DNA of 64,000 nucleotides. Origin: Arcuatula senhousia. Its lineage: Eukaryota > Mollusca > Bivalvia > Mytilida > Mytilidae. The stretch spans positions 57,908,867 through 57,972,866 of the forward strand of contig OZ020303.1 in assembly GCA_963971305.1 (NCBI GenBank). Reading direction: 5' to 3'. Under the pieces are notes generated by a model. It did not search any database, was not told the DNA's origin, and saw only the letters and a program-made list of their open reading frames with translations. Of this stretch, positions 1 through 64,000 are shown piece by piece (the first letter of the stretch is position 1; the number at the start of each line of letters is the position of its first letter). Position numbers and translations under genes: made by a program.

Positions 1-421
1 AACAACTCATGTCTGGGAATAGATTTACCTTTAGGTTTAAGATACATGTAATTAAATATTTCAACTGAAAATTTAGTCTTTGATATATCTTTGTCAAATC
101 ATGAAATGCTCATCTATTTATTATTACATTTTAAAGATTCTTTGACATCATCAACCATCTTGGAAATAAGGAATTAAGATTCACTTGCCTGAATCCTAGA
201 TTTTTAGATTTTTATCTATTTATTAAAAAAAAAAATCCACATGAATTTCTATTTTCCGGAATATTTCCACACAAACAAGGGGTAAATTAGAAAGACCACA
301 ATGGAAACACTATTACTGGCCAGGGGTCAAATAAGCCAGTGCTAATATTTGCGGACTGACATTTCAACAAGACAGCCTACATTGTAATATGAATATTATT
401 AATGTTTTTGTTTTTTTTCAG

Positions 422-545
422 CAATGGTCGGTTATGACCAGAACATGGTGGTTGTATGATGCAGAGAACCAATGTGCATTCAGATCAGCTCACAAGTTAG
501 CCAAATATCTTCAGGGAAAACACAAACCAATATATCATCCTCTTA
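422..545 (+). CDS. MRPL13: MRPL13 exon (QWSVMTRT... to HPL-S)
   Basis: Acceptor tttttttcag ends at 421; donor gtaagt begins at 546. Phase 0 in, phase 1 out (split Ser codon A|GT). The 3' part from 489 onward is the founding copy of the 83-bp array that follows. Confidence 0.93.
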
Positions 546-3500
546 GTAAGTACCCCTCCATTGGTGCTTGTCTCACAAGTTAGCCAAATATATTCAGGGA
601 AAACACAAACCAATATATCATCCTCTTAGTAAGTACCCCTCCCTTGATGCTTGTCTCACAAGTTAGCCAAATACCTTCAAGGAAAACACAAATCACTATA
701 TCATCCTCTTAGTAAGTACCCCTCCCTTGGTGCTTGTCTCACAAGTTAGCCAAATATATTCAGGGAAAACACAAACCAATATACCATCCTCTTAGTAAGT
801 ACCCCTCCCTTGATGCATGTCTCACAAGTTAGCCAAATACCTTCAAGGAAGACACAAATCACTATATCATCCTCTTAGTAAGTACCCCTCCCTTGATGCA
901 TGTCTCACAAATTAGCCAAATACTTTCAAGGAAAACACAAACCAATATACCACCCTCTTAGTAAGTACCCCTCCCTTGATGCATGTCTCACAAGTTAGCC
1001 AAATACCTTCAAGGAAAACACAAACCAATATATCATCCTCTTAGTAAGTACCCCTCCCTTTATGCTTGTCTCACAAGTTAGCCAAATACCTTCAAGGAAA
1101 ACACAAACCAATATATCATCCTCTTAGTAAGTACCCCTCCCTTGATGCTTGTCTCACAAGTTAGCCAAATACCTTCAGGGAAAACACAAACCAATATATC
1201 ATCCTCTTAGTAAGTACCCCTCCCTTGGTGCTTGTCTCACAAGTTAGCCAAATGCCTTCAGGGAAACCACAAACCAATATATCATCCTCTTAGTAAGTAC
1301 CCCTCCCTTGGTGCTTGTCTCACAAGTTAGCCAAATACCTTCAGGGAAAACACAAACCAATATATCATTCTCTTAGTAAGTACCCCTCCCTTGGTGCTTG
1401 TCTCACAAGTTAGCCAAATGCCTTCAGGGAAACCACAAACCAATATATCATCCTCTTAGTAAGTACCCCTCCCTTGATGCATGTCTCACAAGTAAGCCAA
1501 ATACCTTCAAGGAAAACACAAACCAATATATCATCCTCTTGGTAATTACCCCTCCCTTGATGCATGTCTCACAAGTTAGCCAAATACCTTCAAGGAAAAC
1601 ACAAACCAATATATCATCCTCTTAGTAAGTACCCCTCCCTTGGTGCTTGTCTCACAAGTTAGCCAAATACCTTCAGGGAAAACACAAACCAATATACCAT
1701 CCTGTTAGTAAGTACCCCTCCCTTGGTGCTTGTCTCACAAGTTAGCCAAATACCTTCAAGGAAAACACAAACCAATATATCATCCTCTTAGTAAGTACCC
1801 CTCCCTTGGTGCTTGTCTCACAAGTTAGCCAAATACCTTCAGGGAAAACACAAACCAATAAACCATCCTCTTAGTAAGTACCCCTCCATTGATGCTTGTC
1901 TCACAAGTTAGCCAAATATCTTCAGGGAAAACACAAACCAATATACCATCCTCTTAGTAAGTACCCCTGCCTTGGTGCTTGTCTCACAAGTTAGCCAAAT
2001 ACCTTCAAGGAAAACACAAACCAATGTACCATCCTCTTAGTAAGTACCCCTCCATTGATGCTTGTCTCACAAGTTAGGTAAATACCTTCAAGGAAAACAC
2101 AAACCAATATATCATCCTCTTAGTAAGTACCCCTCCCTTGGTGCTTGTCTCACAAGTTAGCCAAATACCTTCAAGGAAAACACAAACCAATATATCATTC
2201 TCTTAGTAAGTACCCCTCCCTTGGTGCTTGTCTCACAAGTTAGCCAAATACCTTCAAGGAAAACACAAACCAATATACCATCCTCTTAGTAAGTACCCCT
2301 GCCTTGGTGCTTGTCTCACAAGTTAGCCAAATACCTTCAAGGAAAACACAAACCAATATACCATCCTCTTAGTAAGTACCCCTCCCTTGGATCTTGTTGT
2401 AGGAAAACATGTCTGGGCTTTCAATTAATCCAAATACAATAGACAATATCCAAATTTTTTATGCCCCACCTTGCAAGTAGGGAACATATAGTGTTTGGGT
2501 CCTTTCATCCGCCTGTCTCATATTTTGCCAGATGCATGCGTTATGTCTTTTGGACATATTCTTGTTCAGACTTATAAATTAACACATTTACAATAAATAG
2601 TTATACAAAAATAAAAATACATTTGTATCATGGACTTTGGGTTTTGATCTGTACATGTTTATATTGTATACTAATATGAGTTGGGAAATGTTTTAGACAT
2701 TTGTAAACAATATCTGAAATGGGGAAATTGGGTTACACAATAAATCTCATTTTTGATGTTATTTTCCTTGTGACATTATATATAATATACGAAACATATA
2801 TACATGTATCATAATGTCAGTAAGACACAATGATCCCGTCTGTTATGAATTTAAGCTGATCACAAAATTTGGAAGTTTAATTTGAAGTTATCTCTTTTCA
2901 TTTAAACAGGTGATGTTGGTGACCATGTTGTAGTAATAAATACAAGTCTGGTAGCCATGAGGGATGATAGATGGAGAAAATATACATATCACCACCATAC
3001 TGGGTAATACACAACAAATGTACATTCAAAGGGTTCTTGTCTGATTAAAATCAGCCCATAACTTGCTCCTTAACAATGATTAAGGTCTGAAGAGACTACC
3101 AGTATATTATTTAAAATTCATAGTTGATGTCATTGACATGTGGCCCCATATGGAGTTTTATCAGACCTAAATGCAGTGTTCTCCCCAGGCCCTTATAGCA
3201 TCTCGGGACCGAGACGCTATCGTAATTTGCCGAGATGCTATCAGTCTTTACCGAGACGCTATTTCAAATTGTTAAAAATACAAAGGTATTGAGTTGACGT
3301 CCTTATGAAGCCACTGACTGATTGATGATCATTGAGTAATTGACACATTTACAACCCCAAGCCAATTAACAAAGAAATCAATGATCATGGTTTTGTCAAT
3401 TAATTAGGAAATATCGATCTTTGAACTGATTAGCCATACAGATTGCAGGTGAAGTGAATTATTTCTATTGGATATTGGACAACCGACCAGGACCAATAGG

Positions 3501-6500
3501 ATTTGACCAAAACAAAAACAAACATACACACACGTTCTTCTATTCAGGTGTGTTATTAGAACATGAGCCGTTGAATTCTAGATTAACAGTCATTACCCAT
3601 ACCCAAAATAAAGAAAATGCTTTTTACCTCAATGAAACATGATTAATTCCATTGTAACATTTGTTATTCCAAAATATTGATTTCTAGATATATTGTTTGA
3701 CCTATGGTCAAAACAGGAAGTCTAAAAATAGATTCCCAATTTCCCATTACCTTATCTAGCATTTTCTCCTTTTGGCAGGAGAACCATTGGCATCTATATG
3801 ATTCTGTAAACTTAGTGACTCTTAACCAGTGTGAATGAAATGTAAACATTTGTAATTGGTAATTTATTTATGCCAAAAATAAAAGCTATTTTATTATTTT
3901 TTATTGCTTCAAACCCAGGCAAATGGCTTTCAGGCCTGTCTTTTCCTCTTCCATCCTTGGTAACTGGATGCAGTTCACTGAGAGTTCATATATAGATAAC
4001 AAAAGACAAACTGATGTTTTAGCCATTGTTAAATTACTCCAACTCTTTCTTAATATGGAACTATAGTATCCATAGATTGAAGGTAGACTTACATCAAATG
4101 GGGTGGGTGGGGGAGGGAAGAGGGGGGTATCACAAAACAGGTATACATGATACGTGGTCAAGAACTAATCATAAATTGATAGTGAAACGTCGATCGACAT
4201 GATTTTTTTTCTTTCTGACACCTGATATTGTTTACGCAAAATGTGATGCTATCCAAAATTTCTGGGGAGAACACTGCTAAATGTATCATATCAAAAACAC
4301 AACATGATCGTTTTTCGTCAAACCATGAAAATTGGTACCCACAAAAATTAATGAATCCTGAAGTCTGACATGAATTTTTAACCACTTATAAAAAGAAGCA
4401 CACCTCACATATCATTTATAACACATGGTTGATTTGAGCTCATTTTATGTTCATGTCATGCATGGACCAGAGTATCAGGAAAATAAAAAATATGCCCTTT
4501 CACTTTCATTTTTAATTTGTGAATTTATTTTTCTAATTTGATTTTATTTTCATATGACTTTAGTTATTTAATAAATGTTTTACTGAATATATGAAATGCA
4601 TAAAAATAAAAGAAAGTCATAGAAAAAAGTGATTTTGGGGATTTTAATCATCTGCCAACTTAAAATTATTTATTTATCCTGGATTGTTATACAAGCTTTG
4701 AAATTATTTGAATCCCTCTCCATATTGCAGTTTTGCAAATGTGGCCTTTTGGCCCCATTGAGCCTACTCTTATCTAACTTAGTAGTATCAAACTTTACAA
4801 AGAAATTTATTGCTCTTGCCATACACGGGACAATTTTGTTTTGGTCCCTTCTGCTGTAAATCAAGTTAAAGCTGTCAATTATCTTGTTTATCTTTTTAGG
4901 TATGGTGGTGGATACTCAAAAACTTCAGCTTGGAGATTACATGAAATGGATCCTACCAGGGTAATGATTAAAATTTGTATTATAGACAATAGATTACCAC
5001 AAGATATATTCATTTGGACATAAAATATTACATTTTCAATACGTGTAGATTTCAACCAATTAAAGTTCTTCTAAACTTATTCTTAAGATTTTTTACTCTT
5101 ACAATTTATTATGTGAAACTTAGTGAAGTCAGTGCAGGTTTAGAGATTAGGTAACTATAAAATTGCATTTCTTGTATATATCTCCCTTTCACAGCAAGTA
5201 GTTCAAATTGCACAAGTTGAAATATAGGTCAGTGTTTTGATTTTAATGTGGGTTTTACCATTGGAAAAACATATCCTCTTTCATAAAAGTTGTTTTTTTT
5301 ATATATTTTTTTTCACTTATTAGTTAATTCTACAATAGTACTCATTGAGGACACTTGATAGGGGGTATGGAAGGCATTTATGTATTAAAAGATTGGTGAT
5401 GGGGTTTATGAGGAAATTTAATTCCATATTATTTTGCAAAATTGCTAAAATTTATAGGTGTTGAGGTTTGAAAGAAAGTGCTTTCCGTCATCCATACATT
5501 TATTTCTGGAATAGCTCTTATAATAAGCTTGCTGAGGTTTGCGGCCTAGTGTTGGGCAATCGGAAATATTTCATAATCGATCATCAGAAATAATCTGAAG
5601 GTCATGATCAATTATTAATCGATGGTAAAATCGGCACTATTTTTCATGAAAATTATTAATTTACCCCAAAAATCAATGTTATTATTTGGCATTTTTGTGT
5701 AAAATCACTAAAATTGAATATTTTCCGATTAATCGATTATTGATTTTATAATTGATTAGTAGCATCAGAAGCCCATTTCGATTAGATTTTTTGATTAATC
5801 GATTAATCGGAACATCACTAGGTTTGCCTCTAAAATTTTGATGAATTTATCAAGGGGGTATATTTTTTTAAACCACTCTTACCTGATGGAGATCACTTTT
5901 GAAGAATTTTCCGTATACTACTTATTTAACTTTGTACTTTTATCATTATCTTATATTGTAGATTTTTGTGTATTTCACATATCAGGTGTATTACATTTGC
6001 GTAATCTTGTATGTTTTAGGTTCTTTACACAGCTGTTAAACAGAGAATCAAAGGCAACTTACTCAGACCCAACATGCTTCAAAGACTTCATTTGTTCCCT
6101 GATGATGTTAGTAAATCCATGTACTGTGAATTTATTTATTTTCGTGGGTACCAATAGATATTGACAAGTTCACGGATTCCTAAATTCCTGGTTCTAAAGT
6201 CTGCAGTATACAAATCAATGTTAAATTTCCTTTTCGTGGGGTATCAAATTTTGTAGGTCAATGCCACACACTAAAACCACGAATATTGATACCCCACGAA
6301 TTATTAATGAAACCACAGTATCTAAAACAACATTTCAGCCATATACTGTCAAAAACGGCAAACAGCTTATCAAACATTATCTTGCCAAATCTAAAGACTA
6401 AAATAAATAAAAATTTAAAAAGCATGGTATTAAAACTAAAACATGGTGGCAGATTCAACTTTTGACTTGTGGCCTATCATTTTAATATAATAGTAATTTC

Positions 6501-7942
6501 AAAACAGATTTTTTGTTATGATAAGCTGATGTCTATTATGAATTTTAAGCATATTTGATCTCTCTTACATATATATTGACCCCCAAAAAAACCTGATAAG
6601 AAAATTATTGCTCTTAAACATGATTCCTCAAGAACACAAGTCAATACTCAGTTAATGAAAATATTATTAGAAATATAATTTAGATAATTTGAACATGTAC
6701 CCTTTTCATTGTAGAATGTACCAGAAGAAATAATGGGCAACATTAGTGATCAAATCAAACAAATCCAGGCTATTCCAAAACGTCTTGACCAGTTTAGTCA
6801 GCAGGAGAAAGATATGTTCCCAAATGTGTTTGATTGGTATGCAATTTACAGTGTTCTCCCTAGAAATTTTTAATAGCATCCTGTTATTTTCAGTTTTCAC
6901 AATACCATCTTATGCCTAAAAATTATAGCATCACATTGCATATTGAAAACTTTGAAGATATTTTTAGATAGCATCACATTTGAAAAAAAAATAGCATCAC
7001 ATTGCCAGGATGCTATAAGGGCCTGGGGAGAACAGTGATTTAGCTATAGAATTTTGGAAAAAATGTAACAAAAAACACCAATGACATCTTTTTTAAATTA
7101 CACTCAAATGGCTAGAAAAGTTTTTAGTAGTACTTTGGCTAAGAAAGTGTGGTATTGTCAAGACATTAAAAATAATCGTATAATTGGAAAAGAAATTCTA
7201 TTACTTTTAAGTTAGCACCAATCCTTGATAAAGACTAAAGGTAGCTATGTGAATTTAATACTCTTTCTATTTTAATATATAATTTTTCATGAAAATTTAT
7301 TCATTAGGTCACTACAAATCGATTCCTCATTCGTCTGAATCCCCCAACTTAAAATCCTTGGCAAGAAAAAAAGTTTTACTTTTAGATTATGCATCTTCTC
7401 AGGATTTTCCCAAGTCTGTGTCAAAAATTATGTCCAAAAATCATTTATCGCTATGTTATGTTTATTTTTCATGGATTTAACAGATTTCATGTCATTAGAC
7501 TACAAATTGTCAGTCATTTCAGTCAATAACATCGAAACATATGAATGATATAATGACTCTATAAATGTGTATACTGTAAAAAGGCATAAAATCTTACTGC
7601 TTGCTTGATTTGAAGTAGATTTTGACTTTTTTCTTTTTTAATTAAAAAGAAAGTTGCCACTCCTTAGGTGAAAATCCTCCCCTTTGAAATTGATCATTCT
7701 AGAAAAAAAATAAATAGAAAAACTTTGCAAGCTTGCTTGGTTGCACCTTGATTTTGCCAAAAATTTCCAGGATTTTGAATGGTCTTAATTCATTATTATC
7801 TTTTTCAAGAAATTTTAAATAGAACTATAAACATAGTACAATTACCCTTATTATTATTTTCTTTTTTTTTTTCAGGCCAGAAAATGCTGTTATGCCTAAG
7901 AAAAGAATACCCTTCAAACCACCAAACGAGGAAAACAAATGA
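422..7942 (+). CDS. MRPL13: Mitochondrial ribosomal protein uL13m, 5'-partial, six exons
   Basis: Component of the large subunit of the mitochondrial ribosome (uL13 family). Exons: 422-545, 2910-3003, 4900-4960, 6020-6106, 6715-6836, 7876-7942. All joins use GT-AG sites and keep frame, giving 184 codons plus TGA. Seen in the translation: QWSVMTRTWW at the start, LQGKHKPIYHPLS, then DVGDHVVVIN (the family core), YHHHTG-YGGGY, the block LRPNMLQRLHLFPDD and a lysine-rich tail. These match the order and spacing of animal MRPL13, which is about 178 residues long. Only the short first coding exon (roughly 8 residues) is missing; exon 422-545 begins in phase 0 after a T-rich acceptor, so the start codon should lie left of the window. 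AATAAA signals follow at 7966 and 7991. The first intron carries a large tandem array; later introns carry several MITEs. Confidence 0.95.
489..2394 (+). repeat. 83-bp tandem array of an exon 3' end plus 5' splice site
   Basis: The unit starts ctcacaagttagccaaata and contains the last 57 nt of the MRPL13 exon, the donor gtaagt and about 20 nt of pyrimidine-rich intron (cccctcccttg...). Donor positions run from 546 to 2372, exactly 22 periods of 83, so there are 23 copies with no net indel; copies differ only by scattered substitutions. The first copy is the true exon. The period is not a multiple of three, and read-through of the first donor meets TAG within one unit (stop at 581-583), so later donors cannot make a normal protein. 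Confidence 0.97.
2455..2560 (+). repeat. Possible terminal fragment of a tandem-core element
   Basis: The stretch ttatgccccaccttgcaagt and following bases resembles the start of the hairpin-ended elements seen elsewhere in the window, but no tandem core follows. The remainder of this intron to 2909 shows nothing recognisable. Confidence 0.3.
2910..3003 (+). CDS. MRPL13: MRPL13 exon (DVGDHVVVIN core)
   Basis: Acceptor tttaaacag ends at 2909, donor gtaata at 3004. It encodes the most conserved uL13 motif and ends in HHHTG. Confidence 0.93.
3174..4276. mobile_element. hAT-like non-autonomous DNA transposon, 1.1 kb
   Basis: Perfect 15-bp terminal inverted repeats: CAGTGTTCTCCCCAG at 3174-3188 and its complement at 4262-4276. 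Both ends are flanked by the direct repeat CTAAATG (3167-3173 and 4277-4283). CAGTG termini with a 7-8 bp target duplication are typical of hAT elements. The interior has no long open frame, so it is non-autonomous. It sits in an MRPL13 intron. The element at 6849-7037 shares its termini and subterminal bases. Confidence 0.8.
4900..4960 (+). CDS. MRPL13: MRPL13 exon (YGGGYSKTSAWRLHEMDPTR)
   Basis: Acceptor tctttttag ends at 4899, donor gtaatg at 4961. Corresponds to the YPGG...DP segment of L13 proteins. Confidence 0.92.
5546..5820. mobile_element. MITE, hAT-like
   Basis: About 275 bp beginning CTAGTGTTGGGCAATCGG and ending CGGAACATCACTAG, with internal runs of ATTAATCGAT. GGTTTGC lies beside both ends, consistent with a target duplication. 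Located in an MRPL13 intron. TIRs are imperfect, so family assignment is tentative. Confidence 0.6.
6020..6106 (+). CDS. MRPL13: MRPL13 exon (VLYTAVK...LHLFPDD)
   Basis: Acceptor atgttttag ends at 6019, donor gttagt at 6107; 29 whole codons. Contains the MLQRLHLFPDD block shared with animal MRPL13. Confidence 0.92.
6122..6320. mobile_element. Palindromic MITE with TACTGTG ends
   Basis: Begins TACTGTGAATTTATTTATTT and ends gaaaccacagta; the ends are imperfect inverted repeats containing cgtgggtacc / ggtaccccacg-like blocks. A second member with the same termini lies at 35598-35799, and a probable partial member ends near 36932. Confidence 0.6.
6715..6836 (+). CDS. MRPL13: MRPL13 exon (NVPEEI...NVFDW)
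   Basis: Acceptor cattgtag ends at 6714, donor gtatgc at 6837; ends in a split Trp codon TG|G. Confidence 0.92.
6849..7037. mobile_element. Short MITE related to the 3174-4276 element
   Basis: Starts cagtgttctccctag and ends cctggggagaacagtg. The reverse complement of the right end continues ggcccttatagcatc, as does the left end of 3174-4276. Thus a short deletion derivative of the same family, in the last MRPL13 intron. Confidence 0.7.
7876..7942 (+). CDS. MRPL13: MRPL13 terminal exon
   Basis: A long T-tract acceptor ends at 7875. Encodes PENAVMPKKRIPFKPPNEEN-K and a TGA at 7940-7942. [15 protein letters not shown] signals AATAAA lie at 7966-7971 and 7991-7996. Confidence 0.92.
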
Positions 7943-8020
7943 TAAACTGAATAGACTAGAAACATAATAAATTTTAATGTGTGTACATAGAATAAAGTAT
8001 GATTAACTTTCAACACTTCT
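7943..8020 (+). terminator. MRPL13 3' UTR and [15 protein letters not shown] signals
   Basis: Two AATAAA hexamers (7966-7971, 7991-7996) follow the stop codon; the next dispersed element starts right after. Confidence 0.7.
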
Positions 8021-9307
8021 TTTTATACGACCACAAAATTTTTGCGATCGTATTATGTTATGGCAATGTCGTCGTCTGTAGACACTTTGGTTTCCGTGCG
8101 ATAACTTTAGTTGTAGTTAACCAATTGTTATAAAATTTTGATATGATCTTTATAACCACTAAAGGAATGTTGTTATGCATTTGGGGTTTCTGGCCCCTAC
8201 CGTTAAAGAAAAAAGGGCCAAAAGGGGCAAAAATGGGTATATTGACAAAACGTCTGTAGAATGTTTAATTTTCATCCGATTTTGATCATTCCTTTTTTTA
8301 TTGTATTTCACAATAAATTCTGTCAGCAAAATGTAACAACAGTTTTGATGTATCTTGTACCGTTACATTGCTATAAGAGGTCAAACAAGGGGCCACATCC
8401 AAAAAATTTACTTTTTTATTTGTGATTCGATTTTCAAATCTTTTTTTCATTGGAATCTTTGTAAAAAAATTTTCAATCAGATTTGCAATATCTCGTACCG
8501 TTTACGAGAATTTAGGGGTCAAAGGGGCCAAAAACGACAATTATAAGAGTTTGTCTTAGCAAATGGTTTTATTAAAAAAAATAATTGTAGTGGGCTGACC
8601 AATTGTTACATTGTTTTAAAATGATGTTTCTAACCACTAGAGAAAGTTTCCTCATGTATTAAGGGATTTTTGCCCCTACCATTTCTAAGAAATGGGACCA
8701 AAGGGGGGAAACTGGATGTTAAGACCAATATCTTTCATACAATTTGTCATAATTTTTTTCATTGTAATCCTTAATCAATTCTGTCAGGAAAATGAATTCA
8801 CAGTTTTGAAGTATCTTGTACCGTTATATTGCTTTCAGGGGTCAAAAAGGGGCCACACCTAAAAATCGATTTTTTTTAATTTGTGGTCCAAATTTGAAAA
8901 TCATAAAATCCTCCAATATCTCTATAGTTCCTACTCTTGTAGTACATGTGTGTAGCAATATCCCGAAATTTCTTAAAATTTGATTTGAATTGTCTGCACT
9001 TTTTAAAAACATTTTCGAATATTTTTCTGCTGTGGTGACCTTAACCTTTAAAGAATTTACCATAAAGTCAATATGGTTCCTCCTCTTACCGTATGTAACA
9101 AGATCCCAAAATTTCATTGAAATCAGTTGACAAACTTTTTTGAGTTATGGTCCGGAAACCACTAAAACAAGAAATTTTCTAACGTTTTTTCAGCTGCTGT
9201 GACCTTCACCTTGAACGAATTTACCCCACAATCAATAGGGTTTCTCCTGGTCTGTTATGGTATGTAACAATATCCCAAAGTTTCACTGAAATCCCTTCAC
9301 AACTTTT
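8021..9307 (+). mobile_element. Hairpin-ended tandem-core element, 'tacgaccgc' family
   Basis: Begins ttttatacgaccacaaaatt and a short imperfect palindrome, then gtcgtcgtc. The core holds diverged direct repeats about 480 bp apart, each with tatcttgtaccgtt and a 'gcccctacc' block followed by pyrimidine/purine runs. No coding potential. The same family lies in inverse orientation at 21672-23185. Confidence 0.6.
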
Positions 9308-10919
9308 TAGCTCACCTGACCCAAAGGGTCATGTGAGCTTTTGTCATCACTTTGCGTCCGTCGTCTGTTAACTTTTAACCTCACCTGGCCACAGGCCATG
9401 TGAGCTATTGCCATCACTTGACGTCCGTAGTCGTCGTTAACTTTTCTTCAAATTTCTTCTTCTCTGAAACGGCTGCACAGATTCAAACTAAATTTCATCT
9501 GGTGGTACTTTAGGATATCCCCCACAGAACTGTTTTGGGGATTTTTGATTTGTCAAAACACATGGCCGCCGTTGCAAAAAATAGACCAGGGGGTCAGACT
9601 ACTGTTTTTGGCTTGTAAATCAAAAAAGCTTATGCCATCACTATGCGTCCGTCGTCTGTCGCCGTCCGTTAACAATTTCAAAAATCTTCTTCTCTGAAAC
9701 CCCCGTACCAATTTAACTGAAACTTTGCAGGAATGATAAATGACATGTTGGCAACAAACAATCCTCATTTTAAAATGATTCAATAAAAAACATGGCCATT
9801 GATGCTAAAAATAGAACATAAGGTAAAATCACTTAACATGGCTTATAACTCAGCAACCATAACAGATAGAAAAAATCTGAAGGATCTTAGTCTCTTCAGA
9901 ATGAAAAGCTCTACAAAAGTCTCAAAGTTGTCAGATAACCTTTAATAGGGATTATGGCCCTTTAAAGGCCAAAAATAGCGCCGTTTTTCATGTTTTTGCC
10001 CTATAGAATGAAACTTTTGCAGATAGAGAACAGCTGTTGCTTGCTTAAATGTTTAGCTCATTAAGCTCTACAATAGTCTCCATAAGGTCGAAGTTATCAG
10101 ATGATCCCTTATTATAGAGGTTACAGCCCCTTTAAGGCGAAAAATGGTCTATAGAATGAAAACTATTGCAGTTAGAGTAAAGCTTTGCTTGCCTAAATGT
10201 TCAGCTAATTTAGCTCTGCAAAAGTCTCAATAAGGTCAAAGTTGTCAGATGACCCCTTATAGGAGTTACAGCTCCTTAAAAGTCGAAAAATAGTGTTTTT
10301 TGGCCTATAGATTGAAAACTTTTGCAGATAGAGAAAAGCTGTTGCTTGCTCAAATGCTCAGCCCATTTAGCTCTACAAAAGTCTTCGTAGGGTCGAAGTT
10401 GTCAGATGACCCCTTATAGGGGTTACAGCCCCTTAAAGGCAAAAAAATAGTGTTTTTGGCCTATAGAATGAAAACTATTGCAGATAGAGAAAAGCTGTAG
10501 CTTGCTAAAATGTTTAGCTCATTTAGTTCTACAAAAGTCTCCATAAGGTCAAAGTTTTTAGATGACATCTTTAAGGGGTTATAGCCCCTTAAAGGTGAAA
10601 AATAGCATTTTTTCATGTTTATGGCCTATAGAATGAAAACTATTGCAGATAGAGAAAAGCTGTTGCTTGCTTAAATGTTGAGCTCATTTAGCTCTACAAA
10701 AGTCTCCATAGGGTTGAAGTTATCAGATAACCCCTAATAGGGGTAATAGCCCTTTTAAAGTTGAATAATAGTGTTTTTGCTTATTTAGAATGAAAACTAT
10801 TGCAGATTGAGAAAAGCTTTTTCTTGCTTAAACATTCAGCTCTTTAGCTATACAAAAGTCTTCATAGGGTTGACATGAAGGCCAGGTAAGCGATTCAGGC
10901 TCCTAGGAGCTTCTTGTTT
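9308..10919 (+). mobile_element. Hairpin-ended tandem-core element, 'tagctcacctg' family
   Basis: Left end tagctcacctgacccaaagg folds on itself (agctcac...gtgagct). Right end carries ggctcctaggagc followed by cttgttt. The core is a run of diverged ~150-bp units with the phrase cagatagagaaaagctgttg. Two nested left ends near 9308 and 9380 suggest one copy inserted in another. Resembles bivalve 'pearl'/Helentron-derived elements by architecture; that family link is an inference. Confidence 0.65.
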
Positions 10920-11030
10920 GTTTGTTGCAACAATAACTTTTGTTCTGGTTTACCAAATGATGTGAAATTTTACAATAATGTTTCACACCATAAAAAGATA
11001 AATGGAATTGATTTTGGGGGTCCCCCTTTT

Positions 11031-11690
11031 TAGCTCACCTGACCCGAAGAATCATTTGAGCTATTGCCATCACTTGGCGTCCGTCGTCGTTAACCTTCTT
11101 TGAAGGCATTGCTTTGAAACTTTGCACACTTCATCTATGGGATGTCCTCTAGTCCTCTACGAAGATTGCACAAAAGGTGACCGCCGTCCAAACAACATGG
11201 CCGCCGTTACTAAAAATAGACCAGGGGGGGATCAGACAACTGTTTTTGGCTTGTTAATAAAAAAAGTATAAGAGATTGATAAAATCTGATGCCACGCTGC
11301 TGCTTCAGCATCAAAAGCTCTACAAAATTCTCTATTGAGTCCGGAAGTTGTCAGATGACCCCTTATAGGAGTTACGGCCCCTTAAAGGTGAAAAATAGCA
11401 TTTTTCATGTTTTGGGCTTATAGAATGAAAACTATTACATCTTGGATAGAGTTAAGTTGTTGCTTGCTTAAATGTTCAGCCCATCAAGCTCTACAAAAGT
11501 CTCCATAGGGTTGAAGTTGTCAGATGACCCCTTATATAGGGGTTACAGCCCCAAAAATAATGTTTTTTTCATGTTTTTGGCCTATGAAATGAAAACTATA
11601 GCAGATAGAGAGAAGCTGTTGCTTGCTTAAATGTTCATCTTATTTAGTTTACAAAGGTCTCCATAGGATCAAAGTTGTCAGATATTTTAA
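11031..11690 (+). mobile_element. Truncated 'tagctcacctg' element
   Basis: A second left end, tagctcacctgacccgaaga, followed by the same core units, then a break before the right-end hairpin. It ends about 250 bp upstream of the mL64 start codon. Confidence 0.6.
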
Positions 11691-11940
11691 TTTCACCATA
11701 ACTGCGGAACATACCCCCTCAATAAAAATCAAATGGCCACTCCCTTAATCAATTTGCATTGACAAGATGTTTTGAATTTGTTTTAAGCTGCATTATCATT
11801 AAAGGCTTTTTTTTAAAAAAAAAAGGGTGTTCTCTTTACACTAAAATAATTAAATTGCTATTTTTTTAATTGATCAAAAGTTTCCCGCGTTTTTCATCTG
11901 ACTTACCTTTCTTGATTATGGATTATCTCCCATAACAAAA

Positions 11941-12425
11941 ATGGCAGCCTCCATAGTCAATGTCACTTGTTCAAAATTTCTTCCAAAGAACTGTTTGAGA
12001 TCTCTTTTCTGTAAAAGACAAACTTTTAAGAATCAAGTAAGGCTATGCTCTTCCACAACGGAAGATAATCAAACAAACAGTACCCCAGATGGAGAGGAAT
12101 ATTACACAGAAGAAGAAATTATGCGTCTTAGAAATTTTTCAAATCTAAAACCAACGCTTTTTAGGCGTGAAAAAGGTTTGGCTCCGAAACAAAAATATCT
12201 AGAAAGAATGACATTTAAGAACAATGACGAAAGAAAATCATTTATGAGACGTCTTTATGCTAAATATGGTGAAGCATCAAGTATTGACCCTTCAGTGTGC
12301 TGGCCTTCTAGACAACAATTGGAATCAACAAAAGTAGACGAGCAACTTCTAGAACCAACATTCCAGCAAATGATGACCTATCAGACAACAGAAAAACAAA
12401 ATGAACTAAAGTTTAACAAGGAATT
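11941..12425 (+). CDS. GADD45GIP1: mL64 exon 1
   Basis: From the ATG to donor gtaagg at 12426. Encodes the presequence and the YG-AS...WPS core. Confidence 0.92.
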
Positions 12426-14284
12426 GTAAGGCTTATATTACTTTTCACCTCTACACAATGAACATGTCTTATTTGGATACTTCATGTACTTATTTGGTGG
12501 GTGAAAAGGATCTAGTGTTGATCCCCTCTAATCTTCAGGGTTCTATTGAAAGAGGATAGGCTAGTTGTTCGGACTGTCGCTTCACTGAGGCTGTTCCATT
12601 GGTCCACCACACGGTTACAAAACTTTTGTAACAAAAGTAAAACTTTCTGACATCTGTTCTGCTGTGTTTCTTGTCTGGGCTTAATCTTTCGAATGTAGGA
12701 AAAACAGTCACAGGAAAAAAGTCACGGAAAAAAAGTCACGGAAGAAAAGTCACAGGAAAAAAAGTCACAAGAAAAAAAGTCACAGGAAATAAAGTCACAA
12801 TGTATACATATAATATTTGAATGATTAAAAAAATATATTAAAATTATGTATTTTTATACTGTTTATTTCTAATATTTATTAATGATTTAGTCAAAGATAT
12901 GATAATAATGAAAAAATGTAATAAAACATGAAAAATGAAAATAACAAGAATACAAAAGTCACCAGCAAACAATTTAGAATTGTTGTTTGTCTTTTAAACG
13001 AAAAATAAATATCTTTCGACATTTTTAAAAAGCAAAAGTAAGCAAGACTCTATACAAAACTACATAGATAAAAATGTTTTTACTATAACTATATAAAAAT
13101 AAGTAATTTGTAAGTAAAATTACTGTTAATTTTCATTATGGTCAATAACACCTGGTCAATAACACCAAATGAGTTTTTATTCATATCTAACACTTTTTTC
13201 CGAGATTTTTTCAATAAAAAAGAAATGAAATAACAACAACAAAAAAGAAAATATAGAAGAATAGTTTAAAATTAAAAAATGATAACACTTAGTTCGACAA
13301 GGACTATAAAATACATTGTGACTTATTTCCTGTGACTTTTTTTCTTGTGACTTTTTTTCCTGTGACTTTTTTTCCTATCAAAACTGTGACCTTTTTTCCT
13401 GTGACTTTCTTTCCGATTACCAATCCTTCTGGGATCTTGTATTCAGAGATATTTTTGGTTGTGCTTTTGGGCGGCACAACCAAAAATATCTCTGAATACA
13501 AGATCCCAAAAGGGATTAGTCTGGGCTATAAGCTTGAGATCATAAATCAAAATTGTGAAAGAAAAAGCCACTGATTCCGGTCATACTTAAATACACCTGC
13601 CATTTATTAATTACAATGTATATTCAGTATAACATATAACGCCTGCAGAAAAAGATATATGCCTACCATGTTATACATGTAATATGTATCCATTTTTTAT
13701 AAAGTAAAGCTTAAATATATATCTGAAGGTGTAATATTTGATAATTTCTAAAAGATAATTTGATATTTTGTAAAAAAGTGTTTTTATTCATAAAAAAATA
13801 TATACAATGTATGTGTAACAAATTAGGGTCTTAAGAAAACCAGAAAAATCTTACTAAACCGTCGAGAAGCAGAGTGGACTGTTGAGTTATTCTGTTGGAC
13901 TTAATTGTATGTGTAACAAATGATACACAGTGAAAACATATTGATAAAAAGTGTTATATTTAGTTCATGACCAAATTGAATATCATCTATTTCAGACGTG
14001 AAAGAGTAGAGAAAAGTATGGCCAAAATGGATGGCTTATTTGAAGAATTTGAGAAGAAAAAAGGACAAAGACTTGAAAAAGCAAAAGAATCAGCTGCTAA
14101 AATGTTGATGATGTTAGATGAAGCAGAAGAATATTATGGATACCCTGTCCAAAAGAAGAGTGTAGATTTCAAAAACTTTATGAAAATGAAAAGGGAAGAA
14201 AAAGTATTAGCAAAGAAAAAAGCCAAAAAAGAAAAGAGAAAAGCTATTGTTAGTGCTAAACTACAACAGGAACTAGAAGCATGA
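11941..14284 (+). CDS. GADD45GIP1: Mitochondrial ribosomal protein mL64 (CRIF1/GADD45GIP1), two exons
   Basis: Large-subunit mitoribosomal protein near the polypeptide exit; in vertebrates also named CRIF1. Exons 11941-12425 and 13996-14284 join through donor gtaagg and acceptor atttcag, restoring a Leu codon TT|A, for 257 residues (human about 222). Residues 1-40 are basic and hydroxylated without acidic residues, a typical mitochondrial presequence. Residues ~90-115 (YAKYGEASSIDPSVCWPSRQ) match the conserved YG-AS...WPS-QL segment of the family. The second half is a charged helix ending in a lysine-rich tail. Start chosen as the first ATG (acaaaaATGG context), which gives the presequence. 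The alternative first-exon stop at 12427 would drop the conserved helix. AATAAA at 14293. Confidence 0.93.
12703..13414. mobile_element. Foldback element with gtcac-repeat arms, in the mL64 intron
   Basis: Left arm (12703-12806) is a run of gtcacaggaaaaaa-type units; right arm (13310-13414) is its inverted counterpart (ttttttcctgtgac). About 500 bp of AT-rich unique sequence lies between. Arms made of reiterated 15-bp units are characteristic of foldback-type elements. No transposase frame seen. Confidence 0.65.
13431..13507. repeat. Perfect 34-bp inverted repeat (hairpin)
   Basis: 13431-13464 starts gggatcttgtattcagagat; 13474-13507 is its exact reverse complement, with a 9-nt loop (13465-13473). 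It abuts the right arm of the foldback element, may be part of it, and lies in the mL64 intron sense transcript. Confidence 0.95.
13996..14284 (+). CDS. GADD45GIP1: mL64 exon 2
   Basis: Acceptor ctatttcag ends at 13995. Encodes RERVEKSMAKMDGLF and a long charged helix to TGA at 14282-14284. Confidence 0.92.
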
Positions 14285-14320
14285 TTTATTTTAATAAATA
14301 CTATTTTTGTGATGTTAAAA
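14285..14320 (+). terminator. mL64 [15 protein letters not shown] signal
   Basis: AATAAA at 14293-14298, nine bases after the stop codon. Confidence 0.6.
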
Positions 14321-14539
14321 TTTTGTATCTACTGATTATGTACAATGACTTAACATTAAAAAAGAATTAAAATTTCTGTTATGTGCATAAATGTATGTTA
14401 ATTTAGAATTGGTGTACTTAAAATTTCTTCTTTTTTTTATATTGCCTGAAAAGCTTTATTGAGACAAATTAAATGGTTAGTGGCAGCGATGGCAGAGTTA
14501 AACATATGCGTTTAAATTTTGTGTGCACCTCCATATCTC

Positions 14540-14885
14540 TCAATGTACATTGTATAATAGAAAATAATGAGATGTTGAATAAGTGTATGCGACACAGCCC
14601 ACAATCAATCAGCAATTCAGAAAAACCACAATGGACAACCGCCAGCAGCCTTCAAAGAGGCCAGTAGGCGCTGCTTGCAGTTCTGCAATTGGCCCACGGT
14701 CTAAATAAAATGCATATACATTTGTAATTCAAATCCAGTCCTGAAATAGTCAAAGATTGACCCCCTTCTTTTAAAAACAAAGAACAGAAAACATCAAAAT
14801 GAAAAGTACAAACAAAAGCTTTGTCAAAGATTCCTGGCTTAGGACAGGCACATATAATATGTGGCAGGGTTAAACTAGTTTAAGT
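14540..14885 (+). repeat. Dispersed bivalve-type repeat, copy A
   Basis: Starts near aataatgagatgttgaataa and ends acaggcacatataatatgtg followed by gcagggttaaac. The 5' half matches, inverted, the copy at 20145-20400 (shared gccagtagg...gctg, tgcaattggccca and gagatgt blocks). I recall the closing motif from mussel-type genomic repeats. Open frames inside it are not genes. Confidence 0.65.
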
Positions 14886-14952
14886 TCTAGGTTGTTGACA
14901 CCTAGTATGCATATGCTCTTGTACCATACTAGTACAAATGCATCTCCATCAT

Positions 14953-15710
14953 TATGTCTCCTCCCACTTTTGTGGGGAGACATATTGTTTTTGTTGTGTC
15001 CGTCTGTCCGTCACAAAGTTTGTCAGCGCAACTCCTCTGAAACTACTGAACCGAATTCAATGAAACTTGTTATATAGGAAGTACTTCATTTGTACTTGTG
15101 CATCTTACCAGGAAATTTTGATCCTCAAAGTTTTGTGGGAGTTATGGCCCTTTGAACTTTGAAAATTGCTGAAAATCCTCATTTATCTTGTCCTCTGAAA
15201 CTAATGAACCAAATTCAATGAAACTTGGTATATATATAGGAAGTACACCACATGTAGTTGTGCATCTTACCAGGAAATTTTGATCCTCAAATTTTTGTGG
15301 GAGTTATGGCCCTTTGAACTTAGGAATTTGCTGAAAATCCTCATTTATCATCTTGTCAGCGCAACTCCTCTGAAACTACTGAACCAAATTCAATGAAACG
15401 TGGTAAAAATGAAGGACACCATATGTATTTGTGCATCTTACCAGGAAATTTTGATCCTCAAATTTTTGTGGGAGTTTTGGCCCTTTGAACTTTGGAATTT
15501 GCTGAAAATCCTCATTTATCATCTTGTCAGAACAACTCCTCTGAAACTACTGAACCAAATTCAATGAAACATGGTAAAAAGGAAGGACACCATATGTAGT
15601 TGTGCAATATGACCAGGAAATTTTGATCCTCAAATTTTTGTGAGAGTAATGGCCCTTTGAACTTAGAACTTTTTGGGGAAACGGGGGGGGGGGGGGACAT
15701 CGTTTTTGTA
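14953..15710 (+). mobile_element. Hairpin-ended tandem-core element, 'tatgtctcctccc' family
   Basis: Left end tatgtctcctcccacttttg continues tggggagacata, forming a terminal hairpin. The core has about four ~165-bp units containing accaggaaattttgatcctc and actcctctgaaactactgaa. A run of 14 G at 15683-15696 lies near the right end. Confidence 0.6.
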
Positions 15711-16779
15711 GGCAAAAACAAACTTTTCTTCAATTTGAATTTATGTATTAGAATGCATATGATAGCAAAGTTCAATTTTTAGGCACCTCTATATCTCATC
15801 ATTTGATCCTGACTTTGAATTTCTAGTTGAGTTACTTTGGTATTTTGCAATACTTATACTTACAGAAAGGTTAAAGTTTTTTTTGAAGGGTACCATTGTT
15901 TCTCAAGAAATATAAACTCTAGGTTAATGAAACTAGGTATGAAAGTTCATTAGTTATATTGTAAGGTATCAGTCTTGCTTTAATATTGAGCCTGATATTT
16001 TCAGGTAAAGGACTGACATTTTACAATACTTCCATTAAGGAGGGTTTTTTTTTTTTTGGTTCACCTGTTTATATTCATGATAATGACCATAGGTGAATGA
16101 CACATGGTATGCACATTATACGTGTCAATCATGTCTATTAAAAATCAGTTGTACCCAAATTTCTCCTAATCAGAAAATCGTAAAAAATACATTCAACGAG
16201 TTGAAATTTCACTGAATATCAAGTGGATTGTGCAGATCATTTTTTTGGTAAAATAAAAAAAATGAATTCCAGTTTTTGAGATTTAAAAAAAAAAAAAAAA
16301 AATTTTTTAACTTAAATCAAGGAATTATATAGAAGGAATTGAATCTCGTAAAATCACACCTTTTCTCGCAAGGCGAGACTTGGGGTAAATTGAAGAGGAA
16401 TACATCAATATCACATTTATTTTTATCAAAGTTAACAAATGGTTGTAAATAAATCAAAATTTAACTTTAAAATTCATTTTTATATAAAATTGGACGTTTG
16501 GTGTTTAACAAAAATAAAATTTAAATGTATTTTTATCAAAAATAACACAAATATCTGTTGCATCTGTTTTGTGAATTCCAGATTGACATGACCTGATATA
16601 AAACTGCAAACTATACATCTCTTAGGCACCTACAAATGAAAATTTTTGTCAAGATCTTCAGGAACATGACTTTTTTTATAAAATGTATCAAATATCAAAT
16701 AAAATGTTGATTTTGTGATTTTCAAAGTGATGCACAGTTTCTTTTTTGCCATTAGTATAATAGTGTACAGCATGTGCTG
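15711..16779. other. Intergenic AT-rich stretch, no gene recognised
   Basis: Diverged fragments of tandem-core elements and long A or T runs. No frame with coding character. Confidence 0.5.
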
Positions 16780-17687
16780 GACTTGACATGGAAGATCCTT
16801 GTGAGTAACTATGTCATACTTTAATAGGAGTTGTTTCCCCTTAATCATCAAAATTGACAATTTTCACAGTTTTTTTTTTGCATTGCAAAATTGCTCAGCT
16901 CATTGAGATCTACAAAAAATATCATGGTCAAAATTGTCACATCAACTATTTACGAGTTATACCCCTTTAACTGTTTTTTTTTTTTCTAGCTATTTTAACT
17001 GATTTTTAAAAATCTTCTTCTCTAAAATTGATTTAGGGATTGCTTTTAAACTTTGAATGCTTGATATCTAGGATGTCTTCTTTCAATTGTGAAATATATG
17101 CATGCTGACCTACCAACATGGCCACTGTTGCTAATAATACATGTACAACGGGGGCCGATGGGGTCAGAGCGTAGTTTTTGGCTTATAGCATAAACAGTTT
17201 AAAAGATAAAGAAAATCTTAAGCAACCTGTCTTCTTCAGCATCAAACCTTTTTAAACTCCTTATTGAGTCGAAATTGTGGGAAAACTCCTAATAGGAGTT
17301 ATTTCCCCTTAATCGTCAAAATTGACAATTTTCACAGTTTTTGAACTTAATCATTAAAAACTGCAGCGCTAGAGGAAAAATAAGCATTGAAAAATTGTTC
17401 AGGTCATTGAGATCTACAAGAATGATCCCAGGGACAAAATTGTCAGATCAATCTTTCAAGAACTAGTCCCCTTTAACTGTTTTTGAATTAATTAAAATTG
17501 CTTGATTTTTTGATTTTTTTTTTTCAAGCTTTGTAACTTTGTTTTTTTGAACTTTAGAGTGTTATCTGTCTGAACAAGTTTATTTAATGTTACTTACCAA
17601 GTACATATAGACCATGTTACAACTCGGTAAGAGGCTTTAGCATAAGAGATCAGGTGAGTGATTCAGGCTCCTGGGAGCCTCTTGTTT
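16780..17687 (+). mobile_element. 'tagctcacctg' family element, right part
   Basis: Diverged core units (cattgagatctacaa, gttatttccccttaat) and an intact right end: gattcaggctcctgggagcc then tcttgttt. The left end is not recognisable. Confidence 0.55.
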
Positions 17688-18542
17688 AAAAACTTTGTGA
17701 TATTGACCTTTGATCTTTTGACCCCAAAACAACAGGATTTTCTTCACGTCATAAGCAGTTTTTAATGGTGAAGGAAATTGGAATATCAAAGAAAATTCCT
17801 GACATTGGGCAGGTACATGTAACTGACAAACTTATGAACAAGTGTGCAATCTGTAAATTGCAGTGACTAAAACAACTGGAGGCAATTGACTAGTAATTTA
17901 TATCTTGCCATAGGTCACTTAGCCACCCTTGACCTTTTGACCCTAAATAAATTGTCTCTTTTTACATCATAAGCTTTTATTTGTACAAGTTTCATCAAAT
18001 TCCATCAATTCATTTAAATTTTGCTTCAAAATCCATTTCAAAACTTGCGACTTGCCCTTTTGACCCAAGTTATACATGTATCTCATAAGCTTTCATATGT
18101 GTAAATATCACCATGTTCTACGAAGGTGATCAGGTCAAACTTTGGAAACCATATGTAAGGTTCTTTTGTAAAGCACAAGGTATGAAAAAAAGATCAGATT
18201 GGCCCCTCTTAATTGTGCATATTTTACATTTTTCAGAATATTTCATTGTGGTTGTAGGTTTTAGTAGTTAAAAGGTTCTATTTGATTGGCGTGGCATTCC
18301 ATTTTAGAAATTTAACTTCATTCTTAAATTATGTGAGTATGCAAAATCCAAAAACCAGCAAAATTGACAAAATATTCTAAAAATAGCTATAATTTATGCA
18401 GTTTTTGTGAAAAATAAATATGAGCAAACCTGCGAGCCACAAAGATATTGGTTCGCTCATACTTTTTGGCTCACCTCATGAAAGTGAAGGGGGTTTATGT
18501 GATACCCCCAGCGTCAGTATCTGTGTCCCCACCCACTTACAG
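17688..18542. repeat. Diverged repeats with 'gaccttttgaccc' periods
   Basis: Three spaced copies of a gaccttttgaccc phrase about 170-200 bp apart. At 18400-18470 a block around atatgagcaaacctgcgagc is homologous, in inverse orientation, to 41040-41096. No coding frame. Confidence 0.45.
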
Positions 18543-19990
18543 AACAAGAGGCTCCCAGGAGCCTGAATCGCTCACCTGACATATGTGCCTGAAGTAAAGG
18601 TTATAAGGCAAAATCTATTTAACATTGAAAGGGTCATAAGATAAATAAGGGGGTCATCTGACAATATGGTGGATCTAAAGGTGCTGATCACTTTTGTTCT
18701 CAATCAAAATCTAAAAATCTGTCACCCTTTTTGAGTTATTTGCAAAAAAATGCAGTTTAACCTAATGTTCTATTTTTAGCCACAGCGGCCATGTTTTACA
18801 ACCAATCAAAAATCCCCACAACAGTTCTATACACCTAATAATAATAAACAATAATACCAAGTTTGGTTCCATTTGGACTTAAAGTGTCAGAGGAGTTAAC
18901 ATTTTCAATATAAGGAAATGCAGTTAAAATGCTCAATTTTGACGTTCCAAGGGCCATAACTCCTCAAAACAAAGGTCCTACAACGTTGACCCTGTTACAA
19001 ATTTTGTAGATCTTGATGCGCTTAACATTATGCAATTTAAATTTCTCAAATATCTTGTATAGTTTTCAAGATATTGAGCTTAACAGGTGCAAAATTTGCA
19101 AAAAAATCCACAAACAGGGCAATAACTCCTACATGGGTTGTTGGATTTTCTTCAAAATTTCAGAGCTGGTAGATCTTGAGGTGCTGATCACTTTTGTTCC
19201 CAATAAGAATTTTAAAATCTGTCACCGTTTTAGAGTTATTTGCAAAAAACTGCCATTTACCCCTATGTTCTATTTTTAGCCATGGCGGCCATGTTTTACA
19301 AAGAAACAAAAATCCCCACATCAGTTCTATACACCTAATGCTAATAAACAACTATACCAAGTTTGGTTCCATTTGGTCTTAAAGTGTCAGAGAAGTTAAC
19401 GTTTTCAATGTAATGAAGAAATGCTGTTAAAATGCTAAATTTTGACGCTCTAAGGGCAATAACTCCTAAAAGGAAAGGTCCTACAACGTTGACCCTATTA
19501 CATACATGTATTTTGAAGATTTTGATGTGCTTAACAATATGCAATTTAAATTTCTCAAATATCTAGTATAGTTTTCAAGATATTGAGCTTAACAGGTGCA
19601 AAATTTGCAAAAAATCCACAAAAAGGGCAATAACTCCTACATGGGTGGTTGGATTTTCTTCAAAATTTCAGGGTAGGTAGATCTTGAGGTGCTGATCACT
19701 TTTCCCCTTTGCCAGAATTTTGATATCTGTAGCCGTTTTTGAGTTATTTGCAAAAAATGCATTTTACCCCTATGTTCTATTTTTAGCCATGGCGACCATG
19801 TTTTACGACAAATCAAAAATCCCCACATCAGTTCTAAGCACCTAATGCTAATGAACAACCATACCAAGTTTGGTTGCAATTGGACTTATGGTGTCAGAGG
19901 AGTTAACGTTTTAAAAAGTTTACGGACGACGGACGACGGACGCCAAGTGATGACAATAGCTCACATGACCCTTTGGGTCAGGTGAGCTAA
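18543..19990 (-). mobile_element. 'tagctcacctg' family element, minus orientation, both ends present
   Basis: Starts with the inverted right end (aacaagaggctcccaggagc) and ends with the inverted left end (gggtcaggtgagcta at ~19976-19990). The core is two to three ~450-bp blocks made of ~150-bp units with ccccacatcagttctat and ccatggcggccatgtttta. The subterminal tract is gacggacgacggacg. Confidence 0.7.
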
Positions 19991-20144
19991 AAATGGTTGA
20001 GGTCCATACACACTTACAGACAAGTGCCATATCAATGATATTGGTATGGTAGGTGTACCTAGTGATGCTTAGCACAATGAATGCTGCGGAGTTGGCTGAG
20101 ACCTATATTTTCAAGTTACACTCTGGAAACCAATCTGGATAGAT

Positions 20145-20400
20145 AGACTGAATGAAATCCAAATTCTATACTTCTCTGCTCTTGCAGATTCAGAAGTGGT
20201 CTATCTGCGACTATTTCAGGACTAGATTTGAAAGAAATCCATTTGATCTAGACAATGGGCCAATTGCAGAAAGGCGATCAGCACCTACTGGCCTTGAAGG
20301 CTGCTTGAAATTTTCTTATATGTTTCTTTTTTCTAAATTACCGCTTGTTATGTGAGCTGTCGCTTACACTTACTCCACATCTCATTATTTTCTATTCATG
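20145..20400 (-). repeat. Dispersed bivalve-type repeat, copy B
   Basis: Inverse relative to the copy at 14540-14885: gggccaattgcagaa, cctactggcc and gaaggctgct occur in the same order, then cttactccacatctcattat. Confidence 0.6.
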
Positions 20401-21671
20401 TGACTTGACCAAAAAAAACTCAACATTGTCAATCTGTCATTTATTTATTACTTTTTTATAAATTATATAACAATTTCAACATGATGTGTATTTTTGAATT
20501 AATTTACAAATGAATGGATTATGGATTATAACCAACAATACTATATACAAAAATAAATAACTTTTAAACATATTTCACTGGATATAGATTATAGTACCTG
20601 ACTAAAAAGAGATTTTATAACACAATTTAAGCCCTGATCATGTAGAACGAAATGAATTGAAGAGATGAAATGTTGTTTCAGATTTAACAACGTTTTTTTT
20701 TAATTAGAAAACTTTACCAAAAAGCAATATGGTCTTACAAATATTAATAAACAAACACAGCATATATTTTTTTTTAATTACCGAATAAAAATCTTCCAAT
20801 TAAACATTTGTATTTGCATATACAAGTAAATGGAGATTAATAAGCAATGATGTTATTTATATATTTTAAATATGAATAAACAAAATAAAAATGCAAGTAA
20901 AGTACAGGAACAGATTAAAAATAAATCAGAAAAAAAACCTTTTTAATGTAAATATTTAAAACTTTTTAAATGCACAACCTAATATAAAATAGAGGTATTA
21001 TAAAAATGCAAAAGAGCAAAGTATCAAAACATATAGAAAAAATATTCCATTAAATTGTAGAAAGCCTTTTAAGTTTTGTTAACATTAACCATTTTATTTT
21101 AAAGAAACATAATAACATGGCCTCCAACGTGAAATTCAAAGACATTAAAATTTTCAGGTCATTGACGAGTGGCAACCCTTGATAAGTTTGAGAAAACAAG
21201 AAAAAAATTTTCGGAAGCTGTAACAGCTAGATTTGTTTAATGTTAAATAACAAAAGATTTATGACATTTATTGTAAATGTGGAAAAGATCAAAACATGTA
21301 TGCATTTATTTTTGAATATCATTTAAAGTTTGCTTCCTAAAAGACTTTACAAAATCATGCTTGAATTTTTTTTGTGTGGTACTTTTAAGGATTTTTTTCC
21401 CAATGGAAACAATTGTGAATTAGATGACTATTTTGTATTCATATCAGAGAAAAGTTGAACAAACAAGAAAAGTATCAAAGCTTATAAAACAACAAACATT
21501 AGAAAATTTAATTACAATATTATGCATAGTTAAAAAACAATAAACAACAGATCATTATAAATGGACGGCATTATCTGATGGATATGCAGAGATTCTAACA
21601 TTATATACTTTACATAAACATACATTATTCCCCTTTGAAAATGTGCATAATAACATAACACTGGTAAATAA
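20401..21671. other. AT-rich stretch; no gene recognised
   Basis: Low-complexity A/T-rich sequence with several AATAAA/TTTATT hexamers on both strands. It may be distal 3' flank of the minus-strand LAP gene. Confidence 0.4.
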
Positions 21672-23185
21672 AAAGCTTCGCCGAGCGCAGCATGATACGA
21701 CCGCAACATGTTGAACCCTGTACGTTTTAGGCCTAATATGGATAGTCTATTGTTCTGGACACATGCAGCCCATGGTGGACTGACAAAGGTTTTTGACACA
21801 TGCTTCTCTGATGGACTTTCAACCCAGGGGCTAAAAATATAAATTTTGAATGTTGTATTCTACTCTTTAAAAGAATAATGTTTGGGGAAAAAATAAAAAA
21901 TCGAACCAGAATTTTTTTTTAAATTATGATTACAGCCCCAAAAATTTATTCTTAAAAGAATCGCTACCTGACAAGAATAAATTTGCAAAAAAAATTTTCA
22001 AAATCGGACCACAAATAAAAAAGCCCCATTTGGCCCCTAATTACGTAATAGGGGGAAAAAGGGGGGGTCGCAAAAATTAATTCTTAATTTTGTATTCACT
22101 ATTTGACAAGAACAAACATGCAAAAAAAATTTTCAAAATCGGACCAGAAATAAAAAAGTTTCAATTTCGGCCCCATTTGGCCCCTATTTACGTAATAAGG
22201 GGAAAAAGGGGGGGGTCGCAAAAATTAATTCTTAATTTTGTATCCGCTATTTGACAAGAACAAACATGCAAAAAAAAATTTCAAAATCGGACCAGAAATA
22301 AAAAAGTTTCAATTTCGGCCCCTTTTGGCCCCTTATTATGTAACAGGTGAAAAAGGGGTGGGGGTCGCAAAAATAAATTCTCAAATTTGGATTCGCTACT
22401 TGACAAAAATAAACTTGCAAAAAAAAAATTTCAAAATCGGACCACAAATAAAAAAGTTTCGATTTTGGCCCCATTTGGCCCCTAATTACGTAATAGGGGG
22501 AAAAAGGGGGGGTCGCAAAAATTAATTCTTAATTTTGTATCCGCTATTTGACAAGAACAAACATGTAAAAAAAAATTTCGAAATCGGACCACAAATAAAA
22601 AAGTTTTTATTTTGGCCCCTTTTGGCCCCTAATTACACAACGGAGAAAAAGGGGGGCACAAAAATTCATCAGGTTCATTATTTTATTGTAAGACACATTC
22701 TTGACAAATTTCACAGCAATAGGCCAACTAGGACCAAAGTTATGGTGGAAACAAGTAAAATATTTGAATTTTTTCCCCCTTTTGGGCCCCTAATTTCAAA
22801 ACAAAAAAAGGGGGGACCCCCAAAATCAATCCCATTCATCCTTGTATGGTAAGGAACATCAATGTCAAATTTCATAGCAATTGGATAACTAGAACTAAAG
22901 TTATTGTGGAAACAAACAAAAAAGTAGTATTTTTGGCCCTTTTTTGGCCCCTAATTTCTAAACGAAAAATGGGGGGACCCCCAAAATCAATCCCATGCAT
23001 CCTTTTATGGTAAGGAACATCATTGTAAAGTTTCATAGCAATCGGATAACTGGAACTAAAGTTATTGTGGAAACACTAAAAAGTTAACAGACATCGACGA
23101 CGACGACAACGACGACGACGACAACGACGACGACGACAGCATCATACCATAATACGTCCGCAAATTTTTTGCGGTCGTATAAAAA
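21672..23185 (-). mobile_element. 'tacgaccgc' element, minus orientation, ~148-bp core repeats
   Basis: The right edge (ttttttgcggtcgtataaaa) is the inverted left end of the family, with a cgacgacgac tract just inside. The core holds at least four units about 148 bp apart, each with gtcgcaaaaattaattctta, a g-run and atttggcccctaattacg, followed by a diverged unit type. Open frames in this block come from the repetition. Confidence 0.65.
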
Positions 23186-24118
23186 TCTGTTTAATACCAA
23201 ACAAGTTTTGCCCAGAAAACAAAGAGGACAATAACAATAAAAGTTGTTTTTACAAAAAAATTCTCACCAATTTTAAAATTAACAAAAAAATGTTTCATAA
23301 AATTGTTCAAATAATTTATTTTAAAAAGCAGTTATCAAAGTAAAAAATATATTCCTCCAAGAATACAAGATAAAAGATATTGTATTATTGCTTTAAAGCT
23401 GTAAATCAACAGTTTACATATTATTAACATATCTAAAACTATATGACCATTCATTTAAAGTAGAATGAAATACATGAAATGTGATGAAGAATGCTATAAA
23501 ACGAATGCTGCCATTTCATTATTTTAACAACAGTATACAGTGTACATAAATGCTAACTTGCTTGAAGTCCAAATAAAAGTGGCAATGCTATGAATAGTAA
23601 AAAAAAAAATTCCAGCTCAAAATATCATTAGTCTTGACATTTAAAGTTTGAAGATTGGATGTGACATGCATGTAGCAAAAGGAACCAATTTAGCAGATAA
23701 AAATAAAATTTGTAACTGACAGTAAATATTTCTAAAAGTAGTTTTTTATTCATCTTAAGTATTATAACTGAAATTTTGTAGTGAAACATTTGATTTGCTT
23801 TATGACCATTCTTTAAAACAAGAATTCATTTCTTAACGATTTTAAAGCAAAAAGTATACAACTTTTTAAAATATCTGTAATAAATAGTTACAGAAAACAA
23901 CTTTTTTGGCTGAGAAGCGCAGTAATTTAAAACATAATCAACACAAATAAATATAATCCAAGTTACGAGGCCCAGTTTAACTTGGAATTACTAACAATTT
24001 ACATTACTTTGAAATGCATTTAAAATACATGGATATAAATACATTATTTTCACATTTGACAAAAGTAAAACCTGAACACAATATCATTTTTTTCATTGCA
24101 TTTCCATGATCATTAAGG
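23186..24118 (-). other. Probable LAP-gene 3' UTR
   Basis: AT-rich unique sequence downstream of the LAP stop codon. Candidate AATAAA on the minus strand at 23745-23750 and 23315-23320; the true cleavage site cannot be fixed from sequence. Confidence 0.45.
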
Positions 24119-24220
24119 TCATAAAAATTCTCTTTCAACATACAAAGACACAGTTTTACAGTTTTGCATAGAGCTGACGGCCTCATCATGCTGGACAGTA
24201 CTAAAATCTTGCCCATTCAC
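24119..24220 (-). CDS. LRRC7/ERBIN-like: LAP exon w18: end of PDZ and stop
   Basis: Encodes [20 protein letters not shown] to YVEREFL and TGA (24119-24121). The protein ends right after the PDZ domain, as in other LAP proteins. A longer overlapping frame to 24004 is out of frame. Confidence 0.93.
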   Translation of the reverse strand: MNGQDFSTVQHDEAVSSMQNCKTVSLYVEREFL

Positions 24221-27200
24221 CTGTAAGTAAAAAAAGATGTCTAATAAGGTAACAAGATTTGGTACATGTAGCTGGGCACTTAACTTAAATAAATAAGCAG
24301 CAATTTCATAAAGAGAAACAGCTAGTAGCTTTCAACATGGGACAAGTGGACAGTTGTGGCTATTTGGAAATGACCCTAAATTATAAAATTAATACGTACA
24401 ATACACATCCATATACTAAGAACACTTTCGCTGTTGCAAAAATGTGTGTTGGATGTTTTAAGAGAGTATATTTATAGATGTACCAAACACAATCATAAAA
24501 GTTTGTTAAAGAAATAATCAAAAGTCAATTTTAGAGTTTAATAGCGACAGAATTTGAAACTGTCCATCAAATGAACTAGATAATGTGTCTATGAGCCACA
24601 GGATGGCCCTCCCGTTCTTGAAATAACATTGACCCTCAATGTGTATTACCTGGGATATGGACCTTTACCAAGAAATTAATCAAAAGTGTTCATGTGTAAA
24701 ATATAGGTCTGAGGTCGCTGTGACCTTATTTCTGGTGGGTGGACCATGTTACCAAGACTCATCGAGTAGTGAAATATTATTGACCCCTAACATGTAGTAC
24801 ATGTATTCAAGATATGGACCTTAACCAAGAATTTAACCAAAGTCATTCATGCGTAAAATATAGGTAACAGTGACCTCATTTCTAGTGGATGATGTCACCT
24901 TGCCCACGACACATCTAGTGGTGAAATATCATTGACCCCCAACACCTAGTATCCAAGTTATGGACCTTAATCAAGAACTTAACCGAAGTCGTTCATGCAT
25001 AAAATATAGATCACAGTGACCTAATTTTTATTGGATGGTGTCATGTTACCCAAGACACATCTAGTGGTGAAATACCATTGACCATCAACATGTAGTATCT
25101 GAGATATGGACCTTAACCAAGAACTTAACCAAAGTCATTCATGCGTAAAATATAGGTCACAGTGACCTAATTTCTAGTGGGTGGTCACCTTACCTAAGAC
25201 ACATCTAGTAGTGAAATATCATTGACCCCCAACATCTAGTATCCAAGTTATGAACCTTAACCATGAACTTAACCGAAGTCGTTCATGCATAAAATATAGG
25301 TCACAGTGACCTAATTTCAAGTGGTTGGTGTAGCCCTACCCAAGACCCATCTGGTGGTGAAATATCATTGACCCCAAACATCTAGTATCCGAGTAATGGA
25401 CCTTAACCAAGAACTTAACCAAAGTGTTACGGACGGACGGACAAGGGTAAAACTATATGTCCGATCCACATACGTGGTCGGGCCATAAAAAGTTAATTGA
25501 CAAGCTGTGTTTTGAAAGAATAAATTGAAAGCTTAAAAATTAAACTATGAAAGGGGAAATTACAAATGTAACCCTATAATAAAGAACACTAACAGTATGT
25601 GAATTAAATCACATGATTATGATAGAACACACACAGATACAACAAACTTCACTGCAAACTCAAATCATAATTCAATTATACTCTGAAGAACTCTATAATG
25701 ACCAAAGGTAACTCAGGGCTGCCAACTTTTGATATTTTGAAATCAGCTAGGTTTTTGATTATTTTTGTGATGTTTCATGTACGTTATATTCATAATAAAA
25801 TATTAAGACCTGAAAATCGGGAAAATCAAGAACAAGAGGCTCCCAGGAGCCTGAATTGCTCACCTGGCCTTGATGTCAACCCTATGAACTTTTGTATAGC
25901 TAAATGAGCTGAATGTTTAAGCATGAAAAAGTTTTTCTCTATCTGCAATAGTTTTCATTCTAAATAATCAAAAAACACTATTATTCAACTTTTAAGGGGC
26001 TGTTTCCCCTATAAAGGGTTATCAGACAACTTCAACCCTATGGAGACTTATGTAGAGCTAAATGAGCTGAACATTTAAGCAAGCAACAGCTTTTCTCTAT
26101 TTGCAATAGTTTTCATTCTTTAGGCCATAAACACTATTTTTCGCCTTTAAGGGGCTTTAACCCCTATAAAGGGTCATCTGACAACTTCGACCCCATGGAG
26201 ACTTTTGTAGAGCTAAATGAGCTGAACATTTTAGCAAGCAACAGCTTTTCTCTATCTGCAATAGTTTTCATTCTTTAGGCCAAAAACACTATTTTTCACC
26301 TTTAAGGGGCTGTAACCCCTATAAGGGGTCATCTGAAAACTTCGACCCTATAGAGACTTTTGTAGAGCTAAATGAGCTGAACATTTAAGCAAGCAACAGC
26401 TTTTCTCTATCTGCAATAGTTTTCATTCTTTAGGCCAAAAACACTATTTTTCACCTTTAAGGGGCTGTAACCCCTAAAAGGGATCATCTGACAACTTGGA
26501 CCAAATGGAGACTTTTGTAGAACTTTTGATGCTGAAGCAGTAGGCTGGCATCAGATTTCATCTATCTCTTATACTTTTTGATTTACAAGCCAAAAACAAT
26601 AGTCTGACCCCCCTGGTCTATTTTTAGTAACGGTGGCCATATTTTTGGACGGATCAAAAATTGAAACACAAGTTTGGTGCAGGACACCCTAAGGATCATT
26701 CATACCAAGTTTCATTAAATTCTGTTCTGAAGTTTCAGAGGAGAAGATTTTTGAACAAGAGGCTCCCAGGAGCCTGAATCGCTCACCTGGTCTTAATGTC
26801 AACCCTTTGAAGACTTTTGTATAGCTAAATGAGCTGAATGTTTAAGCAATAAAAAGCTTTTCTCTATCTGCAATAGTTTTCATTCCAAAGCAAAAAAACA
26901 CTATTTTTCACCTTTAAAGGGCCATAACGCCTTAAAGGGGTCATCTGACAACTTCGACCCTAAAAAGACTTTCGTAGAGCTAATTAAGCTAAACATTTAA
27001 GCAAGCAACATCTTTTCTCTATCTGCAAAAGTTTTCTTTCTTTAGGCCAAAAACACTATTTTTTGCCTTTAAGGGGCCATAACCACTATAAGGGGTCATC
27101 TGGCAACTTTGACCCTATGGAAACTTTTGTAGAGCTAAATGAGCTGAACATTTAAGCAAGCAACAACTTTTCTCTATCTGCAATAGTTTTCATTCCATAG

Positions 27201-30200
27201 GCCAAAAACACTATTTTTTGCCTTTAAGGGGCCATAACCCCTATAAGGGGTCATCTGACAACTTTGACCCTATGGAGACTTTTGTAGAGCTAAATGAGCT
27301 GAACATTTAAGCAAGCAACAGCTTTGCTCTATCTGCAATAGTTTTCATTCTATAGGCCAAAAACACTATTTTTTGCCTTTAAGGGGCCGTAACCCCTATA
27401 AGGGGTCATCTGACAACTTCGACCCTATGGAGGCTTGTGTAGAGCTAAACGAGCTGAACATTTAAGCAAGCAACAGCTTTTCTCTATCTTCAATAGTTTT
27501 CATTCTATAGGCCAAAAACTCTATTTTTTGTCTTTAAGGGGCCATAACCCCTATAAGGGGTCATCTGACAACTGTGACCTTATGGAGACTTTTGTAGAGC
27601 TAAATGAGCTGAACATTTAAGCAAGCAACAGCTTCTCTCTATCTGCGATAGTTTTCATTTCATAGGCCAAAAACATGAAAAAATGCTATTTTTCACCTTT
27701 AAGGGGCCGTAACTCCCATAAGGGGTCATCTGACAACTTCGACTCAATGGAGACTTTTGTAGAGCTTTTGATGCTGAAGCAGTAGCGTGGCATCAGATTT
27801 TATCTATCTCTTATACTTTTTGATTTACAAGCCAAAAACAGTAGTCTGACCCCCCTGGTCTATTTTTAGCAACAGCGGCCATGTTTTTCGACGAATCAAA
27901 AATCCCCACATCAGTTTTGTGGGGGATACCCTAAAGTACCACCAGACCAAATTTGGTTTGAATCTGTGCAGCCGTTTCAGAGGAGAAGAAGTTTGAAGAA
28001 AAGTTAACGAGGACGACGACGGACGACGACGACGGACGACGACGAGGACGACGGACGCCAAGTGATGGCAATAGCTCACATGGCCTTTGGCCAGGTGAGC
28101 TAAAAATTGTTAACAGACGACGACGACGACAGACAACGACGACGGACGCCAAGTGATGGTAATAGCTCACATGGACCTTCGGTCCAGGTGAGCTTAAAAT
28201 TGGGACAGTTGGCAGCCATGGTAACTTTTGAGAAAAAAAAAATCAAATTAATCTATTCTTTTTACCTTTTCATATAAATTTATTAATATGCAAAAATGAA
28301 AGGTTTTAGTTGGATAGATTACGATGATGACACAGTGGGTTATAAAGGAGCGGGTTTCAATGTCTTACGCTCATCCTCAGTAATAGGGTAAAAGAAGTGG
28401 GTATCAAATTGTGTGTTTTCATGTCCTGACTGAAAAATTATTACATGTGTGTATATTCATTTGTTTTTAAATGATGACTGACAACAATTCATAGGCTAGC
28501 ATCATTTTTGTCAGTGATAGATAGATGCAAAACGTATGTTATCCAAAAAAAAAAAAATCTTCTACTAAGTTAATCTACGGCTATTCTAAAATCTAACCAT
28601 GCAATCAGTTCATAGTTAATACCTCTATAAGTTTTATTTTTGAAAGGAGATCGATTTCATGGTTTTCGTGGGCCAGTCAATTTTAGTCTTGATTACATAT
28701 AAAGATTCCATATTACTTATTATATTTTACTGTGGACAGGCGCAAATTCAGACAGGGGCAACCCAACACGTGCCCCCTCTTAAAATAAAAAAAAAAATTG
28801 TTATATACTGTCATGACTGTGTATAATCTTTTTTTTTAATGGAAAAATACCCATAGAATTTTCTTTAGTGCTTCCCCGCTAACATCAAATCCAGAGTGTA
28901 TCTGCTCCAGGTGGATTTTTTAAATTTTCATTATTTCTCAAAAAAATTTTGTGGTTTGCAGATGTTGCTCAAAGTTATAATGTAAAATGAACACTTCGTT
29001 AGTTTCTTATATTCATGGTTGAATGACACCTACAAAAACCACGAAAATTGGTACCTCACAAAATAATTATCAAGAAACTAAAGTTTACGTTTGATCTTTA
29101 CCTCAAGCACTTTATCCCCTGGCCGTAGAGACATAGCTGCAGGGCCGTCAGACGAAACCTTCGTTATAAATATACCCTGAAATACAAACAGACACACGGT
29201 TATACAATGTACAAATTATGAAACAGATTGTAAAATTATGAAGTGAGAATGAAGTCAGGGTGAAATAAGAGTTAGATAATGTCTCTTACACAACTTTCTA
29301 AAATATCCTACCAAACTACTGAAACATTATTTGTCAACCAGAAGCAAACTGGTGACTAATAACTACTTTAAGGGTTCCAGATACTCTCATATTTAAGGAT
29401 ATAGCATAAAGATAAGCGATATACGTACATACATACATTTAACATAGGCAACATTGAACAATATTAATGTTTACAGACATTTTTATGGTTTCATTTTTCC
29501 TGTATGAGCTAGGGTATAATAAAGCAATACGACAAATTATACAGATATAAATAAAAATAGAAAAGCTGGTAAAAATAATTCTTAAAGCTAACTAATAAGC
29601 AAATTCTGATCTCTTGACCCTATTTATACTTAAACAAGAATATGTCCAAAAGATAATGCCCAATCTTGCAAGACTTGGGACAGAGGAATGGACCTGAACA
29701 CTTCCAGTAAATGACCCCTTTCGTAGATGGGGCATACAAAAGAGTCTCTCTAATCAACAAGAAATCATAAAATGCTTTTCAAAGAACATCCCTCTTCGTG
29801 ATATGTTCCAACTGGACTTTAAAAGTGTACTTTTGAATCCATGCAATAATATGTCATAGTTAAAAATTTTAGAAACCATGAAGTCCTAAATTTTAGAAAC
29901 CATGTAAAGCAACTGAATAGTTTTGAAATTCAGAAACCATGCAAAAGCAAATGACATAGTTCTGAATTTCAGAAACCATGCAAAAGCAAAGTGTATAAAA
30001 AAAACACTGCGGACATTATAGGAAGGTTGATAAAAAGTTCAACATTGAAATATTATGACAGCATGAAAGAAAGGATAAGGTTTTACCAACACCAATGATT
30101 GTTAAGGAGTTAATTTAAGTTATTTTTGTACAAAATGAAGTTAGGACACACTCACTTTATCATCGGGTCTGTATGGGTTACCATGGGAACCGATTCCGCC

Positions 30201-33200
30201 AGCGATACTAAACCCTAACCCTGGGTTCTTGGTAATTGAAACATGGAACTGGAAAAAATATCGTCATTTTTTCTTAATTTTCTTTGATTGACAGGAAAAC
30301 TAAATTACTATCGGGAAAAATTGGGGTACTTTCCTTGTAACATCTGTCAAAGTCATAAGTTGAGTCTTAAACAGAAAGTACAGTAGCGACAGACTTGAAA
30401 TCAAGTCCTATTAACAGGGATATCCTATGCTGATGCTACATATCAAATATCAAGAGGCTGTGATACATAATTGCTGAGTAACTGTAATGAAAAAATATTT
30501 TCCAGACCCATACATCAACCAACAATCACTTTCATTTATCATTTTATAACCCAAATTTTCACTTGCTGAAATCCAGCCAAAAATGAAAGACCTTTTTTGG
30601 TTCAGAAAATCCAGGGGTTTGAATGCAGAAATATGAGATTCACACAATGTTACTGGTTAGTGAAATATGATTATGAAAATAGAATGATACATGATTATCA
30701 CACTTTTAAAACAAATGCATAACAAAATCACACCAAAACATAAGGTTCTACTGCAATACAATCATTTCTTAACCATTAAATTTGTATGTTAAAATACAAA
30801 ACTATACATAAGGCTACCATTGTTCTATCTGCATAAAAATGCTTTTTTATTTTGTAAATTCATAAATGGAAATATTTAGCCATGCTACTACAAAAAGCTC
30901 CTATATATATGAAATAAATATTTGCTAATAAAAAGCATTTCAATCTATAACTCATACTGGCAGATTAATCTATAAACAAACATTACAATCCAGATGAATG
31001 TCATCTGTGTTATAAAGTATAAAGCATCAAATGTTCAAGATGAAGCTCCCTGCAATATATCATAGATTACAACCTGGAAAACATCTGTTTGCAGGATATT
31101 AACAGATAGTGCAAGCCAAAGTGACCCCTATATGTTGCTTCCACTACAAAACCACTTTAGTTCTTACTTTGCTAAAAACCACACCACAAAAAACCTAGAG
31201 AAGAAAATAAATATGCCCTATGTGTTCAATAGTTACCTTATCATATTTTTTCTGAATCGCTGAGTATGCCGGTACTGAAGATGAAGACGTAGATGAATGA
31301 TCTGGTGTAGCCTCCCTTGACGGAAACTCTTTTGTGTTTGAGGAAGAATAAGAAGAGTTGTATGAGGATGGCTCTGGTGGTGCTCTAGATGGGGGTGGCA
31401 TGCCATAACCTGTGTGGATATAATAGCTGACATGTGATATATTGTCAAAGTTGAACAGTATAGTGTTTGTGTGCTAAAATAACCAACTACCAAATTAAAA
31501 ATTGACAAAATCTTCCAAAAAGACAGATTGTTAGTACCAAACAAGTATGAGAATTTTTATTTTTAAAATAAGGAAATGTATTCAAAATTTTTCTGTAAAT
31601 GTATTGCTGCAATTTTGATGAAATATATTGATAAAGGTTGTGTTCTTATTTTTGGAAGACTTTGTCAATAGTAGATCAGCCCTCATGCTAAGCCTTTGCA
31701 GCTTCAATAAAATCATGCTCACATGCAATGAAACATGCAGATAACATCATAACCACATTGTAATGTTTGGTCCATTTATCTGTAAGTCTGAAGAGAATAC
31801 ATGCATGACTGTTTAAGCATTACATTTATTTTACAATAATTAAATGAAAATAAGTCTCTTAAATTATATGTCTCAACTTTCCTTTTCTTGACTGTTAAAA
31901 TACTTAAAATTTGTGGCCATCAATTTTTGTCGATTGTATATAAAATAAATATTCATCGAGTCTTGAATTTGTTGTTTTAACAATTTAAATTCTTTGAAAG
32001 CAATGTAATATTTTTTATTCATTTGAAAATCAAATTTCAAGGTTTGCCTGACCCATGCATGAAAACCATAAAATTTGATAACCCAAGAATAATAAAACTT
32101 TTACAGTATTTTTAAATAAAGGACCATGCAACTATCAAATGTAACAAAAAGTTGTGCAGCATACTTGTATTTTTTTAATTATAATACCATTTTGAAATTA
32201 TTGCTTAGAAAAAGACAGGCTTTATAGGAAAAGGATGCTTTATTTTAGAACAAGATGCATTTGATAAGAGGGACTCAACTGGTCGAAATGCACCTGAAGA
32301 AAATGAGATTAGCAAATGATTAAATCATATAATTTTTAAAAATGTATGTGGTAGGAAATGAACTATCAACATGCTGCATAAATAAGAAAATAAAGTAAAT
32401 GAAACAAGGAGAGGTATTATAGCCTCTTGGCATAATAAAAGAAATAAAAAGTTCAAATCAACTTAGATAAACAAGTAACTGCAGAATGCACATGTAACAC
32501 AGGTTTATGCAGGAGTGTTGAAAATATTAAAATTTTTGGTTTTAATTGTAGTCAAAATGTAATTTTTTTTCCATTTTTTCATTTTTAGAATCTACCTTAC
32601 CTGAGACTGAGTATTTGGAAGGAGAATCTGTTTGATCAAATGCTGTGGTTTGTAACTGATGATAACCGCTATCTGTAGAACTAGAGACTTGGGAAACCTG
32701 AGACAGAGGGTCATCTGGGTATAACTCGGCGTCTTCATACGAGGCCATCACAGGATTATGACTATCACCCGGTTCATACGACTTTCCAGCACTATAAGAA
32801 TCGTAAAATTGTTTATGGGAATGATTGCTATCATTGGGAGAGTTTCGATGACTACTTTGTTCACGGCTACCGTAGCCAGATTCACGAGGTGAGTCTCTAG
32901 AGTTTCGTCTCTCCTCACCAGCGATTGACCCTGGTGTCCTTGACCTTTCAAGGTTAGTCTGAGACAATGGAGTGGTACTTCGTTTGGACATTTCTGGTGC
33001 TCTTGCATTATTGATAAATTGGTCGGCACTGTATATATTTTCACCGTAGGAATAATCACTCTGTCCGTAATTTGATTGATATTGATTTCTTTGCGTCCGT
33101 GGGTCACTATTTTTATCACAGTTTTCGGAATATGGATTTTCATTTATCCTTTGATACATAATAGGAGAATTGCTAGTCCGTTTGTCATAATTGAAAACAC

Positions 33201-36200
33201 CATAAGGTGAAGTCCTATTTGGAGTAGTAGGGAGTTTCCGTGGTACCACTTGCCCTTGTAAATATGGTGGGGCAGGCTTGTAAGGTGGAGGTCTGTCAGT
33301 TGGTGAACTATTTTGCTGTACCTGTAAAAAGGTAAAGAATTATGAGTAAGACTTAAAAGCATTTAAACTTTTGCACTTTTGTCAACAGCTATATTTATGT
33401 GTACCTAAGAAAAATCTGAGATTTTATTATTTTGTTTTTGCATTGCAACTCAGCAAGTTGGAAGTAAATGCTTTTATTTTGGTAAAGTTATATGCTGCTT
33501 TTAGAATGATAACTGAAATGCTGACCCTTTTCTATGTTTCATTTTCTTTATATTGAAGAACCTTGAATCTCTTTTATAAAGAAACACCAGTTACAGCAAA
33601 ACTTTAATCTGAATACATGTTAGGGGCATATTTATCAAAATGGTGGTAGTTTTTCATTGTGAATATTTAAAATGTGGTTGTGTCACATAAAATTATTCCA
33701 CATTTCATTATCTTCTATCCAATACATTCTTCAACCATAATGCTTTCTGATTGGTCCATGCATACTAACCCTGCTATGACCTTGTGGAAGTTTATCACTA
33801 TACATATCTTTCCGCCAATCAGAAGTTCTGAATTCATTATCATCATTACTACCACTAGCACTATTTGACCTTGACCTTGAAGTGTTAAAATTAAATCCAG
33901 ATGGAGGATCGGAAGAAACGGGAGTACTTTGGTCCATTATTTTCCCATGATGGAATTGACTAGGTGAAGGCGGCTGATATGCCAAAGATTTATTTTCCAA
34001 AGATTTATTGTGCTGTAGTTGTTGAGAATACAATTCATCATTCCTCACTACAACTCTCCTATTATGAGATAATTGTGGAGTCCGACTTTTGTTCATGTCA
34101 TGATTAACACCACTATTTTGTGGAGTCCGATTTGTAATTTCAGCGTAAGGGTTAACACCACTACTTTGTGGAGTCCTACTTGCACTTTCAGCAAAAGGAT
34201 TAGCACTACTTTTTTGTGGAGTCCGATTTGCACTCTCAGCATAGGGATTAACACTATCAACATGCTGAGACCTATTCATGTTTTCTCCTTGAGAATTTCG
34301 ATTCATGTTCTGCTGATTATTGTTCAAGTTGTATGGAAGACTGTTAGACTTAGACTGATTCTGTAGAGGTTGTTGTTGAATGCTATACCCTGCACTTTGT
34401 TGATTTCTTAGAGAGTACCCCTCTACATCGCTATTGTATCCATCCTTACCCCTAGGTTTCCTTGGAGTTATTGTGATACTAGCTTCACCACCATACTGAG
34501 CTAACATTTGCTGCCTTCTATATTTGGTAACTTCAGTCTCACTTCGGTAACCCGTATCAGAATCATAATCACGATTACTTCGATGTCTGCGATGATGAGG
34601 CTGTGGTGTGCTCATTGGAGCATAACCATATTGAGAAAATGATTTTGCCAGTTCATGTGGTGAAGCGTATGCAAAACCAGGGGATTGTGGGTAGGGTTTG
34701 CCTCCCCTTGCCTCCTGGTGTTGGGAAATGTTTGGATTTGATCCATATGAATTACGACGTTCATGTTGCGAAAATCCTCCATCATCCTCATCTGAGCCAT
34801 TTATCTTCTTATCCTTGTCTCTCCCTGAAACAAACAGAAAATCATCACTTCAGATAATGTTAATCAAAATGAAAGAACCTTAGTGAGCACGTTCACATAC
34901 CCCACGCATTCCGCTATTTGACTATCAATGTTATCCTTGAGGAATTAGTATCGAGCTACAGGAATCAATACTATTGAATGATTGTAAAAGTGAATGTGCA
35001 AGTATTTGAATACATGTATCATAACAAAGTTATGTCAAATTTCTAAGTCCAAAGGGCCATAACTCCCACAAAAATTTGGGGATATAAAATTCCTGGTAAC
35101 ATGCACAACTATATATGGTGTACTTCTTGCATACCAAGTTCCGTTAAATTCTGTTCAGTAGTTTAAGAGGAGTTTCGATCACAAACTGTAATTATGATTT
35201 TCTGCAAATTTCTAAGTCCAAAGGGTCATAACTCCAACAAAAATTTGCTGATCAAAAATTCCTTGTAACATGCACAACTACATATGGTGTACTTCTTGCA
35301 TACCAAGTTTCGTTAAATTCTGTTCAGTCGTTTAAGAGGAGTTGCGATTACAAACTTTGATCACAGACGGACAGACGGACGGACCAGTCAAAAACATTAT
35401 ACCCTTCGCAACTTCGTTGCGTGGGGTATAATAATGTACACATATGTCCTAACCTAAAAACATACAAAGCATTTATAATTCAAGTATCCTTTTTTAATAG
35501 GTGGTGAATAGATGATAATAAGTATTAAGCACTGAAATGTCAAATGAACAGCCAATTAACATTACAAAATATCACTGCTTAAAGCTTAAATTTTCAATAC
35601 TGTGGTTTCATATTTTCTTAAGGTATAAATTTTTGTAGTTTTGGTGGGTGAGGCTGACCCCCAAAATTTTGTTTGCTATGAAGAAAATTCAAGCATTGCA
35701 TTGCATATTGCAAATTTTAAAACCCACCAACTGGCCTCTTTTTAGCAATGCACGTAAATTGGTAGCCAGGAAAATATATACATTGTCAAATCCACAGTAT
35801 ACAATTTTGCCAATTTACAATTGATAGAAATTTTACAGATGAAAGACAGACATAAAGTCAAGGTGATTTTATTAACCCCGAAACTTTTTATGCAGGGTAA
35901 TAAGGAATATTCACATACTTGTGACATTGTTTTGAGAGTTAATGTCCAACCATTGAGCTTCACATTGGATATATCTTTTTTTTTTGTGTGTTTATTTCTT
36001 ACAACAACTCACTCTAAAGTTACCATCACACTGAATAAACATACCTTTCCTGGGAGTGACAGGAGGTTTCATATCTTGGGAGAATTCCCCACTCTGTCTT
36101 TTAGCTCTCTCTTTTGACAACCTGACTTGTGATAAATCTAAAACCATGTTTTCCTCAGCTGAGTTCTGTCTGTGATGGTGCATCCTGGCTTTGTCTTTAG

Positions 36201-39200
36201 CAAGTTTCTCCTGCAACAAGCATGACAAGTTCAATTACAAAATATATATGCATGATGTCATGGGTTCAAATTAGCACTGGTCCGAGGTCCGGGACCTTCA
36301 ATTTTTGATTCAGGACCTTTTAAATTTTATTCACAAAAGTTTTTGACCTGCATGTATTTAAAGTAACTCCTACTGAGGACTTCGTAATAACATTCAGGTG
36401 GACTTTGCACCTAGAGCTTGAAAAAATCCTGGACCTTTTGCTCTCAAATCTAAATTTAAATGCCTGGATTGTTAATTCTAAATATTTGAAAAATTACTTC
36501 TCTTTATATAAACATGTATTTCAAACTGTTAATGATAGAACCACTTAAAAGATAGATGTGAATAGATATCTCCATCATCAAGTTATGAAAACTAGAAATT
36601 GTGTCTATGAGAGAAGCAGAAAGGAACTAATGGGCATTCCTATGTCAAAGTCTGAAAGGGCAAAGACAAAATCAGTTAACAGATACAATAACAACACCAT
36701 AAAGAAAAAGTCAACACAAAACACTTTTTGTGGGTACCAATTTTCATTGTATTCCTCAATGACAGTCAATCATGAAAATAAGAATCCAACAATTGAAAGT
36801 GTTTACTAGAGTAGATATTGACTGATTTGAGCAATTTACCTTGTGCAAACCATCAACTTCAAAATAAAAAAAAAATCTTTTTGGAGGAAACCAAATATTG
36901 ATTCCCACATAAATAAATGAATCCACAGTGTATAGCATTCTTTTGTATCTAACCTTATCACATCGATACAGCCTATGAGTCTCATGCAGTGATGGTGATG
37001 ATGGCTTGGATATCCTGGCTTCTCTAATGTGAACATCATCTACTCTTGTAGGGGACACCTGAAAGAGGAGAGAAAACTTATTTATCGGGATGCACTTGAT
37101 AACTGTAACGTCATTACCGATAAAAAGAATACTATATACTTTCCTTTTTGATACTATCTACATCTACATGTAGTCTCGTATCAGACTTGTCCTACCGGAC
37201 TCTTCTGATACTCACCTAGATATAGATAGTATCAAAAAGGAAAGTACATAATATTCTATATGTAACAGTTCCGTGGGAATTTTTCTGTTGGAAAATACAC
37301 ACATTTTTGCATGTTTGTAAAAGGGATAAATTAGGTTTTGTCAGGTTATCAGATATCCATACTTTCAGTGATTGATATACAGCATCAAAATTTCTTGACA
37401 TGTATTATCCACAGTATAAATTCTTTAACACCAGTCTTTGAGTTCTATTCAAACATACATTTTGTATATCTAAATGGATGGCTTTCTAAAGTATGTAGGA
37501 TCTTCATTCAAAGGAGCAACCTTTCAAATTTAAAACCATAACAATTACAAAACACTAGCAGAGGTGCTTGAATTACCCCTAGCTTGACCTTTGACCTTTT
37601 CATGTGAAAATCAATTTGTGTCTTTCTTTACTATTCTAAAAGCAAAATTGTGTGAAAGGTTCACGACATTCTTTCAAGGTGCACAAACTTTATGCCAAGG
37701 AATACAATTTGGATAGACAGTAAGCTTATTCAATACACCTAGGGGACCATCAAATGTTTACAAAGAAAACAGTTATAGACAAGAGGTTATTATGCTCTAA
37801 TTTCAATCTATAAGTGCAAATTTTGTATTGTTACTTCACTCTTTTCTCTATACATTGTACTTTAATGAATGAAATATCAATAATATGTGTAGCAAGAAAG
37901 CTGCCTTTGAATAATTTTAAGCAACTATGAAAGTACATTTTGTAATATGACATATAATTAATATATGCATGTGAAATTATTATCATGCAGTTAACCTAAT
38001 ACCATGCTTAAAACATACACCAATCACCATAAAGAATATTTATAAATATAAAAGTTTTACAGACACACATAAACAATAAATAGCCATTTAAAATTTAAAT
38101 ACTTTTTATCAAATTTGCATAAATTTTATTATCATATTACACTAAAAGACCTTGAGAGATAATTCCTTAAATGGCAACAAAAAGGTTACTTAATTGAATG
38201 AGTGGTAACAAAATTTGAATGTAGAAAACAAACCACAGCATTTCAACTTAACATTTATTCTTTAATTTGTATAAAAGGAAAATCACTACCAAACCATAAA
38301 TAGGGCATGTAATGGGACATTAAATAATACCCCGCCACGTTATAATATCAAAAGTTCATAAAATTTGATTTCAAAGTGGCCTATCTTGAAAACTGTTTTT
38401 CGGATCATGCTGAAAATTAAACTTGACCTGTATTTTATTGTACTCAATAGCTGTACAAAATATCATTTGAATCCCATGACGCGTTTTCAAGTTATTGGTC
38501 GGAAACTCAAAATTTCATGAAATTTGATTTTTCAAAGTGGCATATCTCAAAAACTATTTTTTGGATCATGCTGGAAATCAAACTTGACCTGTATTTTATT
38601 GTACTAAACAGCTGTGCAAACTTCGGGGGGGGGGGGGGACAAAAAACTGAGGGTAAAACATAATACCCAATTTAAACGATACCCAGCCACGATATTCTTC
38701 AATAGTTATGCTGTATACACTAGTACTTTACATCTATATAGACAGAAAAGAAATGAGTTATCTTTCTTGGGCTACAAAATTTCATCATTTTCAAATTTGG
38801 AAAATTTAAAAAGTGGCAAATCTTCAATAATGTTATTTGGATCAATCTGAAAATTGAACTTGACCTGTATTTTATTGTACTCAACAGCTGTGCAAAATAT
38901 CATTCAAATCCCTTGATGCGTGGTAGGGTTTAATAATTTAATTAATCTTTTTTCCCTACATTTTCCATTCCTAGTTTTGTTACCTCGCCATCAGAGAAGC
39001 CTTTATTTTCTGCTCCTCCATCGCTCCAAGTCACAGCACCTCCGTTCATTCTCTTTCTCATTGCCATGTTTTGATTGTGTCTCATCTTCTCCCGCATCTC
39101 TTTAGGATAAGGGGTAGGGTGTCGTATTAGTTTTCCCTGTAACAACCCAGTGTGTTAGAAAAACGAGAACGAGGATTATAAAGAAAAACATGCATAGCTA

Positions 39201-42200
39201 TTTCTATCAGGCCAAAACAAAATATATGTTTGTTTCCTGCTTCCTACTCTTGAAAATAAGGGAAGGTAGATAGGAATTTCTTTTTTTTTTTACAAAATTA
39301 TTTTACATTAAGTCAATGGGGAAGCAATCCCAATTCTAACGGTGCTTGTCCAAAAATGCCAATAAAAACTTTAGGTAGGGTAAAAAAAATAGGGTAGGTA
39401 GGGAAGCAGGAAACAGACATTTATTTTTTTTGTTGGCCTCATTGATATTGAAATAATGTTCATTAATTGACTGGTATAATTCTTAATATTTATATTTTCA
39501 TCATGAACTTTTAGCAGGAGGAAATGCAAAGAAAGTATCTATTGAATTAAAAGCTTATATTTCAATATCTCGACTTTACCCTATTCCCAAATGCTTAAAA
39601 ATATATTTAACAACCCATTATAAAAGCATATTTCTTTTTTGTTAGATAACAACACAGCTTTTCCTACAACTTCCCATTTCATTTGCCCATTTTGTATTTT
39701 GTATTTTTTTTTTCAATGCTAGAAATAGCTATACAATATGTTAGTGCATGCAAAACAAAACAAGACATGATAGTAAATAATTTGATATAATGGCAGTATG
39801 AGACAAATTTTTACAATATCACATGCAAATATTCTCTCTTTCAGAGCCATGAGCAACAAACAAACACCATGCTTTCAAGCAGTATATTTGCACAAAGCAT
39901 GTGGTGAAATGAGTAACATGACAAACAGATTGATGATTCAAATATGATATTATCAAAAGCTGGTGCTTTAAAGATTTTTTCTATATAAATTTCTAGTATA
40001 AACATCATAGTTCGTCGCTTCCAAGCTTTAAGGGCTTTTCCAGGAAAATATAACAAAGGGAGCAGGAACTCTATTCAATTATTATTTCCTTGGTGGTGGG
40101 TTAACCCTCTTGCTGCCATATTAAAATTTTGAATGACGTCGCCAACGCCACAATGTTGTGACGTTACAATAGCGAAACGCCAGAATCTTTGATGAAATAT
40201 GACGTCTTTTTTTATTTTTGACTATGCTACGGTTACAATACATTGAAAACAACTTTTATATTCGATTCCATATTGTTTGTGAGATATTTTTCTGTCATAA
40301 AATGCCGCTCTTATATATTTTGAACCAGTGTGTTTAATTATCAGGAATGATTTAGTTGCATGTAATATTTTGGTCCGATGGACACATATGTCCGTGTGGC
40401 AGCCAACCGATAGTGGACACATATGTTCCTTTGGCAGCGAGCCGGTAGTGGACACATATGTCCTTTTGGCAGCAAGAGGGTTAAATATGTTTCTAAATGC
40501 TTGAAAGATGTTAAAAAGATTATCAAAATTTTTATCGACGTACCCTAAATGTAGAGGTGAGTTCCGACTCCTAGTACACTTTTTCCTGGAAAAGCCCTAA
40601 GATATGGATTCATACTAGAAATCTAACAATTACAGATTTATTATATCTTAAAAACTTTAAATTGAGCATAAAACTTCACAAATCCTGAATATTCCCTTGC
40701 ATTACATCTGAAGAATAGCCACATGTCTGATGCTGAAAAGGACAAGGTATGATAAGGGCTGTTTTTGGCCCCTTCATCAAAAGTGAAATTTTATGCTCAA
40801 AAATTAATTTATATGATATTAAATAATGAAAGTTGATAAATTTGAATGTTTTAAACAAATTATAGATCCAATCTGATTTTAGCATTCAATCAAACTTGAC
40901 GAAAAGTGACTTTTTCTCACAAATACTCAAAATTTGGTATATTTTTGTATGTTTTTGGCTCAAATAACTATGAGCGGACAAGCAGCCCACAAAAATATTC
41001 TAACTATGGAATTGGCATACAAAAACTAATATTTCCAGAAATTATCTTTGTGGACCGCAGGTCCGCTCATATTTAAATTTCACAAAAACCATTGTCATTT
41101 TAACAATTTTAAGCCAATTTTGCTACATTTCGTAGTTATATCATTAAAGGCACATGGGTAATTACGCCAAATGTCAAATTTTCAATAAAATTGTACTTGT
41201 TCCAAAAAATACAACTTCTGAATCACAAAATCACACCGTTATAATTCAATATTCCGATTTTGGAAAATTTGAGCAATTTAGGGGGGCCAAAATCGTCTTC
41301 TTATCCTATCTTGTCCTTTTTTGTATTTTTTGAAAGGCTTAATTGTTACTAAGTCAGAACCAATGATAATTGTATTTTTTCAGAAGTTTCTACCATTTTT
41401 TCTCTTCTTGAAAATTTGTGATTGACCAACCTTATAAGGTAATTTTTTTGCTATCTTTTAGTAGGACTCCCACAAGGTCAAACGGACTTACAAATGTACC
41501 CTTCTGGGGGCCCCCTTATTCAAAAGTGTTTGCAAAGTCTTTTAACATAAATTTAGATGGTACCTGATCATCCATATCATCAGCAAATTCAAAATGTATT
41601 TGCTGCCTCTTCTCTCTCTCCTCCTCCCACATGGAAGGGTGGAAACTATCAGTGTCTCCGCCATGATCAACACCTAGAAAGAAAAGATAAAGCCATATGA
41701 CCATAAACTTCACCAGTATATTAAGAATATGATCATAAACTTCACCAGTATATTAAGAATATGATCATAAACTTCACCAGTATATTAAGAATATGATCAT
41801 AAACTTCACCAGTATATTAAGAATATGATCATACACTTCACCAGTATATTAAGAATATGATCATACACTTCACCAGTATATTAAGAATATGATCATACAC
41901 TTCACCAGTATATTAAGAATATGATCATACACTTCACCAGTATATTAAGAATATGATCATACACTTCACCAGTATATTAAGAATATGATCATACACTTCA
42001 CCAGTATATTAAGAATATGATCATAAACTTCACCAGTATATTAAGAATATGATCATAAACTTCACCAGTATATTAAGAATATGATCATAAACTTCACCAG
42101 TATATTAAGAATATGATCATACACTTCACCAGTATATTAAGAATATGATCATAAACTTCACCAGTATATTAAGAATATGATCATAAACTTCACCAGCATA

Positions 42201-45200
42201 TTAAGAATATAGTTTACATTATATTATGGGACACCATGATCAACACCTGAAAGTAAAATATAGTCATATGATTGTAAACTTCACCAGTGTATGAGAATAT
42301 AGTTTACATCAAATCAAAGCAAATGTGTAGCTATTTCTATTCTACCATCTTTTCTAAGCCTATTTTCTTCATTTGAAATTGATCATCCTTGTTCCGTAGT
42401 TTTGTAATTGCTTTTATTTAGTAAAATAATAATGTTGAAACTGTGCATTATGTCTAAAAATAACTTACCATGTGTGTTACCAGGTTCCTGAGGAAGGAGG
42501 TAACAGGTGAGGATTTTTCTACCTGTGTCAGGTATTACATCATGTCTATAAATAACTTACCATGTGTGTTACCAGGTTCCTGAGGAAGTAGGTAACAGGT
42601 GAGGATTTTTCTACCTGTGTCAGGTATTACATCATGTCTATAAATAACTTACCATATATGTTACCAGGTTCCTGAGGAAGGAGGTAACAGGTGAGGATTT
42701 TTCTATCTGTGTCAGGTATTACATCATGTCTATAAATAACTTACCATGTGTGTTACCAGGTTCCTGAGGAAGTAGGTAACAGGTGAGGATTTTTCTACCT
42801 GTGTCAGGTATTACATCATGGCTATAAATAACTTACCATGTGTGTTACCAGGTTCCTGAGGAAGAAGGTAACAGGTGAGGATTTTTCTACCTGTGTCAGG
42901 TATTATATCATGCCGATAAATAACTTACCATGTGTGTTACCAGGTTCCTGAGGAAGAAGGTATCAGGTGAGGATTTTTCTACCTGTGTCAGGTATTATAT
43001 CATGTCTATTAATAACTTACCATGTGTGTTACCAGGTTCCTGAGGAAGGAGGTAAAAGGTGAGGATTTTTCTACCTGTGTCAGGTATTACATCATGTCTA
43101 TAAATAACTTACCATGCGTGTTACCAGGTTCCTGAGGAAGAAGGTATCAGGTGAGGATTTTTCTACCTGTCTCAGGTATTACATCATGTCTATAAATAAC
43201 TTACCATGTGTGTTACCAGGTTCCTGAGGAAGGAGGTAACAGGTGAGGATTTTTCTACCTGTCTCAGGTATTACATCATGTCTATAAATAACTTACCATA
43301 TGTGTTACCAGGTTCCTGAGGAAGGAGGTAACAGGTGAGGATTTTTCTACCTGTGTCAGGTATTACATCATGTCTATAAATAACTTACCATGTGTGTTAC
43401 CAGGTTCCTGAGGAAGAAGGTATCAGGTGAGGATTTTTCTACCTGTGTCAGGTATTATATCATGTCTATTAATAACTTACCATGTGTGTTACCAGGTTCC
43501 TGAGGAAGGAGGTAAAAGGTGAGGATTTTTCTACCTGTGTCAGGTATTATATCATGCCGATAAATAACTTACCATGTGTGTTACCAGGTTCCTGAGGAAG
43601 AAGGTATCAGGTGAGGATTTTTCTACCTGTCTCAGGTATTACATCATGTCTATAAATAACTTACCATGTGTGTTACCAGGTTCCTGAGGAAGGAGGTAAC
43701 AGGTGGGGATTTTTCTACCTGTCTCAGGTATTACATCATGTCTATAAATAACTTACCATGTGTGTTACCAGGTTCCTGAGGAAGTAGGTAACAGGTGAGG
43801 ATTTTTCTACCTGTGTCAGGTATTATATCATGTCTATAAATAACTTACCATGTGTGTTACCAGGTTCCTGAGGAAGGAGGTAACAGGTGGGGATTTTTCT
43901 ACCTGTCTCAGGTATTACATCATGTCTATAAATAACTTACCATGTGTGTTACCAGGTTCCTGAGGAAGTAGGTAACAGGTGAGGATTTTTCTACCTGTGT
44001 CAGGTATTATATCATGTCTATAAATAACTTACCATGTGTGTTACCAGGTTCCTGAGGAAGTAGGTAACAGGTGAGGATTTTTCTACCTGTGTCAGGTATT
44101 ACATCATGTCTATAAATAACTTACCATGTGTGTTACCAGGTTCCTGAGGAAGTAGGTAACAGGTGAGGATTTTTCTACCTGTGTCAGGGTCATGGTCAGA
44201 TTGAAGAGGAACTAATGGACGTGTCTAAAAAAATACAAAATATAATGAGTCATACACATATAATTGATAAAGATGAAAAAAATGTATTAACTTCTCAGGG
44301 CTAAAAATTTGATGGGTGATAACTTCAAATGCCTTCAACCCCACCCTCCATGTAATTGCTAAGTGCAAGTTCATTATTTTTTTTTTTAAACAGAATTCAT
44401 AAGAAATCATCTTGAGGAAAAACTGGGCTTTTATTTTGGTAAATAGACCCTATATACTTAGCAAAATGTCATGATCTGCCCATGTTAATTCACAAAGCTT
44501 TATACATTTTATGATGAAAAAATTTGGTCTGAATATTTTACCTGATTCTCAGAAAGCCAAAGAGCTTGTAGTTCTGTAAGCTTGATAAAAGTGAATGGTA
44601 AACATTTTAACACATTGTCACTGAGATTTAGCACACGTAGACGTGGGATACGACCAATTTCATCAGGAATGTACTCCAATTTGTTACTCCTGAGGGATAG
44701 CACTGTTATACCATTACAACTGCCAAGCTGAAAAGAGAAATTGAAGATAATTTTCAAAGTTATATTGTAAAAGGTGAGATTTTCATACAGGCTTTTGTTT
44801 TTTTGTATTTCAAGTAATTAATAATTCACCAAAAAGAAAAAAACACACTGACGTTGATTTACATGTTAATGGCAATAAAAATAAGATGTTTCACAAAAAT
44901 TAAACCTGACACACACATTTTAAAACAAGCACATTTGCAAAATTAAAACCAAGCGAAAATATTCCAGATATTATAGAAAGTAATTGTATCTTGTGAATAG
45001 ACTAAAGTTCATTCTAATTTCATCTGATTTGTTTTGTTGGTGTTCGAGCTAGGTTAATCATTTCATCAATTTGTCTGCAATTAGATATACATTATCAGTT
45101 GTTTTTCTTTTATTATTAAATAACGCTTAAAGTGTCATTTGAATTTCTGTTAAACAAGACTTTTTTCATAATGTATATTCAGGAGTTTCAGTAAGCCTTT

Positions 45201-48200
45201 CAGCAATTGCAATACAAATGTAAATTACAAGTCAACTGAGTTAAGTTACAGTGATGTTGATGAGTACAGAAGAGGCCCCATTACAGTCAAGAATGTTCTG
45301 CAACCTGATGGTTTATAAGGGCCAATGATCCCATTCTTCATTTGTCCATGTGATTAAAAATGACTACCGGTACCTTTGAAATCCTGTGTCCAAAAATTAT
45401 GTCTTTACAGCCTCATTAATATGGTTAAGTCATTTTGACCTTGGAATCTGAGGAGAGTACCCTCAGGAACCCTTACTGACGTTGAACTTTTAAAGGAACC
45501 TCTACATGATTTCAAAACATCTATAAACACCCTTTTAAATAACATTTATAAAATACTAATTTTATTAATTCAAGTTCATTTGATTTATGTCTTTTACCAT
45601 GGTTAAACACACAAAATATTATGCTTATTCATGTAAATGTTTATAGAAAAATAAAAAAAAAACAACATTTATTTGAACCAGACTTCCATGCATAACTTTT
45701 TATTGCCAAAAGGAAACATTCATCCACTGCAATATCTTAATATTTAACGACATGAAAAATCCCCTGCAATGTACTAGTGCATAAACCATAAAAATTTTAC
45801 CCCTAGAAAACCGGATTTATCATTATAAGCCTTTCACAGTTAATGAATTGATTACGAAAATTGGAATGATACCATTAAATTTCCATATCTTATCAGTCAT
45901 TCATATGCAGTGAGACTACTTACTGCATTAATAATATTCAACACTTTTAAAACTAATACAAATTTATATGCACGGACATAAAATTATAAATTATTTCGTT
46001 TCTTTTCATATCTTTTATATAATTTTACTTAAAAAACCATCTTATCTATAAATTGACACTAGTTGTTACCAAAATGCATCTTTACGGTATACTTAAACTA
46101 GTGTAAGAAATTTGTTAAATGCTAACATTTATGAATGATTTTTTCACTAGTATAGATTTACTTGGTTAATAAGAATTCAAATTCTTAAGGAATTTAAAAA
46201 GAATTAGTTAAGTTTTAGGAAATGTTCAAATTCAAAATATCAGTCATCAAAATATTAAGAACTGGGATATTTGCAAACTTGTACAAGATATTCATTTTTC
46301 AGTCCTACAACTGATATAGGCGGTATAGGTAGGTCTGGGCCATAATTTGGGTTCTAATTTTCCATTTCATATTTTATAGTTCTCTGCTCTTCATAAATGA
46401 ACACTGGCCTTTTCAACCTTTTGGCTAGAGTGCTACTGATGAGTCTTCAATAGATGAAACAGATACCAGTCATAACAAAATTTATTGCATGGAACTTTGT
46501 TGTAATTTTTTTATATCTAAAAATGACTCCCTAAGCTATGTTATCTTTTCTTGAATCTTACCTCAGATGGAATAAAAGTGAGATAGTTCTCATCAGCATA
46601 CAGAGTTCTGATGTTCCGCAGCAGTCCAAGACTTGCAGGAAGTTCTTCCAACTCATTGGTACTGACATTAAGTTCAGACAAGGAGGATAGACTAAAAAGA
46701 ACAATAAAATCAAAAATGCAAATTACTTGTTTATAAGTTTCTAAACTAAAATGGAGATTTTAGTATATACCAGTAATATATTTTTTAAATCATTGCTTGT
46801 TTATGAAGGTTGTGTTGTGTACACTTACCTATTCCACATCTCATAACCGCTATTTCTCATTCCAAATTCAAGACTGATTTGATCACTCTCATCTATCTTA
46901 GTGTTCTTTACTGTAAGGTATAAATGAATTTTCATTTTTGTAGCTACAACGATTTTGAACTTGCACTAAATATAGACGTGTTGTTTAGTCTAATAATTAC
47001 CCTCCAATTGTTGTTGGGAGTGAAACCAGTCTGTTGTTGTCTACTTTCAAAGTTGTTAAGTTTTCCAAATTCCCTGCAAAAAAATAAGATTTCTAATTAA
47101 TGAAATGCAAGTTTATTCTAAATATTGTCAATTTTGACGATTAAGGGGCAATTATACTCCTATAAGGATCGAGTCATCCCACAAGAGTATTGTAGAGCTT
47201 ATGATACTGAAATCGGAAGGTTGCTTTGGATTTCTCTCACTCTTATACTTTTTGAGCTAAAATATAAAAACTATGATCTGACGATTAAGGGGCAATAACT
47301 CCTATAAGGAGTCGTCCGACAACTTTGACTCAATAAAGAGTATTGTAGAGCTTATGATCCTGAAGTAGGAAGGTTGCTTTGTTTTTCTCTATCTCTTACA
47401 TTTTTTTAGCTAAAGGATAGAAACTATGGCCTGATGCCCCCCCCCCCCCCCCCTGTTCTATTTTTAGCAATGGCGGCCATGTTGGTTGGTTGGCATGCTC
47501 AAATTTCACAAACTTGGTAGAGGACATCCTAAAGATCAAGGGTACAAAGTTTCAAAGCAATCCCTTGGGTGATTTCAGAGAATAAAATTTTGTAAGAAAA
47601 GTTAATGGACAATGGACGGACAGATGACAGACACTTATCAATGACAATAGTTCACATGACCCTTCAGGTCAGGTGAGCTAAAATGATATTTTGAAGACAT
47701 GCAAATTTGACACCAGTCACCCAACAGTCTGAAACTTTAGAACTGTCTGTATTTTATAAATTAGAAGAATATTATTACATGTATTAGCCTTATTGCATAA
47801 AAAATATTAAATGATGCTCTATCATTAAAAATACATTTACAACATCAAATATAATATGCACTCATCTGAACAATGAACAGCCATTGGATCATTACATATA
47901 TGCGCCATAAAAATTCCTTAATTAATAATGTTTTTGCAAGTTTCTTTTAAGATGACATATTTCAGTATTTTCCGGTTTCAATACAATCTTTAAAAGGATT
48001 TGAATTTCTGACAAACAAATCTAATGTCTGCATGTTAGCCCTCTTTGGCTCTCTAGTTACTAAATGTCTTTATTCCATTTCAAAAATTTAATATAAATCA
48101 CTTCTCATGGTGAAAACCACCTTTTCAATTTATACAAAATTGAATCTAGACTTACGTGTTTGATTGACGGTCAGATATACAACGACAATTCATTCTGAAT

Positions 48201-51200
48201 TAAGTGGGATATCGAAATATCAAAACGCATAAAAATAACACATTACTTAACCATTAAAATTAAATTAATTTATCACGGCCCCTTATGTAATATGTAAATT
48301 TATTAATCCACACCATTTAAAAAGAAACCTTCTTGCCTTTTCATAAAAAAGCCGGAGATAAAAAGTCTGTATTTACCTAGTAATTATGGGTAGATTAGTT
48401 TTGACAATGTTTATAAAATTTTAGATTGGTGAAGTATGATGGCTCAATCCCTTCCAAAACTTGCTCACCTCTATCTAATTTATCAAAGGAATGCAAGAAA
48501 ACACCTTGATGACATCAGAAAAGACAAGAAGACATTATATAATACTGTACCATGCGTTGGCTTAAAAACCCTTCCTCAGAATAAGAATTTTATTTTGTTA
48601 AGCTAAGCATGTCTAGGCCATTCTTCCAAGTTTTCTTTTCTGGTGCCTTCTTAGTCTTTGTCTTTAGAAACAACTTGATTTTAGTGGCAGAAACAGACAT
48701 TTGGGTAAATGGGACACCTTTGACAAACAAAAGAGGGGGGCCAATCTTTCCCAATCCCAATTAGGCTTAAATGTTTTCTATTATGTGACATTCAAGTAAA
48801 ATTTTCTTTCAATAAGGACCCCCTACCCCTGGATCCGCCTATGGTGATGAAAAATTTTTAAATTTTACAAAAGAAATAGAAATTTCTACAAGATATCTGA
48901 ACTACTTTATTCTAAAAGTACATAGCCCAATACATGATTTTTGTCTAAAATAAAGCACTTATTTGGTCATTAAAGGCCAATGTAAGTTTTTTTTCCTAAT
49001 TCTACACCTTATAAAAGAAATCAAATTTGTAAATTAAAGTAAGAGTCCAAGCTAATTCAAGCAAAAGTGAGAAAATCTTGTAAAACTCGATGTTCCTGTA
49101 CACAAATTGAAAAATTTAAATGGACGAAAAAATTTACAAGAGTAAATACGGTAAAAACTTCGTATCAATATTGACATTGAATTTTATTGGTAATGTGTCA
49201 ATACTTCTACGTGAATGTAAATCTTTTCACGGAGGGTGTTTCTATCGTCTTGATTTTATTTGATCAAACTGCATGTGTACTGAATTTGAAATCCCAGTTA
49301 CAAAGATAGGAGATAAGCGGCTAAAATATATAATTTTCAATTGACAAATGATATTTAATAAAGATAATATTAAGCAATGGATCAAAATCCTATTTAGAAA
49401 AAAGACGATTTAGCAAGATTTACCAATGGAGTCGTTTAAGAGAAATTTGTTTTTGGGTATATCGACAAAGGTATTTTTATTGCGGAAAATATTTGTCAAT
49501 CCTTTAAAATAGATAACGATTTCCATACAATTGTGACACATTGCACAAGTTTTATTTAAATACTGGAGCAACCATTACATGTAATATATTGTTAAATGAT
49601 TTATTTTGAATGGTTTGTGCATATATATTAAAATGGATTTAATGCTGTTTACTTCTACATATATATCAACAATTTAATAAAAGTATTAAAGTGTGGTTTC
49701 ACAGGTACATGAGAAAATGTCAAAACTAGTGCAACAATCACATACACAAGCACATCATGACTAAAATGAACAGTATTGTAAATAGAAGGACTTTTCTACA
49801 TTTTCTGTTTTAAACTAGTGACACACCTTATGGACTCTAATCCTTTGATCAGAGACCAATCCATTTCCAATTCATTTACCAAAGACCCTTTCTCAAATTA
49901 GTCACATTAACCTTTCACAATGAAACAACATTCAGGGCATACAATTTTCAGAAGTTGAAATTTTGATGGAATTTGAAAACCTTTTGTTCTTAAGTTTCAT
50001 AATTTCAAATTAGTTGGTTCATAGTTTAAGCCCCTGTCTTGATAAAGTTTGTTTTTAGTACTTTTACACAGTCAAAATGAATTACTTGGGTGGTCAGTTG
50101 TTATTGTGGAAAGAGCCAGTACCAAGAGGAAACCCCAGACCTTGGACAGTTTACTGTAATGAACTGACCAACCTAATAACATTCTTGTCAATTATATAAA
50201 GGAGGATAGAAACTCATGCCCCATTGGTAATTGACAAAGTACCCGACTATGTGGCACCAATATCCACTCAGCCACCTAATAAGGCCAAATTTTTCTGATG
50301 TATATGACCCGCCAAATACCATCGTGTTATTTTAAATTCAGTCATTCTAGATCGCATGACAAAAGACATGTAGAATTATAAATGGCAGGCAATGGTGTCA
50401 AATCAGACAGCAATTCCATTTTATAACAATCTGATATCTGAATCAAATTCAAATGATTTCTTTACATAAAACACTGAATGATCAAGATTAGTCCTAACTA
50501 GATTTCTTTGTTTACAATCAGTCATTAATGACTCATACTTAAACTTCATTGCTATTTTAATTCATAAAGTTAAAACCACCTGCAAAAGGCACCTGCGTTT
50601 TTTTTTCTTTTTCTGATTGATAAAATTTGTAGACATTAAAAAGCTTTTATTATGTACAATCTTTTGACCTTGGATTATTCATGTTTGTTAAAATAAATGT
50701 ACTTTTCAAGGACTAGATTGTCTTACAAATTTAAATTTGAAAACATATAAACTAAAAGCTGATCAATGCCTGTTTGAAAATACAATTCCATTAGTATTAT
50801 CTAAAAACCTTATAGCAAAGTATTGATGAGTTTTTGATCATACAAATTTAAATTTTATTTTTTCCCTTAAAATTGTAGGAATGTGTAAAAAACACCTTTC
50901 ATTCACTCTCAAAAATACTTCAGCTTTTTACATGCTTTTAAACCAACAGTCTTTACTAGTATTAAGTTTTTACTCATGTCCTGTACAATTTTGAGCATAC
51001 TTTACTTAGAAACTATGCATGATTTTCTAAGTAATTTTCAGACTTGTCAGACTCCCAATTTGTGTTCGGATGGAAACATTCATCAATTCTTAATATGTAA
51101 TAATTATAATCTTTAAAAATAAACTTCATTTCCAATCATTCCAAAATGTGCAAAAAGATAATTAGGCCGGCAAATGTGCAAGTTTTTTAAGAAAAAAAAA

Positions 51201-54200
51201 GATTGATTGTACAATTTCTATTACAATCACATTATGAAATTGTAAGCTGTAAAACCAAAAAAAAATGACAAGTTGATTCAAAAGCAGCATGACCGCAAAA
51301 TAATCCCAAGTTATAACAATAGTGAACCTATTTTTTTCCAATTTTATAATATTATTGCATTTAAATTTCTGCTTTTCTAAGGTTTATAGAAATGTCATAT
51401 CCATTCTCTTGCTAATCAATAGAAAAACATGTCATAACGAGCAAACCACAAGGCAAACAATCGATTCTATTAAAAATCAGAAAATTGACACCTTAGTATA
51501 GGTAAAATAAAATGCCTGATAAAATGAACTTTTTGAAACTGATCAAAAAAACCTACAGTGTGTCAAAAATTCTTCATAAAAACGTTATAAGAAATATTTA
51601 AATTTTTATATGTGTATACAATGACAATTCAAACAATATTCTCGTTGAACCTAATATGTACGTAACGTGACATCGGTCAAAACAGACAATATGAAGATGT
51701 AAGATATCACGGATTATCTTCAAATTCCGATAACATCCCATTGTTTCAATTGATCTTTTGCCAAAAATCAATTCTTCATATTGTGTCCCCCGTGTTTCTA
51801 AAAGTCCTTAGATATTTCCAAACTGATAACCTATACTCCAAAACATTTTTGGCATTCATAATATACAGTCCGGTGTTCTTTAGCATACGAAAATTGATCG
51901 GAAATTGGTTATTAAACGATGTAAAATAAACAACAAGGACTTCATTCATAACACCTAAGCATGACAAATCGTTGTAATTTATCCAGAAATAATTGCAACT
52001 TATTCAATTTAAACAAACATTCAATAATTTTCAATTACATGAAAAATCATTTTTTTTAGTATGGAGGAAAAACTGATTGCAAATCAAATATTTTGCTTGG
52101 TGTAATTGGTACGTAAGCAAGTTTCAAAATTGATAATCATAATTGCAAATATTTGGAAGTTATTAACAACAATCGGGGGATTTCATCTAAAAATTAATAT
52201 TTTCAATGACAATCTCAAATTTCAGTTATTTCTTCTAATCTAACAAATTAGAAAATGATTAAAATGTCATTTTATGTCAATTAGCACATTTTCTTACAGC
52301 CTGTTAACAAGAGGTTCAAGTATATGTAACTATTTTAAAATTAGGTCCACTTCTATCCCTAATGAGAATTTAATGGAAGCTTAAAGTGTTGGAAAAGTGA
52401 AGAAAATTTATAAGGATTTATTAAAACTGGCAAAAAGATTGCAGATGAACTTAGAAAGGTATTTTAGCAGAAACAAATTAAAATTCTATTAGAAAATTTA
52501 ATTTGGGCACTAAAATCTTAGAGAAGAGTTACGCAGTCGATACAACAGATCATTTAGATTACCAAACATTAAAATTCAATTCTAAAGTTTCAAGGTTATC
52601 TTCAGCTCAATTAACATTCTTGATTTAATGTCAAATACACATTAATGTCAGCATTTTTGGCCAAGTTTAGTCCTGTTTCCTATGGGACATGCATTTTTAT
52701 TGTTAGACATTGTCCACTAAAACATGTTTCATGTAGTAGCTAAAAACTAATTAAGTGAACGATGTCCATTTTAATTTACATTCCTAAGGGGGAACAATAC
52801 TTAATTTAAAAGTTCTAAAAACTTTGTCGATTCCCATCTAAATTAACTTCCATCCAGTTTAGATCCAAGCTAATATTCCCATCCCGAGAAAGATCAAAGC
52901 GCCCATGACTTGTTATAATAAGTATCATGTCCCAGGCTTAACTGACCTCCCACTCTTAACACAATAGAGGTGTTAAAAGCTTTTCCACCCAAATATGGCT
53001 AATTTACGATTTACCATACTTAACATTGTGAAAAACCCAATCCTCAGGCTATATAATCTCACATCTACCAAGACTTTTAAACCTTAATTGGAGATAAGTG
53101 AATTTCCTTTGAAATCTTATTATAAAATGTTTTCATACTGTTTTAACTTGAAGGTTTAATACCTTTAACTTTTTAAATCCTCAAAGGTAATTCAAATTAA
53201 AAGGAGGTATTTCGAATGTCTATGTAAGAACAGGTTGATACATAGAAATCAAGTATATCCACATTTTCTTTTATTCAAAAGTACAATTTTTTTGTGTCTG
53301 CTAACTGGGTCATACATTTAAACATTATAATTTGATGTAAAATGGTATTTTATTATTTACGGAAAATTTACAAAGATTTGAATAGGATATCCAACAGAAT
53401 TTAGTATTGGTCTTGACATGGTTGCTTTTTCATCTTTTCATATATTTTTTTAAACACTTGATAAATTGTAAGCGCAAATTAAATTATCTCTTAGTGTTTG
53501 TTAAATAAAACTAGGTTAAAATCTCAAACTCAAAAAATAGCCGCCTGTTAATAAAACAATCAAGTGCTCCTTCTTACCTATTGAATCTGGCAAAGACTGA
53601 AGCTGATTGGTTGTAAGATGGAGGTCAGCCAATGAGGAACAGCCTTCTATTTCTGTTGGTAAGGACTGGAGTCTATTTTTAGATCCATCAAAAAACATCA
53701 GCTGCTTTATATTTCCAATTGTCTGCAAGAAGAAAATGGAAAATAATAGGTTATATTTTCAGAACATTATACCTTAAGCTAAACTAGGGGGAAAAACGAC
53801 ATCAGGTTGTACATAATATAGCAGTATAAATCTGGGAATTTGGCATATTTCTATGTGTTCTTAACAGTTAAAGTGTTTTAGTGGGATATTTGTTTGACAC
53901 TGTACAATACCAACCATTGTCCCAAAATTTGAGTTTTTCTTAGTGCAAGAATATTTGCAAGTTTATTTAGGATAGGTTTATATGTATAGTGATCTCCATT
54001 AACTGTTTTGATTGAATTTTTAATGTGCATCTGCAATAAAGTTATAAATGTGCATCTACTATAAAGTGTCATATTTTTTGCTGAGTAAGTGCCCATTAAT
54101 ATTAACATGGAGATATTTTACCATAACAATGCATACATCCCATGAAAAAGCTTCATTAAATCCAAGAATTTAACACATTTTTTTTTAAGTTTAAAAAAAA

Positions 54201-57200
54201 AAATACTCAACATCTAATTTAAGAACTAATATTCTTTTATATCTAGGTATAACCTGTGAATAGCCCAAATGAGGAAAATAAAATGCATATGTGTTTCAAT
54301 AAAAAGTTCAGTGACTTTTGAAGATTTTTACTCAGTTTATAAAACTTGTAAAAATATTTCAATTGACAAATTTTACAGTTCAATATGGACAGCTTTACTT
54401 CTTTTGATCTTTCCTATAAAACATCTACTGAATACAAACTTATTTATAAAACTTCAGAAAGATCTATAAAATAAGCATGGAATTAACCTTTAATGTGAAA
54501 AAAAAGAAAGATTTGAAATTTATTTTATAAATTAAAACCCTTCAAAAATTTATATATAAAACAAAATTCACACAATAAAAAAGTCTTTAATTTTATCAAT
54601 AAACATTTCTAAATAAGAAAGCAAAACTTTGTTAACTAAATGAAAATTTAATGTTTATAATATTCAATTAAATTGATTATTAAAAATTTGCTTTAAAAAT
54701 TTAAATTTCATAAAATTTCTAATTCAATCTAATGATGATTTTAACAGAGACTATAATATATCATTAAATCTTTCAACTGAAATTATAGCATTAATTTGAT
54801 AAATTTAATTCTAATTTCCAGCTAAGGTGAATCAGCTTGTTTAGTGCCCATTTGACAGACCATTCAAATCCAAAAAATTATTAAAATTCAACTAAGATGA
54901 AAATTATGAAAGTTGAAGCAACACTGAAACTTTGGCTATATGTTTTGACCTACATGTAGCCCAGTGGTGGACCCAGGGAGATTTCAAAAATTGGAATCAC
55001 TCCTTTCCATCTAATATTTTAACATTTACATTTATTTTTTCTTCTAAATTTATCTGGACCCCCCTTTTTAGTCACAGTGGACTGTATATGGATCTTCCCT
55101 TTCAAAAATGTCTCGAACTAGCTGCCTCTCTAGCCTTTCATTTGTCTTAGTTGATGAAAAGCTCTGTTAATCAAAATGTTGGCTACCTATAATGCCATAC
55201 ATTAGGCAAATATCAAAAATATCCTAGATTCTCCCCGATCCTGCCCCTATTTTCTCAACCGCGTCTAAAAACTTATCTAGATTTTTTGCAAAATATGTCC
55301 GTTTTTGGACTTTTCTCTTTTAAAATAACAGCATCTTTTACCAAAATGGATATAAAATAAAATTCGCCCACCCGCCCCATATTCTCAAGAAACTTTGATA
55401 AGAATCTAGGAATTATCTTTTTATTGCCTTATTTCTTATTAATTTCATCTTTAAAAGACCAAGCAAAACAATAAAACAGATGACACCAACATATCAACAG
55501 GAACTCAATATTACACTATAAATCATCCCAAATTGAGTACAATAAAAACATAAATTTCATCAAATGAAAAAGTATATTAATCCCAGGAATCATGAAAAGG
55601 AAACAACTCAGATGAAATCATCTAATTCCTAAATCAAAGCGAAATTAAAGATGAAATCTAGAGATCTCAATGTCCAAACCCATTAGTATATATTATAACC
55701 AAATGTTCCATTTTTTTATATCAATGTCAATAATTTACTGCCCAATCTTCAAATTAATGTCAATTTCTACCCAATAAAAAAATTCTCCATCTTTAATGTT
55801 TTAATAATCTGTAACAGATATATTGACTATTAACCTAAGGTAATAAGTGTAAAACCACTAGAATCAAGTCATTAGGCCAACAAAAAAAATGTTTGTTCAA
55901 ACCCACAGTCAGTGGGGTTCAGGGATTCTTCCCACCCCCCTCTGATGGAGAAAAACTTCAAATTTTGGCCAAATAAATAACCACTTGAATATGTCTGATG
56001 CAGGGTTTTTTGCTGTCTACCTACACTGTCATGTACAGAAATTTTTTTTAAATCTACCCTTTGGGTCTACTAGAAAAGTATTATAGAGATGAAATGGTTT
56101 GTCCTAACTACCTATAATCAATTTTATAACAATGTAAACATAAACATAGAAATAATTTGCCTAGCCTGAGCATTCACTATGCCATCCGTGCATGGCATCT
56201 GGTATGCCATAGCTGAATGCTCTTTGATCAAAATAAGCAAGCCAAAAATAGTGAAATTTAATAGCCTTATAAAAAGCTAATTTTCAAAGTAAGCCAAGAA
56301 ATAGTGCATTTCATTCGATCAAAATTCCACGCTTAAATTTTTTCTTGAAGATCAAAATGAATATAATCATAAAACTAATATGTGCATTAATGGGTAAAAA
56401 TCTAATTACATGAATTAATGCCATTTTTAAACAAAAAATATATAAATTGTCAATAACTTAAAGTTAACTGCTGAAGTATAGGACCATAAAATGCACTGTA
56501 GATTTAAGTAAAAAATAATCTAAGAGAAAAAATAATTATTATTTGATGTTTCATGAATGATAAAATTTGCATTAAAATCAAAGAGTGTAGCAAACAACCA
56601 AAAAATAAATAAGTAAGGCAGTAGTTTCTCTATAGAATAGGATCAGGGTAATGACTGCTCTACATCTAGTCCTTCTGAGGTGAAGAAAAAAGGTTGTCCC
56701 ATGCATGTGGAGAGCAATACCCCATGCAGGTTAAAGACCCCTTTGTAGAGTCTGATAGCTAAGAGTAGACTTTATGGGGGCCACTACAAAGGCCCAACTT
56801 GCAATAAGCATTAAGCTTTTTTCCCAATCCAGGATAAATAAGTATGCTTAAACTAAACTCTTCAGAAAATACATGTACTAAGCATGTATGTCAATATAAA
56901 ATTCTGCACATGATAATTATTATGTCACAGTGTCTAAGATGTTTTGTCTAAGTGTGGGCCTTTTAACTGTTTTAAGAGAACTCCTATCCTACATATTTCA
57001 AATGTCAGCAATGTTTTTGTTTGGGGCATATTAATTTTATTTAAGGAAGATTTAAACAAAATTGTGATGAACATTTAGTTATAAACACTTAGATTTTCAT
57101 TTTAATTGAAAAGACAAACATTTAGCTGAAACCAAAACCCCTAATCTTTTAGTCTATCAACAAAGCCTTAACACCTCATTTATATTAAACTTCAGAAAGT

Positions 57201-60200
57201 TGTGAGAAAAACTTTCCTTTATACATACAAATTTTTCATTCTACATCAAAAGAAAAATATTTTCTTGCAACCAATACACATAAAAGTAATTGTTTGACAA
57301 CAGAGCCTTTAATCCCAAAGTGTAACAATATTCAACCAAATTTGGACAAGGTTCACAAAAATTGTAACAAATATTGGTTATGTAACATGCACGAGTGTCT
57401 TATAATTAAGCTTAAACAGATGTTGGGTAAAATGGCCACCCACTCTCAATGTCTCTTCAAACCCCTTTGAATGTATGTATATCATCAAATGACCGATTCA
57501 AGGAACACAAAAAATCTTATTGAACAATCCTAGTTCAATTTTGCACTTCAGTACATGCATGACTATTTTGACAATATTTTCTCATTACAACAAATCACGT
57601 CAACATTTTGTAATCATTTTCTCTACAGGACAAAATGAGATTTGATGCAGTTTTTATTCAGAAAGCCTGCATGCCTATTTGAAGTGTGGTCGATGATTTA
57701 CGATAACTTTTCTAGATTATACATGTACAGAGTAGTTGATATTTATTCATCAATATTATGTATTGTGAGTTGTGGGTGGATTGTTCACATAAATAACACA
57801 AAAGCAACATATCCTTATCTCAACACATTCAAAAGTTCAATGTGTACAATATGCATAATAAATAATAATAATATGCACTATAAAGATCCGTTTTATTTTG
57901 TTTGTGTTACCATGATGTGCAAAACAATGACAAGCTGTACTGTGAACTAGATATTCATACTTATGAATTTGGTGTTTTTTTATGGAAAAGCCAAGAATTA
58001 ACTTAGGTCTAATAGAACTAAAATAAGCAAAGAGCAATTTTAAATCAGCACATAACTGACAAAGGAAAAGGTAAATCTTCGTTTAAAATACCTAAAACAG
58101 AATTATTTCCAAAACACATGATGCCCTACGAGTGACTTCAACCTGACTGTAAATTTGATTTGGATAGGACGAACAAACGGACCCACTAACACTATATGTC
58201 CCTCTTCTTTTGTACTAACCATATGTACCCTTTTGCTTTATATTTTTACAATGGACTAGATATTGCCAATGAAGGACTTTTGATTAAATGATTTCAGAGG
58301 TTTTTTTATTGAAAAGGGAATATAATTTCCTCTGTTAATTTAACATGATACATACTGGAGTGATCTGTGCAATTTGGTTGTTGTCGCACCATAATTCTAG
58401 AAGACTCACTAAGTTACCAATAACATCAGGCTGAAAAATAAGTAACAAGTATATCAATTAAATGATTGCAGTTCTGATTCAGTTGACAAAGTATCAATTT
58501 TTCTTAAATGTGTTTTCGGAATCCATAGCTGTTTGAAATGCACATTTTCAAATATTTATGTTCTTCTAGATAGATATTTTATGCAAAGTAATTGCAAAAT
58601 AATCTTTTTTTTCCCTAATAATTTCGTCAAAATGATATTAATCATTTCAAAATGCTGTATCATAAATCATAAAATCGAGTCTCCTTTTTTATGCTAAGGC
58701 AGACTTAGAACTACTGTCAAAAGGTTAAAATTGTTAATTTTTCTTTAAAAGGATACATGTATCAATAATGATAAAATAGTTTACATATTCATTTAAGATA
58801 AACATTAATTTTCTTTAAAATGTAAAAACTTCAAAGTCTTTTATGAATACATTCAAATTACCAACTTGTTATTTTTTTAGGGTGGATTTGACCTATATTT
58901 GCGAACAGTTCATATTACCCCCTGAAACTTGGGGCTGTTCCAGAATTAAACATGTGGGGGGAGAGTCGGGAGGAACTCCTATTACATATATGGTGGGTGT
59001 TTTAGAAATATTTTGTGATTAGTTACAATGATAAACAAGAGTTAACACCTAAGTATGTCTCGCCTGCCGGCACCATCAGAAATAATTATTCTTTCTTACT
59101 TCCACTATATTTTGAATTAACATGGATTTTCAGTTTCTGAGATCAAAAGATGTTTATAGAACTTAAACATTGCAAATATATGCAATAAAAATAATCAAAG
59201 TCACTCAACCGGAAAATCAAGGTCAAGGTCAAAAGATGGGGATGCAACTGTGCTAAGCTACTACTGGGGCATATGTATACCAAGTTTCATCAACCTAGGT
59301 CCTATAGTTCTTGAGATATGGAGGTGCTCGCAAAACTTTTCCATTCCTATTATATGTATTGAAAATTGTCAAAGTCACTCAACCGAAAAATCAAGGTCAA
59401 GGTCAAAAGATGGGGATGCAACTGTGGTAAGCTACTACTGAGGCATATGCATACCAAGTTTCATCAACCTAGGACCTATAGTTCTTGAGATATGGAGGTG
59501 CTCGCAAAACTTTTCCATTGCTATTATATGTATTGAAAATTGTCAGTCACTCAACCGGAAAATCAAGGTCAAGGTCAAAAGATGGGGATGCAACTGAGCA
59601 AAGCTACTACTGGGGCATATGCATACCAAGTTTCATCAACCTAGGACCTATAGTTCTTGAGATATGGAGGTGCTCACAAAACTTTTTCATTGCTATTATA
59701 TGTATTGAAAATTGTCAAAGTCACTCAACCGAAAAATCAAGGTCAAGGTCAAAAGATGGGGATGCAACTGTGCTAAGCTGCTACTGGGGCCTATGCATAC
59801 CAAGTTTCATCAACCCAGGACCTATAGTTCTTGAGATATGGAGGTGCTCATAAAACTTTTCCAAAAAGTTGCTGCCTCCGCCGCCAGTAAAGTAACACCT
59901 ATGTCCCGCTCTGCTTCGCAGGCGAGACAAAAATGAAAGAACCTTAGTGAGCACGCTCACATACCCCACGCGTTCCGCTGTTGGACTATCAAAGTTATCC
60001 TTGAGGAATTAGTATCAAGCTACAGGAATCAATAATATTGAATGATTGTAAAAGTGAATGTGCAAGTATTTGAATACATGTATCATAACAAAGTTATGTC
60101 AAATTTCTAAGTCCAAAGGGCCATAACTCCCACAAAAATTTGGGGATAAAAAATTCCTGGTGATATGCACAACTACATATGGTGTACTTCTTGCATACCA

Positions 60201-63200
60201 AGTTTCGTTAAATTCTGTTCAGTAGTTTAAGAGGAGTTTCGATCACAAACTGTAATTATGATTTTCTGCAAATTTCTAAGTCCAAAGGGTCATAACTCCA
60301 ACAAAAATTTGCTGATCAAAAATTCCTTGTAACATGCACAACTACATATGGTGTACTTCTTGCATACCAAGTTTCGTTAAATTCTGTTCAGTAGTTTAAG
60401 AGGAGTTGCGATTACAAACTGTAATCATGAATTTCTGCAAATTTCTAAGTTTAAAGGGCCACAACTCCAACAAAAATTTGCAGATGATCAAAAATTCCTG
60501 GTCATATGCATAACTACATACAGTACACCAAGAGACATACCCTGACTGATCACCGTGATAGTGGTACACCACTCTTAGAGACATAACAAATATCTTTTTT
60601 GTTGTTAAAGATTTTAAAAAAATTCTTTTTACATTTTGAAGGAATGATTTTACAGAACAATTTCCAAAAAGAATTTTTGAAAAATCTTTAACCACAAAAA
60701 AGATATTTGTTATGTCTCTAAGAGTGGTGTACCACTATCACGGTGTTCAGTCACGGTATGTCTCTTGGTGTACTGTATGGTGCACTTCTTGCATACAAAG
60801 TTTCGTTAAATTCTGTTCAGTAGTTTAAGAGGAGTTGCGATTACAAACTGTAATCATGATTTTCTGCAAATTTCTAAGTCCACAGGGCCATAAGATAACT
60901 CCAACAAAAATTTGTGGATCAAAAATTCCTGGTGATATGCACAACTACATATGTTGTACTTCTTGCATACCAAGTTTCGTTAAATTCTGGTCAGTAGTTT
61001 AAGAGGAGTTGCAATTACAAACTGTAATCATGATTTTCTGCAAATTTCTAAGTCCAAAGGGCCATAACTCCCACAAAAATTTGCTGATCAAAAATTCCTT
61101 GTAACATGCACAACTACATAAGGTGTCCTTCTTGCATACCAAGTTTCGTTTAATTCTGTTCAGTAGTTTAAGAGGAGTAGCGATTACAAACTGTAATCAT
61201 GATTTTCTGCAAATTTCTAAGTCCAAAGGGCCATAACTCCCACAAAAATTTGCTGAACAAAAATTCCTTGTAACATGCACAACTACATATGGTGTACTTC
61301 TTGCATACCAAGTTTTGTTAAATTCTGTTCAGTAGTTTAAGAGGAGTTGCGATTACAAACTTTGATCACAGACGGACGGACCAGTCAAAAACAAACGAAG
61401 TTGCGAAGGGCATAATAATTATTTTTTGATGGGTGGTGGGGTAAAGAAAAAAGTGCCTCCCAACCCCCCACACATTTAATTCTGGAACAGCCCTTACAAT
61501 TTTTACCATAAAAATCTATCAAGTTATTAAAAGTGATCACATCATCTATAAACAGACAGGAAGAAAAAAAAGCTTCTGTGCAAAGGCTTCACTTAAAATG
61601 GCATGAAGGATCCAGGATTTCAGTTTAAGGGAGGTGAAAATATTGTTTTTCGTCAAGCAAAGCAAGACACAAAAATAATTAAGTGATTTTTAGGTGGATT
61701 TTATGCAAAAAAACTTTTGTTATTCTTCCGTAAATGACTCTTTTCAGAGTGAGATGACCAGGTTGAGATGCGAGTACGTGCAGCGATCTCACACTGGTCA
61801 ATTAACCAATAGTAACCACCAGTACTGATATTGATCGATGATGTCAACCAATGAAATGCAATGTTATTATAAACTTTCGGTTTTTAAAATGAAGTCACCT
61901 AAGATTTCAAAATATAAAAATTTGATTTCTTATGGAAGAAATAAGTACTTACACACATTCTTGGAAAACAGGCAAGTATCTTTCACTTGTGATAGAATTT
62001 TTTGGGTCTTTTGACTCGTACTGCTGTGCTCCACTCACAAATAGACTGAAAAATTCTATCACTCATGAAAAATCAGCTAGTCTTTTCCAAGAATTAATGT
62101 AAGAACCTATAAGTCTTAGGGGAGGTGTTTCCTTGGATCCGCGCCTGAATGTGACAAACATATTCATACCAGCTCTGTAAATTCATTCTGCCCTATGTCG
62201 AGTCTTTCTAACTCTGTAAGCCTAGAAAATGACTTGGGCAAAGTTTTTAGATGATTCTCCCGCAATTCTAATATCTTCAACTTTGATAACCTGAAAATAT
62301 ATAAATCATGATAAATGTATATTAGTAAGAACTAAAAATGGGTCAAAGACAGAAATGGCCGGAATTTGTTAAACAGGAAGTAGATGAGTGACAGACCTGA
62401 AATCAAATCACACTTTATGGGATCCCACCCTGATGCTGTATACCAAATATCAAATGGCTGTGATAAGTAATTGCTGCGAAAACTGTTACGAAAGTTTTTT
62501 CCCCGCTCGCCGTCTGTCCGCCCGACATTCACCATTTTATAAACCTGCATTTTCACTAATGAAATCCGGCCCAAAATTATTTGGAAATCATTTCTTCAAG
62601 TTTTGATAATTAGCTAAACTTGCTTATCTTTTTTTATTCTTTCTTGAAATCACAACATCAAAATGTGCATCAAAAAGTACATGAAATCATGAAACCCAAT
62701 GTTACCCAACTGCAGTTTAACCGAAACAATGATCAGTAGCTCAGGTATCAACACTTGGCAGATGAAAATCTATTCCAATAAATTGTTGGTTTTTTTCTAA
62801 TACAAAAGTGTTAAACATCTAGAAACTGCATATAATCAATATTTTTTGTACTAACTTTGGCTTTTCTTCTCCAACTTTGTGATAAACCTTTCTTACTTAG
62901 GCTATAATAAAATTATTCCTAGATTCTCATCCAAATTTCTTGAAAATATGGGTTGGGCGGTCAAATTTTATTTTTAATTTTTTATCCATTTTGATTTAAT
63001 TTTTTGCCATTTTAAAGGAAAATGACCAAAAATGAACATAATTTGCCAAAGAGTCATAATATTTTTTTTTCATGTGGCTGAAAAAATTAAGATACTTTTT
63101 TTTTCATTACAATGTTTTAGTTCAAATTTTATTTACAAGAAGTATGCATATCAAATAATACAAGATGAAGGTATTGATTGAATCTGACTTTGGTACTTTG

Positions 63201-63736
63201 CATTTTGATTACTTGTTTATGTCCCAATTATGGCTGAAATATCCACAAACTGGACATTAATTTAAGCTAACAAAAATCAATCAATTTATCAATTCTATTT
63301 TGATTACTGTCACAAGACATCATGGATAAGAATGTTTTTATTTTCATATTTTTTAAAAAGACTGAACTTTCGATGACTGGGGAGTTCAACATCGTGTCTA
63401 CCTTAAGCTAGGTCTACAGCGACTCTGAATTTCCAATCAAATAAAATATCCTTATCAGACATTTTTAAACCTTTTTTTTTAACAACAAGTTTTGAATCAA
63501 GAATTATATCTAAGAGCTCTGTATAATATCCAAGGATTCCACTCTTTAGTCAAATAATCAAAAACACCTTGGCATTTGATCAAATCATAACTTCTGAATT
63601 CCTTATATTTTCAGAAAAAATAGTTAAAAAGTGTGTTGGCACCCACCTGCCGAAATTTCCAGGGAGATAATCCAAAAATGTGTCATTGAGAAAAAGCTGA
63701 GTAAGGTTGAGCAGTTGAGTAAACCCTTCTGGCAAT
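24119..63736 (-). CDS. LRRC7/ERBIN-like: LAP-family scaffold protein (Erbin/LRRC7-like), 5'-partial, 18 exons
   Basis: Membrane-associated polarity and junction scaffold of the LAP class (leucine-rich repeats and PDZ). Eighteen exons with GT-AG joins in consistent phase give 1223 residues plus TGA. Residues 1-273 are LRRs of the type LxxLPxxIGxLxxLxxLxL. Residues 274-430 carry the LAP-specific segment, with [20 protein letters not shown] and [10 protein letters not shown], which closely parallel vertebrate Erbin and LRRC7. Residues 430-1134 are a disordered linker rich in Ser, Asn, Gln, Arg and Pro. Residues 1135-1223 are one PDZ domain with the carboxylate loop GLGF. The first ~5 LRRs and the start codon lie beyond 64000. 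Scribble is excluded because it has four PDZ domains. Introns reach 6.5 kb and hold most of the window's transposons. An orthology test against Drosophila Lap1 and C. elegans LET-413 would fix the name. Confidence 0.94.
24590..25490 (-). mobile_element. Tandem-core element, 'gtccgatccac' family, in the last LAP intron
   Basis: About five ~165-bp units with cattgacccccaacatctag and aaaatataggtcacagtgac. Right edge: ggacggacggac followed by ccgatccacatacgtggtcg g, a small hairpin. Confidence 0.6.
25831..26753 (-). mobile_element. 'tagctcacctg' family element, partial, minus orientation
   Basis: Starts with aacaagaggctcccaggagc (inverted right end). About four ~155-bp units follow, each with tgagctgaacatttaagcaa and ggggctgtaacccctataa. 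Broken at 26753 by the next copy. Confidence 0.65.
26754..28102 (-). mobile_element. 'tagctcacctg' family element, complete, minus orientation
   Basis: Both ends present: aacaagaggctcccaggagc at the left and tttggccaggtgagcta at the right, preceded by a cgacgacggacgacg tract. Six or more ~155-bp core units, highly regular and therefore probably young. Confidence 0.72.
28103..28196 (-). mobile_element. End fragment of another 'tagctcacctg' element
   Basis: Contains gacgacgacgacagacaacg and ctcacatggaccttcggtcc then aggtgagctt: a second inverted left end directly beside the complete element. Confidence 0.55.
28227..29101 (-). other. LAP intron, nothing recognised
   Basis: AT-rich sequence between the hAT-like MITE and exon w17. 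An imperfect palindrome around 28997-29085 may be a degraded MITE. Confidence 0.4.
29102..29176 (-). CDS. LRRC7/ERBIN-like: LAP exon w17: PDZ
   Basis: Encodes [20 protein letters not shown] then DKVLE, a canonical PDZ core. Confidence 0.94.
30156..30248 (-). CDS. LRRC7/ERBIN-like: LAP exon w16: PDZ, GLGF loop
   Basis: Encodes [20 protein letters not shown] then [15 protein letters not shown] is the peptide carboxylate-binding loop. Confidence 0.94.
30365..30645. repeat. Dispersed repeat shared with 62385-62600
   Basis: Shares the order gacttgaaatcaa...gctgatgct...caaatatcaa...ggctgtgata...aattgctg...cattttataa with the second copy, both in introns of the LAP gene. Confidence 0.55.
31237..31409 (-). 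CDS. LRRC7/ERBIN-like: LAP exon w15: linker to PDZ
   Basis: Encodes [20 protein letters not shown] to AIQKKYDK; Ser-rich. Donor gtaact. Confidence 0.9.
31410..32600 (-). other. LAP intron, nothing recognised
   Basis: AT-rich; a diverged MITE-like stretch ending tacagtat near 32107. Confidence 0.35.
32601..33321 (-). CDS. LRRC7/ERBIN-like: LAP exon w14: disordered linker
   Basis: 240 codons. Begins [20 protein letters not shown], a proline-rich part with a PPPY (PPxY-type WW-ligand) motif, then Ser/Arg/Tyr-rich sequence to KYSVS-G. Donor gtaagg. Confidence 0.92.
33770..34824 (-). CDS. LRRC7/ERBIN-like: LAP exon w13: long disordered linker
   Basis: 351 codons, the largest exon. Rich in Asn, Gln, Ser and Arg. 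Contains a [12 protein letters not shown] stretch and about four 16-residue repeats built on [12 protein letters not shown] (roughly 34064-34260). Both splice phases agree with neighbours. Confidence 0.93.
34064..34260 (-). repeat. 48-nt coding repeats in exon w13
   Basis: Three 16-residue units plus a diverged fourth, each with NRTPQ or SRTPQ and, in three, NPYAE or NPFAE. Frame-preserving expansion inside the disordered linker. Confidence 0.85.
34867..35432 (+). mobile_element. Hairpin-ended tandem-core element, 'cgcaacttcgttgcg' family, copy A
   Basis: Begins aaaatgaaagaaccttagtg; ends cccttcgcaacttcgttgcg then tggggtata, a terminal hairpin, preceded by gacggacagacggacggacc. Two ~170-bp core units (ttctgcaaatttctaagtcc). 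The first ~200 bp is nearly identical to 59931 onward. Confidence 0.7.
35598..35799. mobile_element. Palindromic MITE, TACTGTG family
   Basis: Starts tactgtggtttca and ends aaatccacagta; same termini and length as 6122-6320. In the intron between w13 and w12. Confidence 0.6.
36045..36210 (-). CDS. LRRC7/ERBIN-like: LAP exon w12
   Basis: Encodes [20 protein letters not shown] to [10 protein letters not shown], a charged, probably helical start of the linker. Donor gtatgt. Confidence 0.9.
36954..37058 (-). CDS. LRRC7/ERBIN-like: LAP exon w11
   Basis: Encodes [20 protein letters not shown] to LYRCDK; 35 codons. Acceptor ctcctctttcag, donor gttaga. Confidence 0.88.
37137..37246. repeat. 24-bp perfect inverted repeat, MITE-like
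   Basis: Arm 37137-37160 (tactttcctttttgatacta...) is exactly complementary to 37223-37246; a 62-nt spacer lies between. Just upstream, in the intron, of the w11 acceptor. Confidence 0.85.
37250..38328 (-). other. LAP intron, nothing recognised
   Basis: AT-rich unique sequence without repeats or coding frames that I can support. Confidence 0.35.
38329..38930. repeat. Tandem-core element with ~155-170 bp units
   Basis: Three units sharing aacttgacctgtattttatt and gtactcaatagctgt. A run of 14 G at 38625-38638. Blocks ataccccgccacgttata and atacccagccacgatatt repeat near the start and the middle. Confidence 0.55.
38984..39136 (-). CDS. LRRC7/ERBIN-like: LAP exon w10
   Basis: Encodes [20 protein letters not shown] to [14 protein letters not shown] is conserved with Erbin. 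51 codons. Confidence 0.93.
40031..40600. mobile_element. Outer inverted-repeat element, host of the piggyBac-like insertion
   Basis: Inverted ends agggcttttccaggaaaa (from 40030) and tttttcctggaaaagccct (to about 40600). Without the inner element it would be about 190 bp, a MITE size. Confidence 0.65.
40101..40484. mobile_element. piggyBac-like MITE with TTAA target duplication
   Basis: TTAA at 40101-40104 and 40481-40484 flanks a 376-bp body beginning CCCTCTTGCTGCC and ending GGCAGCAAGAGGG: perfect 13-bp inverted ends. TTAA duplication with CCC/GGG termini is diagnostic of piggyBac-type transposition. About three ~40-bp subrepeats with gtggacacatatgtcc lie at the right side. Confidence 0.82.
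40960..41100. repeat. Inverted copy of the 18400-18470 repeat
   Basis: Reverse complement of 41040-41096 gives tttttgtgaaatttaaatat then gagcggacctgcggtccaca, which aligns with 18400-18460. Another gagcggac block at 40971 makes an imperfect inverted pair. Confidence 0.5.
41564..41673 (-). CDS. LRRC7/ERBIN-like: LAP exon w9
   Basis: Encodes [20 protein letters not shown] to [18 protein letters not shown] is the conserved LAP motif. Acceptor ttctttctag, donor gtacca. Confidence 0.94.
41705..42216. repeat. 32-bp tandem array, 16 copies
   Basis: Unit aaacttcaccagtatattaa plus gaatatgatcat, start positions from 41705 to 42185, exactly 15 periods of 32. Lies 31 bp inside the intron from the w9 acceptor. 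A diverged seventeenth unit follows the decoy acceptor copy near 42275. Confidence 0.95.
42231..42290 (-). repeat. Decoy copy of the w9 3' splice site
   Basis: Plus-strand ccatgatcaacacctgaaag and following bases duplicate 41661-41712: the first exon bases, the acceptor (ttactttcag on the minus strand) and adjacent intron. Splicing to it would read GVDHGVP then stop. Confidence 0.85.
42447..44124 (-). repeat. 92-bp tandem array of exon w8 3' end plus 5' splice site
   Basis: Eighteen extra copies after the genuine exon end; donor positions run from 44124 down to 42468, exactly 18 periods of 92. Each unit on the minus strand holds ctgacacag (some ctgagacag), 54 nt of exon w8 sequence (GTAGAAAAATCCTCACC... 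to CACATG) and donor gtaagt. The 54-nt piece begins and ends in the phase of the genuine junction, so each could be included without frameshift, adding [18 protein letters not shown]. Inter-copy spacing is 38 nt. Confidence 0.97.
44125..44224 (-). CDS. LRRC7/ERBIN-like: LAP exon w8: LAP-specific segment
   Basis: Encodes [20 protein letters not shown] then [13 protein letters not shown]. Donor gtaagt at 44124 downward. Its last part founds the 92-bp array below it. Confidence 0.93.
44542..44727 (-). CDS. LRRC7/ERBIN-like: LAP exon w7: last LRRs
   Basis: 62 codons: [20 protein letters not shown] to [10 protein letters not shown], the end of the LRR solenoid. Acceptor ctcttttcag, donor gtaaaa. 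Confidence 0.94.
44728..46561 (-). other. LAP intron, nothing recognised
   Basis: AT-rich sequence without identifiable elements. Confidence 0.35.
46562..46691 (-). CDS. LRRC7/ERBIN-like: LAP exon w6: LRRs
   Basis: Encodes [20 protein letters not shown] to YLTFIPSE. Donor gtaaga. Confidence 0.93.
46829..46910 (-). other. Possible cryptic or poison exon
   Basis: 82 nt bounded by accttacag and a strong donor gtaagt. Inclusion between w5 and w6 gives GKEH then TAA. Its 3' half (gagatgtggaataggtaagt) resembles the start of the dispersed repeat at 14540 and 20400, so it may be repeat-derived. No conserved LAP sequence. Confidence 0.3.
47001..47073 (-). CDS. LRRC7/ERBIN-like: LAP exon w5: LRR
   Basis: Encodes [20 protein letters not shown] and TIG-G. 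Donor gtaatt. Splices in frame straight to 46691, skipping the cryptic exon at 46829-46910. Confidence 0.92.
47130..47681 (-). mobile_element. 'tagctcacctg' family element, truncated, minus orientation
   Basis: Core units (gattaaggggcaataactcc, gagtattgtagagcttatga), ccatggcggccatgtt-like block, gacggacagatgacagac tract and inverted left end caggtcaggtgagcta. No right-end hairpin. A run of 17 C at 47437-47453. Confidence 0.6.
47682..53577 (-). other. Long LAP intron, no element recognised
   Basis: About 5.9 kb of AT-rich sequence. A less AT-rich block near 50090-50280 (gaaaccccagaccttggaca) looks like a degraded repeat. No open frame with coding character. Confidence 0.4.
53578..53722 (-). 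CDS. LRRC7/ERBIN-like: LAP exon w4: LRRs
   Basis: Encodes [20 protein letters not shown] to [10 protein letters not shown]. Donor gtaaga. Confidence 0.93.
53723..58355 (-). other. Long LAP intron
   Basis: AT-rich. 55235-55410 is a repeat whose inverse lies at 62915-63110. An imperfect palindrome (gagcattcac...gaatgctc) lies near 56169-56222. Confidence 0.4.
55235..55410. repeat. Dispersed repeat, inverse of 62915-63110
   Basis: Shares gattctc, caccca/gggtgggcgg-type blocks, tccattttg and the 'tttttgg-cattttc' order with the inverse of 62915-63110; moderately diverged. Confidence 0.4.
58356..58430 (-). CDS. LRRC7/ERBIN-like: LAP exon w3: LRR
   Basis: Encodes [20 protein letters not shown] and AQITP; 25 whole codons. 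Acceptor ttatttttcag, donor gtatgt. Confidence 0.92.
59054..59929 (+). mobile_element. Hairpin-related tandem-core element, 'tatgtctcgcctgc' family
   Basis: Left end tatgtctcgcctgc is inverted at the right end as gcaggcgagaca (59918-59929). Core of four ~174-bp units (ggggatgcaactg at 59237, 59411, 59585, 59759). The 122-codon frame here arises because 174 is a multiple of three. Confidence 0.68.
59931..61412 (+). mobile_element. 'cgcaacttcgttgcg' family element, copy B
   Basis: Directly follows the previous element. Begins aaaatgaaagaacc...; about six ~170-bp core units (ccataactcccacaaaaatt, ttctgttcagtagtttaaga); ends gacggacggaccagtc and gaagttgcgaagggcata. Interrupted by the MITE at 60521. 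Confidence 0.7.
60521..60775. mobile_element. Palindromic Tc1/mariner-type MITE with TA duplication
   Basis: 255 bp, starting CAGTACACCAAGAGACATAC and ending with its complement GTATGTCTCTTGGTGTACTG. The arms pair over almost the whole length. TA flanks both sides (60519-60520, 60776-60777). Neighbouring core units give the empty site (ctacatatggtg), confirming insertion at TA. Confidence 0.85.
62170..62290 (-). CDS. LRRC7/ERBIN-like: LAP exon w2: LRRs
   Basis: Encodes [20 protein letters not shown] and onward to NEFTEL. Donor gtatga. Confidence 0.93.
62385..62600. repeat. Dispersed repeat, copy of 30365-30645
   Basis: See the order of shared blocks at 30365-30645; here gacctgaaatcaaatc to aaatccggccc. 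In the intron between w1 and w2. Confidence 0.55.
62915..63110. repeat. Dispersed repeat, inverse of 55235-55410
   Basis: cctagattctcatccaaatt then gaaaatatgggttgggcggt. The rest of this intron to 63646 shows nothing else. Confidence 0.4.
63647..63736 (-). CDS. LRRC7/ERBIN-like: LAP exon w1: LRRs
   Basis: Encodes [18 protein letters not shown] and LPGNFGR. Acceptor tgcatttttcag, donor gtgggt. The first base completes a codon begun in an exon outside the window. Confidence 0.93.
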
Positions 63737-64000
63737 CTGAAAAATGCAAAAAAAAAATTGTAACAAAAGGATAAAATAAAATTACCACTTAAATATTTTG
63801 AATTGATTCTGATTTTAAACTAAACCTGTGAGCATGCTAACTAAGGATACTCTCTGCTTCATACTGAACTCTTTATTATCTGAAAAATGCAAAATAAATT
63901 GTATCAATGTAACAAAAGGATGAAACAATATTACCACTTAAATATTTCGAATTGATTCTGATTTTAAACTAAACCTGTGAGCATGCTTACTAAGGATACC
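63735..64000 (-). repeat. Direct duplication that includes the w1 acceptor
   Basis: 63735-63850 and 63879-64000 share atctgaaaaatgcaaa, aattgattctgattttaaac and gtgagcatgct. On the minus strand each copy carries the acceptor gcatttttcag. The array may continue past the window. Confidence 0.8.

Follow-up and report, generated by a model that had tools for sequence, protein, structure and literature searches.

Minisatellites that span exon-intron boundaries are known from amphioxus, in which such elements, called 'mirages', were described in Adh3, TnC and the globin genes BflGb6 and BflGb9, with PGBD5 being compared (PMC3087553, PMC3902484). These reports state, partly on the basis of RT-PCR, that the mirages do not interfere with regular splicing (PMC3087553, PMC3902484). 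Their repeats take in the end of an exon, the start of an intron and the splice signals, and AG and GT occur in many of the units; 5′ and 3′ boundaries can both be hit, and concerted evolution is described for the inside of the clusters, with the exclusion of their edges. At the level of nucleotide sequence, the same anatomical features are shared by two arrays that we identified in a 64-kb stretch of DNA of a mytilid bivalve (the window, i.e. the whole of the sequence analysed), one in an erbin-like LAP gene and the other in the gene MRPL13. In both cases the unit spans an exon-intron boundary (64 nt of exon plus 28 nt of intron, 19 times, in LAP; 57 plus 26 nt, 23 times, in MRPL13) and carries splice signals (GTAAGT in 19/19 and AGGT in 18/19 units of LAP; GTAAGT in 22/23 units of MRPL13), while concerted evolution with divergence at the edge is indicated by the lack of a steady decay of identity and by the diverged intron end of LAP unit 19. 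The bivalve arrays differ from those of amphioxus in their copy number (19 and 23, versus 3 and 6 units in the two BflGb6 haplotypes), in having periods of precisely 92 and 83 bp and in their location in two genes within 64 kb; moreover, they are described here from DNA, whereas splicing was examined in amphioxus.

The human gene IFI6 contains a minisatellite with a 12-bp repeat unit. It is a known case of repeat donors that are in use (PMC4526556). Like the arrays described here, this minisatellite has donors in its units; however, its downstream donors keep the frame open, whereas the 92-nt unit of LAP has a length not divisible by three and leads into a stop. Two further systems may be compared: (i) intron gain by tandem duplication, as in the potato RdRp gene and the TD introns of Drosophila (PMC4974935, PMC2891723), in which the duplicated segment likewise holds AG and GT (CAGGT is found in 18/19 LAP units), but the LAP piece already straddles a boundary and no residues have been added at the junction in relatives (44/44), and (ii) the internal tandem repeats of human segmental duplications, which also arose by minisatellite expansion, partly at exon-intron boundaries, but have units of about 30 bp, four repeats on average, and are located in paralogues (PMC2812944). 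For two thirds of the intron modifications in these duplications an alternative transcript was supported (PMC2812944). An abalone minisatellite was rejected as a precedent, since the portion of the text that is accessible describes it inside an intron and gives no span over an exon edge (PMC6905558). Among the open-licence PubMed Central papers listed in searches aimed at bivalves, mussels and molluscs, no boundary minisatellite of a mollusc appeared. The LAP and MRPL13 arrays are of the known mirage type, here in a bivalve. With a probability of about 0.75, we consider them to be passive boundary-spanning minisatellites of this kind, whose inner sites are spliced out unused.

The LAP gene occupies the minus strand of the window and encodes leucine-rich repeats followed by PDZ exons. 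Among named relatives, a protein of Mytilus californianus is the nearest (73% identity, with full cover of the 1047-residue query). MRPL13 (uL13m; domain PF00572) occupies the left end of the window, on the opposite (plus) strand, and its product shares 77% identity with that of M. coruscus and 79% with a protein from an 881-base ENA contig. The features discussed below are listed here (a slash within a sequence marks a splice junction):

44125..44224, minus strand: LAP exon w8, 100 nt, junction backed by protein relatives; its last 64 nt (44125-44188) form unit 1 of the LAP array
42441..44188, minus strand: LAP array, 19 units of 92 bp, each with 64 nt of exon end and 28 nt of intron start, including a GTAAGT donor
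42441-42449, minus strand: intron end of LAP unit 19, a diverged flank
42469..44125, minus strand: 19 LAP donors, last exonic base at 44125 - 92k (k = 0-18), all GTAAGT, weight matrix score 7.6 each
42234..42300, minus strand: decoy duplicate of the w9 acceptor together with the initial bases of the exon (GTGTTGATCATGG); it scores 7.1 as an acceptor, and its 'exon' would begin at 42246
41695..42210, minus strand: minisatellite of 32 bp x 16, between the genuine w9 acceptor and the decoy; the unit is similar to the intron sequence immediately before the acceptor
41564..41673, minus strand: LAP exon w9, with the genuine acceptor
422..545, plus strand: MRPL13 exon QWSVMTRTWWLYDAENQCAFRSAHKLAKYLQGKHKPIYHPL(S), the last 57 nt of which form unit 1 of the second array
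489..2397, plus strand: MRPL13 array, 23 units of 83 bp, each with 57 nt of exon end and 26 nt of intron, donor CTTA/GTAAGTAC
2910..3003, plus strand: next MRPL13 exon (SDVGDHVVVINT...), which fits the A/GT junction from 545

Several other features of the window were recorded. A coding exon of LAP contains a 48-bp repeat (34102-34254, minus strand) encoding 16-residue repeats, at which the alignment with Mytilus is gapped. The PDZ exons are followed by two possible last exons (28343-28456 and 24122-24331, minus strand), one of these candidates ending like P0121 and the other (...VEREFL) like P0122 and P0123. Degenerate repeats of about 155 bp at 9922-10870 and 25879-27766 apparently belong to one family in opposite orientations, as judged from their consensus units. 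A dispersed element family is probably represented by the repeats of about 170 bp at 15033-15672, 35036-35356, 60100-60520 and 60776-61368, which share a motif; the consensus sequences of the last three contain AAATTTCTAAGTCCAAAGGGCCATAACT. A search of the window for RNA families gave no match at the gathering threshold.

The LAP array runs, in the sense direction, from 44188 down to 42441 as 19 units with a period of exactly 92 bp (TRF score 3178; 95% match over the 19 copies), which is far outside chance. Each unit is composed of CCTGACACAG (or CCTGAGACAG), 54 nt of exon and 28 nt of intron starting with GTAAGT, and this donor is intact in all 19. The original prediction, made from this DNA without database searches, had described a 92-bp repeat of the exon end and its gtaagt donor in 18 extra copies, a 54-nt stretch after CAG, gaps of 38 nt and a G/GT junction to the exon at 41673, and all of this was borne out. 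Two details were corrected. The array had been placed at 42447..44224, but the array proper stops at 44188, the segment 44189-44224 being the unrepeated start of the exon. The string ctgacacag had been assigned to every copy; the AG ahead of the 54-nt stretch is indeed kept in 19/19 units, but the stretch is preceded by CTGACACAG in 14/19 units and by CTGAGACAG in 5/19. The GT following this AG is found in 18/19 units (CAGGT or AGGT), one copy having GAT in place of GGT.

Every LAP unit deviates from the 92-base consensus by 1 to 6 bases. In the last unit, 5 of the 6 differences fall within the final nine bases, at the return to the original intron sequence. The first 18 units carry scattered single-base variants (3.65 pairwise differences on average), their identity does not drop steadily as units lie farther apart, and unit 1 has four identical extra copies. 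This pattern is as expected if unequal exchange keeps the array alike (concerted evolution); a simple nearest-neighbour expansion was rejected because identity shows no steady fall over distance. It also bears on the idea that the assembler inflated a short array or a single boundary, for which there is a parallel in the mirage of BflGb6, reported to appear aberrantly assembled in the amphioxus draft (PMC3087553). We regard such an artefact as very unlikely here: the units are not identical but contain scattered distinct variants, there is no steady decay of identity over distance, and two unrelated arrays share one anatomy.

The frame of the w8-w9 junction is backed by relatives, with a Mytilus protein aligned gap-free across it. 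The junction is conserved, 44/44 of the best LAP relatives crossing it without an 18-residue insert and varying in length by few residues, although these proteins (like the MRPL13 relatives considered below) come from other species, are in many cases gene predictions, and may be from genes without the arrays. Across the 54-nt stretches of units 1-18 we counted 3 synonymous changes, 5 nonsynonymous changes and 1 stop, as against 2.6, 5.7 and 0.4 expected from random placement. Since the substitutions match random placement, there is no visible sign of protein-level selection on the LAP copies, which, by this pattern, evolve like non-coding DNA. Variable columns among the same units number 9/64 in the exon part and 4/28 in the intron part, and therefore give no sign of extra constraint on the exonic part, nor of special constraint on the donor-bearing intronic part.

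These data are relevant to the possibility of exon repetition, i.e. the inclusion of copies as in-frame mini-exons (18 residues in LAP, 15 in MRPL13) that would yield graded isoforms. Several properties of the arrays would permit this: the lengths of 54 and 45 nt are divisible by three, the phases match, an AG stands ahead of every LAP copy and, by arithmetic, joins that skip one copy would leave introns of 121-130 nt. The 38-nt gap between adjacent copies is probably too short for splicing, which counts against such inclusion. Furthermore, TGT has changed to TGA, an in-frame stop, in 4/18 extra LAP copies (those with tops at 43636, 43452, 43176 and 42992), there is no excess of synonymous changes, and relatives have no insert (44/44 for LAP and 39/39 for MRPL13). 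The claim that splicing could add any of the copies does not hold for the four with TGA, and the acceptors of the copies are at background level (see below). Mini-exon coding under selection was rejected, as neither the LAP nor the MRPL13 array shows a sign of it.

Splice signals were scored with a weight matrix built from 16 acceptors and 12 donors of the LAP and MRPL13 genes and applied in a leave-one-out manner; it is small and coarse, and the genuine sites range in it from -2.9 to 10.5 for donors (n=12) and from -1.9 to 16.0 for acceptors (n=16). All 19 LAP copy donors score 7.6 bits, equal to the genuine donor of exon w8. The acceptors of copies 2-19, by comparison, score from -7.8 to -9.7, which is background level: 42% of the 3362 AGs on the minus strand reach at least -7.8. 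The combination of a usable acceptor and an open frame in each copy, as would be needed for exon repetition, was thus not found in the LAP array, given these acceptors and the stops in 4/18 copies. As for intron gain, LAP offers AGGT in 18/19 units, acceptors at background and no added residues in 44/44 relatives. Most LAP units contain two further GTs (CAG/GTAGAA and CTG/GTAACA), which score 8.1 and 9.2 with the full matrix, as compared with 9.6 for the true donor; therefore, the GT in use cannot be picked out by donor score alone. Concealment of the acceptors by structure was rejected, since no clear distinction emerged when LAP units 1-6 were folded (mean unpaired probability 0.43-0.49 for GTAAGT and 0.30-0.34 for CACAGG). 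Of the three roles that the original prediction had offered for the array, silent copies with weak acceptors fit best, in view of the background AG scores, and graded exon repetition is disfavoured by the stops (4/18) and the lack of a synonymous excess; the third, a reservoir of decoy donors, is considered below. The extra LAP copies most likely stay silent, as far as these scores indicate. Taking LAP and MRPL13 together, we judge exon repetition to be highly improbable.

Read-through past the first LAP donor meets a TAA at intron bases 24-26 and ends in GKLFIDMM, so the open frame of the IFI6 type is absent from LAP. If an inner donor were used and the upstream piece retained, the reading frame would hit this stop, so that such use would be destructive rather than provide a graded reservoir; decoy donors as such are possible in principle. 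Such destructive use forms the basis of another reading, in which inner donors are sometimes chosen, the resulting 92n-nt insertions end the protein after GKLFIDMM, and nonsense-mediated decay follows, so that copy number tunes the level of LAP mRNA. The 18 extra donors of equal score, any of which would meet the TAA when used, are in keeping with it, as is IFI6, whose repeat-unit donors can be used (PMC4526556, citing Turri 1995). Nevertheless, we think it unlikely. In human pairs of near-equal donors the upstream one, which is nearest across the exon, is preferred ahead of a long downstream intron, irrespective of the length of the upstream intron (PMC9225289), and the introns flanking LAP exon w8 measure 317 and 2451 nt. 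This preference is a bias, amounting to 60% of near-equal events over all classes, and before the filter for equal strength the downstream donor was favoured by a majority in every class (PMC9225289). The amphioxus mirages, moreover, were reported not to disturb splicing (PMC3087553, PMC3902484), and the variable columns of LAP (9/64 exon, 4/28 intron) do not set the donor-bearing part apart by any special constraint.

The cluster of donors could also be imagined as a platform that binds U1 snRNP and protects the intron, there being 19 GTAAGT donors in 1.75 kb and a suppressive role of U1 having been reported (PMC3826338). This we consider extremely improbable, because the intron is merely 2.45 kb long and the intronic part of the unit bears no sign of constraint.

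The acceptor end of the same LAP intron is also duplicated. A copy of the w9 acceptor is located 573 nt upstream of the genuine one (41673), and its score (7.1) is well inside the genuine range. If the first donor were joined to this decoy (42246), the product would read GVDHGVP and then stop. The minisatellite of 32 bp x 16 (98% match) starts some 20 nt ahead of the genuine acceptor. The intron thus contains 19 donors and two acceptors, and among plain joins of one donor to one acceptor only the outermost pair keeps an open frame past the junction.

The MRPL13 array, which was not part of the original prediction, apparently arose independently of the LAP array. GTAAGT is present in 22/23 of its units, unit 13 having GTAATT. 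Counted from a TTAG, the copies are in-frame mini-exons of 45 nt that are free of stops in 22/22 extra copies, which would be in line with exon repetition. The TTAG acceptor scores -1.1 in unit 2 and between -0.3 and -5.7 among seven of the 22 extra units, the bottom of the genuine range being -1.9; with the same matrix, 14% of minus-strand AGs reach at least -1.1. Since the frames are open and the acceptors reach the bottom of the genuine range, inclusion is harder to dismiss here, and on these features the MRPL13 array is more open to mini-exon inclusion than that of LAP. Among the first 22 units, the substitutions again match random placement, with 5 synonymous changes (4.5 expected) and 0 stops (0.7 expected), and the exon part (19/57 variable columns) is not less variable than the intron part (6/26). 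All of the MRPL13 relatives examined (39/39) cross the junction without an insert.

A scan for duplicates at 44 junctions of the window (21 donors and 23 acceptors, several of the LAP positions being approximate) revealed two donors with arrays and one acceptor with a single spanning copy. Matches of 15-17 nt at three other acceptors (one at M_e2, four at L1 and one at L8) were read as chance similarity in T- or A/T-rich stretches. After merging of arrays with a period of at least 20, a junction is spanned by 2/3 of those with at least 10 copies and at least 90% match (P 0.006 under random placement), by 2/5 of those with at least 5 copies (P 0.03) and by 2/22 of the total (P 0.43). A general enrichment of arrays at exon edges was rejected, as it holds for high-copy arrays only and not for the 22 merged ones. 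These classes were picked after seeing the data, and the exon ends are partly approximate; the enrichment is therefore suggestive but does not prove a bias.

Returning to passive boundary-spanning minisatellites, we propose that a short segment across the coding exon end and its donor was tandemly duplicated, and that unequal exchange or slippage would have expanded the LAP array to 19 copies, which would have been kept homogeneous. The upstream exon would remain flush with the first donor, all extra copies would land in the intron and the gene would stay intact. Because a duplication over an exon edge puts the extra copies in the intron, it would escape the selection that removes duplications within exons. 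Exon definition would pair the acceptor at 44224 with the nearest donor at 44125, giving the exon of 100 nt, and exon w9 would be defined with its nearest acceptor (41673), not with the decoy at 42246; the intron would then be removed together with its 18 inner donors and its inner acceptor, all of them unused. Boundary arrays may thus be tolerated since, under exon definition, the outermost donor and acceptor are the ones chosen. This passive reading is favoured by the presence of two arrays of one plan (64+28 and 57+26 nt) in two genes, by the equal donor scores, background acceptors and concerted evolution of LAP, and, in both genes, by the random substitutions, the lack of extra constraint on the exonic part and the insert-free relatives; the amphioxus mirages and the human preference for upstream donors are also in its favour. 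The acceptor scores and open frames of MRPL13, a decoy acceptor whose score of 7.1 lies in the genuine range, and the limited size of the human bias, with its downstream majority before filtering, count against it.

A further suggestion, which we consider rather unlikely, is that this bivalve genome tolerates boundary minisatellites as a recurrent class, with copy number setting a low level of leakage into unproductive or mini-exon transcripts. If there were such a leak, the arrays would act as a length-variable expression dial (via decay in LAP and possibly via in-frame 15-residue inserts in MRPL13) and as a nursery for new introns and exons.

With 19 near-identical donors in one intron, of which the first alone is sensible by a plain join, LAP offers a natural test of 5′ splice site choice at equal strength. 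The occurrence of two arrays in 64 kb of bivalve DNA suggests that the 'mirages' described in amphioxus may be more widespread, and that tandem duplication at exon edges may be a tolerated route to possible new introns or exons.
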